Shown piece after piece: positions 1 to 64,000 of a stretch of DNA of 64,000 nt (the stretch's first letter is position 1; each line of letters opens with the position of its first letter). The stretch covers positions 62,001 to 126,000 of the forward strand of contig JAICKA010000002.1 in NCBI GenBank assembly GCA_025928185.1. Reading direction: 5' to 3'. The notes below the pieces were generated by a model. That model searched no databases. It saw nothing but the letters and a program-made list of their open reading frames with translations, and was not told where the DNA came from. Position numbers and translations under genes: made by a program. The stretch comes from Gemmatimonadaceae bacterium (lineage in GTDB: Bacteria > Gemmatimonadota > Gemmatimonadetes > Gemmatimonadales > Gemmatimonadaceae).

Positions 1-972
1 CGCGGCGAGCGCACGCGCGACCGGCGTCTGATGCGGACCGGCGATGACGACGCCTCGACCGGCGTGCGCGCGGAGATCGGACGCGAGCGCCGCGAGCCAT
101 GCCGGCGGCACATCCCTCGGCAACGACTGCGTCGTGCTCGATCCACTCGGCGCTGCACCGCCCAGCGTCGCAAGCAAGTGCGCCAGAATCGGCTCGATCG
201 CGCTCGGACGACAGCGCAGCCGCTCGTCGGCCGACATGCCGGTCACGGTCAGCGACGGCTCGATCGCATACAGCCGATTCATCCCGCGGCGCGGATCGCG
301 GCGGCGATCGGCGAACGCGCGCGCGTGATGCAGGTGCATCGGCATGGTGCCGAGCACGTCCGCGTCGACGCACAGGATCACGTCCGCCGGCGCGAGATCG
401 TATCGGTCGACCGTCGCTTCGTTCGGTCCGGCGAGCGGCGCGTAGTAGTACACGCGCACGTCGGGATACAGCGTCCGCAGCCGGTTCAGCAACGAGATGA
501 CGAGCGGCGACGACGTTGGCTCGAGCACGAGATGCAGTCCGGCGCCGCGCGCACCGACGCGCGATCGCAGCGACGACGGCGTGAACGTCGCCGAGAGTTG
601 CGCCCAGCTCGAGCGCTGTCGCCCCGATCGCACCGACGTCGCCCGATCGCCATCATAGAGTTGTAATAGCGACGCCTGGTGGATGGCGTCAGTCGCGCCG
701 AGGCTCGCCGGATGTCCCGGGTTGCCTTCGATCTTGATCGGCCGTCCCTCGCGCGCCTTGACGATCAAGCCGGTCGCGTAGCCGTCGAGCACCATCGACG
801 TCGCGTAGTGCACCGGCACGCCCGGGGTCAGCTCCGGCGGCTCGATGACATATGGTAGAAGTTTTTCCGCCGGCATGCGCGTGCAGCCATCGAGTCCGGC
901 GATCGCCAGGCTGGCGCCGACAAACTTGAGAAAGCCGCGCCGCGTGAGGTCGTTCGCGCCGTCGTTCATCAT
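1..972 (-). CDS. actB: ActB-like TAT-exported molybdopterin/iron-sulfur subunit of Alternative Complex III (partial, 3' end beyond window)
   Basis: Reverse-strand reading frame open from the ATG pair at 972/969 to the window edge, so the C-terminal part is missing. The track lists only shadows here; I translated it by hand. The N-terminus has a twin-arginine-like segment (TRRGFLKFVGASLAIAGLDGC), then the family-typical stretch MPAEKLLPYVIEPPELTPGVP and a GRPIKIEGNPGHPASLGATD segment, as in the molybdopterin-oxidoreductase-like half of ActB. In the known complex ActB is a fusion of an MopB-like domain that lacks the cofactor and an FeS ferredoxin-like domain, and it takes part in quinol oxidation on the periplasmic side. 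Only the first ~320 residues are visible, so the FeS clusters cannot be checked. It begins 7 nt after the actA stop, which supports one operon. Confidence 0.85.
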   Translation of the reverse strand, partial: MMNDGANDLTRRGFLKFVGASLAIAGLDGCTRMPAEKLLPYVIEPPELTPGVPVHYATSMVLDGYATGLIVKAREGRPIKIEGNPGHPASLGATDAIHQASLLQLYDGDRATSVRSGRQRSSWAQLSATFTPSSLRSRVGARGAGLHLVLEPTSSPLVISLLNRLRTLYPDVRVYYYAPLAGPNEATVDRYDLAPADVILCVDADVLGTMPMHLHHARAFADRRRDPRRGMNRLYAIEPSLTVTGMSADERLRCRPSAIEPILAHLLATLGGAAPSGSSTTQSLPRDVPPAWLAALASDLRAHAGRGVVIAGPHQTPVARALAA

Positions 973-979
973 GCGTGGT

Positions 980-1630
980 TCATCGATGACACGTGGTGCA
1001 ACTCGTGAGACTGCGAACGTGATATTTCGCCGCCAGTTCCGGACCGAGGCGGGCCTGCGCGACCGGCGGTGTGTATCCCATGACCGTCACCGCTTCCACC
1101 GGTCGCAATTGCCCGGCCGGCATGCGATGGCAGCTCAGACACCAGCCCATCGTCAGCGGCTTGGCCTGATAGACCGTCGACATCTTGTCGACACGGCCGT
1201 GACAACTCTCGCAGCCCACGCCTTTGTTGACGTGCACCGAATGGTCGAAGTACACGAAGCCCGGCAGCCGGTCGACGCGATTCCACGTGATCGGCTTGCC
1301 CGTCTGCATGCTCCGGCGTACCGGCGCCAGCTCGCGCGAATTGATCCACACCGTGCTGTGACAGGGCACGCACGTTTGCGTCGGCGGAATGCCGGCCGTG
1401 GGTGAGCGCATCACGGTCGCGTGACAGTACACGCAACTGATGCCGAGCCGTCCGGCGTGGATCTGATGATCGAACGGAATCGGCTGCTTCACCGGCTCGT
1501 ATCGCGCGCTCGCGTTCGACGACCGCACGAACGCCATCAGTCCGAGCGGCACGCCGACAACGAGCAGTGCGAGCGCGAGCAAACTCGCGCGCGCAGCGGT
1601 ATTTGACCATCGCGGAAAGAGTGCCGCCAT
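980..1630 (-). CDS. actA: ActA-like pentaheme c-type cytochrome of Alternative Complex III
   Basis: 216 residues with one N-terminal membrane segment (about residues 12-33, rich in Leu/Ala/Val) followed by five CxxCH heme-binding motifs: CVYCH, CVPCH, CESCH, CLSCH and CTTCH. The spacing and the FDHQIHAG segment match the cytochrome c7-like ActA subunit, which passes electrons from the quinol-oxidising part of Alternative Complex III to downstream cytochromes or oxidases. The next gene on the same strand is ActB, the canonical order, so this is the 5' end of an act operon running off the left edge of the window. No strong Shine-Dalgarno sequence is seen before the ATG. A lone multiheme cytochrome is unlikely given the neighbour. 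Confidence 0.88.
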   Translation of the reverse strand: MAALFPRWSNTAARASLLALALLVVGVPLGLMAFVRSSNASARYEPVKQPIPFDHQIHAGRLGISCVYCHATVMRSPTAGIPPTQTCVPCHSTVWINSRELAPVRRSMQTGKPITWNRVDRLPGFVYFDHSVHVNKGVGCESCHGRVDKMSTVYQAKPLTMGWCLSCHRMPAGQLRPVEAVTVMGYTPPVAQARLGPELAAKYHVRSLTSCTTCHR

Positions 1631-1775
1631 CGTCGCGCGGTTGTTTCAGTCAGAAATATGGATGCCCATCCGACTGCATTTCTTCTGCCAATGTCATGTG
1701 CCGACAACGAACTCACGTCTGCACGCGCGTTGCCACTACTCGTGCATGCGCGGAGATCGGTGAGCGGGCGAGTCG

Positions 1776-3254
1776 TTATCGCAGAAGAATGTGTGCCGCG
1801 ACGTTGAAGTAGATGATCAGCCCGGTGACGTCGACGAACGTCGCAACGAACGGGGCCGACGCGTTGGCGGGATCGAATCCCAGCTTGCGCATCGCGAACG
1901 GCAGCATCGATCCCACGAGCGTGCCGAACGTCACGACGCCGAGCAGCGAGAACGCCACCGTCACCGCGAGCAGATGATGCTGCCCGGCGACGAGAATCTC
2001 CTGCCCGTTCTTCGCCACGAGATCGTAATTGTGGCCGATTTGCACGCCAAGCACCGACCAGCCGTGACTCGCCATCGCCTGCCACAGCTCGATGCGGACG
2101 AATCCGATGATCGCCAGGATCACGCCGAGTGTGACGCCGGTCATCACCTCGCGACCGGCGACGCGCCACCAGTCGCGCAGCGTCACTTCGCGCAGCGCCA
2201 GCGCGCGAATGAGCAGCGACGTGCCCTGCGACCCCGAGTTGCCGCCCGAGCTGATGATCAGCGGCAGAAACAGCGCGAGCACCGTCTGCCTGTCGATCTC
2301 CTTCTGATACGCGCCGAGCGCCGTCGCCGTCAGCATCTCGCCCAGGAAGAGAGCGCTGAGCCACACGGCGCGCTTTCGGATCATCCGCCAGAACGCGATC
2401 TGCGAGTACGGCTCGTCCAGCGCTTCCATACCGCCCAACTTCTGGACGTCTTCCGTCTGCTCTTCCTGGATCGCGTCGATCACGTCGTCGACGGTGATCA
2501 CGCCCATCACGTGGCCGGACTCGCTCACCACCGGCACGGCGACGAGATCGTAATTCGCGATCAGCCGCGCGACTTCCTCGCGATCCGCGAGCGGACTCAC
2601 GCTCACCACTTCCGACCAGGCGATCTCGCCGATCTTGCCGCCGAACGGCGCCGCGAGCAGCTCGCGCAGCGACATCACGCCCACGACGCGCCCTTGCACA
2701 TCCGTCGTGTAGATCGCGCTCATCGCTTCCTTCTTTCCGGAGCGAGCGACCGCGCGCACATTCTCCAGTGCCGACTCGACCGTCATGTCCTGCGAGACGG
2801 ACACGAACTCCGTCGTCATCAATCCGCCGGCGGTGTCCGGCTCGTACGACAGCAGCCGCTCCGTTTCCTGGCGCGCCTCGCGCGGAATCTCGGCGAGAAT
2901 GTCGTCCGCGTGCTCCTCGTCGATCTCCTCGAGAGTGTCGGCGCGGTCGTCCGGCGTCATCTCGCTGACGAGCGCCGCCGCCTGCCGCGGCGTGATCGCC
3001 TCGAGGAATTCGGTGCGCAATTCCTCGTCGAGATACTCGAGCACGTCGGCGGCGCGCGCCGGACCGAGCGCGGTCAGGAACGCCTGCAGCTGGTCGTGCT
3101 CGAGCAGCTCGGCGACGTCGGCGAGATCCGCCGGGTGTACCTCCTCGGTCTCCGCGGCGATCGCGGCGGGGGATTCATCGAGCAGCGCGACGATGTCGGG
3201 CGCGAGCAACGCCGCGACCGGCCGGTCCTCTGGATTTCGCTGCGATGGCGTCAT
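1776..3254 (-). CDS. mgtE: Magnesium transporter MgtE
   Basis: 492 residues, normal for MgtE channels. Order of parts: an acidic MgtE N-domain (about 35-135, helical repeats with HPADLADV and LEYLDEE), two CBS domains (about 140-265; GGLMTTEF marks the first and GVITVDDVIDAI the second), then a five-helix pore domain (about 290-490) with the conserved SSGGNSGSQ motif that lines the ion path. It mediates Mg2+ uptake, gated by Mg2+ bound to the N/CBS domains. The gene stands alone, transcribed away from the biotin operon, with 143 nt between the two putative starts. No M-box-like leader was recognised. The assignment is firm; metal preference (Mg2+ versus other divalents) is inferred from the family. 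Confidence 0.95.
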   Translation of the reverse strand: MTPSQRNPEDRPVAALLAPDIVALLDESPAAIAAETEEVHPADLADVAELLEHDQLQAFLTALGPARAADVLEYLDEELRTEFLEAITPRQAAALVSEMTPDDRADTLEEIDEEHADDILAEIPREARQETERLLSYEPDTAGGLMTTEFVSVSQDMTVESALENVRAVARSGKKEAMSAIYTTDVQGRVVGVMSLRELLAAPFGGKIGEIAWSEVVSVSPLADREEVARLIANYDLVAVPVVSESGHVMGVITVDDVIDAIQEEQTEDVQKLGGMEALDEPYSQIAFWRMIRKRAVWLSALFLGEMLTATALGAYQKEIDRQTVLALFLPLIISSGGNSGSQGTSLLIRALALREVTLRDWWRVAGREVMTGVTLGVILAIIGFVRIELWQAMASHGWSVLGVQIGHNYDLVAKNGQEILVAGQHHLLAVTVAFSLLGVVTFGTLVGSMLPFAMRKLGFDPANASAPFVATFVDVTGLIIYFNVAAHILLR

Positions 3255-3397
3255 GGGTGCCGTCCTCGCCGGAGTGGCGCGGCAAATTACGCACGGCGAG
3301 CGCGGCGAGACAACCCTTCGCCGCGCGATTCACGAGAGAAATCCACCGGCGGCGTGCGACGTCTGGCTCCGCGGTCGAGAACGGGTTACCGTGCGTC

Positions 3398-4618
3398 GTG
3401 CCCCGCGTCGAAACTCCTCCCACCAGCATTGCGCCGACCGATGCGCGTGCATCGTCGCTCGATCGCGCGCTCGGCGACGATCTCGCCGAGCTGCGGCGGC
3501 GTGATCTCGAGCGGCACCCGCGCACGCTGTCGGGCCGCCGCGGCGCCGTGGTCTCGAGCAACGGTGCACCGGCCGTCGATTTCGGCTCGAACGATTACCT
3601 CGGACTCGCGTCCGATCCGCGCCTCGCCGCCGCGGCCACGCGTGCGCTGCGCGAGCAGGGTACCGGCGCAACGGCCTCGCGGCTGATTGCCGGTACCACC
3701 ACGGAGCATGCGGCGCTCGAGCGCGAGATCGCGCGCTTCGCGCGGACGGACCGCGCGCTGTCGTTCTCCAGCGGCTATGCGGCGAATGCCGGAGTGATTC
3801 CGGCGCTGGTCTCGCGCGAGGACGTCATCTTCTCGGATCGGCTGAATCACGCATCGCTGATCGACGGCTGTCGCGCGAGTCGCGCCACGGTGCACGTCTA
3901 CGAGCATGCCGACGCGGACGCGTTGGCCGCATTGATCGCCGAACACCGTGTGGCGCACCGCCGCGCGCTGATCGTCACCGATGGCATCTTCTCGATGGAT
4001 GGCGACGTCGCGCCGCTGGCCGCGATCGTCGACCTGGCGCGCCGGTTCGATGCGTGGACCTACGTCGACGACGCGCATGCTGCCGGCGTGATCGGGCCCG
4101 ACGGTCGGGGCACTGCGGCGCTCCTCGGTGTCGACGGCGAGATCGACGTGACGGTCGGTACCCTCGGCAAGGCGTTCGGCGCAGCCGGCGCATACGTCGC
4201 CGGTTCGGACGTGCTTTGTACGTATCTGCTGAATCGCGCCCGCTCGTTCATCTTTTCCACCGCGCCGATGCCGGCACAGGCCGCGGCGGCGGCCGAAGGA
4301 ATTCGCATTGCGACGTCGGAGCCGAATCGCCGCGAGCGAGTTGCCGCGAATGCGCGGTTGCTCCGCGAATCGCTTCATGCGCGCGGAGTGCCGGTGTACG
4401 GCGCCGAGTCGATGCACATCGTGCCGGTGGTCGTCGGGAGCGCCGCGCGAACGGTGCACGTCGGCGAGCGACTCGCGTGCGCCGGATTTCTCATCGGCGC
4501 AGTGCGACCCCCCACAGTACCGGATGGAACGTCGCGCCTGCGCATCTCACTCAGCGCGGCACACACGGACGAACAGATCTGCGCGCTCGCTGCCGCGGTC
4601 GCGGAGGCGCTGCGCTGA
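3398..4618 (+). CDS. bioF: 8-amino-7-oxononanoate synthase
   Basis: PLP enzyme of biotin synthesis that condenses pimeloyl-thioester with alanine to give 8-amino-7-oxononanoate. Seen: DFGSNDYLGLASDPRL near the N-terminus, SGYAANAG, TDGIFSMDGDVAPL, YVDDAHAAGVIG and the PLP-lysine motif TLGKAFGAAGAYVAG (lysine near residue 259). The open frame extends to an ATG at 3245, but those first 51 residues overlap the mgtE start region and look unlike BioF. The in-frame GTG at 3398 gives 406 residues, close to family length, so it is preferred; the start remains uncertain because no clear ribosome site is seen. Its stop overlaps the bioA ATG (TGATG), which shows translational coupling. Confidence 0.92.
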   Translation: MPRVETPPTSIAPTDARASSLDRALGDDLAELRRRDLERHPRTLSGRRGAVVSSNGAPAVDFGSNDYLGLASDPRLAAAATRALREQGTGATASRLIAGTTTEHAALEREIARFARTDRALSFSSGYAANAGVIPALVSREDVIFSDRLNHASLIDGCRASRATVHVYEHADADALAALIAEHRVAHRRALIVTDGIFSMDGDVAPLAAIVDLARRFDAWTYVDDAHAAGVIGPDGRGTAALLGVDGEIDVTVGTLGKAFGAAGAYVAGSDVLCTYLLNRARSFIFSTAPMPAQAAAAAEGIRIATSEPNRRERVAANARLLRESLHARGVPVYGAESMHIVPVVVGSAARTVHVGERLACAGFLIGAVRPPTVPDGTSRLRISLSAAHTDEQICALAAAVAEALR

Positions 4619-5895
4619 TGAGCGCCACCACGTTCGATCTGACAGCCGCCGACGCGCGCCACGTCTGGCATCCGTACACGCAGCACGGCCTGGGCGACGA
4701 GCCGGTTCCCGTGCGTCGCGCGTTCGGCGCGTACCTCTACGACGCGAATGATCGGCCGATCCTCGACGCCATCTCGTCGTGGTGGGTGACGCTGCACGGT
4801 CACGCACAGCCGGAAGTCGCCGCGGCCATCGCCGAGCAGGCACGCACGCTCGAGCAGGTGATCTTCGCCGGCTTCACGCACGAGCCGGCGTCGCGTCTCG
4901 CGGCGGCGCTCGTCGAACGCGTACCGGCCGGGCTCGCGCGCGTCTTCTACTCCGACGATGGATCCACCGCTGTGGAAGTCGCGGTGAAGATGGCGCTCCA
5001 GTACTGGCGAAACCTCGGCGAGCGCCGGCGGCTGGTCGTCGCGCTGGAGAACGCCTATCACGGCGACACCTTTGGCGCGATGAGTGTGAGCGCGCGCGGA
5101 TTGTTCACCGATCCGTTCAGCGAAAAGCTGTTCGACGTCGTGCGGCTGCCCGATCCGGTCGATGAAGACGTCGTCGCCGCGTTCGATCGCGTGCTCGCCG
5201 ATCGCGGCGTGGACGTCGCGGCGATCATCGTCGAGCCGCTGGTGCTCGGCGCGGGCGGCATGCGCATGTGGTCGGCCGAGCGGCTGCGGGCGCTTCGCGA
5301 ACGCGCCGCGGCGGCGGGCGTGCTGTTCATCGCTGACGAGGTGATGACCGGGTTCGGCCGCACCGGGCCGCTCTTCGCGTGCGAGCACGCCCGGATCGCC
5401 CCGGATCTCATGTGCGTGTCCAAAGGCATCACCGGCGGCTTTCTCCCGTTCGGCGCCACTTTTGCGACCGACGCCATCTTCGGCGCGTTCCTCGATCGCG
5501 ACCGTACGAAGACGCTCTTTCACGGGCACTCATACTGCGCCAACCCGATCGCTTGCGCCGCGGCGCTGGCGTCGCTGGCGCTGCTCGATGACAGCTCGGC
5601 GCGGCGGCGCGCGGGCATCGAGGCGTCGCACCGTGCGGCCGCCCGCCAGTTTGCCGCGATGGACGGGATCACCAATGTCCGCGTGCTCGGCACCATCATC
5701 GCCATGGATCTCGTCGCACCCGAGCGCGGATATCTGAGCGGAGTCGGGCGCGCGCTCGCGTCGTACGCACTCGAGCGCGGCGTGCTCCTCCGGCCGCTCG
5801 GCGATACCGTCTATATCATGCCGCCCTTCTGCACCACCGCGGACGATCTGGCGCTCGCCTACGGCGTGATCACGGATTTCGTGAAGGCGCAATGA
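4618..5895 (+). CDS. bioA: Adenosylmethionine-8-amino-7-oxononanoate aminotransferase
   Basis: 425-residue class-III aminotransferase that converts 8-amino-7-oxononanoate to 7,8-diaminopelargonate, with SAM as the usual amino donor. Motifs: HVWHPYTQH at the N-terminus, SSWWVTLHGH, the EVAVKMALQYW segment, YHGDTFGAMS, the Asp motif LFIADEVMTGFGRTG and the PLP-lysine in CVSKGITGGFLP (near residue 269). The HPYTQ and WWV residues are typical of BioA rather than other class-III transaminases. The start ATG overlaps the bioF stop, and the stop overlaps the bioD ATG by four bases. The longer track ORF beginning at 4054 is an out-of-frame extension inside bioF and is not used. Confidence 0.95.
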   Translation: MSATTFDLTAADARHVWHPYTQHGLGDEPVPVRRAFGAYLYDANDRPILDAISSWWVTLHGHAQPEVAAAIAEQARTLEQVIFAGFTHEPASRLAAALVERVPAGLARVFYSDDGSTAVEVAVKMALQYWRNLGERRRLVVALENAYHGDTFGAMSVSARGLFTDPFSEKLFDVVRLPDPVDEDVVAAFDRVLADRGVDVAAIIVEPLVLGAGGMRMWSAERLRALRERAAAAGVLFIADEVMTGFGRTGPLFACEHARIAPDLMCVSKGITGGFLPFGATFATDAIFGAFLDRDRTKTLFHGHSYCANPIACAAALASLALLDDSSARRRAGIEASHRAAARQFAAMDGITNVRVLGTIIAMDLVAPERGYLSGVGRALASYALERGVLLRPLGDTVYIMPPFCTTADDLALAYGVITDFVKAQ

Positions 5896-6596
5896 TCCGC
5901 ATCGGCGTGACCGGCACCGATACCGGCGTCGGGAAGACAGTCGTTTCCTGCGCGCTTGCCGCAGGCCTGCGACGCGCCGGGTTGCGAGTTGCCGCGCTCA
6001 AGCCGGTCGAAACCGGAGTGGCGTTCGACGATCCAGCGCGCGACGGTGCGCGGCTGTCGCGTGCCGCGGGCGGCATTCTGCCGCTCGTCGAGACCGCGCC
6101 GATCACGCTGCCGGATCCCGTCGCGCCACTGGTCGCCGCTCGGGCGTGCGGCGCGCCGATCGATCTCGGTTTTCTGGATGACGTGGTGCGCGCTGCGGAA
6201 TCGAAGACGGACGCGCTGATCGTCGAAGGTGCGGGTGGATTGCTGGTGCCGGTGACGCAGTCGCTCGCCTACGACGATCTGTTCGAGCGCTGGCGGCTCG
6301 AAGTGGTGCTCGTCGCGGCGAACCGGCTCGGCGTCATCAACCATACACGGCTCACGCTCGCGCACCTGCGGCGCCGCGGCCTCACCCTGCGCGCGCTCGT
6401 GCTCAACCAGCTGGACGCGGCGCCCGACCGCTCGGCGCGGGACAACGCCGCACTGCTCGCCGAAGTCGAAGGTGTGCACGTCGTCGAAACGCCGCACCTC
6501 GAGTCGGCCGACGACTTCGACTCTCTCTCCGACCAACTCCTGCCTCATGTCTTTCCAGAACTGGAATTCGCTGGCGGACCGCTCGCTCGCCGGTGA
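5892..6596 (+). CDS. bioD: Dethiobiotin synthetase
   Basis: 234 residues. ATP-dependent carboxylase that closes the ureido ring of dethiobiotin from diaminopelargonate and CO2. Seen: an N-terminal P-loop of the BioD type, [18 protein letters not shown] (residues 5-22), the KPVETG motif binding the substrate, DPVAPLVAA, and [11 protein letters not shown] for Mg/ATP. The start overlaps the end of bioA by 4 nt (ATGA), and its 3' end overlaps the preferred bioB start by 50 nt. It is third in the bioFADB operon. Family assignment is firm. Confidence 0.95.
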
Positions 6597-7596
6597 GCTG
6601 ATCTCGCGCGAGCACGCGCTGGCCGTGCTCCGTGCGCCGGACGAGCTGCTGCTCGACCAGCTCGCGGCGGCGTACCGCGTGCGCAGGCATCATTTCGGCA
6701 ATCGCGTGCGGTTGCACTTTCTGCTCAACGCGCAGAGCGGCCTCTGTCCCGAGGACTGCCACTACTGCTCGCAGTCGTCGGTGTCCGCAGCGGAGATCGA
6801 GAAGTATCCATTCATGGCTCGCGAAAGGATCCTCGCGGCCGCGGACCGCGCGGCGAGCCTCAACGTCGGCACGTTCTGCATGGTGATCTCCGGCCGGGCG
6901 CCTGGCGGCCGCGTGTTCGAGAAAGTGCTCGACGCCGTGCGCGAGGTAAAGGCGCGGCACGACATGCACGTCTGCGCCTGCCTCGGGCTGCTCACCGAGG
7001 AGCACGTGCGCCGGCTCGAGGAAGCCGGCGTGGATCAGGTGAATCACAACCTGAACAGTTCCGAGCGGTTCACCGGCGAGATCGTGACGACGCACACGTT
7101 CGACGATCGCGTCGCGACCGTCAGTCACGTCGCCCACTCGAACATGAAGACCTGTTCGGGCGGCATCATCGGGATGGGCGAGACGGACGACGACATCATC
7201 GATCTCGCATTGTCGCTGCGCGAGCTCGGTGTGCGCAGCGTGCCGGTGAACTTTCTCATTCCAATTCCCGGCACGCCGTTCGAGGCACGGTCGTCGCTCG
7301 ATCCGCGCCGCTGCCTGCGCGTACTGGCGCTGTATCGCTTTTTGCTGCCGTCGCAGGAGATCCGCATCGCCGGCGGGCGCGAGGTGCACCTGCGTTCCAT
7401 GCAGGCGCTCGGTCTCTATGCGGCCAACTCGATTTTCATTGGCGACTATCTCACGACGCCGGGTCAGGCGGCGCGCGCCGACTACGAGATGATCCGCGAT
7501 GCCGGTTTCGTGCTCGAGTCGCCCGACGGAATGCCGCTCGACGCGAGCCGGCTGGACGAGCTGATCGCGACGGCATCCGACGCCGTCGCGGTGTGA
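6547..7596 (+). CDS. bioB: Biotin synthase (radical SAM)
   Basis: 349 residues from the ATG at 6547 ([12 protein letters not shown]), the start that fits BioB length; the track ORF begins 25 codons earlier inside bioD. The radical-SAM cluster motif is [11 protein letters not shown] (Cys 67, 71, 74). Also seen are [13 protein letters not shown], the HNLNSSERF segment and [11 protein letters not shown], all typical of BioB, plus the C-terminal [15 protein letters not shown]. The enzyme inserts sulfur into dethiobiotin using a 4Fe-4S cluster for SAM cleavage and an auxiliary cluster as sulfur source. It ends the operon: the next gene runs on the other strand. No bioC/bioH homologue lies nearby, so pimeloyl supply must be encoded elsewhere. 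Confidence 0.95.
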
Positions 7597-7603
7597 GGCG
7601 CGC

Positions 7604-7834
7604 TCAGGCGAGCGGCAGGGCGCGCCGATTCGTCTGAGCTTCCACCAGCCGGTAACCGGCGACCGCCACCGCGTCGCGCAATTGCTCGAACGTCACGCGT
7701 CCATCGTGCTCGACCTCGATCGCCCCGATCGACACGTCCGCACGCACGATGCCCTCCACGCCGGCCAGGCCGGTGAATACGGCTCGGACGCAATGCTGAC
7801 AGCTCATGCCCTCGACACGCGCGCGCGTGATCAT
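7604..7834 (-). CDS. Heavy-metal-associated (HMA) domain protein, CopZ-like metallochaperone
   Basis: 76 residues that form just one HMA fold. The metal-binding loop is GMSCQHC (residues 9-15), followed by VRAVFTGLAGVEGI and a C-terminal AVAVAGYRLVE helix/strand, as in copper chaperones and the soluble domains of CPx-ATPases. The known family role is to carry Cu(I) or a similar soft metal. No P-type ATPase or metal regulator is nearby, so partner and metal are not known. It is convergent with bioB (7 nt between stops) and divergent from the next gene with 35 nt between starts. Confidence 0.85.
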   Translation of the reverse strand: MITRARVEGMSCQHCVRAVFTGLAGVEGIVRADVSIGAIEVEHDGRVTFEQLRDAVAVAGYRLVEAQTNRRALPLA

Positions 7835-7869
7835 GCGAGAAATGTAGTGGGCGCGTTATGTTCTGACGC

Positions 7870-8757
7870 ATGAACATCGCCTTCCTTGGCCTCGGCGCCA
7901 TCGGGCGTCCGATGGCGGCTCGCATTGCGGCGGCCGGTATGCCGCTCGCCGTCTGGAATCGCACCGCCGAACGCGCGGCCAGCTTCGCGCGCGAAACAGG
8001 CGCTCGACACGCCCACACACCGGCGGACGCGGCGCGCGGCGCGGATGTCGTGATCACCTGTCTCTCCACCTCGCACGACGTCGCGTCCTTGCTCGACGGG
8101 CCGGATGGTCTCATGGCTGGACTCCGCAAGGGAGCCACCCTCATAGACTGCACCTCCGGCGACCCGGCCACCTCGCGCCGCATCGCCGCGCGTCTCGCCG
8201 AGCAGGGCGTCGGATTCATCGATGCGCCGGTGAGCGGCGGAACGACCGGCGCGGAAAAGGGCACCCTCACCGTTATGGTGGGCGGAGATGCCGCGACGCT
8301 CGACCGCGTGCGCCCCGTGCTGCAAGCCTTCGGGCAGAAGATCGTGCACTGCGGCGACGTTGGCGCGGGCGATGCGGTCAAGGCGGTGAACAACGCGTTC
8401 CTTGCGATTCACGTGCTGGCGACGGCCGAAGGGCTCGCTGCGCTCGTGAAGGCCGGCGTCGATCCCGCGCTCGCGCTCGACGTCATCAACTCGTCGAGCG
8501 GCCGCTCGAACACGTCGATGAACCTCTTTCCTGAGCGGGTGTTGTCGCGTGCCTTTCCGCGTACTTTTCGACTGGCGCTGCTGGAGAAGGACATCGGCAT
8601 CGCGGCGGACATGGCGCGCGACAATCGCGTACCGGCGCCCATTCTCCAGCTCGCGGCGGATCTGTTCCGTGTCGCGCGCGGCGAGCTCGGCGAAACGGCC
8701 GATCACGTCGAAGCCGTGAAGATGATCGAACAATGGGCAGGAGTGGAGATCGCATGA
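7870..8757 (+). CDS. NAD(P)-dependent beta-hydroxyacid dehydrogenase (3-hydroxyisobutyrate dehydrogenase family)
   Basis: 295 residues. N-terminal Rossmann motif GLGAIGRPMA (residues 7-16), the substrate loop FIDAPVSGGTTGAEKGTLTVMVGG, and the catalytic lysine region DAVKAVNNAFLA (lysine near 171), followed by the helical C-terminal domain. These are hallmarks of the 3-hydroxyisobutyrate/tartronate-semialdehyde/glyoxylate reductase family; the substrate cannot be read from the sequence. Its stop codon overlaps the ATG of the following aminotransferase-fold gene (ATGA), so the two are translationally coupled. Confidence 0.85.
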   Translation: MNIAFLGLGAIGRPMAARIAAAGMPLAVWNRTAERAASFARETGARHAHTPADAARGADVVITCLSTSHDVASLLDGPDGLMAGLRKGATLIDCTSGDPATSRRIAARLAEQGVGFIDAPVSGGTTGAEKGTLTVMVGGDAATLDRVRPVLQAFGQKIVHCGDVGAGDAVKAVNNAFLAIHVLATAEGLAALVKAGVDPALALDVINSSSGRSNTSMNLFPERVLSRAFPRTFRLALLEKDIGIAADMARDNRVPAPILQLAADLFRVARGELGETADHVEAVKMIEQWAGVEIA

Positions 8758-10010
8758 CGACGATGATCGATCCCGCCATCTCCGACGTCGCGTCGGTCGA
8801 AGGCATTCGCGATCACTTTCCCGCGCTCGAGCGCGAGCAGGATGGCGTGCCCGTCGCGTACTTCGACGGTCCGGGTGGCACGCAGGTCCCGCAGGTCGTC
8901 GTCGACGCCATGTCGGAGTACCTGCTGCACCACAACGCAAATACGCACTGGCGTTATCCCACCAGCGAGGAGACGGACGCGCTGATCGCGCGCTCGCGTG
9001 AAGCGCTCGCCGATCTGCTGAACGGCCGGCCCGACGAAATCGTGTTCGGCCAGAACATGACCACGCTCGCCTTCCATCTCGCGCGGTCGCTCGGACGCGA
9101 GTGGGGCAAGGGAGACGAAGTGGTGATCACCGAGCTGGATCATCACGGCAACGTGGCGCCCTGGCGCGCGCTCGAGAAGGATCGCGGCATCACGATCCGC
9201 ACCGTGGAGATGCGCACCGAGGACGGGCGGCTCGACTGGAGCAGTCTCGAGTCGGCGCTCGGTCCGCGTACGAAGCTGCTCGCCATCGGCGCCGCCTCGA
9301 ACGCGCTCGGCACCATCACCGACGTGACGCGCGCCACCGCGCTCGCCCACAAGGCCGGCGCGCGCGTCTTTGTCGACGCCGTGCACTACACGCCGCACGT
9401 GCTCGTGGACGTGCAGGCAATCGGCTGCGACTTTCTCGCCTGTTCGGCGTACAAGTTCTACGGACCGCACATCGGCGTGCTGTGGGGCCGGCGGGAGATG
9501 ATCGAAGCGCTCGATGCGCCGCGCCTCGAGCCCGCGCCGCAGGAATCGCCCGAGCGGCTGGAAACCGGGACGCAGAATCACGAAGGCATCGTCGGCGCGG
9601 CCGCGGCGGTCGACTTTCTCGCCTCGCTCTCGGCCGCGCACCGGCATGAGTCTCGCCGGAAGGCGCTCACGTCCACGTACGCCGCGCTGCACGCGCGCGG
9701 CGACGCGCTGCTCGAACGGCTGTGGACCGAGCTTGCGAAGATCGACGGACTGACGCTATATGGGCCAAAGCCCGGTACGCCGCGCACGCCGACGCTGTCG
9801 TTCACGCTGCGAGGCTATCGGACGGACGACGTAGCCAGCGCGTTGGCCAAGCGCGCCGTGTACGTCTCGAACGGTGATTTCTACGCGGCCACCGTCGTCG
9901 AGCGTCTCGGACAGGCGGCCGACGGTCTGGTGCGCGTCGGATGCAGCTGCTACACCAGCGAGGACGAGGTTGGCCGTTTGATCGACGGCGTGCGCGCGCT
10001 GCGCGGCTGA
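8754..10010 (+). CDS. Cysteine-desulfurase-like PLP enzyme (class V aminotransferase fold)
   Basis: 418 residues from the ATG at 8754 that overlaps the upstream stop; the track frame begins 7 codons earlier. Seen: IRDHFPAL at the N-terminus, FDGPGGTQVP, HHNANTHW, the VVITELDHHGNVAPW segment, VFVDAVHYTPHVLVD and the PLP-lysine motif CSAYKFYGPHIGVLWG (lysine near 233). These fit the SufS/CsdA-like branch often annotated as cysteine desulfurase-like protein, VCA1605 type. A catalytic Cys loop like that of true SufS is not obvious, so the actual substrate may be cysteine, kynurenine or another amino acid. The coupling to the dehydrogenase upstream suggests a shared small-molecule pathway. Confidence 0.8.
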   Translation: MTTMIDPAISDVASVEGIRDHFPALEREQDGVPVAYFDGPGGTQVPQVVVDAMSEYLLHHNANTHWRYPTSEETDALIARSREALADLLNGRPDEIVFGQNMTTLAFHLARSLGREWGKGDEVVITELDHHGNVAPWRALEKDRGITIRTVEMRTEDGRLDWSSLESALGPRTKLLAIGAASNALGTITDVTRATALAHKAGARVFVDAVHYTPHVLVDVQAIGCDFLACSAYKFYGPHIGVLWGRREMIEALDAPRLEPAPQESPERLETGTQNHEGIVGAAAAVDFLASLSAAHRHESRRKALTSTYAALHARGDALLERLWTELAKIDGLTLYGPKPGTPRTPTLSFTLRGYRTDDVASALAKRAVYVSNGDFYAATVVERLGQAADGLVRVGCSCYTSEDEVGRLIDGVRALRG

Positions 10011-10053
10011 CGACTCGTCGGCCGCCCAAGGCGAAGCGGCGCGGGAGCGGGAC

Positions 10054-11817
10054 ATGCGGGCAATTCGAGAATTCGCATTAGCGTTCGCGGTGGCCGCCCA
10101 GGCCGCCGGCGCCCAGCAGATCCGGGGTGTGGTGCGTGACTCGGCGAGCGCGTTGCCGATTCCCGGCGCCGTGGTCGCCGTCGTCGACGCCGCTGGCCGG
10201 CAGCGTGGCCGGTCCATCACCGACGCGCTCGGCCAATATCATCTCGCTGCGGACGGCGCCGCGCGACTGCAGGTGCTTCGCATTGGCTTTCGTCCGCGTG
10301 ATGTCGCCGTGCCGCGCGCGCCGGCGGCCGGAGACATCCTGCTCGACGTCAGCATGCTGCCGGTGCCCCAGCTCATCGAGGGCATGCTCATTCAGGATCG
10401 GACCTCGTGTCCGACCACGACGCATGGTGCCGCGGCCGTCGCACTGTGGGAGCAGGCGCGAGCCGGATTGCTCGCGACCGTGGTCGCCCGCGAAGCGGTG
10501 CCGGCGCAGGTCCGCACACTGATCTTCGACCGCACCCTTGATCCGCACACGCGTGAGGTGGAAGACCAGACGGCGCACACGCACGCGGGGCCGAGCAATC
10601 GGCCGTTCGTCGCGGCGCGGCCCGCCGCGGAATTCGTCAAGTACGGGTATCTGAGGGAAGACCCGACCGGCCGCGTCTTCGAAGCGCCCGACGCCGACGT
10701 GCTGCTTGATCCGAGCTTCGCCAGCGCGCACTGCTTCACCGTGGTCGACGCCGATCGCGACCACCCCGGCGAAGTTGGTCTCAGCTTCCGGCCCGCGCAT
10801 TCGGTCGACACGATCGTCGACGTGACCGGCACGTTGTGGATGGCTCGCGAGCCGCTCGCGCTCCGAACGCTCGATTTCCGCTACACGAACCTCGAGCCGG
10901 CGGCGGAGCACGTCGGCTCCGGCGGGTTCCTCTCGTTCGCCGAGTTGCGGCCGGGCATCGTCTTCATCGACCGCTGGTATTTGCGCCTGGCGGGACTCAC
11001 GATGACCCGCGGCTCGGGCAATCCGGGGGACGCCTTCGATCGTAGGCGGGCGACGCGTTGGCGCACCGTGGTCACCCAACTCCAGGAATCCGGCGGGCGG
11101 CTGGTATCGGCGCGCTGGCCGGACGGCGTGCACTGGGAAGCCAGCATGGCGCACGTCGCGGGAACGATCGTCGAACGTGGCAGCAACAAGCCGGTGGTCG
11201 GCGCGCTGGTCTGGCTCGACGGTGCAACGGACAGCACGCATACCGACGTCACGGGCGCGTTCAGGTTCGATCACGTGCTGCCAGGCCCGTGGATCGTGAT
11301 GGCGAACAACGAGCAGTACCCGCAGTACGGTCTGGCTCAGACGACGAGCGCGCGCATCACCGCCGAAACGGCGAAGGTGGACAGCGTACATCTCGCGTTC
11401 GCGTCACTCGCCGACTGGCTCGGCGAGGTCTGTCAGGACCAGCCGGCGGCGCGCCCCAATACCAGCATCATCCTCGGCCAGGTGTTCATGCCCGACGGAT
11501 CACTGGCCCCGCACGCCTCCATTCACGCCCACTGGATTACGGCACTCAGCCAGAATTCGACGGGCGCCGTGTTCGCCGGCACCACGTCGCGAGATCTACG
11601 AACCAGTGCGAACGGGAGCTTCCACCTGTGCGGGGTCGAGCGGGCGCACACGATCATTCTCACCGTGAAGCACGCCGGCGCGGACAGCACCATCGTTCGA
11701 CGGGAGCTGGGTCTCGAAGAGTCGATTGGGCTCATGGCGATTCACCTGCCGGCGATCGGCGCCGCGGGCGAGAAGGCGAATCCCGCGGCGCAGCCTGACG
11801 TGCCGCGGCGGCGCTGA
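10054..11817 (+). CDS. Secreted protein with two carboxypeptidase-regulatory-like domains
   Basis: 587 residues with a signal peptide (MRAIREFALAFAVAAQAAGAQQ). The first beta-sandwich of the CarboxypepD_reg type follows at once (IRGVVRDSASALPIPGAVVAVVDAAG to about residue 110). A middle region of about 250 residues has no recognisable family. A second regulatory-like domain sits near 370-450 (VAGTIVERGSNKPVVGALVWLDGATDST...GAFRFDHVLPG). A third, weaker repeat lies near 470-560. Such domains occur at the N-terminus of TonB-dependent receptors, but no plug or barrel is present. The protein is likely periplasmic or surface exposed; function unknown. It stands convergent to the next gene with only 1 nt between stops. 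Confidence 0.7.
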   Translation: MRAIREFALAFAVAAQAAGAQQIRGVVRDSASALPIPGAVVAVVDAAGRQRGRSITDALGQYHLAADGAARLQVLRIGFRPRDVAVPRAPAAGDILLDVSMLPVPQLIEGMLIQDRTSCPTTTHGAAAVALWEQARAGLLATVVAREAVPAQVRTLIFDRTLDPHTREVEDQTAHTHAGPSNRPFVAARPAAEFVKYGYLREDPTGRVFEAPDADVLLDPSFASAHCFTVVDADRDHPGEVGLSFRPAHSVDTIVDVTGTLWMAREPLALRTLDFRYTNLEPAAEHVGSGGFLSFAELRPGIVFIDRWYLRLAGLTMTRGSGNPGDAFDRRRATRWRTVVTQLQESGGRLVSARWPDGVHWEASMAHVAGTIVERGSNKPVVGALVWLDGATDSTHTDVTGAFRFDHVLPGPWIVMANNEQYPQYGLAQTTSARITAETAKVDSVHLAFASLADWLGEVCQDQPAARPNTSIILGQVFMPDGSLAPHASIHAHWITALSQNSTGAVFAGTTSRDLRTSANGSFHLCGVERAHTIILTVKHAGADSTIVRRELGLEESIGLMAIHLPAIGAAGEKANPAAQPDVPRRR

Positions 11818-11818
11818 G

Positions 11819-13060
11819 CTACGGAGCCGTTCTCGACGAGTCGATCCGCTTCTTCTGCGACGTGAACGTCCTGGCGAGCGCCGGCACGAAATCATCGAAG
11901 TTCGAGCCCGCGTTCCACATCACCCACCCGTCGTAGCCGGCATCGTACACCGCCTGCTTTTCCGCGGTCAGCTGCTCGGGTCCATACGGCGGCTTGCCAA
12001 GGGTGTACGCCTGGATCCACGGACGAATGTGCTCCGGCGTGGTGATGCCGAGCTTCGCGTCGCGCTCGCGCGCCCGTGAGATTGCCCGCACGATGATCTG
12101 ATACGGCTCGGCATTCGGATTCGAGAATCCCATCGATCCGTGCGGGTAGAGAGACGGATACACCATCGGCAGCACGACGTCGACGTGCGGCGAAATCTTC
12201 TCCCACTCCTGGCCAACTTCGAGCGCGCCCCTCACGGTGGTGACGAGCCCGAAGATGTCAGCGGTGCTGCGCGCGCCGAGCGTGTTGAGCCGCGTCTTCG
12301 CCTCCGTGAGGTATTGCGCCAGCAGCTCGCGCTTCGACACGCCGTTCGCGCCAGGGAACACCTGCTTCGGCAGACTCGGATACGGCTCCGGAAAGCGGAT
12401 GTAGTCGAACTGGATCTCCTCGAACCCGAGTTTCACCAGCTCTTCGGCCACGCCGATGTTGTACGCCCACAGCTCGCGGTGATACGGATTCACCCACGCA
12501 ATGCCCTTCTTGTCGCGCCACACGGATCCGTCTTCCTTGCGGATCGTCCACTCGGGATGCACGCGCGCCGTCACCGAATCCTTGAACACCACCATGCGCG
12601 CGATCGGCACGATGCCGTGCGCCTTGAGCGTGTCGACGAACGCGCGCACGTTCGCGATCCTGCCGGCGGTCCCGGCGTTCTTCATGAAAGTCGAATTCGA
12701 GGAAACGTAATTCAGCCCGAATTCGTCCTTCATGTCCACGACCATGCCGTTGATCTCGGTCGAGTCCGCGATGGCGATCAGATGCGCCATCTTCCGCTTG
12801 CTGTGCGACGTCCAGCGGTTCACGTACAGCGCGCGAATGGCCGGTGAGCCGACCGTATCCGGGCCAGCACGGCGTCGCTTCGCGGCCGCGGCGCTCGGTG
12901 CCCCCGCGCTCGGTGCCGCCGCGCTCGGTGCCGCCGCGCTTGTCCCCGCAGCGCGTGCCGCGGCGCTGACGTCGCCCGGCGCCGCCGCCACCTGGCCCGC
13001 ATGCTCGGCGGCAGGACTGCACGCGGCGAGAGAGAACAGCAGCAGCGCGGAAATACGCAT
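11819..13060 (-). CDS. Putative lipoprotein glycoside hydrolase (DUF4015 / GH13-like family)
   Basis: 413 residues from the ATG at 13060, chosen because it opens a lipoprotein signal (MRISALLLFSLAACSP); the 91 upstream residues of the track ORF lie in the divergent spacer. After a low-complexity Ala/Ser/Pro/Gly linker comes a TIM-barrel-like domain: IRALYVNRWTSHS, VVDMKDEFGLNYVSS, ARMVVFKDSVTA, GIAWVNPYHRELWAYNIG, FEEIQFDYIRFPEPY, DVVLPMVYPSLYPHGS and DAGYDGWVMWNAGSNF. This is the pattern of the putative glycoside hydrolase family DUF4015, whose substrates are largely unknown. The Asp in QFDYIRFP is a candidate catalytic residue. It is presumably anchored to a membrane by its lipidated Cys. 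Confidence 0.78.
   Translation of the reverse strand: MRISALLLFSLAACSPAAEHAGQVAAAPGDVSAAARAAGTSAAAPSAAAPSAGAPSAAAAKRRRAGPDTVGSPAIRALYVNRWTSHSKRKMAHLIAIADSTEINGMVVDMKDEFGLNYVSSNSTFMKNAGTAGRIANVRAFVDTLKAHGIVPIARMVVFKDSVTARVHPEWTIRKEDGSVWRDKKGIAWVNPYHRELWAYNIGVAEELVKLGFEEIQFDYIRFPEPYPSLPKQVFPGANGVSKRELLAQYLTEAKTRLNTLGARSTADIFGLVTTVRGALEVGQEWEKISPHVDVVLPMVYPSLYPHGSMGFSNPNAEPYQIIVRAISRARERDAKLGITTPEHIRPWIQAYTLGKPPYGPEQLTAEKQAVYDAGYDGWVMWNAGSNFDDFVPALARTFTSQKKRIDSSRTAP
12891..12935. repeat. 15-bp direct repeat (3 copies) in the linker of the glycoside-hydrolase-like gene
   Basis: Three near-identical 15-base units of the form GCGCTCGGTGCCSCC in a row. On the coding (minus) strand they give repeats of Pro-Ser-Ala-(Ala/Gly)-Ala in the linker after the lipobox. 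Copy number changes would lengthen or shorten the linker without breaking the frame. Confidence 0.8.
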
Positions 13061-13139
13061 GTGCGAAATGGCCGTCCGGCGGAGTGATTCCTCCAATTTA
13101 AGCAGCGATTCGCCGTCGTTCCCGCTGTATATTTGCCCG

Positions 13140-14507
13140 ATGCGTTTTCGCACCAGCGCGCGCACCCTCGCGACCGTTTGTGTGGTCGTGTGTGGCGCGG
13201 CGTGCACTCGATCGCGAAACGTGCGTGCGAGTGGCTCGCCGCCCGCCGCCGAATTTCTCGTCAGCACCGCCGACTCCACCTTCTGGGTCTCGATCGGAGC
13301 CAGCGGCGTTCGGGTTCGCGGGGAGCCGCTCACGCTCGCGCATTCCGACGGCCGCTTCTACGAGCTGTACACCGCCGACGACGATTACTCCTATCCGGAC
13401 GCGCTGCTGCTCGGCGAGCGGTTGTACCGCCGCGATCTGCGTTCCGGCGACAGCGCGGTGGTGTTCGTCGACACGATCGTTCCGCGCATCGCCGCCGCGT
13501 ACGCGCGGGCGCATCCCGACGAACAGCCGCTGGCGCCCGGCGAAGATGGCGACGCCGATCCGGCCACTTCCGCTGCCGCGGACATCGACATCCTCGGCGT
13601 GCTCGGGCCGTACGTCTCATATGAGTACGACGTCGACATCGAAGCGGCCGACCAGGAGCCATGGAGCTCCAGCCAGCGCGGCGTCATCGATCTGCGCACG
13701 CGCCAGCGCGTTGCCATCGCCGATCTGTTCGGCGCATCGGCCGGGGCGGCGCTCGTGGAGCAGGGACGTCGGCTGTATCAGGATGAGCGCGATTCGGTGC
13801 TTCGTGCGTTGCGCGCCTTGCCTCGTCCCACGGGCCGGGCCGCGGCTGCGCTCGGCACACTGCGGTTCGATCCGGCCAGCTTCACGCTCGACGAAGCGGA
13901 GGGTCAGCCGGCGGTGACGTTCGCCGTGCCCGCTCGCGGTAACGAGGCCGCGACTCAGCTCGTCGAGCTCGATCCACTGACAGCCCCTACAGCGAGCTGG
14001 TGGCGGACGGTCGTCAGCGGCTATCCGCGCGAGGACGCGCACGGCAACGACCGCTGGCGCCAACCCGGCTATCAGATCATCGCTCGCTACGACACATCCG
14101 GCGAGATTGCTCGTCTGTCGATTGCGGACACGGCCGATCACGAGTGGTCGATCGCGTCCGTTTCGTCACCCATTCAGCGCATCGATTGGCTGGACCGGCC
14201 GGCCGTTTCGGCTCCGGATCGACGCGCGTTGATCCGGGCGTTCAACGAAGCCGCATCGTACGACGAAACGACTCGTGTTGCGTCCGCCAGTACTCCGGCA
14301 GATCGTCATCTGGTCTCGAACACCCGCCATGCGACCATCCAAGACCGTTCGCGAAAGCCAGCACGAAACCTCCGAGCTCATGATGCCGGAGCACGCCAAC
14401 AACATGGGGCACGTGTTCGGCGGCGTGATCCTGTCCATGATGGACAAGTGCGCCGCGATCGCCGCATTCCGCCACAGCCGCGCCAGCGTCGTTACGGCAT
14501 CGATTGA
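13140..14507 (+). CDS. Putative lipoprotein of unknown function; 3' end overlaps next gene
   Basis: 455-residue frame from the ATG at 13140. The first residues (MRFRTSARTLATVCVVVCGAACTRS) form a lipoprotein signal with lipobox GAAC. The body has mixed alpha/beta character with a segment (ILGVLGPYVSYEYDVDIEA...GVIDLRTRQRVAIADLF) reminiscent of secreted enzymes of unknown family; I do not recognise it. The last ~60 residues (after about residue 396) are Arg/His-rich and lie inside the next gene in another frame. The natural C-terminus may be shorter, or the frame may have shifted near 14290-14330. The track ORF start at 12732 is in the opposite-strand gene and is rejected. Confidence 0.6.
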   Translation: MRFRTSARTLATVCVVVCGAACTRSRNVRASGSPPAAEFLVSTADSTFWVSIGASGVRVRGEPLTLAHSDGRFYELYTADDDYSYPDALLLGERLYRRDLRSGDSAVVFVDTIVPRIAAAYARAHPDEQPLAPGEDGDADPATSAAADIDILGVLGPYVSYEYDVDIEAADQEPWSSSQRGVIDLRTRQRVAIADLFGASAGAALVEQGRRLYQDERDSVLRALRALPRPTGRAAAALGTLRFDPASFTLDEAEGQPAVTFAVPARGNEAATQLVELDPLTAPTASWWRTVVSGYPREDAHGNDRWRQPGYQIIARYDTSGEIARLSIADTADHEWSIASVSSPIQRIDWLDRPAVSAPDRRALIRAFNEAASYDETTRVASASTPADRHLVSNTRHATIQDRSRKPARNLRAHDAGARQQHGARVRRRDPVHDGQVRRDRRIPPQPRQRRYGID

Positions 14508-14835
14508 TCGCGTCGACTTCCGCGAGCCGATCCATCTCGGCGACCTGGTGGTGATGAAGGCCAGCATCAACTTCGCCGGCCGCACTTCAATGGAAGTAGG
14601 CGTGCGCGTCGAGGCCGAGGAGCTGCTGACCGGCGAGCGGCGCCATACCAACTCGTGCTATCTCACCTTCGTCGCGGTGGATCGGAACGGCCGGCCGATC
14701 GAAGTGCCGGCGCTCGTGCCGGAGACGGAGGACGAGTTGCGCCGGGCCGCGGCGGCTCAGGAGCGGCGTCGCAGCCGGCTGGCGGAGCGCCAGAACGAAG
14801 AGCAGCGCATCAAGGAGCAGCGGCGGAAGCGCTGA
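14329..14835 (+). CDS. Acyl-CoA thioesterase (hotdog fold, BACH/YciA type)
   Basis: 168 residues. Single hotdog domain: SELMMPEHANNMGHVFGGVILSMMDKCAAIAAFRHS contains the conserved Asn/His and the GG-x-LM-x-xD catalytic helix of the BACH/YciA acyl-CoA hydrolases. It is followed by VVTASIDRVDFREPIHLGDLV and the SMEVGVRVEAE strand. A charged C-terminal tail (ELRRAAAAQERRRSRLAERQNEEQRIKEQRRKR) is likely disordered or a coiled helix. The start is the ATG at 14329; it lies 179 nt inside the preceding frame. Hydrolyses acyl-CoA thioesters; chain length unknown. Confidence 0.88.
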   Translation: MRPSKTVRESQHETSELMMPEHANNMGHVFGGVILSMMDKCAAIAAFRHSRASVVTASIDRVDFREPIHLGDLVVMKASINFAGRTSMEVGVRVEAEELLTGERRHTNSCYLTFVAVDRNGRPIEVPALVPETEDELRRAAAAQERRRSRLAERQNEEQRIKEQRRKR

Positions 14836-14852
14836 TTGCTTACCTTCTCCCC

Positions 14853-15254
14853 ATGCAGCTCTTCACTGTCGAGCAGGCCAATCGCACGCTTCCGCTGGTC
14901 GTGAAGATCGTCGAGGACGTCGTCCGCCAGCATCGTCGCTGGCGCGACGCGATTCTCGAGCTCGATCTCGCGGCCTCCGCCGCGACCACGGACGAGAACC
15001 GCGCCCGAACGGAATCGCTCGAGCAGGAAGTCCTTGCGCTCGCCCGCGAGATCGATGGCTATCAGCGCGAGCTCGAGGAGCTCGGCATCCAGCTCAAGGA
15101 CCGGCGGCTCGGACTCGTGGATTTTCCGAGCGAGATGGCCGGTCGGCGGGTGCTGCTCTGCTGGCGCCTCGGCGAGCCGGAGGTGCAGTTCTGGCATGAG
15201 GCCGACGCGGGCTACGCGGCGCGGCAGCCGCTCTTTCCAGCGCTCGTCGGCTGA
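14853..15254 (+). CDS. DUF2203-family protein
   Basis: 133 residues. N-terminal FTVEQANRTLPLVVKIVEDVV leads into a long helical pair with heptad-like pattern (about 15-85), followed by GIQLKDRRLGLVDFPSEMAGRRVLLCWRLGEPEVQFWHEADAGYAARQPL. These sequences are typical of DUF2203, small soluble proteins of unknown function, often predicted to bind metal through the conserved Glu/Trp/His motif near the C-terminus. The gene follows the thioesterase by 17 nt and probably belongs to the same transcript. Confidence 0.85.
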   Translation: MQLFTVEQANRTLPLVVKIVEDVVRQHRRWRDAILELDLAASAATTDENRARTESLEQEVLALAREIDGYQRELEELGIQLKDRRLGLVDFPSEMAGRRVLLCWRLGEPEVQFWHEADAGYAARQPLFPALVG

Positions 15255-15271
15255 AACTTCAATTCGAGAAT

Positions 15272-15562
15272 ATGAAAGCCTGGCGTTCCCCCGATGGCGT
15301 CGAGTGGGCGGTCGACGTCGACCTGCCCGGGTCGAGCAACGCGATGGTGATCTTCCGCCATCCGGATGGCCGGACCGCACGGCTCGATCGGTACAACTGG
15401 TACCTGAGCCACGGTCCAGAGGCGCGCAGCGTCACGTCCCATCTGTCGCGCGAAAAGGTCATGGAAGCGTTGAACGATGACGAGCTGGCGCGCCTCTACC
15501 GCCGCTCGATGCGTATCTCGCGCCCCGATCCGCTCCTGCCGATTCAGGCGTCCGACGGCTGA
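15272..15562 (+). CDS. Small hypothetical protein
   Basis: 96 residues with no membrane segment or signal. Begins MKAWRSPDGVEWAVDVDLPGSSNAMVIFRHPDG and ends in a basic helix. I do not recognise a family. The gene follows DUF2203 by 17 nt on the same strand, its start is a plain ATG, and its 3' end overlaps the converging rnz end by 19 nt. Codon use is like the neighbours, so it is more likely a gene than a shadow, and probably a small cytoplasmic beta-strand protein. Confidence 0.6.
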   Translation: MKAWRSPDGVEWAVDVDLPGSSNAMVIFRHPDGRTARLDRYNWYLSHGPEARSVTSHLSREKVMEALNDDELARLYRRSMRISRPDPLLPIQASDG

Positions 15563-16491
15563 TCGCCGGCCGCGTCGCGGAACGGCACCTCGATCTCCAG
15601 CCCGTCCTTTCCCGCGATCGTGTTCGGAAATACCGCACGCGCTTCCGCGACGAGCTCCGACGCATCGCGCGAGTAGCGCGCCGAAAAGTGTGTGAGCACG
15701 AGCCGCCGCACGCCGGCGGCGTACGCAACCTGCGCCGCCTCCCGGGCCGTTGAGTGTCCCGTCTCCACCGCGCGCTCCGCCTCTTCGACGCCGAACGTCG
15801 CTTCGTGAATCAGCAGGTCTGCGCCACGTGCGGCATCGATCGTCGCGGCGCACGGCCGCGTGTCGCCGGTAATCACGACGATGCGGCCGGGCCGCTTTGG
15901 GCCGACCAGTTCCGACGGCTCGACGACGCGCCCATCGTCGAGCGTCACCGCCATGCCGCGGTGGATCTGTCCCCACATCGGGCCTTCCGGAATTCCCAGC
16001 TCGCGTGCGTGCTCGGGATCGAACCGGCCCTTCCGCTCCTCTTCGACCAGCGCGTAGCCGAGCGACGATGAGCCGCGGTGCTCCACGGCGAACGCGCGTA
16101 TGATGTAGCCGGTCCGCTCGATGCACTGGCCGGCCTCGAGCTCCGCGGTTTCCACCGGAAACGCCGGCCGCTCGAAGCCGAGCGCCTCCACGCGCTTGAA
16201 CGTGCGAGCCGCTCCACGCGGTCCCCACAATCGGAGCGGTTCGGTGCGGCCTTGCAGCGCCATGGTGCGCAGCAGTCCGATCACGCCGAGCAGGTGGTCG
16301 GCGTGCATGTGCGTGAAGAAGATGTCGCCGAGCGCGAACGACACGCCGTACCGCATCATCTGGCGTTGCGTGCCCTCGCCGCAATCGAACATCAGCGTTT
16401 CGCCTTCGCGGTGCACCGCCAACGACGCCACATTGCGCTCGATCGTCGGACGCGACGCCGATGTGCCGAGAAGGCGAATGCTCAGAGACAT
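15544..16491 (-). CDS. rnz: Ribonuclease Z (tRNA 3' endonuclease)
   Basis: 315 residues from the ATG at 16491 (MSLSIRLLGTSASRPT), the start that gives the usual beta-lactamase-fold N-terminus. The zinc motif is FTHMHADHLLG (His 61, 63, Asp 65, His 66). Further metal ligands are in VITGDTRPC and LTHFSARYS, and a FDCGEGTQRQ strand precedes the zinc motif. RNase Z removes the 3' trailer of tRNA precursors that lack an encoded CCA, fitting the two tRNA genes in this window, neither of which encodes CCA. It stands alone, divergent from the SDR gene (73 nt between starts). Confidence 0.93.
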   Translation of the reverse strand: MSLSIRLLGTSASRPTIERNVASLAVHREGETLMFDCGEGTQRQMMRYGVSFALGDIFFTHMHADHLLGVIGLLRTMALQGRTEPLRLWGPRGAARTFKRVEALGFERPAFPVETAELEAGQCIERTGYIIRAFAVEHRGSSSLGYALVEEERKGRFDPEHARELGIPEGPMWGQIHRGMAVTLDDGRVVEPSELVGPKRPGRIVVITGDTRPCAATIDAARGADLLIHEATFGVEEAERAVETGHSTAREAAQVAYAAGVRRLVLTHFSARYSRDASELVAEARAVFPNTIAGKDGLEIEVPFRDAAGDQPSDA

Positions 16492-16564
16492 GGCCGGGAA
16501 TATAGTGCGTGACTGGACTGCTTCTTGCGCCGCCACACTCTGCCGATTTCACTCGCGGAGCCAC

Positions 16565-17452
16565 ATGCCCACGACGAAGCGCGGTACGTCGCGCAAGCCG
16601 AAGCCGCCGTTCAAGCCGCAGCATCAGCCACGGCCGGGGCTCGAATCGAAGATGACGCCCGAGCCGCGCTTCGAGGCGCCGAGCTACAAAGGTTCGGGCA
16701 AGCTCGATGGGCGCGCGGCACTGATCACCGGCGGCGACTCCGGCATTGGTCGCGCGGTCGCGGTGCTGTATGCGCGCGAGGGCGCGGACATCGCCATCGT
16801 TTATCTGCCGGAGGAGCAGGGCGACGCCGAAGTGACCGAGAGCGCGGTCGTCGCCGAAGGCCGCCGCTGTCTGCTCGTTCCCGGCGACGTGCGCGATCCG
16901 GACTTTTGCGAGCGCGCAGTGCAGGCGACGATCGACGCGTTCGGCTTCATCGACATTCTCGTGAACAACGCGGCGTACCAGCATCACCAGCCGTCGATCG
17001 AGGACATCAGCGACGAGCAGTGGGAGCGGACGTTCCGCACGAACATCTTCGGCTACTTCTACATGGCGCGAGCGGCGATCGCGCGCATGCAGTCGGGCAG
17101 CTCGATCGTGAATACCGGATCGATCACCGGGTTGCAGGGCAGCAAGGAGCTGCTCGACTACTCGGCGACGAAAGGCGCGATTCACGCATTCACGAAATCG
17201 CTGGCGCAGAACGTGGTGGAGAAGGGCATTCGCGTGAACTGCGTCGCGCCAGGCCCGATCTGGACGCCGCTCAACGTCGCCGACAAGCCGGCCGGCAAAG
17301 CGGCAAAGCACGGCCATGCGGTACCCATGCAGCGGCCGGGCCAACCGGAGGAAGTCGCGCCGGCATACGTGTTCTTTGCCAGCAATGTGGATTCGAGTTA
17401 CATCACGGGCGAGGTACTGACCTTGCTTGGAGGCGAGACGACGGCAGGCTGA
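16565..17452 (+). CDS. Short-chain dehydrogenase/reductase (YhdF/YghA-like SDR)
   Basis: 295 residues from the ATG at 16565. After a basic, Pro-rich 50-residue lead the SDR fold starts: cofactor motif TGGDSGIGRAVAVLYAREGAD (55-75), the NNAAY strand and the catalytic YSATKGAIHAF (Tyr/Lys). The C-terminal YITGEVLTLLGGE is also typical. The long N-terminal extension and the PRFEAPSYKGSGKLDGRAALITGG pattern match the YghA/YhdF group of stress-associated SDR oxidoreductases. Substrate unknown. A KGG-repeat stress protein follows at 150 nt. Confidence 0.88.
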   Translation: MPTTKRGTSRKPKPPFKPQHQPRPGLESKMTPEPRFEAPSYKGSGKLDGRAALITGGDSGIGRAVAVLYAREGADIAIVYLPEEQGDAEVTESAVVAEGRRCLLVPGDVRDPDFCERAVQATIDAFGFIDILVNNAAYQHHQPSIEDISDEQWERTFRTNIFGYFYMARAAIARMQSGSSIVNTGSITGLQGSKELLDYSATKGAIHAFTKSLAQNVVEKGIRVNCVAPGPIWTPLNVADKPAGKAAKHGHAVPMQRPGQPEEVAPAYVFFASNVDSSYITGEVLTLLGGETTAG

Positions 17453-17601
17453 CGGTTGGAGGTGGACCCGGCGCGCAGTTTGCACTCGTTTTTCGTCGCA
17501 ATGCCCCGGGGGGGGCCTGGAGCACACGGCGTCGGACCCGAACGCACCTGCGGGACTGAACGGCCACGATCGGAAAGAGCCAAATCTTTAGGAGGAGCAG
17601 G

Positions 17602-18162
17602 ATGCCGAGTAGACCGGGCAACGACGATCGCATCGCGGGAGCCAACAGTGACCGTGATCGGCAGCGCGACGTCTCGAGCGACAACGGACGACAAGACGCT
17701 GCACAGAGCGGATCGGTGCGGACGCGGAGCAACCGCGGGTTCGCGTCGATGGATCGGAACAAGCAGAAGGAGATCGCGAGCAAGGGTGGCAAGGCCGCGC
17801 ACGCGAAGGGCACGGCCCACGAGTTCGACTCTGGCGAAGCGCGCGAGGCCGGCCGCAAGGGCGGCGTTGCCGTGAGCCGGAATCGCGAGCACATGGCGGC
17901 GATTGGCCGTCGCGGCGGCGAAGCGCGCGGACACTCTCGCGCCAACTCGGCGGCGCAGGCCAACACCGGCGGCGCATCGCAGTCGGCGGAAGGGAATTTC
18001 CAGAACTCTCGTGGCGGCGTTGCGGCGAGCGATCGTCAGGTTGCGATCGACAGTCAGAACGAGCGTGGCACGTCGAACGCGAACTCCGGCTCGACCAGCT
18101 CCAACGCGAATCGCGATCGGAATGTCGGCACGCAACGGCCGGCGGAAGGCGGACGGCAGTAG
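17602..18162 (+). CDS. KGG-repeat stress-induced protein
   Basis: 186 residues, hydrophilic and without membrane segment. The centre carries repeated KGG-type units: RGFASMDRNKQKEIASKGGKAAHAKGTAHEF, then EAGRKGGVAVSRNREHMAAIGRRGGEARGHSR. These are the signature of the KGG/Con-10 stress family (PF10685). Flanks are Asn/Ser/Arg/Gln-rich and disordered. A strong ribosome site (AGGAGGAGCAGG) precedes the ATG by a few bases, suggesting high expression. In the family such proteins accumulate in stationary phase or stress; the molecular role is unclear. Following the SDR gene it may form a stress unit, though 149 nt separate them. Confidence 0.85.
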   Translation: MPSRPGNDDRIAGANSDRDRQRDVSSDNGRQDAAQSGSVRTRSNRGFASMDRNKQKEIASKGGKAAHAKGTAHEFDSGEAREAGRKGGVAVSRNREHMAAIGRRGGEARGHSRANSAAQANTGGASQSAEGNFQNSRGGVAASDRQVAIDSQNERGTSNANSGSTSSNANRDRNVGTQRPAEGGRQ

Positions 18163-18232
18163 GATTCCAGGACGGCGGCCGGTGGCCGCTGCAGGACGGT
18201 ACGACCGTACGCAGTAGCAGACGGGAACATCA

Positions 18233-18326
18233 GACGGTAAGACGGCCATCGCTGGCCGCTGGGATATGCAGAGTATGCAAGACGCTACGCACCCCAGCGC
18301 GCATCCGGGCGACCCGTCTTACCGTC
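18233..18326. repeat. 13-bp inverted repeat in the convergent spacer
   Basis: GACGGTAAGACGG (18233-18245) recurs inverted as CCGTCTTACCGTC (18314-18326), 68 nt apart and all 13 bases matching. The right arm runs into the end of the threonine-dehydratase-like gene. The spacer 18163-18318 holds no gene; it contains other short direct and inverted fragments of the same kind (for example GGCCGGTGGCCGC). It may form a long weak hairpin between the two converging genes, but the loop is large, so a terminator role is only a guess. Confidence 0.45.
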
Positions 18327-19266
18327 GTTCCGTTCTGGCGTCTCGATTTCCTCCGCTCAGCACGACCGCAGCCGGCGTCGGGAGTACCTTCAGCTTCCGC
18401 AGCCACACCGCCGCTGCGCCACACGCGCCCGCGCCTTCCACGCGCTCGCCGTGCGTTTGCTCCAGCCATTCGATCGTGCGCGCGATCTCGTCTTCGCTCA
18501 GCGTCACGATCTCGTCGAGCGCGTGCCGGCCGATGTCGAGCGCCTCCTCATCGATCTGTCCGGCGAGTCCTTCGGCAATCGTCGGCACATTCTCGATCTC
18601 CACGAGATGTCCCGCCTCGAGCGAGCGCGACATCGCGGCGGTGTGCTCACTCTGCGCGCCGGCAATGCGCACCTGCGGCGCCACGCGCCGAACGAGGCTC
18701 GCGCAGCCGCCGAGCAGGCCGCCGCCGCCCACGTTCACGACCAGGGACGCGAGCGACGGCAGCTCGCCGAGTATCTCCTGCGCGACCGTGCCCTGGCCGG
18801 CGAGCAGCATCTCTCCCAGGCAGGGATTGATGAACGTGGCGCCGTGATCGGCGGCGAACGCTTTCGCCGCGTCCATCGCCGCGTCATAGTGCGGTTGCGA
18901 GGTGTCGAGCGTCGCCCCGAGCGCGGCGATGCCATCGCGCTTCACGCGCGGTGCGGTCGACGGCACGAAGATCGTCGCCTTCACGCCGAAGTGTTTGGCC
19001 GCGTACGCCACGCCGAGTCCATGGTTGCCAGCCGACGACGCGACCACGCCGCGTTTGCGCGCGTCTGGTGGGAGCGTCGCCAGGACGTTCAGCGCGCCGC
19101 GAATCTTGAACGACCCGGTGAGCTGCCGGTTTTCGAGCTTGAGAAACACGTCGCCGCCCGCGATCTCGCTCAGCGCGTCGCTGCGCACGAGCGGCGTGCG
19201 CGTGACGAGCGGTCGAATGCGGTCGGCGGCGGCGAGGACTTCGACGGGGCGGAGATCAGAGAACAT
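18319..19266 (-). CDS. Threonine/serine dehydratase-like PLP enzyme
   Basis: 315 residues, the length of the catabolic (ACT-less) threonine dehydratases and serine racemases. The PLP-lysine motif is GSFKIRGALNVL (lysine 54), followed by SSAGNHGLGVAYAAKHFG, the phosphate loop VVNVGGGGLLGG and a C-terminal VVLSGGN. It deaminates threonine or serine to 2-oxo acids, or could racemise serine. No regulatory ACT domain is present, so it is not the classic biosynthetic IlvA. It starts close to (37 nt from) the tRNA-Ala promoter, reading away from it. Confidence 0.85.
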   Translation of the reverse strand: MFSDLRPVEVLAAADRIRPLVTRTPLVRSDALSEIAGGDVFLKLENRQLTGSFKIRGALNVLATLPPDARKRGVVASSAGNHGLGVAYAAKHFGVKATIFVPSTAPRVKRDGIAALGATLDTSQPHYDAAMDAAKAFAADHGATFINPCLGEMLLAGQGTVAQEILGELPSLASLVVNVGGGGLLGGCASLVRRVAPQVRIAGAQSEHTAAMSRSLEAGHLVEIENVPTIAEGLAGQIDEEALDIGRHALDEIVTLSEDEIARTIEWLEQTHGERVEGAGACGAAAVWLRKLKVLPTPAAVVLSGGNRDARTERR

Positions 19267-19302
19267 GAAGGAATGTTACTTCCTTGCGGCTCGTCCGTCT
19301 TC

Positions 19303-19331
19303 TTGACGTAGCGCCCATCGCTCTCTAGGTT
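19303..19331 (+). promoter_or_regulatory. Sigma-70-type promoter for tRNA-Ala
   Basis: TTGACG at 19303-19308, exactly 17 nt spacer, TAGGTT at 19326-19331. Transcription would begin near 19338, about 70 nt before the tRNA. Confidence 0.65.
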
Positions 19332-19346
19332 TCGTTCGTCGGGAGC

Positions 19347-19370
19347 GGCCCCGCGGGTGCGGGGCCTTTT
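19347..19370 (+). terminator. Terminator-like hairpin in the tRNA-Ala leader
   Basis: Eight-base stem GGCCCCGC / GCGGGGCC (19347-19354 and 19359-19366) with a four-base GGGT loop, then TTTT. It looks like an intrinsic terminator yet sits between the promoter and the tRNA on the same strand. No other gene on this strand would need a terminator here. It may be an attenuator or a leader-processing element. Confidence 0.6.
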
Positions 19371-19410
19371 CCATACGTGGGAAGTCCGGCACCGCCGGCC
19401 ACACGGACGA

Positions 19411-19483
19411 GGGGCTGTAGCTCAGCTGGGAGAGCGCTGCAATCGCACTGCAGAGGTCACCGGTTCGATCCCGGTCAGCTCCA
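19411..19483 (+). tRNA. tRNA-Ala (anticodon CGC)
   Basis: Cloverleaf drawn by hand: acceptor GGGGCTG/CAGCTCC with a G-U pair, D arm GCTC/GAGC, anticodon stem CTGCA/TGCAG with loop ATCGCAC giving anticodon CGC, 5-base variable region, T arm ACCGG-TTCGATC-CCGGT, discriminator A. All stems close. CCA is not encoded. It reads GCG alanine codons, which are common in this high-GC sequence. Confidence 0.97.
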
Positions 19484-19660
19484 TCGCAGCCTTCGGGTTG
19501 CAACAATTGATCGGTTCGGCACGGATCTCGCACCTACGGATCATTGCCCGCCGCCGCTCGGTAGGACGCAGAGTTCCAATGACGGCGCGCGAGGCAGATC
19601 CGGCGAGTTCACTCCCGGAATCTCCGAACGCCACGAGCCCATGGGCATCGTGGCGTTTTT

Positions 19661-21037
19661 CTATTTCCCTGATTGCCCGCCCGCGCTCGGCGCCGCACGC
19701 GTCGCGGCGAGATCCTCGCGCAGCGCGGCGAAGCCGTCGCGGATGAACTGATCCTCCTCCGCCTCGACCTTCGCGTCGAGATCGCCGATCGCGTGTGCGG
19801 CCAGCGAGCCGAGGAAGCGCACGAGTGCACTCTCCTGCACGTCGAGTCGCGCGCGCCGCTCGAGCAGCGTCTGCCCGGCCGGCCCGCCATCGCGCACGCC
19901 AAGACTGAACATGGCACCCTCGCCCATGAACGGCCGCCGCAGCGCCGAGCGAATGAGATGTTCCGTGAACAGCGGCAGGTCCCACTCGGGCTCGCGCCGG
20001 GCCACGAACGTCACCGCGCGCGCGTGCGGCTCGTTCGTGATTATGAAATCCGTAACGACGTGCCGAAAGCCGACCGTGAAGATCTTGACCTTGAGCGAGA
20101 CGTCGGCCGTGAATACGAGCGTGTCCGGCCACGGGCGCGGCGCGCCGGCGAGCGGTACGAGTCCGGTGCCGTGCTGCACGCGATAGCGCATGGTCATCAT
20201 GCGGTCGCGTCCCACGATCTCGAGCAGCGTGGCGCCGCCGCGATCGGCGAGCGTGGCGCGATACTTTGCCGGACCCAGGTACTTGTCGAGATATTTCGCC
20301 AGCGCCGGATAGGCCGCGCGCATCAGCTCCGGCCGAAAGCCGACCGTGAGCGACACCGCGGTCGTGCCGTCGCCGCCAGACGTGGTGCGGAGCGAATCGA
20401 TCGTGAAGCCATGCCCGAACGCCGCCGTCGCGCGTGGCAGCGCGGCTGCGTACTCCGCCCGCAGCTCGCGCGGCGTGCGTCCGTCCGCGGCGCGAAACAT
20501 CGCCGATATGAGATTGCTCATATCGGGCGCCGGGATGGTGCCGAGCGCCATCTCGACGTTGGTACGCCAACGGTAGACGGACGGCTCGAGCTGCTCGAGT
20601 GTGATCGCGTGCCGCGCGTCGCCGATGCGCGCCACCGGCTCGAGCGACGGCCGCAGCTCCATGCGGTAGTGGCCATTGGCCCAGTCGCCGCTGGCGTAGA
20701 AGGCGCGGGTCGTTGGTGACGGCTCGGCCATCCAGACGGACGTGTCGTCGAAGATGCGCGACGGCGTCAGTGCCTGCTCGCCGATCCGCTGCTTGGCGGC
20801 GAAGTACCGAGGGGCGAGCTCGACGTTGGTGAAGCGCGTCTGCACCGCGGCGAAGAGCGCGTCCGCGTTGGCGATCGCCGCCGCGGCCGTGGGACCGGCG
20901 GCTCGCAGCGAGTCGCCGCAGCCGGCGAGCGAGGCGGCTGCAAGGAGCAGAGCGGCGAGCGTGACTGCCGGAAGCCGCGGAGTGTGCAAACGATGATGAA
21001 TGCGGAGGTTACCGTCGCGCGCCGCGGCGCCGATCAC
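19661..21037 (-). CDS. Putative lipoprotein of unknown function
   Basis: 458 residues from a GTG start. A hydrophobic signal with lipobox-like LAGC (LPAVTLAALLLAAASLAGCGDS) sits about 25 residues in; the TTG at about 20989 would give a more typical signal and is a fair alternative start. The mature part contains several hundred residues of mixed alpha/beta sequence with no family I recognise, including repeated use of Arg/Ala-rich helices near the C-terminus (LDVQESALVRFLGSLAAHAIGDLDAKVEAEED). No transmembrane segment follows the signal. Flanked by two tRNA genes. The function is not known. Confidence 0.7.
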   Translation of the reverse strand: MIGAAARDGNLRIHHRLHTPRLPAVTLAALLLAAASLAGCGDSLRAAGPTAAAAIANADALFAAVQTRFTNVELAPRYFAAKQRIGEQALTPSRIFDDTSVWMAEPSPTTRAFYASGDWANGHYRMELRPSLEPVARIGDARHAITLEQLEPSVYRWRTNVEMALGTIPAPDMSNLISAMFRAADGRTPRELRAEYAAALPRATAAFGHGFTIDSLRTTSGGDGTTAVSLTVGFRPELMRAAYPALAKYLDKYLGPAKYRATLADRGGATLLEIVGRDRMMTMRYRVQHGTGLVPLAGAPRPWPDTLVFTADVSLKVKIFTVGFRHVVTDFIITNEPHARAVTFVARREPEWDLPLFTEHLIRSALRRPFMGEGAMFSLGVRDGGPAGQTLLERRARLDVQESALVRFLGSLAAHAIGDLDAKVEAEEDQFIRDGFAALREDLAATRAAPSAGGQSGK

Positions 21038-21060
21038 GCGCTGGTGAGCGGTCGCGAGCC

Positions 21061-21089
21061 TTGATGGAAGATGCCGCTCAAAGTATAAT
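21061..21089 (+). promoter_or_regulatory. Sigma-70 promoter for tRNA-Gln
   Basis: TTGATG at 21061-21066, 17 nt spacer, perfect TATAAT at 21084-21089. The start of transcription would be near 21096, roughly 95 nt upstream of the tRNA. Confidence 0.8.
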
Positions 21090-21102
21090 CAACAGGCCGC
21101 GC

Positions 21103-21124
21103 AGCGCCGATTTCTGGCGCTTTT
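21103..21124 (+). terminator. Terminator-like hairpin in the tRNA-Gln leader
   Basis: Stem AGCGCC/GGCGCT with loop GATTTCT (21103-21121), followed by TTTT. Located between promoter and tRNA, as in the tRNA-Ala leader; a weak terminator or a processing stem. Confidence 0.5.
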
Positions 21125-21190
21125 GTCGACTTCGGGGGTACGAAGCGGTAAGAAGTAGCCCGAAGCGTGCGGCCGATCCCACACAACTGC

Positions 21191-21263
21191 TGCCCCTTGG
21201 TGTAACTGGCAACACGCCTGACTCTGGATCAGGAGAGTCCTGGTTCGATCCCAGGAGGGGCAA
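21191..21263 (+). tRNA. tRNA-Gln (anticodon CTG)
   Basis: Acceptor TGCCCCT/AGGGGCA, D arm GTGT/ACAC, anticodon stem CCTGA/TCAGG with loop CTCTGGA (anticodon CTG), variable AGAGT, T arm CCTGG-TTCGATC-CCAGG, discriminator A. The U1-A72 pair is typical of tRNA-Gln. No CCA is encoded. Confidence 0.97.
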
Positions 21264-21273
21264 TGTTTACCTG

Positions 21274-21304
21274 AAGCCCGAGCTCGCATCGCGAGCTCGG
21301 GCTT
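21274..21304 (+). terminator. Terminator hairpin after tRNA-Gln
   Basis: 14-base perfect stem AAGCCCGAGCTCGC / GCGAGCTCGGGCTT with a 3-base loop; the downstream T-run is poor (TTGTGT). Positioned 10 nt after the tRNA, so it probably ends its transcript. Confidence 0.7.
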
Positions 21305-21344
21305 GTGTCGTTCCGTACCACGGCTGCGCGGTCGCCGAGGAGGC

Positions 21345-22292
21345 TTAATCGAAGATGCGTCGCACCGCCTCGCACAGCCCTTCTCGCGCACTCCGCCATT
21401 TAGGCGTCCACCCGCTCGCCCGGCGCAACTTCGCGTTGCTGATCCGTTCTGACCTCGACAGTAGGCGCATCGCCGAGCCTCCGAGCATCGCCATTGATGC
21501 CGGGATCAGTCGCGGATGTCTCGTCCCGAGCGCGTCGGCCAACGCATCCACCCACTCGCGCCGCGTGAGCGGCTCATCATCGCAGACATTGTACGTCCCC
21601 GACGGCAGGTCCAGCGCCGCGATCACCGCATTCGCCGCATCATCATGCGACACGGACGACCAGTATGCCTCTGCGCGACCGGGCAGCGGTGACCAGCCGC
21701 GGCGCACCACGCCGGCCATCTCAGCGAGCAGCATCGAATCGGGTCCGTAAAAGCTCGCGAAGCGCAGCACGATGCCCGTGCCGACGCGCTCCGTGAACCG
21801 CTGCGCCGATCGCTCGGCGTCGAGCACCGTTCGGTTGTACGATGCGGGTCGCACCGGCGACTGCTCGTCGATCCAGTGGTCGCCGGCCTCCTCGTAGATC
21901 GGAGCGAACGACTCCTGGATGAAGCGCGACACGCCGGCGGCGCTTGCCGCATTGACGAGAATTGCCGAGCCCTCGCGGCGCACGCGGTCGTTCTCTCGCC
22001 ACGCCCAAGGCAGCATCATCTTAACGCTCGAAGAGGGCATGTGCGTCGCAAGGTTGATCACGATGTTCTGATCAAGCAGCGCGCGCTCAACCGCACGGCG
22101 GTCGAACAGATTGAGGGCGGTCGCGGCGGCGCCCCATTGCGCGAGCTGCGCACGCTTCTGCGGCGTGCGGCCAACTGCCACCACGGTGTATCCAAGCCGC
22201 ACGAGTTGCGGCACGACGCGTCGACCGACGACTCCCGTCGCACCCGTGACAAACACGCGCGTGCCTCCGCCGCGCGTCCCCTGCAATGCCAT
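21345..22292 (-). CDS. NAD(P)-binding epimerase/dehydratase-like SDR protein
   Basis: 315 residues. N-terminal glycine motif FVTGATGVVGRRVVPQL, then VINLATHMPSSSV, and a region RPASYNRTVLDAERSAQRF, where the usual YxxxK is replaced by YNRTVLDAE. The enzymatic triad may therefore be altered. It looks like an extended or atypical SDR of the sugar-epimerase group. C-terminal GTYNVCDDEPLTRREWVDALADALG is a common epimerase-family C-motif. It is likely monocistronic: its start is 46 nt from the stop of the upstream permease on the same strand. Substrate unknown. Confidence 0.75.
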   Translation of the reverse strand: MALQGTRGGGTRVFVTGATGVVGRRVVPQLVRLGYTVVAVGRTPQKRAQLAQWGAAATALNLFDRRAVERALLDQNIVINLATHMPSSSVKMMLPWAWRENDRVRREGSAILVNAASAAGVSRFIQESFAPIYEEAGDHWIDEQSPVRPASYNRTVLDAERSAQRFTERVGTGIVLRFASFYGPDSMLLAEMAGVVRRGWSPLPGRAEAYWSSVSHDDAANAVIAALDLPSGTYNVCDDEPLTRREWVDALADALGTRHPRLIPASMAMLGGSAMRLLSRSERISNAKLRRASGWTPKWRSAREGLCEAVRRIFD

Positions 22293-22338
22293 GAGCCTGC
22301 TCCTGAGTCTCTGCGCCCGAAGCGCTGCGGATCGAGAC

Positions 22339-24798
22339 CTACTCCAACCTGAGCGCCGTCATCGGCGCGACACTCGCCGCCCGTCGCGCCGGCCCGTACG
22401 CCGCCACCAGCGCAATCCCGACGATCGCGATCACACCCGCCGCGTACGTCGGCAGATCCCACGCCTGCACGCCGAACAGTTGCCGCGCCAGCAGCCGGCC
22501 CGCGGCCACTGATCCGAGAACTCCTATCACACTTCCGATAAGCGCCAGCCGCGCGCCCTGGCCGGTCACCTGCCGCGTCACGTCGCCCGAAGTCGCGCCG
22601 AGCGCCATCCGGATGCCGATCTCGCGCGTCCGCTGCGTCACCGAGTACGCCACCACGCCGTAGATCCCGACGAACGCCAGCAGCAGCGCCACGAGCGCGA
22701 ATGCGCCGAACAGCGTGGCCGAGAACCGTTGCGGCGCCGTCTCGTTCGCGATCACGTCGCCGATCGTCCGCACGTCGTACGCCGCCACCCGCGGATCCAC
22801 GGTGTGGAATGCGGCGCGCAACAGCGGCAGCATCGTCGAGGGATCGGCCTGCGTTCGCACGAGCAGCGTGGCCGCGCCCTGCGGCGTCTGCGCCATCACC
22901 GGATACATGGCCGGTGGCGCGGCCGCGGTGAGTCCGGCGAAGTGTTCGTTGCCCACGACACCGATGATCTGGTGCCAGCTGCCCCAGAAGCGCATGCGCT
23001 TGCCGATCGGATCCTGGTTGGCAAAGTAGCGATTCGCCGCCGCCTGGTTGATGACCAGCACCGGCAGCGAGCTGGCGTCGTCGTGGTCGGTGAAATCGCG
23101 TCCGCGCAGCACCGGAATGCCAACGGCCTCGAAGTATCCGGCGCTCACCGGCCGTGTCGCCAGCTCGGCCTGATCCGGCATCGTGCTCGCGTCGCGCCCT
23201 TCGATCGCGAAGCTGTTCGTGAAGCCGATGGTCAGCGGATCGTTGGTCGCGAGCGCCGCTGCGTGTACGCCAGGCACCGCCCGCGCGGCGGCGAGCAGCT
23301 CGCGCTGGAAGTTCAATACCGCCGTCCAGTCCAATGGATACTTCGCCGTGAACTGTTGCGGATAGCGCGCCGTTGGCAACTGATACGAGAGCTGCGCGAG
23401 ATGGTCGGCGCGGAATCCGGGGTTGACCGCGCGCACGTTCCGGAACGTCTGCACCACCAGTCCCGCCGTGATCACGAGCATCAGCGCGAGCGCGATCTCG
23501 GCCGTCACCAGCCCGGCGCGAAAGCGCTGGTGCTGGCGCGACGCCGTGCCCCCGCGGCTCTGCGATCCCTTGAGTGTTTCCTCACTGCCGCTCGTTCGCT
23601 GGAACGCCGGCAGCAGTCCGAACACCATGGCGACTACCAGCGACACGGCGCAGGTCCAGAACAACACCGCGCCGTCGATCGCGATGTCCGCGCGCCGCGG
23701 CACCGACGCGGGAATCGCGCGCACCAGCAGGCGCAGTCCCGCGGCGGCCAGGCCGAGCCCGATGACGCACGCCGCACCGGTGAGCAGCGCGCTCTCGACG
23801 AGAAACTGTCGGATCAGCCGCAGCCGCGATGCGCCGAGCGCGGTGCGCACGGCAATCTCGCGCGAGCGCGCGGCCAGCCGTGCCAGCAGCAGACTGGCTG
23901 CGTTGGCGCAGGCGATGAGCAGCACGAGCGTCACCGCGGCGAGCAGCAGCACGAGCCCCTGCCGCACGGAGCCGAGCAGCGCGTCCGGCAGCGCCTGGAG
24001 GCGCACGCCGCGGCCGACGTTGTCGCGCGTGTATTCCGCCTCGAGCTGGCTCGCGATGCCGGTCATCTCGCGCTGCGCGGACGCCAGCGTCACTCCATCG
24101 CGCAGTCGTCCGATCATCGTGATCCAGTGCCGCGAGCGCGGCGCACTCGTTGGCGCGAGCTGCAGCGGCATCCACAGATCCGTGTGCTCGTCTGGAAAGC
24201 TCACGTCCGGAGGCAGCACGCCGACGATCGTGTACACGCTGTCGTCGAGTCGAATGCGCTGGCCGATCACGCCGGGTTTTCCGCCGAGCCGAGCGCGCCA
24301 GAAGTCGTTGCTGACCATCACCACCGATCCGCCGCCCGGGGTGTCCTCGGCCTTGGTGAATCCGCGCCCGAGCGCGGGCCTGATGCCGAGGACCGCCGGT
24401 GCATCCGCCGAAATCGCCGCCACCGAGAGGCGCACCGGATCACCGTCGGTCCACGTGCGATTCAGTCCGGTCCAGCCGGCAATCGCCGAGAACGACCGGG
24501 ATCGCTGCGCGTAGTCGAAGAAGTCCGGCACGGAGCCCGGTTCCTGATCGGTGCCGCTGTTGCGGTCCGTTTCCCAGATCATCGCGACGCGGTCTGCGCG
24601 CGCGAAGGGAAGGGCGCGCAGCAACACGCCGTGGACGACGCTGAAGATCGCGGTGTTGCCGCCGATCCCGATGGCCAGCGTTGCGATGACGGCGAGCGCG
24701 AACACGGGCGCGGCGCGCAACGAGCGCACGGCGTACCGCAAATCCTGACGCAGCGCGTCGACGGCGCCGCCAAAGAACGTCTGGGTCCGGTCGATCAC
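22339..24798 (-). CDS. MacB-type ABC permease of the duplicated orphan (ADOP) family
   Basis: 819 residues from a GTG at 24798, preceded 9 nt upstream by GGAG; the track ORF starts 28 codons earlier. Pattern of a large duplicated permease: an N-terminal anchor helix (AVIATLAIGIGGNTAIFSVVHGVLLRALPF), a periplasmic MacB-like domain (GRGFTKAEDTPGGGSVVMVSNDFW, IVGVLPPDVSFP), three membrane helices (about 280-430), a second anchor and periplasmic domain (RGRDFTDHDDASSLPVLVINQAAANRYF), and a closing three-helix block. Proteins of this type are abundant in Acidobacteria and Gemmatimonadota and are presumed to move lipids, peptides or signals by a mechanotransmission mode. No adjacent ATPase of the LolD/MacB class is found: the neighbouring ATPase belongs to another type. 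Substrate unknown. Confidence 0.85.
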   Translation of the reverse strand: MIDRTQTFFGGAVDALRQDLRYAVRSLRAAPVFALAVIATLAIGIGGNTAIFSVVHGVLLRALPFARADRVAMIWETDRNSGTDQEPGSVPDFFDYAQRSRSFSAIAGWTGLNRTWTDGDPVRLSVAAISADAPAVLGIRPALGRGFTKAEDTPGGGSVVMVSNDFWRARLGGKPGVIGQRIRLDDSVYTIVGVLPPDVSFPDEHTDLWMPLQLAPTSAPRSRHWITMIGRLRDGVTLASAQREMTGIASQLEAEYTRDNVGRGVRLQALPDALLGSVRQGLVLLLAAVTLVLLIACANAASLLLARLAARSREIAVRTALGASRLRLIRQFLVESALLTGAACVIGLGLAAAGLRLLVRAIPASVPRRADIAIDGAVLFWTCAVSLVVAMVFGLLPAFQRTSGSEETLKGSQSRGGTASRQHQRFRAGLVTAEIALALMLVITAGLVVQTFRNVRAVNPGFRADHLAQLSYQLPTARYPQQFTAKYPLDWTAVLNFQRELLAAARAVPGVHAAALATNDPLTIGFTNSFAIEGRDASTMPDQAELATRPVSAGYFEAVGIPVLRGRDFTDHDDASSLPVLVINQAAANRYFANQDPIGKRMRFWGSWHQIIGVVGNEHFAGLTAAAPPAMYPVMAQTPQGAATLLVRTQADPSTMLPLLRAAFHTVDPRVAAYDVRTIGDVIANETAPQRFSATLFGAFALVALLLAFVGIYGVVAYSVTQRTREIGIRMALGATSGDVTRQVTGQGARLALIGSVIGVLGSVAAGRLLARQLFGVQAWDLPTYAAGVIAIVGIALVAAYGPARRAASVAPMTALRLE

Positions 24799-24868
24799 AG
24801 GCACTCCAGTTCGATTTTTCCAAGGCTGCAGGCAAGCCGCCTCGAGATCAAGGCGGCTGACCTCATCC

Positions 24869-25570
24869 TTACATCGATCCACCGCGCGCGAGGGCCTCGA
24901 TCGCCCGCACCCGATCGATGCCCGTGGTTGCCGCGTCCAACCGAGTGACCGTCGCCCGTGCGCCGTGCATCGCGATCACCACGTCCGTGTCGGCGGCGAA
25001 CGGCTCGATCTCGTGCGTCGCGATCACGACCGCGCCGCCGCCGTCGCGGTGGCGGCGCGCCAAGGTCTGCACGAACCGCCGCATGTCGAGATCCATCGTC
25101 TCCAGCGGCTCATCGAGCAACAGCACGCTCGGCGTTCCGACCAGCGCGGTGGCGAGGACCGCGCGGCGGCGCTGTCCCATCGACAGCTCGCGAACCGTAC
25201 GGTGCGACAAGCCTGTGAGCCCGACGTGGACGAGCGCGTCCGCCTCCACGTCGACCGAGGTGCCGCGCAATCCGCCGACGAGCTGCAGGATCTCGGCGAT
25301 CGTCGCGTATGGTGTGAGCTCGGGTTGTTCGGGGACGTACGCCAGGTGCCGACGTGCGGCGACTTCGTCCGTCCACAGATCGCGTCCGTCGATCGTCACC
25401 GTTCCACGATGCGGCCGCTCGACGCCGGCGGCCAGTCGCAAGAGCGTACTCTTGCCGGCGCCGTTGGGTCCGACCACGAGCGTGAGTCCCGCGCCGATCG
25501 ACAGCGCCGGAACGTCGACGACCGGCACGCCGCTGAGATAGGCGAATGAGACATCTCGAAATTCGATCAC
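24869..25570 (-). CDS. ABC transporter ATP-binding protein
   Basis: 233 residues from a GTG at 25570 that overlaps the upstream stop (GTGA). Walker A VVGPNGAGKSTLL, Q-loop region VPEQPEL, signature ELSMGQRRR (variant of LSGGQ), Walker B VLLLDEPLETMD, and H-loop IATHEIEPF. The two variant positions (SMGQ and ETMD) are seen in some heme or small-exporter type ATPases. It forms an operon with the membrane gene upstream (25567..26895), and the ADOP permease follows after 70 nt. This suggests a small exporter energised by this subunit, with an unknown cargo. Confidence 0.85.
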   Translation of the reverse strand: MIEFRDVSFAYLSGVPVVDVPALSIGAGLTLVVGPNGAGKSTLLRLAAGVERPHRGTVTIDGRDLWTDEVAARRHLAYVPEQPELTPYATIAEILQLVGGLRGTSVDVEADALVHVGLTGLSHRTVRELSMGQRRRAVLATALVGTPSVLLLDEPLETMDLDMRRFVQTLARRHRDGGGAVVIATHEIEPFAADTDVVIAMHGARATVTRLDAATTGIDRVRAIEALARGGSM

Positions 25571-26895
25571 GCGTCCGCGCCCCACAACGGATCGCTCCGC
25601 GCGTCGTGGTGCAGCTCGAGCCAGCGGGTGATGGAGGTCCGCCGCTCGCGCCGCGCGGCTTGCCGGAACGCAAGCGGCGCCGCCGCGAGCACGAGCGCTG
25701 CCGTGATCGGCCAGATCGCAACGGCAACCGCGGCGACGCCGGCGAGCACCAGCGTTTCACCCGCCGCACCGGACAGCCGGCCGCCACCCGCGCGAATTGC
25801 CGACGCGCCGAGCAGCGATGCCAGCGGAACCACCGCCGCTACGGCGAGCGCGGACGCAATCGACAATGGCAGCAGCACGATCGGAATAACGACGAGGCAT
25901 GCCGCCAGGATTCCGGCATCCACGAGCACCCGGCGGGACGACGACCACGGCAGCGATCGTACCCACGGCCACGGCTGCCGCGAGATAAGGACGATGTTCG
26001 CCAGCGACGCCGCGAGCACGGCCAACGCGATGCCGCCGCACCAGCGCACGACCGAGTGCGATTCGGCGGCCGTCAGGTCGATGTTGTTCGTGACGATGAA
26101 ATACGCGTACGCGCATATGAGAAGTGGAATGAGCGTGCAGCCGATCGCCCGCCGCACGCCCATGCCGCGCCAGACGATCCGCCGCCACATCGCCACGCCG
26201 CGCGCGCGGCGCGCCAGGCCCGAACGTGCGACCCATGCGCGCGCGGCGGGCGATCCTGGGCGCCGGCGGTGCGCAACGGGCCCACCAGGCAGCGCGCTCG
26301 CCACAGCGATCAGGATCACCGCTGCCACGATCGAAAGGACGGTGGCTTGAATCGCCGCCGCGGCCGCGAGGGCAGCAAATGCGCGCGGCAGCCACGGTGA
26401 GGGTGCGAAAGCCGTCGCGATCGCCAGCACCAGCACGACCATGCCGACCACACGCTCGATTGACAATGGCGCGTGATACACGCCAACCGCCACCACAACC
26501 GCGATCGGTAAAAACAGGAGCACGGCAATCTGCGCCGCGGTCAGCGTCAGCGCGCTGACGATGCGCGTCATGCGCCCGGACGCCGGCAGGCTGCGCATCC
26601 ATCCAGCCGCGCCAAGCGTCACGCGGGGCGCCGCGATTCCGGCGAGCGCCGCCGCGATCGCGGCGAGCGTCAAGCGCGAGCCGGCTTCCGGCGCGGCCGA
26701 CACGATGCCGCGAATGAAGTGCTCGACCGATTCGAGCGGCAAGGGCGACGAGCCGAACGCGAACACCACCACGCCGAGGACGATCGCGTTCGCCCGGAGC
26801 CCGACGCGCAGACCGGACGCGGCGTGGAATCGGAGAAGCGTCGAAAACCCGCGCTTCGTTGCGGTGGACGCTTCAGGCCGCGGCGTTGAATTCAC
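25567..26895 (-). CDS. ABC-associated membrane protein (permease partner, unknown substrate)
   Basis: 442 residues of strongly hydrophobic sequence with about 10-12 predicted membrane helices, for example IVLGVVVFAFG, LTLAAIAAALAGIAAP, IVSALTLTAAQIAVLLFLPIAVVVAVGVY, TVLSIVAAVILIAVASALP, CTLIPLLICAYAYFIV and LVVIPIVLLPLSIASALAVAAVVPLASLL. The stop overlaps the GTG start of the ATPase gene by 4 nt, so the two form a coupled pair: this is the membrane half of the transporter. I do not recognise a specific subfamily. The Arg-rich loop near residue 220-240 is probably cytoplasmic. Confidence 0.75.
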   Translation of the reverse strand: MNSTPRPEASTATKRGFSTLLRFHAASGLRVGLRANAIVLGVVVFAFGSSPLPLESVEHFIRGIVSAAPEAGSRLTLAAIAAALAGIAAPRVTLGAAGWMRSLPASGRMTRIVSALTLTAAQIAVLLFLPIAVVVAVGVYHAPLSIERVVGMVVLVLAIATAFAPSPWLPRAFAALAAAAAIQATVLSIVAAVILIAVASALPGGPVAHRRRPGSPAARAWVARSGLARRARGVAMWRRIVWRGMGVRRAIGCTLIPLLICAYAYFIVTNNIDLTAAESHSVVRWCGGIALAVLAASLANIVLISRQPWPWVRSLPWSSSRRVLVDAGILAACLVVIPIVLLPLSIASALAVAAVVPLASLLGASAIRAGGGRLSGAAGETLVLAGVAAVAVAIWPITAALVLAAAPLAFRQAARRERRTSITRWLELHHDARSDPLWGADA

Positions 26896-26920
26896 GAATC
26901 AAGGTTCGCTCTACGACGCT

Positions 26921-26938
26921 CGCTCGACAAGTCGAGCG
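26921..26938 (-). terminator. Hairpin after the response-regulator gene
   Basis: Perfect 8-base stem CGCTCGAC / GTCGAGCG with a 2-base loop, located 20 nt downstream of the stop of the minus-strand response regulator and before the next gene. It lacks a clear T-run, so terminator function is tentative. Confidence 0.4.
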
Positions 26939-26957
26939 GGCCTTGGCGGATGCGCGT

Positions 26958-27380
26958 TCAGTGCCGCGTCCGCATCACCTCGCCGACCGCGACTACGACG
27001 CTGCGCGGGAGAATCGGCTTGAGGAGCACGCCATCGAAGCCCGCTTCGATCAACTCGGTTCGCTGGTGCAGCGACACGCGTGCGGTGAGCGCGAGGGTGG
27101 GAATGTCACGCGTGCGCGAATCGGTCTTCAGCGCCTTGAGTGCGCCGAACCCGTCCAGCTTTGGCATGCCGATGTCCATCAGCACGACCGTCGGCGAATG
27201 GTCGCGCGCCATCGTGACGCCCTCATCCCCATCGGAAGCGAGCAATACGTTGTATCCCGCGTCCTTGAGCGCGATGGAATAGATGACCCGGCAGTCTTCG
27301 TCGTCATCGACGAGCAGGATGGTGTCGCGCCTGTGTGAAATCGTGTCGTTCTGCTTTGCCGATCCCCTCGCCTGAGCCAC
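26958..27380 (-). CDS. Single-domain response regulator (receiver only)
   Basis: 140 residues from a GTG at 27380 preceded by GGAGGGGACGC; the track ORF is 17 codons longer. One CheY-like receiver: acidic pocket LLVDDDED, phosphorylation site VLMDIGMPKLDGFGAL, conserved Thr in LALTARV and Lys in GVLLKPI. No output domain is attached, so it likely relays phosphate or interacts with a partner protein. No cognate kinase sits beside it. The N-terminal ~25 residues (AQARGSAKQNDTISHRRD) are outside the fold. Confidence 0.85.
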   Translation of the reverse strand: MAQARGSAKQNDTISHRRDTILLVDDDEDCRVIYSIALKDAGYNVLLASDGDEGVTMARDHSPTVVLMDIGMPKLDGFGALKALKTDSRTRDIPTLALTARVSLHQRTELIEAGFDGVLLKPILPRSVVVAVGEVMRTRH

Positions 27381-27546
27381 GCGTCCCCTCCCTCCGCAAC
27401 ACTCCCCATCGTGACAAGTATCACGAATCATACCGGCTCGGCCGTAGTCTCGTTCCGCGGCTGCGAGCCTTGGCGTCGTGCCATTTGGCGGCGCCGGTTA
27501 CGGCGTCCGCTCTGGCGCCGGCCTTAAGCTCTGCGTACCGTCAGGC

Positions 27547-28506
27547 ATGAAGGCTTGCCTCGTCCTCCCCACGGCGCTGCTGCTGTCCGGGTGTTGGTTG
27601 CATCACCGGACGTTGGCACCCGAGCCCGCGCGCGCTCCGGCGCGAGACAGCCTCTTCCGGCTCGACCAGAGCCGCGCTGATTCCGTGGCCGTGCACGGGG
27701 CGGTCGATGGCATGCTCTCGATGCTAGCGGGCGACGTCGTCTATCTTCGCGCCGGAGTCCCGGCCGTGTACGGGCTCGCCGCCGTTCGCGCACTTTTGCC
27801 GGCGACAAATCCGCCGGGTGCACCTGCCAGCGCCTGGCAACCCCTTGGTGGCGGTGTGTCGAACGACCTCGGCTCGGCCTACACGTTCGGCGTCGCGGCG
27901 CGGGCTGTACCGAGCGCTGGCTCCGGGCCGATTGAATTGGCGCGGTACATCGCCTTCTGGCGTCGCTCAGCTCGAACGCCTTGGCGGATCGTAGCCTATG
28001 CCGAAGTCGGACAACCACCATCCGGCGAGGAGCCGACGTTCACGCCGGAGCAACTGGCGCCCTCAGCCGATTCCGTGGCGCCGAAGATTGCCGAGGCACG
28101 GGCGCAGCTCCGTTCGGCAGATAGCTCTTTTTCAGACCTGGCGATCCGGATGGGGCTCGCGTTCGCATTCTCGAATACGGCCGCGCCGCAGGGGGCGGTG
28201 TTCGGCAACCCGGCGCTCATCGTTGGGCCGGACGCGATCCGGATGTACCTGTCCGAGCAGCCGGGCGGCAGCTCGCTTACCTGGCACCCGGTTTACGCCG
28301 ACGTTGCGGCATCGCGCGACCTTGGCTTCACGGTTGGAGAATACGTCTCCACCGGTCGAGGTCCCTCGGGCGCCACAGTCCAGCGATTCGGGAAATACCT
28401 CACGGTGTGGCAGCGCCAGGGCAACGGCAACTGGCGGTTCGTGATCGACGGCGGCAGCCCGGACGGGAGCCGATCCGGCGCCGGATTTCGCGCTCCCAAG
28501 TACTGA
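27547..28506 (+). CDS. Putative lipoprotein with two NTF2-like (DUF4440/SnoaL-type) domains
   Basis: 319 residues from the ATG at 27547. Signal with lipobox LLLSGC (MKACLVLPTALLLSGCW). Two similar halves follow: a first NTF2-like domain at about 40-150 (HGAVDGMLSMLAGDVVYLRAG...FGVAARAVPSAG...YIAFWRRSARTPWRIVAYAEVG) and a second at about 175-310 (DLAIRMGLAFAFSNTAAPQGAVFG...YADVAASRDLGFTVGEYV...GKYLTVWQRQGNGNWRFVIDGG). The pattern 'test load, read out, Trp-xxxx-Trp at C-terminus' is typical of DUF4440. Such duplicated domains are found in secreted proteins of uncertain activity. Confidence 0.75.
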   Translation: MKACLVLPTALLLSGCWLHHRTLAPEPARAPARDSLFRLDQSRADSVAVHGAVDGMLSMLAGDVVYLRAGVPAVYGLAAVRALLPATNPPGAPASAWQPLGGGVSNDLGSAYTFGVAARAVPSAGSGPIELARYIAFWRRSARTPWRIVAYAEVGQPPSGEEPTFTPEQLAPSADSVAPKIAEARAQLRSADSSFSDLAIRMGLAFAFSNTAAPQGAVFGNPALIVGPDAIRMYLSEQPGGSSLTWHPVYADVAASRDLGFTVGEYVSTGRGPSGATVQRFGKYLTVWQRQGNGNWRFVIDGGSPDGSRSGAGFRAPKY

Positions 28507-28593
28507 AGTATCAACGAGTTCGACGCTCTCGTGACGCTCCCTGTTTATACTGTGCTCGCTTGAACGAGCGAAGCGGTCGAGCGGTGTGAAAAC

Positions 28594-28625
28594 GAAGAGG
28601 CCCGCGCGAATGCGCGGGCCTCTTC
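28594..28625. terminator. Bidirectional intrinsic terminator
   Basis: Perfect 14-base inverted repeat GAAGAGGCCCGCGC / GCGCGGGCCTCTTC with loop GAAT. T-rich sequence follows on the plus strand (ATTT) and GTTTTC on the minus strand. It lies between two converging genes and can serve both. Confidence 0.85.
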
Positions 28626-28649
28626 ATTTGCTCTCGTCAGGGGCGATTG

Positions 28650-29492
28650 TCAGTAGATGTAGACCTTCGTCCCGACGGGCACGTGCTCGTACAGCCACTC
28701 GATGTCTTCGTCGCGCAACCGCACGCAACCGTGTGTGGCGGCGAGGCCGATCGACTCCTTGTAGGGAGTTCCGTGGAGGAGGAACCCGTCGCCAAGGATG
28801 AGGCGGTACTTCCCGAGCTCGCCCTCGACCTTGCGATTTTTGGTGCCGAGCGGCGGAATAAAGAGCGTGTTGTCGAATACGATGTGCTCGTCGGTCGGCA
28901 GCGCGCCGAGGTACTTGCCGTCCTTGTCGAGCAGGCCGACTTCGTCATTGCGGACGACGAGCTTGCGGCCGTCGCTCAGCTTCGTTGGGTGGCTGGCGCT
29001 GACATATCCGAGCTTGAGTCCGTGCTCCTCGGCCGTCTCGGCGTAGAGCCACTTGGGCGGCTGCCAGATCGGATCCGCTTCCTTGCCGAGAACCGTGCGC
29101 ACACCGCGTGGCATGTCGAACGTCCACGACTGATTGCCGTACTGCAGGGTCGTTCCGCTCGCCACGGCAGCCGGGGCGCTCAACACCGTATCCTCGCCGA
29201 CGATCGCCCAGATGTGGCGATCCTGCAGCGAGACGACGAGGTGAAAGCCGGTCGCCTGTGCGGCGATGGCGCGATGTCGTACCCAGGATAGACTGTCCGA
29301 GCGCGACTTGAACGAGTACTCGCTCGTCTCGCCGTCGCTCTCGCTGCTGTCGCTCGTGGCGGAGAGATGTGCGCGGGACGACAACTGCGTCCGTGCCTCG
29401 AGTCCCTGCGCGCGAACGACGGCAGGCGCGATCGCGAGGCCGGCGACGGCTCCCGCGGACTTGAGGATTTGCTGAATTTGACGTGTGCGCAT
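28650..29492 (-). CDS. L,D-transpeptidase (YkuD family)
   Basis: 280 residues from the ATG at 29492 that opens a signal peptide (MRTRQIQQILKSAGAVAGLAIAPAVVRAQG). The catalytic YkuD region near the C-terminus contains HGTPYKESIGLAATHGCVRLRDEDIEWLYE, the conserved HGT...HGCVR motif with nucleophilic Cys. These enzymes form 3-3 cross-links in peptidoglycan or anchor proteins to the wall. Nearby NlpC/P60 (37424) points to envelope remodelling. The segment between signal and catalytic domain is low complexity and Ser-rich. Start at 29492 because the track's longer frame enters the spacer. Confidence 0.88.
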   Translation of the reverse strand: MRTRQIQQILKSAGAVAGLAIAPAVVRAQGLEARTQLSSRAHLSATSDSSESDGETSEYSFKSRSDSLSWVRHRAIAAQATGFHLVVSLQDRHIWAIVGEDTVLSAPAAVASGTTLQYGNQSWTFDMPRGVRTVLGKEADPIWQPPKWLYAETAEEHGLKLGYVSASHPTKLSDGRKLVVRNDEVGLLDKDGKYLGALPTDEHIVFDNTLFIPPLGTKNRKVEGELGKYRLILGDGFLLHGTPYKESIGLAATHGCVRLRDEDIEWLYEHVPVGTKVYIY

Positions 29493-29656
29493 GGTGGGCT
29501 CTGCTCTATCTGGAAGCGCTGATGACTGAAAAAACGGAGCGCTGTTGCGTACGACCCGGTATTGCCAAAAGCGTTCCAAATCCGCCACGGCTGCGCTTGA
29601 GGACTCCCCTATAGTATACTCTCGCGACCGCAGAGTCTACGACACTACGACGAAGC

Positions 29657-29689
29657 GCGCCGCCCGTTGCAACGGGCGGCGCACTTTTG
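29657..29689 (+). terminator. Perfect 12-bp inverted repeat followed by ACTTTTG
   Basis: GCGCCGCCCGTT and AACGGGCGGCGC around a GC loop; ACTTTTG follows on the plus strand. A -10-like TATACT (29615-29620) lies 36 nt upstream. The spacer 29493-29760 holds no gene. The polarity is opposite to both neighbouring genes, so either a short plus-strand RNA ends here or it acts as a weak bidirectional terminator. Confidence 0.45.
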
Positions 29690-29760
29690 AGTTCTGATAC
29701 GCCTCAGGTACGGCCCGGGCTCGGTCCGCCGGCGGGGCGGCGGATGAGCCTGGGTTTCGC

Positions 29761-30609
29761 TCAGAAGTACCGGGTCAGGCCGATCATCACCGGCACGTGC
29801 GGGATGTTCGACTGCTCACCCTTGAACCGCTCGTACCGGCTCTCGACGAAGAGGTTGGTCTTGCCGTAGCCGATCTCGACGCCGCCACCGACGTTGTAGC
29901 CCCAGCCGCTGTGCCAATCCTGGTCGCCGACCACGGCCGCCGGATTCGCGGTTTGCGCGCCGTCGCCAACGCTGTACAAGCCGGCGTTCTGCTCGAGGAC
30001 GCTCTTGAACCGGTTGTACGTGCCGCCGAGCAAGCCGTACACCTGGACGCGCTTGGCGAGCGGCGACACCGACACGAGACGCAACTTCAGGTCCGCGGCG
30101 GCTTCCATCTGCTTCGCGTTATCGAGCCCAATCACGTTCTTCACGAAGCTGTGTGCCTCGTACTGGCTGTAGCCGAGCGTGAAGCGCAGGCCCAGCGGGC
30201 TGCCGAGCGGATCGATGCCGAATGGAATCTCCACGCGCCAACCCGGATGATCCGAGTCGTTGAAGTTCGCGGCCGGAATCGAGGCGCCCGCGGCGAGGCC
30301 GAGGTAGAAGCCTCCGATCTGCGGGATGACCGGAATCGGCGCCTGCACGGTAACGGTGTCGTGCACCGTCATCGTCGTCGTGGTCGTCACCGTGTCCACG
30401 CGGCCGGGCAGCTGCAGCGTGTCGGTCTTGTAGACCGTGACGGTGTCGACGTGCACCGGTTGCGGTGCCTCCTTCTGGATCGGAATGCGCCGCGTCGACC
30501 GAGGACGGGTCCTGCGGGTGCGAGTGGTGTCCTGTGCAGATGCGGCGGATGCTTGCAGTGCGAACAACGCCGCGCCGGCAACGAGCAGTAATGCGTTACG
30601 CTTCAACAT
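29761..30609 (-). CDS. Putative outer-membrane beta-barrel protein
   Basis: 282 residues from the ATG at 30609, preceded by GGGAGGAGACCCA, a very good ribosome site; the track ORF is longer by 54 codons. Signal peptide MLKRNALLLVAGAALFALQASAASA. A Thr/Arg/Pro-rich spacer (about 27-90) is followed by alternating hydrophobic/hydrophilic strands, several aromatic (GGFYLGLAAGASIP, GWRVEIPFGIDPL, FTLGYSQYEAH, LKLRLVSVSP, VYGLLGGTYNRF, WGYNVGGGVEIGYGKTNLFVESRYERF). The protein ends in an aromatic residue, LTRYF, typical of barrel proteins. About 8-10 strands, so possibly an OmpA/OmpW-like barrel. Not assigned to a named family. Confidence 0.7.
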   Translation of the reverse strand: MLKRNALLLVAGAALFALQASAASAQDTTRTRRTRPRSTRRIPIQKEAPQPVHVDTVTVYKTDTLQLPGRVDTVTTTTTMTVHDTVTVQAPIPVIPQIGGFYLGLAAGASIPAANFNDSDHPGWRVEIPFGIDPLGSPLGLRFTLGYSQYEAHSFVKNVIGLDNAKQMEAAADLKLRLVSVSPLAKRVQVYGLLGGTYNRFKSVLEQNAGLYSVGDGAQTANPAAVVGDQDWHSGWGYNVGGGVEIGYGKTNLFVESRYERFKGEQSNIPHVPVMIGLTRYF

Positions 30610-30805
30610 TGGGTCTCCTCCCATTGCGCCGTCCTCGACTTGCCCCCGCGGACGACAACCGGGCGGAAGCCTGGGCCCGTGCGGCGACGCACAGCCCCAC
30701 CCTCCGAACGACGTACCTCGTCGCGGCACCGGCGACGTCCTCAAGCACACCGCGTGCCGCAGCGAGGGCAAAAAGCAGAGCGAGCAGATAGAGTTAAGTC
30801 CATTA

Positions 30806-32158
30806 TCAGGTACTTAACTTTGCTTGTTCGCTCCCCTCGTCGATCACGATTCGCAACGTCGCGACACAGCCCTGCCGGTCTGTCCGATTCTCCAGTGTCA
30901 GCGACCCGCCATGCGCCTCCGCAATCTGCCGTGACAGCACCAATCCGATGCCCGACCCATGGGGCTTTGTAGTGAAAAACGGCACGAACAAGTTCGAGCT
31001 GCTCGCAATTCCAGATCCCTCATCCTCCACCGTAAGCAGAAACGTGCCATTCTGGCGGAACCAGCGGATGTAAACGGCGCCGCCGGTGTCCAGCGACGCG
31101 TCGACGGCGTTTCGAACGACGTTGATCAGCAGTTGGTCGAGCTGGTCGCCGTCGGCGAACAGCGTCGTCGGCGGCCCCGCGTCGACGCACACGTGCAGCC
31201 GCGTCTCCAGTCGCACTACCCGATTCACCCAGGTGCTCACGTCCAGCGTCGCACGCTGCGGGGCCGGCAATCGCGCGAGCTTCGCATAGGCCGACATGAA
31301 GCGCACCAGCGCTTCCGAGCGGCCGCCGATCACGCTCAAACCGCTGCGCAGATCCGTCTCGACATCCGGCGGCCGCGGCTCGCGCTCCATCAACGCCATG
31401 AGACTTCCCGCAATCGACTTGATCGGCGCGAGCGAATTGTTGATCTCGTGGCTCAGCACCCGGACGATACGCTGCCAGGCCTGAAGCTCCTCCTCGCGCA
31501 ACGTGCGACTGACGTCGGCGAGGACGAGCAGCGTATGCGGCCGGCCATCCTGTCGGAACGTGCCACGTCGTACTTCCCAGCGCCCCGCGCCACCGGGGAA
31601 CGACACGTCCATCGTGCCCGGCGATCCGCCGGCGAGCGCGGTGTCCAACCCGACCTGCGATGCCGTGCGCCCGAGCAGTCGTTCGGCCGGGCTGGCGAGC
31701 AGCCGCTCGCCGGCGCGATTCACGAGACGCAGCCGGTTTACCGCGTCGAACGCGAACACCGCCACGTCGATTTCCGCCATCACCGTTCGCAGCAGCGCCG
31801 TCGCTTCCATTGCGCCGAGCCGCTGCGATCGGAGCGTCTCGCCGAGGAGATTGGATTCGAGAAACGCCAGGCCGAGCGCGTCTTCGCGATCGGCGCCGCG
31901 GGCGCGAATCGAGTAATCGCCCTCGCGCAGCGCGGCCAGCATGTTGGACAGGGTTTGCAGCGGCCTGATCACCCGCTCGCGGAGCACGAACGACGTAATC
32001 AGCCACGCGAGGACGATCGCGAGGCCGAGCGTCCAGCGTACTTTGTCCGTGAAGTCGCCGCGCCAGAGCAGGGCCATCGAGATCACGACGCCCGGCAGCC
32101 CGGCCAGGAGCGCCAGGCGAAAGATGACGCGTTCGTGTGACGGCCGCTCGGAGGCCAC
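30806..32158 (-). CDS. Two-component sensor histidine kinase (NtrY-like)
   Basis: 450 residues. Two N-terminal membrane helices (about 12-33 and 40-60), a HAMP-like region (RPLQTLSNMLAALREGDYSI), a PAS-like stretch (VMAEIDVAVFAFDAVNRLRLVNRAGERLL), the phospho-accepting H-box RVLSHEINNSLAPIK, and the ATPase part with N-box LLINVVRNAVDASL, G1 VEDEGSGI and GSGIGLVLSRQIAEAHGGSL. The HEINNSLAPI H-box is typical of NtrY/NtrB-type kinases. Its start lies 3 nt after the stop of the upstream response regulator, so both are co-transcribed with the MacB/HlyD efflux genes. Confidence 0.9.
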   Translation of the reverse strand: MASERPSHERVIFRLALLAGLPGVVISMALLWRGDFTDKVRWTLGLAIVLAWLITSFVLRERVIRPLQTLSNMLAALREGDYSIRARGADREDALGLAFLESNLLGETLRSQRLGAMEATALLRTVMAEIDVAVFAFDAVNRLRLVNRAGERLLASPAERLLGRTASQVGLDTALAGGSPGTMDVSFPGGAGRWEVRRGTFRQDGRPHTLLVLADVSRTLREEELQAWQRIVRVLSHEINNSLAPIKSIAGSLMALMEREPRPPDVETDLRSGLSVIGGRSEALVRFMSAYAKLARLPAPQRATLDVSTWVNRVVRLETRLHVCVDAGPPTTLFADGDQLDQLLINVVRNAVDASLDTGGAVYIRWFRQNGTFLLTVEDEGSGIASSSNLFVPFFTTKPHGSGIGLVLSRQIAEAHGGSLTLENRTDRQGCVATLRIVIDEGSEQAKLST

Positions 32159-32161
32159 GGG

Positions 32162-33520
32162 TCAGAGGCCGTGGCTGGCGATGCGGCGATAGAGCGCGCT
32201 GCGCGACAATCCCAGCGCCTGCGCGGCGCGGCTCACGTTGCCGTCGTAGCGCGACAGCGCTTTCTGAATGAGAACTTTCTCAACGTCCTCGAGGGGCAGA
32301 TCGTCGAGCCGCGCCGTCGATGCGGCGGCGCGCAGTCCCAGATCCGCAACGGAGATGTGGTCGCCGCGCGCGAGGAGCACTGCACGCTCCACCGCGTGAT
32401 CCAGCTCGCGGATGTTGCCGGGCCACGAGTGCTCGAGCAGCATCTGCATCGCCGCCGGATCAAAGGCGGCGAGCGACTTGTGATAGCGCGCCGCGTGGCG
32501 ACGGAGAAAATGCATCGCCAACGGCGCAATGTCCTCGCGGCGATCGCGCAGAGCGGGCAGGTGGATCTCGATCGTGTTGAGCCGGAAGAGCAGATCCTCC
32601 CGGAATCGACCGGCCGCGACTTCCTGAGCGAGATCCGCGTTCGTCGCCGCGAGCACGCGCACGTCGACGTGTCGCGCCTTGGATGAGCCGACGCGCTCCA
32701 CGTCCATCGTCTGCAGCACGCGGAGCAGCTTGGATTGCAGCGCGAGCGGCACGGTTCCGATCTCGTCGAGAAAGAGCGTGCCGCCGTCGGCCAGCTCGAA
32801 CCGCCCGACGCGATCCGTCTTGGCGTCGGTGAACGCGCCCTTGATGTGCCCGAACAACTCGCTCTCGAACAATCCCTCGGACAGGCCGCCCATGTTCACG
32901 GGAATGAATGACCGGGCGCTGCGTGGCGATGACGCGTGCAGCCACTGCGCCACGAGCTCCTTGCCCGTCCCGTGCTCGCCCGTGATCAGCACGTTGGCAT
33001 CCGATGGCCCGATGCGCTCCATCAGCTCGAGGATCGGCTGCATCTTCGGCGACTCGGCGATCATCGGCGGAAGATGCGCGCGACGCAGCGTGTTCTCCGT
33101 CTCGAGGCGCTGCGCGCGACGGAGCGCTCGACCCAGCTCGATTTGCGTATTCAGAATGGACACGAGCCGCGCGTTGTCCCACGGCTTCTCGACGTAATCG
33201 CGCGCGCCGCGGCGCATCGCTTCAACGGCGTTGTCGATCGTGCCCCACGCGGTCATGACGATCACGGGCATCGTCGGCTCGAGCGCCTGCAGCTCCCGCA
33301 GCACATCCAGCCCTTCGCGGCCGGACGTGGTGTCGCGCGTGTAGTTCATGTCGAGCAGCATGGCATCGTAGTCGCGGCGCTCGAGCGCTGCGAGCGCGGC
33401 GGCCGGCGAGCTGACGGTCGTGACGTTGAAGCCCTGGCTCTTGAGCAGCAGGCGCAGGGCTTCGAGAACGTCCGGCTGGTCGTCGGCGACGAGCACCGCG
33501 GCAGTCGAGCTGTCTGACAT
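32162..33520 (-). CDS. NtrC-family response regulator with sigma-54-interaction domain
   Basis: 452 residues: CheY-type receiver ([17 protein letters not shown], phospho-Asp in [14 protein letters not shown]), AAA+ domain with Walker [29 protein letters not shown] (a GAFTDA variant of the GAFTGA sigma-54 contact loop) and Walker [11 protein letters not shown]. It ends in a C-terminal Fis-like helix-turn-helix ([29 protein letters not shown]). It should activate sigma-54 promoters when phosphorylated by the downstream kinase. The GAFTDA form still occurs in functional activators, so activity is likely. No sigma-54 promoter was found in the examined spacers of this cluster. Confidence 0.9.
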
Positions 33521-33570
33521 GTGGAGAACCTACAGAGCGGAAGCGCTCGGAACGAGAGCGCCGCGGCCGG

Positions 33571-34329
33571 TCACGCCGTAACCGGCCCCTCGCTGCCCGT
33601 GATCCAGCCGTCGCGCAACTCGATGATCCGGTTGCCGAACTGGGCGTTCGTCTCGGAATGCGTGACCTGGATGATCGTCGTGCCCTCGTTATTCAACTTC
33701 TTGAACAATTCCATGATCTCGCGGCCCTGGCTCGAATGCAGGTTGCCCGTCGGCTCGTCGGCGAGGATGAGCTTCGGCCGGGCGATCACCGCGCGCGCCA
33801 CGCCGACCAGCTGCTGCTGGCCGCCGGAGAGCTGCCGCGGATAGAGATCCTTCTTCCCGACCATGCCGAACCGGTCGAGCGTGTCGGCGACGATCGCTTC
33901 GCGCTCGGACTTCTTCACGTTCCGGTACGACAGCGGGATGTCCAGATTCTCGAGCACCGTCAGATCGTCGATCAGGTGATACTGCTGAAAGACGAACCCG
34001 ATGTGCTCCTTGTTGAGCGCCACGCGCTGCTTGTGGCTCATCGCGTGCACCGGGTGGCCGGCAAACATGAATTCACCGCTCCACGCGCTGTCGAGCATGC
34101 CGAGAATGGCGAGCAGCGTCGACTTGCCGGCGCCCGACGGTCCCATGATCGAGACGAATTCGCCCGGCTGCACGTCGACGGAAATGCGGCGCAGCACGTA
34201 GCTCCGGCCGGCCGGCGTCTCGAAGACCTTTTCGAGATTCCGCATGGAGATGAGCGGCCCGACCATCGGCGCCACGGGTACGTCGCGCGGGTCGAGACGG
34301 GGCGTTGCTTTCGTCGAGAACAGGGACAT
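33571..34329 (-). CDS. MacB/LolD-type ABC transporter ATPase (first)
   Basis: 252 residues. Walker A MGPSGAGKSTLLAIL, Q-loop FVFQQYHLIDDLTV, signature LSGGQQQLVG and Walker B LILADEPTGN, with H-loop THSETN. The LolD/MacB pattern is clear, with two unusual positions: QQQL instead of QQQR, and NLHSSQG instead of NLDS. No permease of the MacB type is adjacent in this cluster; the partner must be encoded elsewhere. An approximately 30-residue N-terminal extension precedes the ATPase fold. Confidence 0.88.
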   Translation of the reverse strand: MSLFSTKATPRLDPRDVPVAPMVGPLISMRNLEKVFETPAGRSYVLRRISVDVQPGEFVSIMGPSGAGKSTLLAILGMLDSAWSGEFMFAGHPVHAMSHKQRVALNKEHIGFVFQQYHLIDDLTVLENLDIPLSYRNVKKSEREAIVADTLDRFGMVGKKDLYPRQLSGGQQQLVGVARAVIARPKLILADEPTGNLHSSQGREIMELFKKLNNEGTTIIQVTHSETNAQFGNRIIELRDGWITGSEGPVTA

Positions 34330-34471
34330 GATGCTAGCTGCTAGGTGCTAGGGACTAGTTGGTTGCTGGAAGCTAGTTGCTGGACGCAGGCGATGCAGTG
34401 AAGGCGAGCCGAGGGGTGCTAGCCTCTAGCGACCAGCACCCCACCAGCATCGAGTTACTAGCATCCAGCGT
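34330..34471. repeat. CTAG-rich spacer
   Basis: The 142-nt gap between the two ATPase genes holds nine CTAG tetranucleotides in a degenerate pattern (for example CTAGCTGCTAGGTGCTAGG), with GCTGG/CCAGC fragments between. No open frame. CTAG is rare in most bacterial genomes, so the density is notable. Confidence 0.8.
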
Positions 34472-35221
<750 letters not shown>

Positions 35222-35266
35222 TGGTCGGGGGGTTGGAGGGACTAGGAACTAGTGACTAGGTGCCAG
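35222..35266. repeat. Second CTAG-rich spacer
   Basis: 45 nt between the ATPase and adaptor genes with three CTAGs in the pattern GGACTAGGAACTAGTGACTAG, the same style as at 34330-34471. Confidence 0.75.
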
Positions 35267-36523
35267 CTACTTGATGCGCACACGCGGCGTGTTGTCGAAC
35301 TGCGACATGTCCGAGATGATCACGCTGTCGCCGACACTCAAGCCACTCTTCACTTCGATGTACGTGACGGAGGCCCGCCCGAGTTGCACGGTGACCATGT
35401 TCGCCTCGCCCTTGTTCGGATTGATCTTGAAGATTCCGACCGAAGCATCCGGCTGACCGAAGCCCGGACGGCCGATGTACAACACGTTGTTCAGGCGCTC
35501 GAGCTCGATCGTGCCGTCCACCGCGAGATCGGAGCGCGTGCCCGGCGGCAGCGAATCGTCGATCGCGACTTCCACCGTCACCGTGCCCTGTACGGACGAC
35601 GGATCGGTTCGTGTCACGTGGCCCTTGACGATCGTGTTCGTGTGGAGATCGATAGTTGCCGGCAGTCCGGGGCGGACATCCTTCGCGAGATTTTCCGGTA
35701 CGCGCAGCACCGCCTTGAGCTTGCCCGGCTGCACGATGCGCGCGAGCTCCTGGCCGGCGGTGACGTACTGGCCCAGCTCGAGCTGCGGGTTGCCGAGCGT
35801 CTGCAGCTGACCGGCTTCGGGCGCCATCACGCGCATCGAGGCGACGCGGTTCTGCTGGTCGGCGAGAATGCGCTTGAGGCTGACGATCTGCTCCTGCTGC
35901 AGATCCAGCTGCTGCTGCTCCGAAGCCTGCATGGCGGCAAGCCGCTTCTGCTCGATGTCCAGCCGCGTCTTCATCTCGAAGATGTTGTCGTGTGCCGCCG
36001 CAACGTCGTTCGCAGCCACGAGCTTGAGCTTCGCGAGCGAGTCATCCATCGCCGCGGTGCGGACGGCAGCGTTGTACTGCGTCTGCATCGTGGCGACGGC
36101 GCCTTGCTGCGTCAGAATGCCCTGCTGCAGCGTCGTCTTGAGACTGGCGAGATTCGAGTACGCCGCGTCGAGCTGCTGCTGGTACTGCAGCAGCTGCAGT
36201 TGTACGTCCGGATTGTCGAGCGTGACGAGCACGGTCGACGGGGTCACGTTGATGCCGGGCTGCACCGGAAGCGACTCGACGCGTCCGCTGGTCAGCGCGG
36301 TGATGATTCGGATATGCTCGGGCATCAAGGTGCCCGGCGCGTTCACGTCACGCGGAATGGAGCCGCGTTTGACCGTGTCGATCCACAGTGTGCCGCGCTC
36401 CACCGGCGGCGCGGCTGGCTTCAGCTTGCTGATGCCGACCGATACGGCAACGATGCCAACGAGGCCGATGCCGATGCCGATGTATTTCTTGGTCTTCTTA
36501 GGTGGTTCGCGCTTGATATCCAA
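35267..36523 (-). CDS. Efflux periplasmic adaptor (HlyD/MacA-like)
   Basis: 418 residues. One N-terminal membrane helix (KYIGIGIGLVGIVAVSVGIS), then a beta-barrel/lipoyl region (RGTLWIDTVKRGSIPRDVNAPGTLMPEHI, RVESLPVQPGINVTPSTVLVTLDNPD), a long alpha-helical hairpin (about 120-220; coiled-coil with LQLLQYQQQLDAAYS and RLDIEQKRLAAMQASEQQQLDLQQEQI), a second lipoyl half (MRVMAPEAGQLQTL, GQYVTAGQELARIV), and a C-terminal membrane-proximal domain. This is a MacA-like adaptor bridging an inner-membrane pump and an outer-membrane channel. No outer-membrane protein of the TolC type is nearby. Confidence 0.9.
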   Translation of the reverse strand: MDIKREPPKKTKKYIGIGIGLVGIVAVSVGISKLKPAAPPVERGTLWIDTVKRGSIPRDVNAPGTLMPEHIRIITALTSGRVESLPVQPGINVTPSTVLVTLDNPDVQLQLLQYQQQLDAAYSNLASLKTTLQQGILTQQGAVATMQTQYNAAVRTAAMDDSLAKLKLVAANDVAAAHDNIFEMKTRLDIEQKRLAAMQASEQQQLDLQQEQIVSLKRILADQQNRVASMRVMAPEAGQLQTLGNPQLELGQYVTAGQELARIVQPGKLKAVLRVPENLAKDVRPGLPATIDLHTNTIVKGHVTRTDPSSVQGTVTVEVAIDDSLPPGTRSDLAVDGTIELERLNNVLYIGRPGFGQPDASVGIFKINPNKGEANMVTVQLGRASVTYIEVKSGLSVGDSVIISDMSQFDNTPRVRIK

Positions 36524-36829
36524 TGTGACGTCTCGTGCAGGGGTCGAGTGGGGCGACGACGGTCAGACGGCTGGTAAGGGAAGGACCATGCCGCACTCGA
36601 TCATCGGCTAACACTTGGTGTAGCAGTAATTTAGACCGTGTATCCCCACTCCGCACGCCCGTCGTGGTGCGCGCCCATGGGATTGACCGTCCCACAAGCG
36701 AACAGTCATGGAACGCACGACGGAGGAACCCTGCATCAGGTTTCAGGTTCTATGAGACACGCGAGCCGACGAATAGGTTTGATTTCAGGTGCGACTCGTC
36801 GATCGCTGATCGCAACTGTCGAGGTGGCC
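36524..36829. other. Divergent intergenic region
   Basis: 306 nt between the starts of the efflux adaptor (minus) and a small secreted protein (plus). No ORF of substance is supported. The promoters of both genes must lie here, but I see no clear -35/-10 pair. Confidence 0.4.
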
Positions 36830-37393
36830 ATGACAATTCGTCGAACGATTCTCGGGAGCGCTGCAGCCGTCGCGCTCGGCATCGCGCCAGGCGCACTCGG
36901 CGCCCAATCGACTCCGCCACCACACAAGCCGACGACTCCGGTGATCGCCGGAATCGCGCGCACGCCTGACGCGTCGCACGCTCGTGATCACGACCGGGAT
37001 GGGAACCGCGATCGGGAGCATGATCGCCGATACGAACACCGTCGAGACGGCGACCGCGATCGGTTCGGCGACGGTGGAATTCGCGTTGGCCACTTGTTCT
37101 TCGGCCCGGAGGTACCCGTATTCGTCGGCTCCGACGGCCATGTGTACGCGAATTTCGGCTACGGATTTCAGCCGGTGCTGCAGAACTGCGGGAGCGTGCA
37201 GTCTCCGTCGCTCAGCGCGGCGCCTTCACCGGCGCCGACGGCCCAGCCGCAGGTGACGCAGCCGGTCGTCGTTCAACCGGGCGCAGCCCCGTCGCCCAAT
37301 TCTTCCGGGTCAGTCGCCCGACTGGCCGAGGCGCCGAGCACGATGTGCTGGGCGACGGACGAGCGGGGGCAACTGCGCGTCGGCCGCCGCTGA
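36830..37393 (+). CDS. Small secreted hypothetical protein
   Basis: 187 residues from the ATG at 36830, preceded by GAGGTGGCC. Signal peptide MTIRRTILGSAAAVALGIAPGALGAQS. A highly charged Asp/Arg/His stretch (DHDRDGNRDREHDRRYEHRRDGDRDRF, about 55-85) follows, then a short hydrophobic/aromatic segment (VGHLFFGPEVPVFVGSDGHVYANFGYGFQPV) and a Pro/Ala/Gln-rich tail. No family recognised. The run of acid-base pairs suggests an extended or metal-binding linker. Confidence 0.6.
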   Translation: MTIRRTILGSAAAVALGIAPGALGAQSTPPPHKPTTPVIAGIARTPDASHARDHDRDGNRDREHDRRYEHRRDGDRDRFGDGGIRVGHLFFGPEVPVFVGSDGHVYANFGYGFQPVLQNCGSVQSPSLSAAPSPAPTAQPQVTQPVVVQPGAAPSPNSSGSVARLAEAPSTMCWATDERGQLRVGRR

Positions 37394-37423
37394 GCGAATC
37401 GGCGGTTCGCTCCGTGCGACCGA

Positions 37424-38065
37424 TCAGCGCCTGCTCGTGTCGAGTGTGTCGTCGAGCGTGGGTGGAATTGCGGACGTAGCCGGGGCCAGGCCGGCGGCTC
37501 CGTCATCTGCCGGGACGATGCGACGGCCGCCGTTCCACATGCGATAGAGCGGCGAGTGCGTCCGGTCGATCGAGGTCTCGATGACCTTGCCGGCCTTTTT
37601 GCTGGCGTGCACGTACCGGCCGTTCCCGACATAAATGGCGATGTGGCTGATGCCGCGCTTGCCTTTCGAGAATGTCAGCAGGTCGCCGGGCAGCAGCTCG
37701 CTGGTGTCGCGCGCGATCGCGAGGCCGAGCGCGCCCTGCTGGCGTGCGGTGCGCGGGAGCTGCACGTCGAGTATGGACATGACGTACCGAACCAGGCCGC
37801 TGCAGTCGAACCCGTGCTTCGGTGACTCTCCGCCGTAGCGGTACCGGTGTCCGATCTGTGCGCGAGCAATCGCGACGATCGAGTCGCGCATCGCGAGCGC
37901 GGCATCACTCATCGCGGCGAAGGGTGGCTCGACGTGCCCGTGCTGGTCCGCGAACGCCGACTGTTCCGACTGCGCACTCGCCGGCCGACTGACGGCCAGA
38001 CCGAGCACCAGCGCGCAGCAGGCGCCGAGCAACACGTGCGGATGTTTCGAGGGAGGAGCGCCCAT
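37424..38065 (-). CDS. NlpC/P60-family peptidoglycan endopeptidase
   Basis: 213 residues with a signal peptide (HVLLGACCALVLGLAVSRPASAQS). The NlpC/P60 catalytic triad is visible: Cys in GFDCSGLVRYV, His in ISHIAIYVGNGRYVHA, and the third polar residue just beyond. Typical YRYGGES precedes the Cys. The enzyme cleaves peptide cross-links (D-Glu-DAP type bonds). It is monocistronic, converging with the small secreted protein at 30 nt. Confidence 0.9.
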   Translation of the reverse strand: MGAPPSKHPHVLLGACCALVLGLAVSRPASAQSEQSAFADQHGHVEPPFAAMSDAALAMRDSIVAIARAQIGHRYRYGGESPKHGFDCSGLVRYVMSILDVQLPRTARQQGALGLAIARDTSELLPGDLLTFSKGKRGISHIAIYVGNGRYVHASKKAGKVIETSIDRTHSPLYRMWNGGRRIVPADDGAAGLAPATSAIPPTLDDTLDTSRR

Positions 38066-38253
38066 CAGCAGCCGTCCGGTTGGTTGGCGAAGTCAGCTAT
38101 TGCTGATGAGTATCGGCTCCTGGTTTCGAGATGGAGAGTGCCTGCACAACCCGAATGCCGGTGAGGACACTTTCGTGTGTCGGCGAGAGATGCGCCGAGC
38201 AGCTATTATGACATCAATGAGTCAGTTGTACGACAGTTGTGCGTACTTGCGGC

Positions 38254-38883
38254 TCAGCGGATGTGCAGCAGCTTGTGCGTCTGCATGCTGAGGCGCCAGC
38301 GCGGGTGCGACAGGCAGTAGGCGAGGGCAGCCCGCGTGTTGGCCTTGAGATCCGGGCCGTCCATCGGCTGGAGAAAGAGCTGCTCGAAATCCAGAGCCTC
38401 CAGGGAAGCGGGCTCCAGTCCGGTTTGCGGATACACGAGCTTGAGCTCATTGCCGCGGCGAAGCACCAGCTCGGCGCCCTGCTTGGGACTGACACAAATC
38501 CAGTCCAGGTCCGCCGGTGGCTCGCACGTGCCATTGGTCTCTACCGCGACCTCGAAGCCCCGATCGTGCAGCGCTTCCACGGCGGCGGTGTCGAGCTGGA
38601 GCAACGGTTCGCCGCCGGTACAAACCACAAAGGGCTGACCGCCAACGCCGCCGGGCCAGCGGCTCGCGACGGCTGCCGCCAGCTCGTCAGCGGTCGCGAA
38701 CTTTCCGCCATCCGGCCCTACTCCGACGAAATCCGTGTCGCAGAACGTGCATGTCGCCTTGGCGCGGTCAGCCTCGCGTCCCGTCCACAAGTTGCAGCCC
38801 GAGAATCGGCAGAACACGGCCGCCCGTCCGCTGTTCGCGCCCTCGCCCTGAAGCGTGTAGAAGATCTCCTTGACTGTGTACAT
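38254..38883 (-). CDS. queE: 7-carboxy-7-deazaguanine synthase
   Basis: 209 residues, compact radical-SAM protein. The cluster motif is the QueE form CX14CX2C: Cys 30 (SGCNLW), Cys 45 and Cys 48 (TCTFCDTDF). Also YTLQGEGANSGRAAVFCRFSG at the start and VCTGGEPLLQ for SAM binding. It converts 6-carboxytetrahydropterin to 7-carboxy-7-deazaguanine in queuosine/7-deazaguanine synthesis. The neighbouring queC on the same strand (27 nt upstream) acts on the product. No queD/queF gene lies in the cluster. Confidence 0.95.
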   Translation of the reverse strand: MYTVKEIFYTLQGEGANSGRAAVFCRFSGCNLWTGREADRAKATCTFCDTDFVGVGPDGGKFATADELAAAVASRWPGGVGGQPFVVCTGGEPLLQLDTAAVEALHDRGFEVAVETNGTCEPPADLDWICVSPKQGAELVLRRGNELKLVYPQTGLEPASLEALDFEQLFLQPMDGPDLKANTRAALAYCLSHPRWRLSMQTHKLLHIR

Positions 38884-38910
38884 GTCCGAATGCCGGGTGT
38901 GGGCGACGCT

Positions 38911-39597
38911 TCAAACGTAGCGTGCGGGATCCGCCATCCCCGCGTCCGCAAAGCCGCGGAGCCGAAGCTGGCAGGCGTCGCAACGACCGCATGCCGCGCC
39001 GGTCGGGTCGGGATCGTAGCAGCTTTGCGTCTCCGCATAGTCGACGCCGAGCCGAAGACCGAGCTGAATGATCTGCGCCTTGGTCAGATCGATCAGCGGC
39101 GTACGAATACGGACGGCATTCGTTCCCTCGACGCCACCGCGGGTTGCCAGGTTCGCCATGCGCTCGTACGCCCGAACGTACTCCGGCCGGCAATCCGGAT
39201 AGCCGGAATAATCGAGCGCGTTCACCCCGATGAAAATGTCGCCGGCACCAAGGACTTCGCTCCAGGCAAGCGCGAAGGAGAGAAAGATAGTGTTCCGCGC
39301 CGGCACGTAGGTGATCGGAATCTCACCGTCCGAGTTGCGAGCAACGTCGCGATCCTTTGGCACGTCGAGATCGCTCGTCAACGCCGAGCCGCCGAACGTG
39401 CGCAGGTCGATGTCGACGATGACGTGATCGCGAATGCCGTAACGCGCAGCGGCTCGCCGCGCCGCCTCCAGCTCGGTGGCGTGCCGCTGTCCGTAGCGAA
39501 AGGTCATCGCGTGCACGTCAAAGCCTTCGTCCAGCGCGAATGCGAGCAGCGTCGTCGAATCGAGTCCGCCGCTGAGCAGCAGGACTGCGTCGGCCAT
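38911..39597 (-). CDS. queC: 7-cyano-7-deazaguanine synthase
   Basis: 228 residues from the ATG at 39597, whose first bases overlap the stop of the upstream gene. The track ORF of 490 aa merges this frame with an upstream shadow and is discarded. ATP-pyrophosphatase motif [12 protein letters not shown], substrate motif [14 protein letters not shown], and the zinc site [20 protein letters not shown] at the C-terminus. It makes the nitrile preQ0 from 7-carboxy-7-deazaguanine, ATP and ammonia. Product feeds queuosine or deazaguanine DNA modification; only queE and queC are present here. Confidence 0.95.
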
Positions 39598-40718
39598 CAG
39601 CCGGTCAGCGCCGCTTGAAAGTCGGCAATGAGATCCTCGACGTGCTCGAGGCCGACGGAAACGCGCAGCAGATTTTCCGGAGCGCGCGTGCCCGGTCCCT
39701 CGACCGAGGCTCGGTGCTCTACGAGGCTCTCCGTGCCGCCGAGGCTCGTTGCCTGGGTGAACAATTTGAGGCGCGATGCGATGGCGAGCGATTCGGTGCG
39801 GTTCGCGCCCGCCTGGACGGACAGCATGCCGCCGAAGCCGCTCATCTGCCGGCAGGCAATGTCGTGCGCCGGATGCGAGGTGAGTCCGGGGTAGTGCACG
39901 GCTTCGACGCGCGGCGCGCGCTCGAGCACGCGTGCAAGCTCGAGGGCGCTCGCGCTCTGCGCGTGTACGCGAAGCGGCAGCGTGCGAATGCCGCGCATCG
40001 TGAGCCAACACTCGAACGGCGACGGCACGGCGCCGCCCGTCATCTGGATGGAAACGATGCGCTGAAATAGCTCGCTGTTCTCGCGCGCGATCAGCGCGCC
40101 ACCCAGCACGTCGCTGTGGCCGCCGAGGTACTTGGTGGTGGCATGCATGGAGATGTCCGCGCCAAGGTCGAGCGGCCGCTGCAGGATCGGCGTTCCCCAG
40201 GTATTGTCGACGGCGCAGGTGGCACCACGGGTGTGCGCCAGCTTGGCGATCGCCTCGATGTCGACGACGCGCAGCAGCGGATTGGACGGCGTCTCGATCC
40301 AGACGAGCTTCGTGTTCGGCCGCAGCGCCTTCTCGACGTTCGCCGGATTGGTCATGTCGACGACCGACAGCTCGAGTCCCCACGGGCCGAAGATGTCGCG
40401 CGCGAGCTTGATGGTGCCGAAGTAGGCGTCATCCGGTGCGATGACGTGCGCGCCGGGCCCGATCGCCTGAAGCAGAGTCATCGTCGCCGCGGACCCGGAC
40501 GAGAAGGTCGCCGCGGCAACGCCGCCTTCGAGCAGCGCGAGACAGCGCTCGAGCGCGGCGCGGTTCGGATTGGAATAGCGCGAGTAGAGAAAGCCGGCGC
40601 GGTACGAACCGTCCGCCTCGCGCGCGAACGTCGTCGAGAGGTGAATCGCCGGCGTCACCGCGGCCGTCGACGGATCGATCTCGTGCCCGGCGTGAACGGC
40701 GAGTGTTTCGATGTGCAT
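39597..40718 (-). CDS. Trans-sulfuration PLP enzyme (cystathionine gamma-synthase/lyase type)
   Basis: 373 residues, the length of the Cys/Met metabolism PLP family. Motifs: THEID-like [36 protein letters not shown], and the PLP-lysine in [17 protein letters not shown]-terminal [15 protein letters not shown] is typical of cystathionine gamma-synthase or lyase; the two cannot be separated from sequence alone. It is coupled to queC by a 1-nt stop/start overlap, which is unusual company for sulfur metabolism. Confidence 0.88.
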
Positions 40719-40746
40719 GCTCGAAACTCGGCGGTCCGGCGCTGGA

Positions 40747-41485
40747 ACGCTAGAGCGCGTTCGGCGGGTCTAGTTTATCGTGCCGAATCGGGTTGGATGG
40801 ATGCGGGACGCGGATTTTGCGGAAATTGGCGAACGAGGCGCGAATCGGGTCCGCGTGGCGCAGGGAGCTCCGTGTGCCGGGTCAAGAACAACAACGACTT
40901 TGTGGGGCTGGCCTCCCGGCCAACGCCGCACTCCGCCCACTCTGCAAACCTTCATAGTCCGGTTGGGCTTTCGTAGCGCGAGAGACCATCGGGCCATGGG
41001 GCGGCGCTACCTCCCAGGGAGAGGAAAGGGGCTGCGGAGAACTGCGGAGCACTGCGGAAAGGCGCGGAGAGACGTCGGCGGGAGGCGTTGATGAATGATG
41101 AACAACTGCGCCGCACGTGAATCTCGAGATCCTCGGCGCGTTCTCAGAATTCAATGTCTGGTGGCCGATGACTTCCTCAACACCTCAGAATTGAAGGCCT
41201 CTCAGTCGTTTTTCGCGGTTCTCCGCAGTTCTCCGCAGTTCTCCGCAGCCCCGCGACTCTCTCACGAGCAATGACGCTGACCCAGTCCCAACAGGCTTGA
41301 ATCACGAAGGCACGGATCGAACGGATGAAGACCAAATGCTTTTGGCGTACGGCGCGAGAGACTCGGCGCCCAGTCGCGGCCAATCCGCGCCTCGTTCGCC
41401 GGTTTCCGCCCTTATCCGCGTCGCCAACTCAGTCCAGGTCGATTCGGTGCGCCTGCCTCGACCCGGCCAACGCGCTCTAGCGTCT
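40747..41485. mobile_element. Non-coding element with long inverted ends (copy A of a dispersed repeat)
   Basis: 739-nt element filling the gap between the trans-sulfuration gene and the chemoreceptor gene. Its ends are imperfect inverted repeats of roughly 110 nt: the left starts near AACGCTAGAGCGCGTTCGGC and the right ends with CGCGCTCTAGCG. The centre carries 10-nt tandem units GTTCTCCGCA, and their inverse TGCGGAGAAC, on opposite sides. About 500 nt (40955-41453) reappear inverted as copy B (55409-55915). The encoded small ORFs of the track (40882..41154, 41177..41383) show no protein features of their own. Nothing resembling a transposase is present, so it is MITE-like or a dispersed non-coding repeat. 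Confidence 0.7.
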
Positions 41486-41490
41486 CGGGG

Positions 41491-43200
41491 TTATGTCCGG
41501 AGTCCGCCGACCAGCTCACGCAGTTGCGTCGAGCCGGCGAGGAGGACGTTCGACGCCGACGTCATCTGCTCGCACGCCGCGCTCTGCTCCTGAGTGGAGG
41601 CATTGACCTGTTCGGCGGCGGCGGCGTGGCCCTCGGCCCGTTTGGCGATCGATTCGAGGCTGCTCGCCGCGCTCGTCACGGCGAACGCGTTCGCTTCCGC
41701 GGCGCCGGTCACGCCAACCGCGGCAACGCGCGTGCGTTCCGCGGCGTCAGTGATCGTACGGAGTGCGGTATCGATGTCGCGCGATACGCGCTCGATCTCA
41801 CTCACGCGGCCTGCGCTCGCTTCCATGGCGCGCGCGCTGCTCGTCACGCGCGTCGTGACCTGGCCGGTCATCGTGACGATATCGTCGGCCGCCTTCTGCG
41901 ATTGCTCGGCTAGCTTGCGCACTTCGTCGGCGACGACGGCAAAGCCGCGACCGGCGTCGCCGGCGCGCGCTGCTTCGATCGCGGCGTTCAGGGCGAGCAG
42001 GTTCGTTTGATCGGCAATCTGTCCCACCGACACGACGAATCGGCTGATGTCCGTTACTGTGCTGTTGAGCGCGCGGATCTCCTCCGCCGCGCGTTCGACG
42101 CTGTGCTTGACGTCGACGAGAATGCCCAGCGCGCGATCGACTTCCATGCGCTTGGCCTGCGCCGTGCCTTCGATGCTGCGCGCCAGATCGGTGACTTCGG
42201 CCGAGCGCTGCTTCACGCCATCCGCCGCTTCGCGGATCGCCTGGAGCGTGTCGTCGACGGTGCGCAGTTGCTGCACCTGCGACTCGGCGCCATGTGAGAC
42301 TTCCGTCATCGCACTCGCCATCTGGCTCGCCGACAGCGAGATCTGCTCCGACACGGACGCGAGATCGTGAGCCGAGCTGGAGACGTCTTCCGCGGTGCGT
42401 GCGGCGACGGCGACGATGCGCGAGAGCGACTCGCCGGTCTGATTCATCGCCGCGGCCAGAATGCTGAATTCGCCGGGCATTGCAGCAACCGCGCGACTCG
42501 AGAGATCGCCGGCGCTCAGTCGTTCGGCGTGGCGCACCAGCACGTCCAGCGGCTCGCCGATGTGTCGCACCGTGAACATCACGACGAGAATCCCGAGCAG
42601 CAGGGCCACGGTAATCAGGCTGATCAGCCAGGCCGAGCGCCGGCTCGTTTCGTCGGAGAGCGCGGATTTGGCGCGCGAAACGCTCTGCGCCTTGAGATTG
42701 CCCAACTGTTGAATGTCGCTCAACAGCGCGTCGACGTCGCCGCGGGCCTGGGCGGACACCTGTCGCGCCTGATCGATACGTCCAAGGTCGGCGAGGCGGT
42801 GCGCCAGCGCGTAGTCGACTTCCATCGCCGACAGCTTTCCGTCGATGGAGGCGATCGTCGCGACTTCCGTTGCTGACTGGCCCGGCCGGTTGTTCATCCG
42901 CTGCTGCACGTCATGCGCGGACCAGCCGTATTGATGAAATGCATCTTCCGCGGCCGAGTCACGCGTTTCGATGTACCGCGAGCCGGCCTCGATGGTCTTG
43001 GCGACGTCGGCGGAAAGCTGGCTCGTGAGCTGGGCCTGCGCCTGCACTTCGCTGAGCGACTGCGAGATCGTCGCCGACATGCCGGCGAACGCGCTCCGTG
43101 CGACGATGCCGGCGGCGAGCAGCAGCGCGACGAGCACCCCGAAGCCCAACCAGAGGCGAACACGAATCGTGTTCCACTGAAAACCATCGAGTTGGATCAT
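41491..43200 (-). CDS. Methyl-accepting chemotaxis protein
   Basis: 569 residues. Membrane helix 1 at about 16-38, a periplasmic four-helix-type sensor domain (40-185; [22 protein letters not shown]), membrane helix 2 at about 188-212 ([20 protein letters not shown]), HAMP segment, then the helical signalling hairpin with the conserved tip (INQAD-like [49 protein letters not shown]). Acts on CheA/CheW to bias motility or type IV pili. It is the second gene of a coupled pair with an extracellular amino-acid binding protein (overlap ATGA), implying the sensor receives the loaded binding protein. Confidence 0.93.
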
Positions 43201-44288
43201 TGCGAGCTCTCCACCTGCAGCAGGCCGTCGTGAACGCGGGTGATGACGACACCCTTGCCGATCGGATCGCCATCACTGCTGAATCGGATGTCGCCGGTCA
43301 CGCCGTGATACGCGGTTCCGCTCGCGTTTGCGAGGTAATCGCGAATCTTGATGCGGTCCGGTCCGACTTTGGTAACAGCGGCGGCCAGAAGCTTGGTCGC
43401 GTCGTACGCCAGCGCCGCGTTGCCGTCCGGAATGGCGTTGTACTTCTTGCGGTATGCGGCCACGAATGTTTGCACCTCGGGCCGCGGATCCTGCGCGCTG
43501 AACGGCGCGCCAACGTAGATGCCTTCGGCGAGTGGACTGGACGCGAGGGTCTGCCAGCCGTCGCCGCCGACCAGATCGGCCGAGAGCTGCTGGCGACGCG
43601 CTTCCTTGAGGAAAGCGAGGCCGGACTGGTCGGTGCCGGCGTAGAAGACCAGATCCGGTTGCTCCTTCTTGAACCAGCTCACGTAGGGTTCGAAGTTCTG
43701 GTCGGCGCCTTCGGCAATTGGATCGATGCTGATGATCTCGCCGGCGAAGCTGCGGCGGAAATTGTCGGCCAGCCCGCGGCCGTATGGATTGTTCTCGTAG
43801 AGCACCGCGGCGCGCCGGCGACCGAGCCGATTGGCGAACTGCGCGATGGTGATCGCGTTCACAGAGTCGCTCGTGATGACGCGAAACGCCCACGGCGAGA
43901 TGCCGGTCAGGCTCGGCGTGGTCGCGGTGGTCGCGACGGCGGCGAGGTGCTTGTCGTACACGTGTGCCGCCGAGACCATCGCGCCGGAATTCACATGTCC
44001 GACGACGGCGACGATTCGCGGATTGTCGACGAAGCGCTGTGCGACTGCACTGGCTTCGATGCCGCTGCCCGAATCGTTGGCGAACACGATTTCGAGATGT
44101 CGGCCGGCCCATGCGGGAGAGGCGTTGATCTCATCGAGTGCGAGCTCGATGCCTTTCTTGTTCGCGTCGCCGTAGACCTGGTCCCACGGGCCCGCGGCTC
44201 CGAAAGTGACGGTGCCAGTTCGCGCGTGCGAGCAGGCCGCGAGGGCGAGCGGCGCGAGAAGCGCGAAATATTTGCTCGAGACAGCCAT
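43197..44288 (-). CDS. Extracytoplasmic substrate-binding protein (branched-chain amino-acid type)
   Basis: 363 residues from the ATG at 44288 that opens a lipoprotein signal ([21 protein letters not shown], lipobox LAAC). Fold of the LivJ/LivK type (Peripla_BP_6): [118 protein letters not shown]. No ABC permease or ATPase accompanies it. Its stop overlaps the start of the chemoreceptor gene, so it probably serves as the ligand capture part of that receptor rather than a transporter. Ligand not deducible. Confidence 0.9.
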
Positions 44289-44430
44289 CGTCCACCGGAG
44301 GCTGGATTGGAAGGGCCCGCGCTGCGTCGCCGGGCACTGGCAGGACGACACACGCGAGAGGGGTGTAACAGCGGCCGAACGATGGCACCCAACCTGCCCC
44401 CTGCACCGTCATTCATCGCGAGGACGGACG

Positions 44431-45921
44431 ATGCGCGTGCTGGTAACGGGGGGAACGGGCGTGGTGGGTACGTCGGCGGTGCGCGCGCTCGTTCGGCATG
44501 GACACTCGGTTCGCATTCTCAGCCGCCACGCTGGTCGTGAGGAACCGGGCTGGCCGCCGGGCGTTGAAGGATGGGTGGGCGACGTATCGAACGAGAAATC
44601 CATTCGTGGCAGCGCTAACGGTTGCGACGTCGTCTTGCATCTCGCGGGGATCGTCGAGGAGGCGCCGGGACGCACGTTCCAATCGGTGAACATCGATGGC
44701 ACGCGGTACATGGTGCTCGAGGCGCAGCGGTGCGGTGTTCGGAAGTTCGTGTACCTCTCCTCGCTCGGGGCCGAACGTGGGCAGTCGGCATATCACAAGT
44801 CGAAATACGTCGGCGAAGACGTTGTCCGTGCGTTCACCGGCGATTGGCTCGTCCTGCGCCCCGGCGCGGTCTATGGTCCGGGCGACGAGCACGTGTCCGT
44901 GCTGCTCCAGCTCGTCCGGACATTGCCGATCGTTCCCACGGTCGGGGACGGTGAGCAGCCTTTCCAGCCCATCTGGCACGAGGACCTGGCCGAAGCACTC
45001 GCGCTTGCGGTCGAGCGCGATGATCTGCGGTGCGCGACGTACGAGCTGGCCGGACCGGAGCAGACGTCGCAAAACGATCTTGTCGAGCGCTTCCGGGCGA
45101 TCACCGGACGGAGCGCCGTCCAAGGCACGGTGCCGGAGATGCTCGCGTCGTGGGGCGTGCGGGCATTGCAGGCCATCGGCATCGAGCCACCCATCTCGGA
45201 CGCGCAGGTCTCGATGCTCAGCGAAGGCAACGTGATTGATCCCGGCGGCCGCAACGCGTTGACCGACGTCTTCGGCATCGCGCCAACGCGGCTCGCCGAC
45301 GGACTGCAATGGCTCGCCGATGATCAGCCGGAGCAATTGCCGAACGACGGTGTCGGCGATCTTCGCCGCAAGCGATTCTGGGTCGATATGCGCGACGCTC
45401 GATTGGATGCCGAGCAGCTGTTCGAGTACCTGCGCGAGCACTTCGCCGAGTTGATGCCGTCGCTGGTGCAGGTAAAGGACGATCACGGCGCGATCGAGCC
45501 GCTCGAGGAAGGGCAGACGGTGACGATGGAGATTCCGGTTCGCGGGCAGATCCAGGTGCGCGTGGCCGAAGTGATGGACGGCCGCATGACCATGCTGACG
45601 CTGGCCGGCCATCCGCTCGCCGGGGCCGTCCGCTTTCTGGTGGAAGACGTGGATGGCGGGCTCCGTTTCGAGATTCAGGTCTACGAACGGTCGGCAACGA
45701 CGGTGGATGGCCTGGTGATGCGCACGATCGGATCGCGCCTGCAGCAAGGCGTGTGGACCGGCATGGCCGAGAATGTCGCGAAAGCTGCCGGCGGAATTGC
45801 GTCGCCAGTTCAATCCGAGGTAGCGACGCTCGACGACCGGGAGGCATCCGTCGTCCAGGACTGGGCCGCGGAGCTCAGCGGACAGCTCTCACGTAACGGG
45901 GCGTCCAGCGGCCGGAGCTGA
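44431..45921 (+). CDS. NmrA/NDUFA9-like NAD(P)-binding protein with C-terminal extension
   Basis: 496 residues from the ATG at 44431; the track ORF is 75 codons longer. N-terminal atypical SDR (about 1-300): VTGGTGVVGTSAVRALV, GWVGDVSNEKSI, VVLHLAGIVEE, KFVYLSSLGAERGQSAYHKSKYVGEDVVR (Tyr-x-x-x-Lys present as YHKSK), and IWHEDLAEALALAVE. This matches the NDUFA9/YbjT-like group. The C-terminal ~150 residues (LFEYLREHFAELMPSLVQVKDD...VEDVDGGLRFEIQVYERSATTVDGLVMRTIGSRLQQGVW) resemble a SRPBCC-type or DUF1990/DUF2867 lipid-binding fold, but the family is uncertain. Two-domain proteins of this kind are widespread; the function is unknown. Confidence 0.75.
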   Translation: MRVLVTGGTGVVGTSAVRALVRHGHSVRILSRHAGREEPGWPPGVEGWVGDVSNEKSIRGSANGCDVVLHLAGIVEEAPGRTFQSVNIDGTRYMVLEAQRCGVRKFVYLSSLGAERGQSAYHKSKYVGEDVVRAFTGDWLVLRPGAVYGPGDEHVSVLLQLVRTLPIVPTVGDGEQPFQPIWHEDLAEALALAVERDDLRCATYELAGPEQTSQNDLVERFRAITGRSAVQGTVPEMLASWGVRALQAIGIEPPISDAQVSMLSEGNVIDPGGRNALTDVFGIAPTRLADGLQWLADDQPEQLPNDGVGDLRRKRFWVDMRDARLDAEQLFEYLREHFAELMPSLVQVKDDHGAIEPLEEGQTVTMEIPVRGQIQVRVAEVMDGRMTMLTLAGHPLAGAVRFLVEDVDGGLRFEIQVYERSATTVDGLVMRTIGSRLQQGVWTGMAENVAKAAGGIASPVQSEVATLDDREASVVQDWAAELSGQLSRNGASSGRS

Positions 45922-45966
45922 CGAGCGGCCCCGCTCAGTGATGCCGAAAACGCAACGTTGGCATCG

Positions 45967-46338
45967 TCACGATGCAGGGCTGATTGCGATTCGCGGAGGG
46001 TGCCGTAATGTCGCGTGAACCGTGCACAGCTCGGCCGCACGCTTCGCGGCATCGAGTCTCTTGGCGGGCAGCGACGGCCAGTTGAACCGCACGTCGAAGG
46101 TATCGATCCGGTGGGGGTCGTCGACGAAGGTCCACGAGACGTCCAACGTCAGGTCATCCGTCTGGAGTCCCGCCTGTTTGGCCCAGGCAAACATCACCGA
46201 AAAAGTACAGTATCCGAGCGCGCCGCCGATCATATGAAAGGGTGAATACGTCTGGTCCCCGGAACATGGCTCGATGATCATTGGTCCGGGGACGGGCTCC
46301 AGCCGAACGGCGTTTTCGGACAATAGCACGAGCTTCAC
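45967..46338 (-). CDS. OsmC-family protein
   Basis: 123 residues from a GTG preceded by AGGAGGAGCGCCC, a strong ribosome site. Alpha/beta OsmC-type fold with two Cys placed as in that family: SPFHMIGGALGYCTFSVM (first Cys, in a helix) and AAELCTVHATL (second Cys). Such proteins reduce organic hydroperoxides with a reactive thiol pair. The sequence is shorter than full-length OsmC (about 140 residues) at the C-terminus, but all core elements are visible. Convergent with the SDR-like gene (45 nt). Confidence 0.8.
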   Translation of the reverse strand: MKLVLLSENAVRLEPVPGPMIIEPCSGDQTYSPFHMIGGALGYCTFSVMFAWAKQAGLQTDDLTLDVSWTFVDDPHRIDTFDVRFNWPSLPAKRLDAAKRAAELCTVHATLRHPPRIAISPAS

Positions 46339-46391
46339 GGGCGCTCCTCCTGGTAGGCGCGCCGGTGCAAGCCCCGAGCCCCGATCCAGGG

Positions 46392-46412
46392 TGTTCCACC
46401 CCTGGAACGTTC
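46392..46412. promoter_or_regulatory. Dyad GTTCCA-N4-TGGAAC overlapping GGAACGTTCC
   Basis: Perfect six-base dyad GTTCCACCCCTGGAAC at 46392-46407, joined to the ten-base palindrome GGAACGTTCC (46403-46412) and a further GTTCCA. It lies about 130 nt upstream of a lipoprotein gene and looks like a site for a dimeric regulator. The regulator is unknown; no convincing sigma-54 promoter was found between site and gene. Confidence 0.5.
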
Positions 46413-46540
46413 CGTTCCACCACCCCTGCCGGGATTAAGCAGCGTGGGGCACAGCCGATAATCCGAGGTGCAGAGTGTTCTCGTCGCGGACGTGCGACAC
46501 CCATGCGCTGTACATCAATCAACTGCCGATGGAGGCTTTG

Positions 46541-47329
46541 ATGATCAAGGTAAGTAAAACCGTGTTGATTGCGCTCGTCGCGGGTTTGGCGGCGTGCAGC
46601 GACAGCACCGCACCGAATGCCCAGCATCAGGACCGATTTGACCGTTCGGGTCAGGGTTCGACGCAGGCATTGACGAGCAGCGATACCCTGCGGTTCGGTA
46701 TCACGATCGACCCGTCCCAGGTCACGCAATTCCCCCTGGGCGCCGGTAACTACATCATCTTTCCGGCGCACTCGCTCTGCGACCCGTACACGTCCACGTA
46801 CGGTGTAACGGAGTGGGACAACCCGTGCACGCCCGCGACCTCCAAGTTCACGGTCAACGTCAAGGGTTGGCTGGACGCGAGTGGCAATCCGCACCTCGAT
46901 TTCAGCCCGGGCGTCCGTTTCGTGCCCACGCTCGACCCGGCCGGCTGGGTGAACATGTCGTTCACCGACAGCTACGCCGCGCTGAATCCGTGGTACAACA
47001 TTCTGTACTGTCCCACGGTTGGCGAGAGCTGCATCAACGAAGCGTTGTCGGACCCGACGATGGCTACGGTCACTGATCCGCTCACGGGCCGTCTGACCCG
47101 CCGCGTCAAGCACTTCAGCGGGTACATGGTGGGCGCCGGTGATGCCCTCACCGACGGTGGCACGGATCTGTACACCCGCAGCTTCAATCTGTCAGCGAAA
47201 GGGCCGACTGCGGCCAGTTCGATGAACCGGTCCGCCAGGACCGGTGTGCGGGGAACGCAGTCAGGCGTGCTCGGCCGGCTCCATCAGGCCGCGCGCAAGG
47301 CTGCCGGCTATATGCTCGCTTCGGGCTGA
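46541..47329 (+). CDS. Putative lipoprotein of unknown function
   Basis: 262 residues from the ATG at 46541, preceded by GGAGGCTTTG. Signal with lipobox AGLAAC (MIKVSKTVLIALVAGLAACSDS). The mature part is polar with two Cys pairs (YIIFPAHSLCDPYTSTYGVTEWDNPCTPATSKF; YNILYCPTVGESCINEAL), which suggests two disulfides or a metal site. C-terminal basic/Ala-rich. Not recognised as a family. A terminator follows the stop. Confidence 0.7.
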   Translation: MIKVSKTVLIALVAGLAACSDSTAPNAQHQDRFDRSGQGSTQALTSSDTLRFGITIDPSQVTQFPLGAGNYIIFPAHSLCDPYTSTYGVTEWDNPCTPATSKFTVNVKGWLDASGNPHLDFSPGVRFVPTLDPAGWVNMSFTDSYAALNPWYNILYCPTVGESCINEALSDPTMATVTDPLTGRLTRRVKHFSGYMVGAGDALTDGGTDLYTRSFNLSAKGPTAASSMNRSARTGVRGTQSGVLGRLHQAARKAAGYMLASG

Positions 47330-47346
47330 TAGCTGCCGATACTACA

Positions 47347-47388
47347 GGGGGAGGCGTGCACGTCCGCACGCCTCCCCCTTTCGTTTTT
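47347..47388 (+). terminator. Strong intrinsic terminator
   Basis: Stem GGGGGAGGCGTGC / GCACGCCTCCCCC around ACGTCC, followed by TTTCGTTTTT. Placed just after the lipoprotein gene and before the giant signalling gene. Confidence 0.85.
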
Positions 47389-47429
47389 CTATTCGACCAC
47401 CCGACGTCGGGTGAGAGGTCCGAGCGACG

Positions 47430-50400
47430 ATGCAGCCCTCGGTCGACACACTGATCCAGCAGGCGCAGCTAGCGGAACGCGAAGGGCGGCGAGACGACGC
47501 TCGTTCGTTGTACGAGCGCGCACTCTATTCGCTCAAACGCTCGCAGGACGGCAAGCTCGCGTCGTCGCTGCTCCGCTGGATCGGTCGCACATATCAACTG
47601 GACGCGAACGCCGACGCGGCGCTCGACTGCCTCGAGGCCGCGATTGCGGTCGCCGAGCAGACGAACGACGGCGAGGCGGTTGGCCACGCGATCAACGTCC
47701 AGGCGATCGTGCACCAGCAACAGGGCGATCTCGATCGGGCCGAGGCGCTGTACCTCGAGGCGCGGAATCACGCGATCGACTCGGGCGAAACGCGCCTCGC
47801 GGCGATGACCGCGCAGAACCTCGGCGTGATCTCCGCCGTGCGCGGCGACCTCGAACGGACGCTTCGCTACTACCGCACCAGTCTCGTGTCCTACCGCACG
47901 CTCGGCGTCCCCAAGGACGTGCTGGGCGCGCTGAACAACATGGGCATGCTGTACACGGACCTCGAGCGGTGGGACGACGCGGTGAGCGCGTTCGAGGAAG
48001 CGATCCAGATTGCCGAAGCGCTCGGCGACATTCCGGCTCGAATTCTCCTCGAGGTCAACCGCGCCGAGCTCGAGATCGCGCGCGGCGAGTTTGCGGCCGC
48101 GCGCAAGGCGTGCGAGCTGGCGTCCTCGTTGTCCGCGCAGACGCAGGACGCGTTCGCGATCGGCGAAATCGAGAAGCATCTCGGTACCGTCGCGCGCGAG
48201 CTGGGCGAGCTGTCGGTGGCCGAGGAGCATCTCGATCGCGCGCAGAAGATCGCCGTCGAGCGCCGCGATCTGCTGCTGTCCGCGGAAACGGCGCGCGAGC
48301 ACGCGGAGCTGTGCCGCAAACAGGGTCGCCATCGCGACGCGTTGATGCACCTCAATCGCGGCCACCGCATCTTCACGCAGCTCAGCGCGAAGCGCGACCT
48401 GGCGGACATCGATCGTCGCAATGCGCGCCTCGAGCACTACTTCCTCGAAGCGGTCCGACACTGGAGCGCCTCGATTGAATCCAAGGATCGCTACACGCAG
48501 GGTCACTGCGAGCGTGTGGCCGATCTCGCCTGCGCGCTCGCCGTGCGCTCGGGCCTCGAGCAGCGCGAGCTGTTCTGGTTCCGTATCGGCGCGATCGTGC
48601 ACGACGTCGGCAAGCTGATCATCCCATCAGACATCCTGAATAAGCCGGGCAAGCTCGCGCCCGATGAGTGGGAGCTCGTCAAACGCCATCCGGTGGCCGG
48701 TGTGGAGATGCTGGCCGACATGGACTTTCCCGGCGACGTCGTGCCGATGGTGCGCTCACACCACGAGCGGTGGGACGGCCGCGGTTATCCGGATGCGCTC
48801 TCAGGCGAGCAGATCCCGCGCAGCGCCCGCATTCTCTGCGTCGCTGATGTCTACGATGCGCTGACGTCGAAGCGAAGCTACAAGGGCGCGCTCAGCCACG
48901 ACGCGGCAATGGACATCATGCGCGCCGATGTCGGTGGACAGTTCGATCCGGAATTGTTCAAGCATTTCGAGGACCTGATGCGCACCCGCACGCCATCGAT
49001 CCGGCAGCGTGCGGCGATCGAGAGCGCGGCGCCGGTGCGGATGCCGCAGCGCGAGCTGCACGTCACCGGTCCGGTGGACGACCTCACGGGTCTCGTGACG
49101 CGCGGACCGCTCATCGAAGCCGCGACGCGCATTCTCGCCGAGCGCGGGCCGTTCGCGACAGTGTCGCTGATGGTCATCGACGTCGACCATTTCAAGACTG
49201 TCAATGACTCGCACGGCCACTTGCAGGGCGACGCCGTGCTACGCGTCGTCGCCGGTACCTTGCGCGAGCTGGCGACGGCCACGGGCATCGTCGGCCGGTA
49301 CGCCGGCGACGAGTTCGTGATCCTGCTGCCGCACACAAATTTGGACGAAGCGCGCGAGCTGGCGGAGCGCATTCGCACGACGGTGCGCCGCGCGTCCGTG
49401 CCGCTGCGCGATCGTGCCGGTTCGATCTCGGTATCGCTCTCGGTAGGCGTCGCCGCCGCCCGCGCCGAGCACAAGGACTTCGAGTCGCTGTTCGCGACGA
49501 GTGACCGCGCGCTTTACGAAGCCAAGCGCCGCGGTCGTGATACCGTCGTCACGTCGGCTGACGTCGAGGAGGGTGCGCACGAGCCGGAGATCAACCTCAA
49601 GCAGTTCGTCGGCCGCGAAGAGGAGCTGCGCCGCCTGGTGCGCATCCTCGACGCGAGCATCGAAGACGGCCCGAGCGTAGTTGCGGTGACCGGCGAAGCC
49701 GGCGTCGGCAAGTCGACGCTCGTGCGACGCCTGGCGGGCGAGGTGCGCATGCGCGCCGGCTCGCTCGTCGCCGGCCGGTGCAGCGAAGCGGACGCCAAAC
49801 CGCCGTACGCGCCGTGGGCCGAAGTCATCACGGCGATTCATCAACTCGGCGTCGTGTGCCCGCGCGAATGGCGCGAGCTGCCACGCCTGGTCCCGGCGCT
49901 CTCCGAGTCGGCGGCTCCAGCCGATCCGAACGGAAATCGCTACGCGCTGTTCGACGAGATCGTGGCGTATTTGCGGCTCGCCGCGTCGGTCCGCCCGCTG
50001 GTGCTCGTGCTCGACGACATGCAGTGGTCCGACTCCGGAACGTGGGACGTGCTCGAGCACGTGATGGATCAGCTCGAGCGCGATCGCGTGCTCATCTGCC
50101 TCACGCTGCGCGCGGAAGACACGCGCGGCGCGGTGCTCGAGCGCCGCCACCGGCTGGTGCGCGACGAGCGCTTTCACGAGATCCAGCTCTCGCGGCTCAA
50201 TCCGAGCGAGCTGCGCACGTGGCTGTCCAGCGTGTTCGGCGCGGACGCGACGCGCGAGCTGGAGGAGTACCTCCTTCGCTACTCCGAGGGCAATCCGCTG
50301 CTCGCCACGCAGCTCGTGCGCATGCTGCACGAGGACGGCGTCGTGCGATATGAGCACAGCAAGTGGACGCTGCGCTCGGAACGTGACAACAATCTTCCGT

Positions 50401-52193
50401 CGGCGCTCACCGGTCTCATGGACCGGCGCCTCGAGCGCCTGTCGCCCGAAGCGCGTCGCGTGCTCAATACCGCGGCGGTGATCGGCCGCATCTTCGACAT
50501 CGACCTGGCCATGGCGGCCGGTGCGGGCGAGGAAGACGAGATTCTCGATGCGCTGGACGAAGGCATCGCGCACGCCGTCATCGAGCCGTGGTCGGAGTCG
50601 TCATCCGGAAGCCACTTCTCGTTCACGCACGGATTGCTCGTCGATGCAGTCCGCCGCGCAATCAATCCGCGTCGCGTCGCGCGCATTCACGCGCGAGTGG
50701 CGGCGGCCATGGAGGCGCGGTGCCCGGAGAACGTCGCCGAGATCGCCATCCACTACGATCGCGCCGGCATTCCGCAGAAGGCGTACGGACATGCGATGGC
50801 TGCGGGAAGCGCCGCGCTCGCCGTGTACGCACACGACGAGGCACGCAAGTTCTTCGAAGTGGCCGAACGCGCGGCGGGCGATCCGGCGGATCGTGCGCGT
50901 GCGCTGCACCACCTCGCGGAAGTCGCCGAGACGGAGAGCCGTTACGCGCTGACCGAAGAGCTGTGCGATCGCGCGCTTGCTGGTCTGGAAAACCAGGCGG
51001 ACGACCATCGGCTGCTCGCCCTGCGCCGCATGCGCGAGCGGGTCCGCGCGGTGCAGGGTCAGCCGGCCTCGGAAACGATTGCGGCCTGCCGCGAGCTGCT
51101 CGTCAAGGCGCGCGAGCTGAAGCTCGCCGGCGAGGAAGCGGCAATCCTGAACATGATCTCGATGTATCAGGGCCGACTCGGCGAGTGGCGCGAAGCGGAA
51201 GAGGTGGCGAGCGAAGCCGTGGCGGCCGCGGAACACGCGAATGATCCGCGCCTGCTCGCGGAAGCGCTCACCCGACTCGGCATGTCGATGATGGACCGTC
51301 GCTCCGAGGAGTCGACGGACTACTATCACCGCGCACTGACGCTCTTCCGCGAAGTGGGTGATCGGCTCGGCGAGGCGAAGTGCTACATCAACATCGGCAT
51401 CATCCATCACCGCGCCGGTGAGGCGACCGCGGCCGAGGCCGCGTTCGATCACGCACTGGAAGCGGCGAACAGCGCGCACGCGCTGGACATTGCCGGTCTC
51501 GCCGCCTTGAATCTCGGCGTGCTCTATCTGCGCCGCGGCCAGCGCGATCTCGCCACTGAACGCTTTGGTGAGGCGCTCAAGCGCTTCACGGAAGCGGGCA
51601 GCGAGTCGCATCGTTTGGCGACGCTGTACAACATGGCAAACCTGGCGCGCGAGACCGAAGACTGGGCAACGGCTTCCGAGCTGTACGACCAGGTGGTGGC
51701 GGTTGCGTCGCGCATCGGCCAGCCGGACATCGAGCTCGGGGCGAAGGCGGGTCAGGCGCTCGCGGCGCTCGCTGTCGGCGCACGGTCGGTCGCCGAGGAT
51801 GCGATGCGGTGGATCCGCACGAACGTCGAGCCGCGTCCGGACTGGTGGTTCCAGGGACGCGACATGGTCGACGCGCTCCGCGTGCGTCTCGCGGCGGATC
51901 GCGGCGACGATGCGCACGCACTTCGATTGCTCCACGAGGCGGTCGACATCGCGGGGCAGCACGACATGTACGTCGCCGCGTATCTCGTGGCCGAGTGTGC
52001 GCCTTCGCTGCTGCGCTGCGGCGACGGCCTGCTCGAGTTGATCGAACGGATCACGCCGGATGTCGAGGCGCTCGGCTTCGCCGGCGTCGCCGAGCGGCTC
52101 GCGTCGCTCCGCGTCGCGCTTGGTGCCGCCACGCAGAACATCAACCCGCCGGGCCTTGCCGCAACATCGGCTGGCCTGACGTCGGCCGCGTGA
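47430..52193 (+). CDS. Giant signalling protein: TPR, HD-GYP, GGDEF, STAND-type ATPase, TPR
   Basis: 1587 residues in one frame. Parts in order: N-terminal TPR-like helices (about 1-335, repeats with ALDCLEAAIAVAEQTNDGEAVGHA); HD-GYP domain with HDVGK near 391 and DGRGYP near 450, the fold that hydrolyses cyclic di-GMP; GGDEF domain near 545-700 with AGDEF near 623 and DVDHFKTVNDSHGHLQGD, the fold that makes cyclic di-GMP; ATPase domain with Walker A TGEAGVGKST near 754 and Walker B VLVLDDMQW near 860, like the AAA_16/STAND class; then TPR repeats to about 1560. It therefore has opposite c-di-GMP activities plus an ATP-driven switch and a large protein-binding scaffold. Its stop overlaps the next gene (GTGA). 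No membrane segment. Confidence 0.9.
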   Translation: MQPSVDTLIQQAQLAEREGRRDDARSLYERALYSLKRSQDGKLASSLLRWIGRTYQLDANADAALDCLEAAIAVAEQTNDGEAVGHAINVQAIVHQQQGDLDRAEALYLEARNHAIDSGETRLAAMTAQNLGVISAVRGDLERTLRYYRTSLVSYRTLGVPKDVLGALNNMGMLYTDLERWDDAVSAFEEAIQIAEALGDIPARILLEVNRAELEIARGEFAAARKACELASSLSAQTQDAFAIGEIEKHLGTVARELGELSVAEEHLDRAQKIAVERRDLLLSAETAREHAELCRKQGRHRDALMHLNRGHRIFTQLSAKRDLADIDRRNARLEHYFLEAVRHWSASIESKDRYTQGHCERVADLACALAVRSGLEQRELFWFRIGAIVHDVGKLIIPSDILNKPGKLAPDEWELVKRHPVAGVEMLADMDFPGDVVPMVRSHHERWDGRGYPDALSGEQIPRSARILCVADVYDALTSKRSYKGALSHDAAMDIMRADVGGQFDPELFKHFEDLMRTRTPSIRQRAAIESAAPVRMPQRELHVTGPVDDLTGLVTRGPLIEAATRILAERGPFATVSLMVIDVDHFKTVNDSHGHLQGDAVLRVVAGTLRELATATGIVGRYAGDEFVILLPHTNLDEARELAERIRTTVRRASVPLRDRAGSISVSLSVGVAAARAEHKDFESLFATSDRALYEAKRRGRDTVVTSADVEEGAHEPEINLKQFVGREEELRRLVRILDASIEDGPSVVAVTGEAGVGKSTLVRRLAGEVRMRAGSLVAGRCSEADAKPPYAPWAEVITAIHQLGVVCPREWRELPRLVPALSESAAPADPNGNRYALFDEIVAYLRLAASVRPLVLVLDDMQWSDSGTWDVLEHVMDQLERDRVLICLTLRAEDTRGAVLERRHRLVRDERFHEIQLSRLNPSELRTWLSSVFGADATRELEEYLLRYSEGNPLLATQLVRMLHEDGVVRYEHSKWTLRSERDNNLPSALTGLMDRRLERLSPEARRVLNTAAVIGRIFDIDLAMAAGAGEEDEILDALDEGIAHAVIEPWSESSSGSHFSFTHGLLVDAVRRAINPRRVARIHARVAAAMEARCPENVAEIAIHYDRAGIPQKAYGHAMAAGSAALAVYAHDEARKFFEVAERAAGDPADRARALHHLAEVAETESRYALTEELCDRALAGLENQADDHRLLALRRMRERVRAVQGQPASETIAACRELLVKARELKLAGEEAAILNMISMYQGRLGEWREAEEVASEAVAAAEHANDPRLLAEALTRLGMSMMDRRSEESTDYYHRALTLFREVGDRLGEAKCYINIGIIHHRAGEATAAEAAFDHALEAANSAHALDIAGLAALNLGVLYLRRGQRDLATERFGEALKRFTEAGSESHRLATLYNMANLARETEDWATASELYDQVVAVASRIGQPDIELGAKAGQALAALAVGARSVAEDAMRWIRTNVEPRPDWWFQGRDMVDALRVRLAADRGDDAHALRLLHEAVDIAGQHDMYVAAYLVAECAPSLLRCGDGLLELIERITPDVEALGFAGVAERLASLRVALGAATQNINPPGLAATSAGLTSAA

Positions 52194-53248
52194 CGGTGCC
52201 CGATGCTGAACTACGGCAGGGAATCGTGACGAATCCCGCATCGATCCGGCCGACGCCGGTCGGCACCGACGCGCACGGCGGCCACGAATTTTCCGCCGTG
52301 GTGGCCGAGAGCCACGCCATGCGCCACGCGATCCACATGGCGCGTCGCATTGCCACGACGCACGTGCGGGCACTGCTGCTCGCCGGTGAAGCAGGTACCG
52401 GCAAGGAGCTGATGGCTCGCTGCATTCACAACGCGGGCCCGAACGCCAACGCGCCGTTCGTCTCGGTGAACTGTGCGTCGATTCCCGCGCCGTTGCTCGA
52501 TGTCGAGTTGTTCGGAACGAATCCAACGCGACACGACATGTCGCGCAAGGTCGGCGTGCTCGAGCTCACCGGTCGCGGCACCGTGTTTCTCGATGAAGTC
52601 GGCGAGATGCCGCTGGCGTTGCAGGATCGACTGCTGCGCACGCTCGAGGAATACGTGATTCCGCTTCGAGGCGCCGAGTTCGATCATCCGGTGCATTGCC
52701 GCGTGATCGCGGCGAGCAAGACGCGGCTCGAGGATCGGGTCGCCTCCGGCGCGTTCCGCGAGTCGCTGCTGGCGCGACTGTCGGTGCTGCGCATCGAGCT
52801 GCCGCCGCTCCGCGAGCGCGACGAGGACGCGCGGCTGATCGCCGAGCATCTGCTGGCCGAGGCCACGCGGCTGCAGGGCGCTCCGCATCGCAAGATCGGG
52901 CTCGACGCGGCAGCCATTCTGCGGTCGCACCGCTGGCCCGGCAACGTTCGCGAGTTGAAGCATGTGATCGAACGCGCGCAAGTAATTTGCGACGGTTCGC
53001 TGATTGGTGCGGAGCACCTCTCGATCAATCAGCGCCGCTCCGGTGCGCGCGCGGTGCGCGGCACGGCGGCGTTCGCGGAGATCCGCATTCCGTCCGACGG
53101 CAAGCCGCTGCGCGACATCGAGCGCGAGGCGCTCGAGCTCACGTTGCAGCTCACGGACAACAATCAGAGTGCAGCGGCGCGAATGCTGGCGATCTCCCGG
53201 CCGACGCTGCTCCGCAAGCTGCGTTCGTTCGGCCTGGCCAGAGAGTAG
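52190..53248 (+). CDS. Sigma-54-activator-like AAA+ protein lacking the GAFTGA loop
   Basis: 352 residues from a GTG overlapping the upstream stop (GTG at 52196 is also possible). AAA+ of the NtrC type: VVAESHAMRHAIHMARRIATTHVRALLLAGEAGTGKELMARCIH, FVSVNCASIPAPLLDVELFG, Walker B GRGTVFLDEVGEMPLALQ, the LPPLRERDEDARLIAEHLL region and SHRWPGNVRELKHVIERAQVI, then a C-terminal Fis-like HTH (LELTLQLTDNNQSAAARMLAISRPTLLRKL). The segment after VELFG reads TNPTRHDMSRKVG rather than HxKGAFTGA, so the sigma-54 contact loop is missing. No receiver domain. It probably depends on its partner protein for input and does not use standard sigma-54 contact. Confidence 0.85.
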   Translation: MTVPDAELRQGIVTNPASIRPTPVGTDAHGGHEFSAVVAESHAMRHAIHMARRIATTHVRALLLAGEAGTGKELMARCIHNAGPNANAPFVSVNCASIPAPLLDVELFGTNPTRHDMSRKVGVLELTGRGTVFLDEVGEMPLALQDRLLRTLEEYVIPLRGAEFDHPVHCRVIAASKTRLEDRVASGAFRESLLARLSVLRIELPPLRERDEDARLIAEHLLAEATRLQGAPHRKIGLDAAAILRSHRWPGNVRELKHVIERAQVICDGSLIGAEHLSINQRRSGARAVRGTAAFAEIRIPSDGKPLRDIEREALELTLQLTDNNQSAAARMLAISRPTLLRKLRSFGLARE

Positions 53249-53250
53249 AA

Positions 53251-54306
53251 TCAGCGCTGCGGAGCGCGGGCAGAGCCCTGAGCGGGCTGCTGCTGCGTGA
53301 GGCAGTGCAGCGTGCCCAATCCCCACACGAGATCCACGGCGTGTACGCCGATTACGTGTCGCCCGGGGAACAGCTCGGCGAGCGTCGCGAGCGCGATCCG
53401 GTCGTTCCGGTCGTTGAACGTGGGCACGATCACGACGCCGTTGGCGATATAGAAGTTCGCATAGCTCGCCGGCAGCCGCTCGCCGTTCATCTCGACGGCG
53501 CGGGGATACGGCAGCTTGACGACGCGCAGCGCCCCGCGCTCGCCGCCAGCCAGTTGCAGCCGGTCGAAATTGTCGACTGAGCGGCGGTGATTCTCGTCGT
53601 CTGCCGGGTCCGGCTCGTAGGCAAGCACGATGACACCGGGCGCGGTGAAGCGAGCCACATCGTCGATGTGGCCGTGCGTATCGTCGCCGACGCAGCCCTG
53701 ACCGAGCCAGATTGTCTGCCGAATGCCAAGGGCCTGATGAAACACGCGCTCGTAGCCGGCACGGGTCAGTCCGGGGTTGCGCGCCTGCACGGGCGAGAGC
53801 AGGCATTCCTCGGTGACGAGGAGCGTGCCTTCGCCATCGGTCTCGATCGCGCCGCCCTCGAGCACGACGCGCTCGCCGGTGTCGTCTCGCACGGGTTCGA
53901 TGCGCGGCAGACCGGTAATGCCGGCGATGGCCTCGCCGACCTGCGCGTCGCGTTCATAGTTGTCGTATTTCGCCCAGGCGTTGAAGCGCCAGTTGACGAG
54001 CGACACCGATCCGTCGTCGTCACGGACGCCGGTCGGACCGGAATCGCGGAGCCAGACGCGATCCGTCGGAACGACGTGCAGCCGAACGTTCTGCCGCACG
54101 CCGTGCGCCTCGAGCGCGCGCCGGGCGTCGTCGCGCACGGTCTCGCTCTGGCAGAGGATCTCGACGCGCTCGTACTGATGCAGAATCCGCACAATCTCGG
54201 CGTAGACCCACGGAATGGGCGCGAGCTTTCCGGGCCAGTCCGGCTCGTGATGCGGCCAGGCAATCCACGTGGCGTCGTGCGGTTCCCATTCGGCGGGAAA
54301 GATCAT
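53251..54306 (-). CDS. aguA: Agmatine deiminase
   Basis: 351 residues. Motifs: MIFPAEWEPHDATWIAWPHHEPDWPGK, RDSGPTGV, GQGCVGDDTHGHIDDVARF, and the nucleophilic Cys in GLGTLHCLTQQ near the C-terminus, as in the PPAD/agmatine deiminase family. Converts agmatine to N-carbamoylputrescine and ammonia. The next gene on the strand is N-carbamoylputrescine amidase, so these two give a two-step route to putrescine. Distance between them is 105 nt because of tandem repeats. Confidence 0.93.
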   Translation of the reverse strand: MIFPAEWEPHDATWIAWPHHEPDWPGKLAPIPWVYAEIVRILHQYERVEILCQSETVRDDARRALEAHGVRQNVRLHVVPTDRVWLRDSGPTGVRDDDGSVSLVNWRFNAWAKYDNYERDAQVGEAIAGITGLPRIEPVRDDTGERVVLEGGAIETDGEGTLLVTEECLLSPVQARNPGLTRAGYERVFHQALGIRQTIWLGQGCVGDDTHGHIDDVARFTAPGVIVLAYEPDPADDENHRRSVDNFDRLQLAGGERGALRVVKLPYPRAVEMNGERLPASYANFYIANGVVIVPTFNDRNDRIALATLAELFPGRHVIGVHAVDLVWGLGTLHCLTQQQPAQGSARAPQR

Positions 54307-54316
54307 TGGCGGATAA

Positions 54317-54417
54317 CGGTGGAACGGTGGAACGGTGGAACGGTGGAACGGTGGAACGGTCGAACGGTGGAACCGAGCCTGAGCCGTTCATGCGTTCATG
54401 CGTTCATGCGTTCATGC
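54317..54417. repeat. Two blocks of 8-bp tandem repeats between aguA and aguB
   Basis: Block 1: seven CGGTGGAA units (54317-54372; one unit reads CGGTCGAA). Block 2: four GTTCATGC units (54386-54417). Block 2 overlaps the stop codon of the minus-strand aguB gene. The spacer holds no gene. Confidence 0.9.
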
Positions 54418-55347
54418 GCCGAGGTACCGGCTGAGGATCGGCGCGTATGCGTCGATGCGGCGGTCGCGCAGGAACGGCCAGTTGCGACGTGTGTCCTCGA
54501 TCAGTTTTGGATCGCAGCGCGCGATGAGAATTTGCTCATCGGTGCCGGCTTCGGCCAGGATGCGGCCGAACGGATCGGCGATGAACGAATTCCCGAAGAA
54601 CTCGATGCCGTTCGTGCCTGGCTCGTCCTCGTGGCCGACGCGATTGGGCGATGCGACGTACACGCCGTTGGCAATCGCGTGGGCGCGCTGCATCGTCCGC
54701 CAGGCGTCCACCTGCGCCTCGCCGAACTCCGCCTTCTCCGACGGGTGCCAGCCGATGGCCGTGGGATAGAACAGGATGTCGGCGCCGAGCAAGGAAGTGA
54801 TGCGCGCCGCCTCGGGATACCACTGATCCCAGCAGATCAGCACGCCGATGTCCGCGTAACGCGTCTTCCAAACCCGAAAGCCGCTCGCCTGCTTCGCCAC
54901 CTGGCCGATCGCGTCGATGCGGTCATCGTTCGCCGCGTCGCCGGGCGTGAAGTAGTACTTCTCGTTGAACAGCGGATCGTCGGGAATGTGCATCTTGCGA
55001 TATACGCCCAGCAGCGACCCGTCCGCATCGATGATCGCCGCCGAGTTGCGATAGATTCCGCGCGCTTGTCGCTCGAATAGCGGAACGATCAGCACGACCG
55101 CGAGCTCCTTCGCCAGCGCCTGCATGCGATCGGTCGTCGGCCCGGGTATCGGCTCCGCGATGTCGAACCGCTCGCACTTCTGCGACTTGCAGAAGTACGG
55201 CGCGTTGAACAGCTCCTTCAGGCAGATGATCTGCGCGCCCTGCACCGCGGCCTGACGGACGCGATCGACCGTCGCACTGACGGTCGCCGCGGTGTCGTCG
55301 CTGGCGCGATCCTGAATGATGCCGACGGTGAAGGGGGAGGCGGACAT
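54412..55347 (-). CDS. aguB: N-carbamoylputrescine amidase
   Basis: 311 residues from the ATG at 55347; the 56 upstream track residues lie in the repeat region and do not fit. Nitrilase-superfamily catalytic triad: Glu in CLKELFNAPYF, Lys in YRKMHIPDDPLFNEKYYF, Cys in GVLICWDQWYPEAARI. The sequence GTNGIEFFGNSFIADPFG is typical. It hydrolyses N-carbamoylputrescine to putrescine, CO2 and ammonia, following AguA. Its stop codon lies in the block of GTTCATGC repeats. Confidence 0.93.
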   Translation of the reverse strand: MSASPFTVGIIQDRASDDTAATVSATVDRVRQAAVQGAQIICLKELFNAPYFCKSQKCERFDIAEPIPGPTTDRMQALAKELAVVLIVPLFERQARGIYRNSAAIIDADGSLLGVYRKMHIPDDPLFNEKYYFTPGDAANDDRIDAIGQVAKQASGFRVWKTRYADIGVLICWDQWYPEAARITSLLGADILFYPTAIGWHPSEKAEFGEAQVDAWRTMQRAHAIANGVYVASPNRVGHEDEPGTNGIEFFGNSFIADPFGRILAEAGTDEQILIARCDPKLIEDTRRNWPFLRDRRIDAYAPILSRYLGA

Positions 55348-55408
55348 GACGGAAAGGTAATTGGTCCCTGGTCCATGGTCCGTCGTCCGTGGTGTCGCGC
55401 GCGTGGGT

Positions 55409-55915
55409 CTGTTGCGCCGAATCGGGTTGGACTGCGTCGGAGACGCGGATTGTGCGGAAACTGGCGGACGAGGCGCGGACTGGCGGCTACTCGCGCACGC
55501 AGACTGTCGCGCCACGCGTCAAAAGCAATTGGTGTCTTATCCGTTCGATCCGTCGCATCTGTGTCATGGCTCTCCAAACTTTCGCGCCTTGCTTCGGAGA
55601 AGTTCGCGAAGCTGCGGAGAACTGTGGAGAACTGCGGAGAACGACTGAGAGGACTTCAATGCTGGGGGGTTGAGGCAGCTATCCTCGACAAAGGATTGCT
55701 CTTTCCATGACGCGCCGAGAATCTCGAGGTTGAGGTGCGGTGCAGTTGTTCATCATGCATCACCGCCCGCCGGCAACGCCTCTCCGCGCCTGTCCGCAGT
55801 TCTCCGCAGTTCTCCGCAGTTCTCCGCGACCCCTTTCCTCTCTCTGAGATGTAGCCGGCCCGCGGCCGCCGTGGCGCGACGGCCCATCGCGCCACGCAGG
55901 TCGCAACCGGGCTAG
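55409..55915. mobile_element. Dispersed non-coding repeat, copy B (inverted relative to copy A)
   Basis: 507 nt between aguB and the glycerate kinase. The reverse strand is colinear over its whole length with 40955-41453: shared blocks include GAGAGGAAAGGG, 10-nt tandem TGCGGAGAAC, GATGAACAACTGC, CTCTCAGTCGTT, GTTCTCCGCA tandem, CGGATCGAACGGAT and AATCCGCG. It lacks the extra inverted arm of copy A. Track ORFs in it (55361..55710, 55670..55915 and others) are not supported as genes. Confidence 0.7.
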
Positions 55916-55937
55916 GGAGTCGGCGGAGGGAACCGCA

Positions 55938-57287
55938 TTACGAGATGATCGCGATCACGATGTCGGTGACGTTCGTGCCGGTCGCGCGCCGCGGGATGAG
56001 CGCACCGGCGGCGGCGAGCGCGCCGTTCGATTCATGCGACGCCAGCGCTGACGCCGGATCGCGTCCCGATTCGGCGATCGCGCTCCACGTCGAGCGGTCG
56101 ACGATCGCGCCGGCGGCGTTCGTCGAACCGTCGCGTCCGTCGGTGCCGGCTGCGAGAACCGTGATGCCGTTCGCTTGATCGCCGGCATCGTGCAGCACCT
56201 GCGCCGCGGCGAGCGCGAGCTCCTGGCAGCGGCCGCCGCCTGCGCTCCCACTGTTCGCCCCGGCCGGCAGCGTGACGGTCGTTTCGCCGCCCCAGATCAC
56301 GCAGTGATGATGCGTCCCGCGCGTTCTCGCTCCGACGAGCTGGCGTGCGATCATCGCGCCGAACTGCGACGCTTCCCCGGTCATCGGTTTCGTGGCGATC
56401 TCGATCGCCATGCCGTTCCCGCGCGAGCGCACTACGGCCGCCGCGCCGTCGACCGCCAGCCGATTGTTGCCTATCACCTTGGCACTCACGTGCGCGAACG
56501 CCGGATGCGTGGCGCGCGGCGTTTCCGGAATCGTGCCGCGCAGGACCGCGGTGAGATACTCGCGTTGTGCTTTCGGTATTCGGTCGAGCAGCTTCGCACG
56601 CTCGAGAATCGTTTCGACGTCTCGAGCCGTCGTGTCGTCCGGCACGCACGGCCCGGAGCCGATTACGCCGAGATCGTCGCCGGGCACGTCGGAAATCGCG
56701 AAGCAGCGCGTGGCAGTCGGCGCGAGCGCTAGCGCGAGACGACCCGCGCTCCAGCGAGAGAATCGCTTGCGCACTGCGTTCATCTCGCCGATCGACAAAC
56801 CGGAACCGAGCAGGATCTCGTACAACGCCGTGAGATCGGCCTCGCGCATGTCGCGCAACGGCGCGGCAATGAGGCTCGTCGCGCCACCGGAGATCAGCAC
56901 GACGGCCACATCGTTGCCGCGCCGCGTGGAGGTCAGCTCGCCGATGCGGTTCGCCGCCGCGAACGAGTTGCGTCCCGGAACCGGATGATCGCCGCGCATC
57001 GCCGACACCGTCGGATACGGCGACGCGCTCTCCTCGGCACTCACCACGAGGCCGCCGACGATCGAGTGCAGCGAGCGGAGCAAGGAAGCGACGGCAGCAG
57101 AGGCCATCTGCGGCGCCGCTTTGCCGAAGGCGAACAGCCAGATCGGACACGAACGGTCGATCTGGAGCGCGTCCAGCGCGCGCGACGTCGCCGGACCGGG
57201 TGCCGCGCCCGCGACGGCGGCGTCGTACAGGTCGGTCAGCAGAGAGCGGCTGGCGACCGTCGACGGGGCCGTCGCGGCGTTGTTAAT
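55938..57287 (-). CDS. Glycerate kinase (GckA/MOFRL type), probable ATT start
   Basis: 449 residues if the ATT at 57287 is the start; the track's ATG at 57107 would cut off 60 residues. In-frame sequence upstream of that ATG (SLLTDLYDAAVAGAAPG...WLFAFGKAAPQM) is the conserved N-terminus of this kinase family, with the GKAA motif. No ATG, GTG or TTG occurs between the in-frame stop near 57324 and 57107, while GGAG stands six bases before the ATT. Core motifs: DHPVPGRNS, VVLISGGATSLI, MNAVRKRFSRWSAGRLA, ISDVPGDDLGVIGSGPCVPD and the C-terminal GTDGRDGSTNAAGAIVD. It phosphorylates glycerate. Coupled to the peroxiredoxin by overlap (ATTAA). Confidence 0.85.
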   Translation of the reverse strand: MNNAATAPSTVASRSLLTDLYDAAVAGAAPGPATSRALDALQIDRSCPIWLFAFGKAAPQMASAAVASLLRSLHSIVGGLVVSAEESASPYPTVSAMRGDHPVPGRNSFAAANRIGELTSTRRGNDVAVVLISGGATSLIAAPLRDMREADLTALYEILLGSGLSIGEMNAVRKRFSRWSAGRLALALAPTATRCFAISDVPGDDLGVIGSGPCVPDDTTARDVETILERAKLLDRIPKAQREYLTAVLRGTIPETPRATHPAFAHVSAKVIGNNRLAVDGAAAVVRSRGNGMAIEIATKPMTGEASQFGAMIARQLVGARTRGTHHHCVIWGGETTVTLPAGANSGSAGGGRCQELALAAAQVLHDAGDQANGITVLAAGTDGRDGSTNAAGAIVDRSTWSAIAESGRDPASALASHESNGALAAAGALIPRRATGTNVTDIVIAIIS

Positions 57288-57879
57288 TCGACGCTCCGGT
57301 GGACGGGAGCGTGCGGGCTACCGCCGCACCAAGGTCGGTGTACGCCTGCCCGGACAGCACGTTGAAGTGAAGTATGCGCGCCGCGATACGGCCGTCGGGG
57401 CCGATCACGAACACGTTGCGCGTGTCGTACTTGCTGTCTGCCGATCCGTACAACTTGGCAACGCGCTGATCGGGATCGCTGGCGAACAGAATCGGGAAAT
57501 CGGATTCCCGCGCCCAGTCTCCCTGCACGGTGTCCGCGTCGACGCTGATGCCGACGACCAGCACCTTGCGTCCGTTGTTGAAGAGCGTGGCATACTGATC
57601 ACGGTATGCCTCCATTTGAATCGTTCAGCCTTTGGTCCGCGCCTTGGGAAAGAAGGCGAGCACGACCGTTTCGCCGCGGTGGTCGGCCAAATGGAATGGG
57701 TCGCGGAGGAGCCCGTAACGTGTGGCGCCCGGCAGGCTAAAATCGGGCGCGAGCTGCCCGACGTCTGGAGCGGCGCTCGGCGCGGCTGACGTCGGCTGCT
57801 GCGCGGCGGCGCGACTACTCATTGCCGCGGCCGCGAGGCCGAAGGTGGTCAGTACGCTGAGAGGACGGCGAAAGTGCAT
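57283..57879 (-). CDS. Peroxiredoxin with in-frame TGA at the peroxidatic cysteine position (probable selenoprotein)
   Basis: Two track ORFs (57625..57909 and 57283..57615) are one reading frame separated only by a TGA at 57625-57627. From the ATG at 57879 it gives 198 residues: signal peptide MHFRRPLSVLTTFGLAAAAMSSRAAAQQ, then the AhpC/TSA fold: DVGQLAPDFSLPG, VVLAFFPKARTKG-(TGA)-TIQMEAYRDQY, VLVVGISVDADTV, FPILFASDPDQRVAKLYG, NVFVIGPDGRI. Known homologues carry Cys in the TKGC motif, so the TGA (residue 85) sits exactly on the peroxidatic site. No other cysteine exists in the product. A bSECIS-like hairpin lies just downstream. Product likely removes peroxides in the periplasm with selenocysteine. 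A nonsense mutation in a Cys codon is the alternative. Confidence 0.85.
57589..57610 (-). promoter_or_regulatory. bSECIS-like hairpin after the recoded TGA
   Basis: On the minus strand the RNA reads GGCAUAC-CGUGAUCA-GUAUGCC: a perfect seven-base stem with an eight-base loop. The stem begins 14 nt after the TGA, and a G is the second loop base, followed by U, about 23 nt from the TGA. This placement and the loop G fit the bacterial selenocysteine insertion element recognised by SelB. Confidence 0.7.
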
Positions 57880-58096
57880 GCGCGTGTTCCCCGGGTGTGA
57901 TATGGCCAAGATGATGACTTCCTATGCGGAGCGCAATCCGTTGCGGTCGCATGGTGTTCCATCGTCATGGACAGCGGCTGTTTCGACAGATGGACACCGC
58001 ACTGTCGCAACCCGGCGAATCGGCGGTTAACAGCCGGAACGGCACATGCCAATTCACTCCTGTGGACATTGTGAACATGGCGACGAGGAGATTCCG

Positions 58097-58600
58097 ATGC
58101 GACGAATGAGCTGGCTCGTGTGCGTTCCGCTGGCGGTGATTGCCGCCGCGTGTGGGCGCAGTGGTCCGTCGAACGCCGACGATGCGCTGAAGACCGATCT
58201 GGCACTCGCGGCGCAGGCCCAGCCGTATGCCGCGCAACCCAATATCTCGCCGACAGAGGCCGGGTTCGCGACGCAGCAGGCGCAGCCGCAAAGCCTCCAG
58301 GCAGTCGAACGTGCGCCGGTGTCGGCACGGGTCATTCACCGGAGTTCCGCGCCGCGACGCTCGAGCAGCAGCTCGGGGTCGGGCAGCTACGAGCCAGCGC
58401 GTGCGCCTGCCCCGGCGCCGGTGCACACGGTCAAGCACACCACGCGTGATGCCGCAATCGGCGCGGGCGCCGGCGCCGTTCTGGGCGCCATCACGAGCCG
58501 GAACAAGGTCAAGGGCGGATTGATCGGGGCGGCGATTGGCGGAGTGCTGGGCGGCGTGATCGGCAACAACGTCGACATTCAGAAGAAGGTCGGCTGGTAA
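58097..58600 (+). CDS. Lipoprotein with C-terminal glycine-zipper segment
   Basis: 167 residues from the ATG at 58097, with GAGGAG seven bases before it. Lipoprotein signal MRRMSWLVCVPLAVIAAACG. A disordered Ala/Gln/Pro/Ser middle part follows. The C-terminus has the glycine-zipper pattern DAAIGAGAGAVLGAITSRNKVKGGLIGAAIGGVLGGVIGNNVD, as in the YMGG/Rick_17kDa type outer-membrane lipoproteins, often linked to envelope stability. No other domain. It diverges from the peroxiredoxin gene. Confidence 0.8.
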   Translation: MRRMSWLVCVPLAVIAAACGRSGPSNADDALKTDLALAAQAQPYAAQPNISPTEAGFATQQAQPQSLQAVERAPVSARVIHRSSAPRRSSSSSGSGSYEPARAPAPAPVHTVKHTTRDAAIGAGAGAVLGAITSRNKVKGGLIGAAIGGVLGGVIGNNVDIQKKVGW

Positions 58601-58677
58601 GTCGCGTCGGCACGCGGCAAAGATCCGCGTGTCGTGTGCGCCACGCGCTTGCGTGAATGGTACGAGGTGGTGATATA

Positions 58678-58714
58678 CTGCGGGGGTTGCCGGTGAGACC
58701 GGCAACCCCCGCAG
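58678..58714. promoter_or_regulatory. Perfect 17-bp inverted repeat overlapping a -10-like box
   Basis: CTGCGGGGGTTGCCGGT and its exact complement ACCGGCAACCCCCGCAG around the loop GAG. The stem starts inside TATACT (58674-58679), with TTGCGT 19 nt upstream. It could be a 5'-end RNA hairpin, an operator, or the terminator of the glycine-zipper gene (78 nt upstream); there is no T-run. Confidence 0.6.
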
Positions 58715-58755
58715 TGCGCATCCGACGCGATGTGCCTTCTCCTCTCAATCACCAC

Positions 58756-59157
58756 ATGCCCGACGCGACGCAGCAGATCGAGCAGATTCTGGACAAGCTC
58801 ATTCGTGAGATCGAGGGCTCGGTCCACGCGTTCTATCGCGGTGACGTCCGTCAACACACGCAGCGGATCAAGACCGACACCTTCCGGCTCACGGCTGTCC
58901 AGTCGCTGCTCGCATTGACGGGCGACGCCGACGCGGTACGCCCGTCGACGCCGAGCACCGGCGTTCCCGCCGCGGGCGCGACGCTCAGCGCCGATGAGAG
59001 CGCGACCGCGCTCCGCTGTGTCATGGCGTGGCAGCCCATGGGGCCGCCGAACGCTGCCGCGCCCGACTCGCGGTGTGTGCCGGCCGCGCGCGAGATGCTA
59101 CCGTCGTGGGGCGAGCGCGAAAAGGCGAGAACCGCCCTCACGCGCTCGGAGCCCTGA
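58756..59157 (+). CDS. Small hypothetical protein
   Basis: 133 residues. N-terminal amphipathic helix pair (QQIEQILDKLIREIEGSVHAFYRGDVRQHTQRIKTDTFRLTAVQSLLALTG) and a Pro/Ala/Ser-rich remainder with no known fold. The plus-strand start is the first ATG after the 17-bp inverted repeat and promoter-like sequence. Its end abuts aconitase's end (7 nt, convergent). The family is not recognised; codon use is like the neighbours. Confidence 0.5.
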   Translation: MPDATQQIEQILDKLIREIEGSVHAFYRGDVRQHTQRIKTDTFRLTAVQSLLALTGDADAVRPSTPSTGVPAAGATLSADESATALRCVMAWQPMGPPNAAAPDSRCVPAAREMLPSWGEREKARTALTRSEP

Positions 59158-59164
59158 CGCCGCG

Positions 59165-61951
<2,787 letters not shown>

Positions 61952-62114
61952 GGGTTCGTCTCTCGGTCCGGCGACATGATGCCGCCGATGCGAGGGTGGC
62001 AGACGGAGCCACTGGCGCGGCGCGCACGCCGGAACGCCAGGCTATCGGATAATGTAACGCGGTAGGTGGCTTCCAATAGAAATCAGCGGCCGTTGACGAA
62101 AGGGCTCATGCACT

Positions 62115-62176
62115 CAGCGTTCATCTGCGTCATCTGCGGCCGCTGAATGGGCCGCAGATGACGCACATGAACGCTG
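62115..62176. repeat. 27-bp inverted repeat upstream of acnA
   Basis: Left arm CAGCGTTCATCTGCGTCATC and on to CTGCGGCC; right arm is its inverse with one mismatch in 27; loop of 8 nt (62142-62149). It lies in the 306-nt spacer 61952-62257 between the S9 peptidase stop and the acnA start. It may be a terminator or a short dispersed palindrome. No gene is seen there. Confidence 0.75.
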
Positions 62177-62257
62177 ATGAAGAGCAAATGACGATTTGTT
62201 TCGCAGCGGCTTTCCGTTGGGGAAGGACGCTCGGGGCGCCACTCGCGAGTCGGCGCC

Positions 62258-64000
62258 TCAGGGATTCGGCGGCGGTCCGCCAGCGGGACGCGGGTTCGCG
62301 CCGGTGCCAGCGGCACCGGCACTCGGGTTCGGCGTGCCGATGCCGGCACCGCCTCCCATCAGCTGCACCGGCTGCGCGGCTTCGCCGGTCGGTTGCTGCT
62401 TCTTGAGGAACGGAACGCCGTTCGCGATCCACTCGGCGGCGGGAGCGTCCTTGAGATAATGATCGAAGAACTGGTGCATGCGCACCTCGACGTCGTACTG
62501 ATTGTCGTAGCGTGTGAAGCCGTGGCCCTCGCCTTCGTACGACAGGAAGATCACCGGCTTGTGGAGGAAGCGCAGCGCGTTGTAGAACTCCATGCCCTGC
62601 AGCCACTCCGTCGATCCGTCGTTCGTGCCCTGGAAGATGAGCAGCGGCGTGTCCATCGTCTTCGCGTGGAACAGCGCCGACTGATCCATGAATAGCTGGA
62701 GATTGTCGAATGGGTTGGTGCCGAACCGGCCCTGGCCGTACATGTCGTAGTCGTGCTGGTTCGTGCCGGTGGTCTTCCAGAGCTGATCGAAATCCGAGAT
62801 CAGATCCACCGCCGCGGCGCGGATCGCGATGGCGGCGAACATCTTCGACTGCGTGGAGATGTACGCGCCGCCCTGGCCGCTGTAGCTGCCGCCGTGCAGG
62901 CCGACGCGCTTCGGATCGGCGTACCCGAGGTCCTCGACTCGCTTCACCGCCGCCTCCACCGAATTGAGCATATCGGTATGGGAGCGGCCGGTGTGATAGT
63001 AGACGTCCGGCAGCAGCACGAGGTAGCCGTTGCTGACGTAGTCAACGTACTGCGGGGCCGACGCGTAGCGCGGCACTTCGTAGTGATTCTGATTCTGTGA
63101 CAGCTTCTCGTAGTAGTAGACGAGCATCGACCGCTTCTCGCCCGGTTTGTAATCGTCCGGAATCGCCAGCGTGCCCTGAAGCTTGTGGCCGTCCTTGTCG
63201 GCGTAGTCGATCAGGATGCGGTGTCCCCACTTGAACTCCGCCTGCTGCGGGTTCGCGTTCGTGATCTTTTTCGCGTTCTCGAAGGACGCGTTCGTGACGT
63301 AGTAGTCCGGAAAGTCGACGTACGTCTCGCGCGTCAGGAGCACGCGGTCGGCATTCTTCGCCTTGATCGGCGCGCCAAACTCGTAGTCGCCATAGGTGAG
63401 CGGGGTGAGCTTGTCGCCGTCCAGCCGGTAGAAGCCCGACTTCTTCGTGTAATCGCCGTACGCGGAGAGAATGACCGGCTTGGAGAGATCGATCGCGCGC
63501 GCCGCTCGTGCACCGCGGCCACCACCCCCGCCGCCGCCGAATGCCGGCGCCGCTTCGGCATCCATCGGCACGATGCGGAACCGGATCGACTCCTTCGTGC
63601 CGATGCCGTTGGTGAGGTCGTGCGCGGCACCCTTGCCGTCGAGCGGCACGGTCCAGAGATCGTAGCGGTGCTCGAGAATGACGGACTTGCCGTCCGCCGT
63701 GTAGCCGGACACACCGTATGCCGGCTTCGCGCCGATGTGATCGTCTTCCGCGTTCACGAAGCTCACCGGCGCCGACTTGGTGATGTCGGTGCTCGTGTTC
63801 GCCGCGATGTCGTAGGCGTACACCTGTCCGCCCTTCCAGTAGAGGAAGTACTTGCCGTCCGGCGACAGTCCGAACGTGCGCTCCTGGTCCTTGAGAACCG
63901 GCGTCCGCTCGCCGGTCGTGGTGTTGATGCGGTAGATGTCCGAGTAGGGCGGATGCGAGTCGTCGATGTACGGCGTGTCGTCCGACCCGATCGCCCAGTC
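62258..64000 (-). CDS. S9-family peptidase (prolyl oligopeptidase-like), 5' end beyond window
   Basis: The frame is open to the window edge at 64000, 59 codons past the track's V/GTG at 63823; hand translation there reads DWAIGSDDTPYIDDSHPPYSDIYRINTTTGERTP, in line with the beta-propeller part. Visible: propeller repeats (SPDGKYFLYW), then the alpha/beta-hydrolase domain with catalytic Ser in GLHGGSYSGQGGAYI, Asp in FQGTNDGSTEW, and His in GEGHGFTRY. The protein ends with a Gly/Pro/Ala-rich tail (GGGAGIGTPNPSAGAAGTGANPRPAGGPPPNP). Likely a secreted peptidase; the signal region is outside the window. Confidence 0.9.
   Translation of the reverse strand, partial: DWAIGSDDTPYIDDSHPPYSDIYRINTTTGERTPVLKDQERTFGLSPDGKYFLYWKGGQVYAYDIAANTSTDITKSAPVSFVNAEDDHIGAKPAYGVSGYTADGKSVILEHRYDLWTVPLDGKGAAHDLTNGIGTKESIRFRIVPMDAEAAPAFGGGGGGGRGARAARAIDLSKPVILSAYGDYTKKSGFYRLDGDKLTPLTYGDYEFGAPIKAKNADRVLLTRETYVDFPDYYVTNASFENAKKITNANPQQAEFKWGHRILIDYADKDGHKLQGTLAIPDDYKPGEKRSMLVYYYEKLSQNQNHYEVPRYASAPQYVDYVSNGYLVLLPDVYYHTGRSHTDMLNSVEAAVKRVEDLGYADPKRVGLHGGSYSGQGGAYISTQSKMFAAIAIRAAAVDLISDFDQLWKTTGTNQHDYDMYGQGRFGTNPFDNLQLFMDQSALFHAKTMDTPLLIFQGTNDGSTEWLQGMEFYNALRFLHKPVIFLSYEGEGHGFTRYDNQYDVEVRMHQFFDHYLKDAPAAEWIANGVPFLKKQQPTGEAAQPVQLMGGGAGIGTPNPSAGAAGTGANPRPAGGPPPNP

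Follow-up and report, generated by a model that had tools for sequence, protein, structure and literature searches.

STAND ATPases of the MalT, PH0952 and AfsR type have a P-loop core followed by MalT-like TPRs, and they operate through an ADP/ATP oligomerisation switch (PMC6468293, PMC4381067). That is, TPR-sensor STANDs rest as ADP-bound monomers, which inducer and ATP together convert into multimers (PMC6468293). In MalT-type proteins the effector attached to this switch binds DNA. Opposing c-di-GMP domains are found on one chain in the hybrids of GGDEF with HD-GYP (or EAL), whose usual sensors are PAS, GAF, REC or membrane domains. The TOMM kinase/cyclase proteins (TIGR03903) and the cyclase-STAND-TPR proteins place a nucleotide-signalling enzyme before a STAND-TPR module; in the TOMM proteins it consists of a kinase and a class III cyclase.

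We analysed a stretch of 64,000 nucleotides, referred to here as the window, from a Gemmatimonadaceae bacterium. It encodes a 1587-residue protein, which an earlier note had described as an HD-GYP domain, a GGDEF domain and a STAND ATPase lying between TPR regions. Pfam profiles, all above their curated cut-offs, confirm this description and give the architecture TPR - HD-GYP - GGDEF - STAND-type ATPase (AAA_16) - TPR. We refer to this protein as the fusion. The features of its locus are as follows.

46475..47329, + strand: secreted lipoprotein of the ZU5-like family (lipobox LAAC; neighbour linkage, HFS motif, fold model)
47346..47379, + strand: terminator-like hairpin, then TTTCGTTTTT (-32.2 kcal/mol, versus a mean of -12.1 for shuffles); separates the lipoprotein and fusion genes
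47430..52193, + strand: fusion gene, from ATG start to TGA, 1587 aa, no internal stop
47430..48449, + strand: N-terminal TPR region, aa 1-340 (Pfam TPR_12, TPR_1)
48474..48956, + strand: predicted HD-GYP phosphodiesterase domain, aa 349-509 (Pfam HD_5, 1e-35)
49074..49541, + strand: predicted GGDEF cyclase domain, aa 549-704 (Pfam GGDEF, 1.1e-38; signature AGDEF, without RxxD)
49602..50096, + strand: STAND-type P-loop ATPase, aa 725-889 (Pfam AAA_16, 4.8e-29)
50847..52079, + strand: C-terminal MalT-like TPR region, aa 1140-1550 (Pfam TPR_MalT, 6.1e-20)
51843-51860, + strand: conserved WWFQGR in the C-terminal TPR region (motif search)
52190..53248, + strand: AAA+ / HTH_8 regulator of the sigma-54 activator family (Pfam Sigma54_activat, 3.1e-43; HTH_8, 2.1e-11)

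Like the MalT-type STANDs, the fusion has a P-loop STAND-type core and then MalT-like TPRs, and the same ADP/ATP oligomerisation switch is expected of it; but where those proteins carry a DNA-binding effector, it carries a predicted c-di-GMP cyclase and a predicted phosphodiesterase, the latter with a TPR region of its own. It shares with the hybrid enzymes the presence of opposing c-di-GMP domains on one chain, whereas a STAND ATPase and two TPR regions stand in place of their usual sensors. As in the TOMM proteins, a nucleotide-signalling enzyme precedes the STAND-TPR module, with GGDEF and HD-GYP substituted for kinase and class III cyclase; the score against TIGR03903 (117 bits) is far under the 706-bit family cut-off. 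The earlier note had called this architecture unusual. We found no description of the arrangement in the literature library that we searched. The protein is not a one-off: copies of it are common within one family of Gemmatimonadota. We conclude that the fusion combines known signalling modules in a new way, and that one family conserves it.

The ORF at 47430-52193 has the top coding score among the surrounding genes. The signature residues listed in the earlier note (HDVGK, DGRGYP, AGDEF, GEAGVGKST and LDDMQW) are all located in its 1587-aa product: HDVGK at residues 391-395 and HHERWDGRGYP at 444-454 in the HD-GYP domain, whose metal ligands are also in place, the cyclase signature RYAGDEF at 623-629, and the P-loop motifs GEAGVGKST (Walker A, 755-763) and LVLVLDDMQW (857-866). 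A profile HMM check of the central part, which matches HD_5 at 1e-35 and GGDEF at 1.1e-38, agrees with this assignment. TPR_12 matches seven stretches of the protein (1.2e-44), and a sub-threshold NCBIfam TOMM_kin_cyc match (726-1142) extends the STAND-like region to about residue 1142.

In the GGDEF domain, the metal and guanine-binding residues D584/D586, N592 and D601 are all there, and the GHxxGD motif, here GHLQGD (596-601), retains the guanine-side Asp. As a family rule, this Asp marks GGDEF enzymes that make c-di-GMP and not cGAMP. The AGDEF form of the signature is not regarded as a defect, because VCA0965 carries AGDEF and yet makes c-di-GMP in vitro (PMC3974145). With the signature residues of both the HD-GYP and the GGDEF domain in place, both turnover activities of the fusion are plausible. 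The nearest solved relatives of the HD-GYP domain are V-cGAP3 (5z7c) and 4mcw, to both of which it can be aligned, and the solved-structure matches of the fusion also include many cyclases; in a profile search of the STAND region against solved structures, only generic P-loop and TPR proteins matched.

Across 298 sampled genomes of the phylum, we found 30 full-length homologues of the fusion in 23 genomes, all of them in one Gemmatimonadota family, while TPR-HD-GYP proteins without the remaining modules were found in three further families of the class. The full fusion recurs among 59 relatives, at 34-80% identity. In the relatives scan, which was driven by HD-GYP peptides, the whole-protein matches with names were all Gemmatimonadetes, the matches outside the phylum were to HD-GYP or HD-GYP-GGDEF only, and the STAND half was covered only by Gemmatimonadota matches. 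For the active-site census we aligned 18 fusions, that is, the window protein and 17 others. All 18 retain the HD-GYP residues and the Walker A lysine, and the GGDEF signature reads AGDEF or GGDEF in 16/18. The two most divergent fusions have GSDEF, and cyclase activity is therefore not essential everywhere. Since the five-part protein is kept at 34-80% identity in 17 other copies with its active-site residues conserved, it is not a product of chance.

An RxxD inhibitory site is common in GGDEF cyclases, and not obligatory. It is present in none of the six fusions of the window's genus and in 9 of the 12 other fusions; by its motif pattern, this inhibitory or feedback site is lost in the genus. 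In our trees, the fusions, judged by their C-terminal halves, group in a single clade to the exclusion of the free GGDEF-STAND-TPR proteins (support 100/100), which is consistent with one fusion event. Two TPR-HD-GYP-GGDEF forms, nested within the fusions with support of 94/80 and 92/79, are apparently secondary losses. At one locus (L038, G002 C12) the lipoprotein-plus-fusion pair is duplicated in tandem.

The genome that contains the window also encodes the two halves of the fusion as separate proteins: a 542-aa TPR-HD-GYP protein, 48% identical to the fusion, on C109 (L003, L060), and a 1032-aa GGDEF-STAND-TPR protein, 36% identical to it, on C96 (L002, L071). Among the free GGDEF-STAND-TPR proteins, nine of which could be resolved and which are mutually related, so that they do not represent nine independent events, the cyclase signature is lost in 9/9, RxxD is present in 9/9 and the Walker lysine is missing in 8/9. 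About ten columns of the degraded GGDEF region are invariant, with both the R and the D of RxxD among them. Because the catalytic signature is lost and RxxD is kept, paralogues of the C96 type have probably become c-di-GMP receptors, whereas the fusion stayed an enzyme. The PelD-type receptors show the same loss and the same retention; unlike them, the C96 paralogue is cytoplasmic and joined to a STAND-TPR module, and its receptor role is predicted from sequence. The C-terminal TPRs of the fusions and of the GGDEF-STAND-TPR proteins share a motif of the WFQGRE type, which may mark a common inducer site. The gene order at the C109 loci (L003, L060), and also at L058, L059, L063 and L064, is ZU5-like gene, TPR-only protein, sigma-54 activator, TPR-HD-GYP.

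The conserved partner of the regulator family, on which the earlier note was silent, is an upstream secreted ZU5-like lipoprotein. Across 25 genomes we counted 75 genes of this lipoprotein family, and 60 of them have a regulator within 4.5 kb, where random placement would give 0.54; because the 21 seed lipoproteins for the profile came from regulator neighbourhoods, it is fairer to leave them out, which gives 39 of 54 non-seed genes. The linked non-seed cases reach other genera and another family (G027, G035, G043, G050, G052). A profile search of the window's own genome gives three strong members, located exactly at the three regulator loci (3/3); weaker matches in this genome, which aligned for the most part with the signal-peptide end of that profile, were discarded. 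The lipoprotein gene is found upstream of fusions and of genes for TPR-HD-GYP proteins, and downstream of those for GGDEF-STAND-TPR proteins; it nearly always shares the strand of the regulator gene and is often 50-350 bp from it. Counted from the other side, it accompanies 45 of the 68 regulators; it is absent from the neighbourhood of five of the 18 fusions, and the deepest-branching fusions are without it. Some of the unlinked lipoprotein genes adjoin TPR-only or weaker TPR-HD-GYP proteins (L174, L178, L179, L180). Pilin or minor-pilin genes occur near ZU5-like or TPR regulator genes at L065, L067, L173 and L179.

Hairpins similar to the one at 47346-47379 occur in several genus members and related loci, not at all loci. 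It may lower read-through into the fusion gene, but we leave it out of the mechanism proposed below because it is absent from some loci.

The likely true start of the window's lipoprotein gene is the ATG at 46541, and its beta domain, at about 46646-47146, ends in HFSGY. Pfam ZU5 matches 6 of 21 family members (best 1.5e-5), the window member not being among them. The profiles of the two lipoprotein subtypes retrieve each other, and at L040 both subtypes are contained in a single ORF. The motif HF[S/T]x[YW] is present in every listed member, as HFS throughout except for HFT in one; the residue after the Ser is variable (G, D, R, E, N), and H, F, S and Y persist. In three ORFs (L040:5715-6851, L039:5734-6870 and L172:4063-5259) we observed a tandem pair of ZU5-like domains, with HFS closing each.

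In the AlphaFold model, the beta domain has a pLDDT of 93 and the HFS Ser immediately precedes the last strand. For Foldseek we used the trimmed core, since the full-length model gave noise owing to its disordered tails. The top match was the GAIN domain of ADGRB2 (probability 0.94, TM 0.47), at an E of 0.046 that is not significant, and an ankyrin ZU5 structure was also among the matches; a profile of the core gave no match to PDB sequences. Judging by the title of one paper, GAIN, ZU5 and Nup98 are reportedly one autoproteolytic domain. The lipoprotein shares HFS before the last strand with the ZU5/GAIN autoproteolytic domains of PIDD, the CARD8/NLRP1 FIIND and the adhesion GPCRs; unlike these proteins it is small and bacterial, has no UPA, death-fold or 7TM part, and its cleavage is only predicted. 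PIDD self-cleaves at HF/S directly after its ZU5 domains (PMC3210808). We regard the HFS, on the strength of motif and model, as a strong lead for a self-cleavage site.

On the other side of the fusion gene, a possible GTG start at 52190 overlaps the TGA stop at 52191-52193, and translational coupling of the fusion with the AAA+ gene is therefore plausible. The earlier note had proposed coupling to a sigma-54-like gene; the overlap and the Sigma54_activat match are in its favour, but the GAFTGA loop is absent from the AAA+ gene of the window and from four genus orthologues, and this gene type adjoins the fusion only in the window's genus, where five members keep the pair. The genus-limited distribution and the missing GAFTGA make standard activation of sigma-54 RNA polymerase unlikely for 52190-53248, as far as its sequence can tell. 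The related activator at the split locus, beside TPR-HD-GYP, has GAFTGA intact in most copies. The genome encodes RpoN; a loose pattern for sigma-54 promoter-like sites found none upstream of the window genes, and matched at scattered places elsewhere. The NtrC of Caulobacter, which is without GAFTGA, works at sigma-70 promoters (PMC12421884). Because outside the genus such a gene is not found beside the fusion, we treat it as accessory.

How might these parts work together? Our tentative reading, to which we would give slightly less than an even chance, takes the fusion for a soluble c-di-GMP switch that is gated by ATP, works in both directions and serves an envelope or pilus programme. GGDEF domains need dimerisation for activity, and because such a domain sits directly before the STAND core, synthesis would be gated by ATP. 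At rest, the core would be closed with ADP and the GGDEF domain monomeric and silent, while HD-GYP, beside the N-terminal TPRs, would be able to degrade c-di-GMP. An inducer on the C-terminal TPRs would cause the core to take ATP and oligomerise; the oligomer would juxtapose GGDEF domains and, in the direction of switching that we infer, shift the protein to c-di-GMP synthesis. By analogy, the model suggested in the earlier note, in which a ligand would bind the TPRs and the ATPase would oligomerise, fits the STAND-TPR proteins that have been studied (PMC6468293). The readers of c-di-GMP would probably be the GGDEF-STAND-TPR pseudo-enzyme with its RxxD and the MshEN domains of pilus-type ATPases; the window's genome has two MshEN domains and eight prepilin motifs, and no PilZ was found in it. 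The unit would serve the envelope: the partner conserved with it is the secreted ZU5-like lipoprotein, and pilin or minor-pilin genes are neighbours at some sister loci. Several findings weigh against this reading, namely the GSDEF signature of the two divergent fusions, the restriction of the STAND region's structural matches to generic P-loop and TPR proteins, the five fusions with no lipoprotein gene nearby, and the hairpin between the two genes in the window.

Alternatively, the fusion could in practice be a one-way phosphodiesterase, in which a GTP-binding GGDEF domain tunes HD-GYP allosterically and the STAND and TPR parts are a scaffold. Of the modules, HD-GYP varies least (18/18), and TPR-HD-GYP relatives across the class keep it as well; the GGDEF signature is degraded in two fusions, and GTP-sensing GGDEF domains are known in hybrid enzymes. 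We nevertheless consider this reading rather unlikely, given that AGDEF or GGDEF and the metal and guanine residues are intact in 16/18 fusions, even though free paralogues readily lose the signature. The stop/start overlap would fit a different role, namely that the fusion is mainly a scaffold that touches and so controls the AAA+ regulator translated along with it (52190-53248), turnover of c-di-GMP being the trigger. Such a role is consistent with retention of the pair in five genus members, and with the related AAA+ gene that precedes TPR-HD-GYP at the split locus and overlaps it in L003; but most fusions outside the window's genus are without this neighbour and GAFTGA is missing, and we regard it as improbable. 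As for phage defence, which includes STAND ATPases with repeat sensors as well as cyclic-nucleotide enzymes, the STAND-TPR part might be an immune-type sensor with nucleotide-signalling effector domains. What is conserved beside it, however, is a lipoprotein gene and, at some loci, pilin genes, and PADLOC reported no defence system: it matched the fusion only by a TPR profile of generic type and by a weak P-loop hit, and the neighbouring AAA+ gene by only the shared AAA-HTH part of RtcR models. An anti-phage role thus seems to us very improbable.

If the fusion is indeed a bidirectional switch, one nucleotide-gated oligomerisation step would control both how a messenger is made and how it is broken down. 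Natural controls exist within one genome: the full fusion, the single-module paralogues, and pseudo-enzymes with RxxD kept. The larger prospect is the pairing of the fusion with a possibly self-cleaving secreted protein. We can picture, as a doubtful proposal, a previously undescribed two-part signalling system with a lipoprotein outside the membrane that carries a self-cleaving HF/S site of the ZU5/GAIN type, and TPR-STAND proteins inside that make, destroy or read c-di-GMP, such that an envelope event would be turned into an ATP-committed change in c-di-GMP. Should the lipoprotein self-cleave, a signalling pair in bacteria, too, would be using the ZU5/GAIN self-cleavage motif of animals.

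Beyond the AAA+ gene, at 53251-55347 on the - strand, two adjoining genes resemble agmatine deiminase and N-carbamoylputrescine amidase, as named by eye; the gene pair runs towards the operon in convergent orientation, and its synteny holds within the genus.

Follow-up and report, generated by a model that had tools for sequence, protein, structure and literature searches.

The window, a 64,000-nt stretch on contig C146 of a Gemmatimonadaceae genome (3.71 Mb, 288 contigs), contains a gene for an enhancer-binding protein (EBP) without receiver domain or GAFTGA loop, located just downstream of a gene for a giant multidomain protein. Upstream of the giant gene lies the gene for a small exported protein, preceded by a putative operator that sits between divergent genes, the divergent gene occupying 45967-46338 (Table 1). 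The HD-GYP motifs of the giant are HDVGK (read from the window translation only) and HHERWDGRGYP. Its HD-GYP and Walker motifs were intact and an AGDEF site was present in each of the five genus genomes with the EBP gene, and no RxxD I-site was seen in the GGDEF domain. The gene order giant, EBP, agmatine deiminase, carbon-nitrogen hydrolase is kept in the genus.

Table 1. Positions of the genes, protein motifs and candidate DNA elements at the locus, numbered from the first base of the window.
Feature	Position	Strand	Remarks
Putative operator TGGAACGTTCCGTTCCA	46403..46419	+	perfect TGNAAC-N5-GTTNCA
Sigma-28-like -10 element GCCGATAAT	46454..46462	+	exactly 34 nt downstream of the operator
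Small exported protein, putative target gene	46541..47329	+	lipobox-like LAAC, C-terminal HFSGY
GCCGATACT element	47335..47343	+	directly before the giant gene
14-bp hairpin, 3' of the GCCGATACT element	47346-47379		z = -4.5 for the stretch 47330-47430
Giant protein, TPR - HD-GYP - GGDEF - AAA_16/STAND - TPR	47430..52193	+	1587 aa
GAFTGA-less, receiver-less EBP	52226..53248	+	340 aa counted from the conserved GTG start
Walker A GEAGTGKE	52385..52408	+	intact
L1 loop TNPTRHDMSRK, replacing the GAFTGA segment	52517..52549	+
Walker B VFLDE	52583..52597	+	intact
Fis-type HTH NQSAAARMLAISRPTLLRKLR	53162..53224	+	90% identity in the GAFTGA-less clade

The original prediction placed the EBP start at 52190, 12 codons further upstream, and took the resulting overlap with the stop of the giant gene as a sign that the two proteins are coupled. 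All four orthologues begin with MTAPS, which fits the GTG at 52226 and not that at 52190, and GGCAGGGA precedes the GTG at 52226. Counted from this conserved start, the gap between the two genes is 32 nt in the window and 107-117 nt in the other genomes. The overlap is neither conserved nor likely to be real, and we rejected it as evidence of coupling.

Domain searches of the EBP returned Sigma54_activat (148 bits), AAA_lid_14 and HTH_8, and found no receiver, no other sensor domain and no domain of any kind at the N-terminus. Besides the Walker motifs, the protein retains the switch Asn, both Arg fingers (FRES.LARL) and WPGNVREL, while sensor I is altered from TN to SK. The predicted set of EBP elements, running from Walker A to the Fis-like helix with no receiver, was thus found intact, as was the predicted replacement of the loop: relatives read ELFGHERGAFTGA..RK where the window EBP reads ELFG-TNPTRHDMSRK and is 2 residues shorter. 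We modeled the fold from an alignment of 37 diverse EBPs, collected by a related-locus search of genome contigs whose listed matches were generic EBPs only (32-43% identity). The model (mean pLDDT 89.3) has a normal AAA+ fold followed by the HTH, with L1 as a short turn of lower certainty and NtrX, NtrC1 and FleQ as its nearest structures; no alternative loop for contacting sigma-54 appears in it. The protein therefore has the AAA+ core of a sigma-54 activator, with Walker A and B, switch Asn and Arg fingers, and has neither GAFTGA nor a working L1 variant, which is absent in 5/5 clade members. EBP fold, L1 deletion across GAFTGA and retained HTH together place it in the class of GAFTGA-less EBPs. 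Its own genome encodes RpoN (214 bits) and several GAFTGA-bearing EBPs.

Among 288 genomes of the order we found four orthologues, all in the same genus and 63-76% identical to the window EBP. The next relatives, including a second copy on contig C109 of the same genome, are 46-51% identical. GAFTGA is missing from all five genus genomes with the gene, so that neither chance nor sequencing error explains the loss, and GAFTGA, GAFTDA or GAFTSA is present in 30/30 other subfamily members examined. In a tree computed without the loop columns, the loss clade was supported at 100/100, nested in a GAFT-bearing subfamily (100/98) and set on a long stem (0.79 changes per column). For the sequence outside the loop, dN/dS between pairs of clade orthologues was 0.12-0.31, with ATPase core and HTH constrained; within it, pN was about equal to pS, and orthologue identity was 33% in the loop vs 76% elsewhere. 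These values indicate that the L1 segment is free of detectable constraint and that the remaining protein is under purifying selection. Drift of the loop within a constrained protein points to an old, maintained loss, which by the tree happened once, prior to the diversification of the genus. Of the scenario in which intact-GAFTGA homologues would betray a recent decay, only the first half held: the relatives do retain the motif, but its loss goes back to before the genus diverged, and purifying selection acts on the remainder of the protein.

The EBP gene adjoins the giant gene in 5/5 genus genomes, in line with the paired system that had been proposed. The strict pairing of the two families did not hold as a general rule: with a loose cut-off under which partial matches also count, the giant family was found in 20/35 genera of the family, and of 20 further giant loci examined, 19 lack an EBP beside the giant. 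Many of these further loci do carry a homologue of the small exported-protein gene upstream. In other genera, the neighbor of the EBP is either a TPR-HD-GYP gene, frequently with a TPR gene upstream, or a GGDEF gene. The EBP thus associates with c-di-GMP enzymes generally, and with the giant in its own genus and one other (g2).

We scanned the loci for -24/-12 promoters with a weight matrix based on the literature consensus. Near-perfect sites were found 11-113 nt before the first gene of GAFTGA-positive operons, this gene encoding a small exported protein or the EBP. Four paralogue loci of this genus scored 16.0, two g8 loci 14.7 and two g5 loci 13.3; a background of about 625,000 strand-bases gave no score of 14.5 or more. 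At the GAFTGA-less loci, the same scan gave no -24/-12 site ahead of the exported-protein gene, the giant or the EBP. Together with the clade-wide loss of the loop and the absence of a substitute in the model, this bears out the prediction that the protein would not use the classical sigma-54 route.

A search of the upstream regions found dyads at both kinds of locus. The GAFTGA-less loci and the GAFTGA-positive loci of g5, g8 and g35 have TGNAAC-N5-GTTNCA; the paralogue operons and g2 have TGNAAA-N5-TTTNCA. The type of dyad follows the recognition helix: SRPTL.RK, common to the GAFTGA-less clade and those GAFTGA-positive relatives that have its dyad, goes with TGNAAC, and SRPTLAKK-like or SRPTLARI helices go with TGNAAA. 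At GAFTGA-positive loci, 8/18 dyads start 78-81 nt before the -24 element, with their centre near -98 (binomial tail 2.6e-19, for a spacing window chosen after the data were seen). The exported proteins of these operons share a C-terminal HFSGY with that of the window; homology beyond this motif was not established.

At the GAFTGA-less loci, the dyad is instead tied to a different promoter, its centre lying near -57 of the GCCGATAAT element. We searched eleven genomes for the unit dyad-N34-GCCGATAAT at no more than one mismatch, with the reversed pattern as control. The unit occurred at 8 places in four genomes (one each in the window's own genome and G217, three each in G218 and G219) vs 0 for the control. 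All 8 units precede exported-protein genes beside giants, and none was found elsewhere in the eleven genomes, making this the candidate dyad at a non-sigma-54 promoter for a GAFTGA-less EBP. By eye, most copies have a weaker second dyad directly adjoining the operator and offset from it by 20 bp in the upstream direction; in G218 it departs from a perfect match at one base. Such an arrangement would fit two dimers side by side. Giant loci without the EBP have no dyad near the exported-protein gene. The bare dyad with one mismatch allowed showed no excess in the window's own genome (40 vs 47 in the control), leaving a genus-wide regulon unsupported at that threshold; in related genomes, perfect matches were only modestly more numerous than in the control.

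GCCGATA resembles the -10 element of E. coli FliA promoters. GCCGATACT stands upstream of flagellin at the flagellin loci of G218 and G219. The window's own genome encodes a FliA that scores above the NCBIfam cut-off, and a search of it for flagellin found none. E. coli FliA has TAAA at -35, whereas the -35 boxes here read TTAA in the window and TTCA otherwise, so our assignment of a sigma factor to the GCCGATAAT promoter is a guess.

Taken together, we think it probable that this is a derived EBP that has left sigma-54 and regulates a sigma-28-like promoter beside the giant from a promoter-proximal dyad. As an ATP-binding oligomer, it would bind TGNAAC-N5-GTTNCA near -57 of the sigma-28/FliA-like promoter and regulate, probably activate, the small exported-protein gene or genes next to the giant. 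Binding is suggested by association, in that the shared helix and dyad support it without proving it; the promoter may be read by a FliA-like sigma; and activation is favored over repression because of the position of the dyad. Of the options first put forward, the sigma-70-family regulator is the best supported, through the constant spacing between the dyad and the sigma-28-like promoter. As ancestor we envisage a sigma-54 activator of an operon for an exported protein, the EBP and a c-di-GMP enzyme, working from this kind of dyad at about -98 of a -24/-12 promoter; the loss of the loop may have gone together with replacement of the promoter by a sigma-28-like one. This apparent rewiring is visible in both protein and DNA. 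Given the adjacency of the genes, it is plausible that the giant acts as a sensor that controls the EBP, either via its TPR/STAND part or via c-di-GMP turnover.

The dyad could also serve repression, with the EBP occupying it beside the -35 region so as to block the GCCGATAAT promoter, perhaps along with the divergent gene, until a signal from the giant releases it. The operator of the window does lie between divergent genes, and GAFTGA-less EBPs can repress, Caulobacter NtrC doing both (PMC10274813). Yet with about 34 nt between its end and the -10 element, the dyad falls outside the -35/-10 core, and such a location, held constant at 8 sites, is more typically that of an activator; in addition, the extra copies in G218 and G219 do not adjoin the divergent gene. 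We regard repression as unlikely, if the most serious of the alternatives. A further reading assigns dyad and promoter to another regulator and leaves the EBP as an AAA+ remodeler of some other complex, such as the giant. It draws on the fact that EBP and dyad are linked by association and on G220, which keeps the GAFTGA-less EBP and the giant and, in the region examined, contains neither dyad nor exported-protein gene. We nevertheless consider it improbable: across several genera the dyad goes with EBP loci, it is missing near the exported-protein gene where giants lack an EBP, and few parts of the protein are as conserved as the HTH.

A decaying or dominant-negative EBP, which would hexamerize or bind DNA only to interfere with the GAFTGA-positive paralogue on C109, is very doubtful. 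The paralogue is 49% identical, resides in the same genome and adjoins a TPR-HD-GYP gene, and the loss clade does have a long stem branch; against this stand the purifying selection and the genus-wide intact ATPase and HTH motifs. Moreover, the paralogue operons carry TGNAAA-N5-TTTNCA and the paralogue helix is SRPTLAKK or similar, so shared sites are not expected. That the EBP still activates sigma-54 through a non-canonical loop seems hardly credible: RpoN is encoded in the genome and the AAA+ core is intact, but no conserved replacement loop exists, the L1 segment drifts freely, and the GAFTGA-less loci have no -24/-12 site where their relatives have one.

Carried further, regulation of the sigma-28-like promoter from the proximal dyad would amount to the following history, which we advance tentatively as possible: within one genus, a sigma-54 enhancer-binding activator may have become a sigma-28-like proximal activator, with the loop lost, the -24/-12 promoter replaced and the operator shifted from a position near -98 to one near -57, yielding a closed module of the EBP, a single kind of target (the small exported protein) and a giant HD-GYP/GGDEF/STAND protein that acts as sensor and controls the EBP. 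It is seldom possible to see how a factor parts from sigma-54 while keeping its target; here, with close relatives on either side, a conserved dyad and two fixed geometries, a switch from sigma-54 enhancer to proximal regulator can be tested directly. With its operator, promoter and target gene, the locus also supplies a concrete candidate for the output of the widespread, unstudied TPR-HD-GYP-GGDEF-STAND family.

Among known EBPs, PspF likewise lacks a receiver and consists of AAA+ and Fis-type HTH domains, the AAA+ domains being 35% identical; unlike the window EBP, it carries GAFTGA and is an activator at sigma-54 promoters. VpsR, which lacks GAFTGA (PMC3162934), and FleQ connect the EBP fold to c-di-GMP (PDB 7v2b, 8p53), and FleQ acts at both sigma-54 and sigma-70 promoters under established c-di-GMP control (PMC10723142). 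Unlike these two, the window EBP has no receiver-like domain and its link to c-di-GMP is one of gene neighborhood. Five FleQ residues are involved with c-di-GMP (R144, R185, N186, E330 and R334; PMC8335546), and in our alignment the window EBP matches only R185 and R334, with S, C and H at the others; direct FleQ-like binding, with 3/5 residues unmatched, is unsupported.

That GAFTGA-less EBPs act at sigma-70 promoters is already established: NtrC of Caulobacter and Rhodobacter capsulatus, TyrR, DhaR, HupR and VpsR all do so (PMC10274813, PMC3162934). In the papers searched, we found no described case of a GAFTGA-less EBP with FliA. TyrR, DhaR and HupR resemble the window EBP as EBP homologues without a functional GAFTGA, and are sigma-70 dependent (PMC3162934); they carry sensory or receiver domains, which the window EBP does not, and are only distant relatives, the TyrR and DhaR models scoring far below their cut-offs on it. 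Closer in kind are the NtrC proteins of Caulobacter and R. capsulatus, reported on sigma-70 promoters (PMC10274813), which are also derived NtrC-family AAA+ proteins with an L1 deletion; in Caulobacter, the loss is likewise at the level of the genus, with the ATP motifs kept (PMC10274813). Whereas those proteins have a receiver and a cognate kinase, the window EBP has neither and adjoins a c-di-GMP giant. Unlike in either NtrC, the matching change of promoter and site position can be seen here against GAFTGA-positive relatives, and the present case thus adds unusually complete evolutionary evidence to an established class.

The giant family of c-di-GMP signalling proteins (TPR-HD-GYP-GGDEF-STAND-TPR, about 1590 aa) is widespread across the Gemmatimonadaceae, and directly upstream of its genes there often lies a small exported protein of the HFSGY type. 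This small protein accompanies the giant family more constantly than the EBP, the NtrC-type AAA+/Fis protein lacking GAFTGA, does. G218, of the same genus, carries two giant genes in tandem (L048; about 77% identity in parts), and ahead of each stand exported-protein genes that bear the operator-promoter unit. G219 has three exported-protein genes in tandem.

Coordinates of the features discussed here
Feature	Location	Strand	Remark
Giant-family member	window 47430-52193		
GCCGATACT with a 14-bp perfect hairpin and a T-rich tract immediately behind it	window 47335-47379		directly 3' of the exported-protein gene
Second EBP	L011 (own genome, contig C48) 1048-2439	-	ESGSPSGPGARR at the expected GAFTGA position

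The element-hairpin pair, which may serve as a terminator, a leader, or both, also precedes the giant gene in G217, G218 and G219. The gap between giant and EBP genes likewise contains GCCGATACT in four genomes (L048, L049, L050, L051); in the window this gap is shortened and the counterpart is degenerate (GCCCGATGCT).

The second EBP of the same genome has a receiver and adjoins a PAS-type histidine kinase gene; its lack of GAFTGA is an independent loss, separate from that of the window EBP. Most of the GAFTGA-positive relatives (L023-L046) carry GAFTDA instead.

Perfect TGNAAC-N5-GTTNCA dyads lie shortly upstream of exported-protein genes of a different family (QRATQ...F.V) at L187, L189 and L190 (G219:C1, G218:C9), where GCCGATA is absent; these dyads possibly reflect a second regulon or another regulator.
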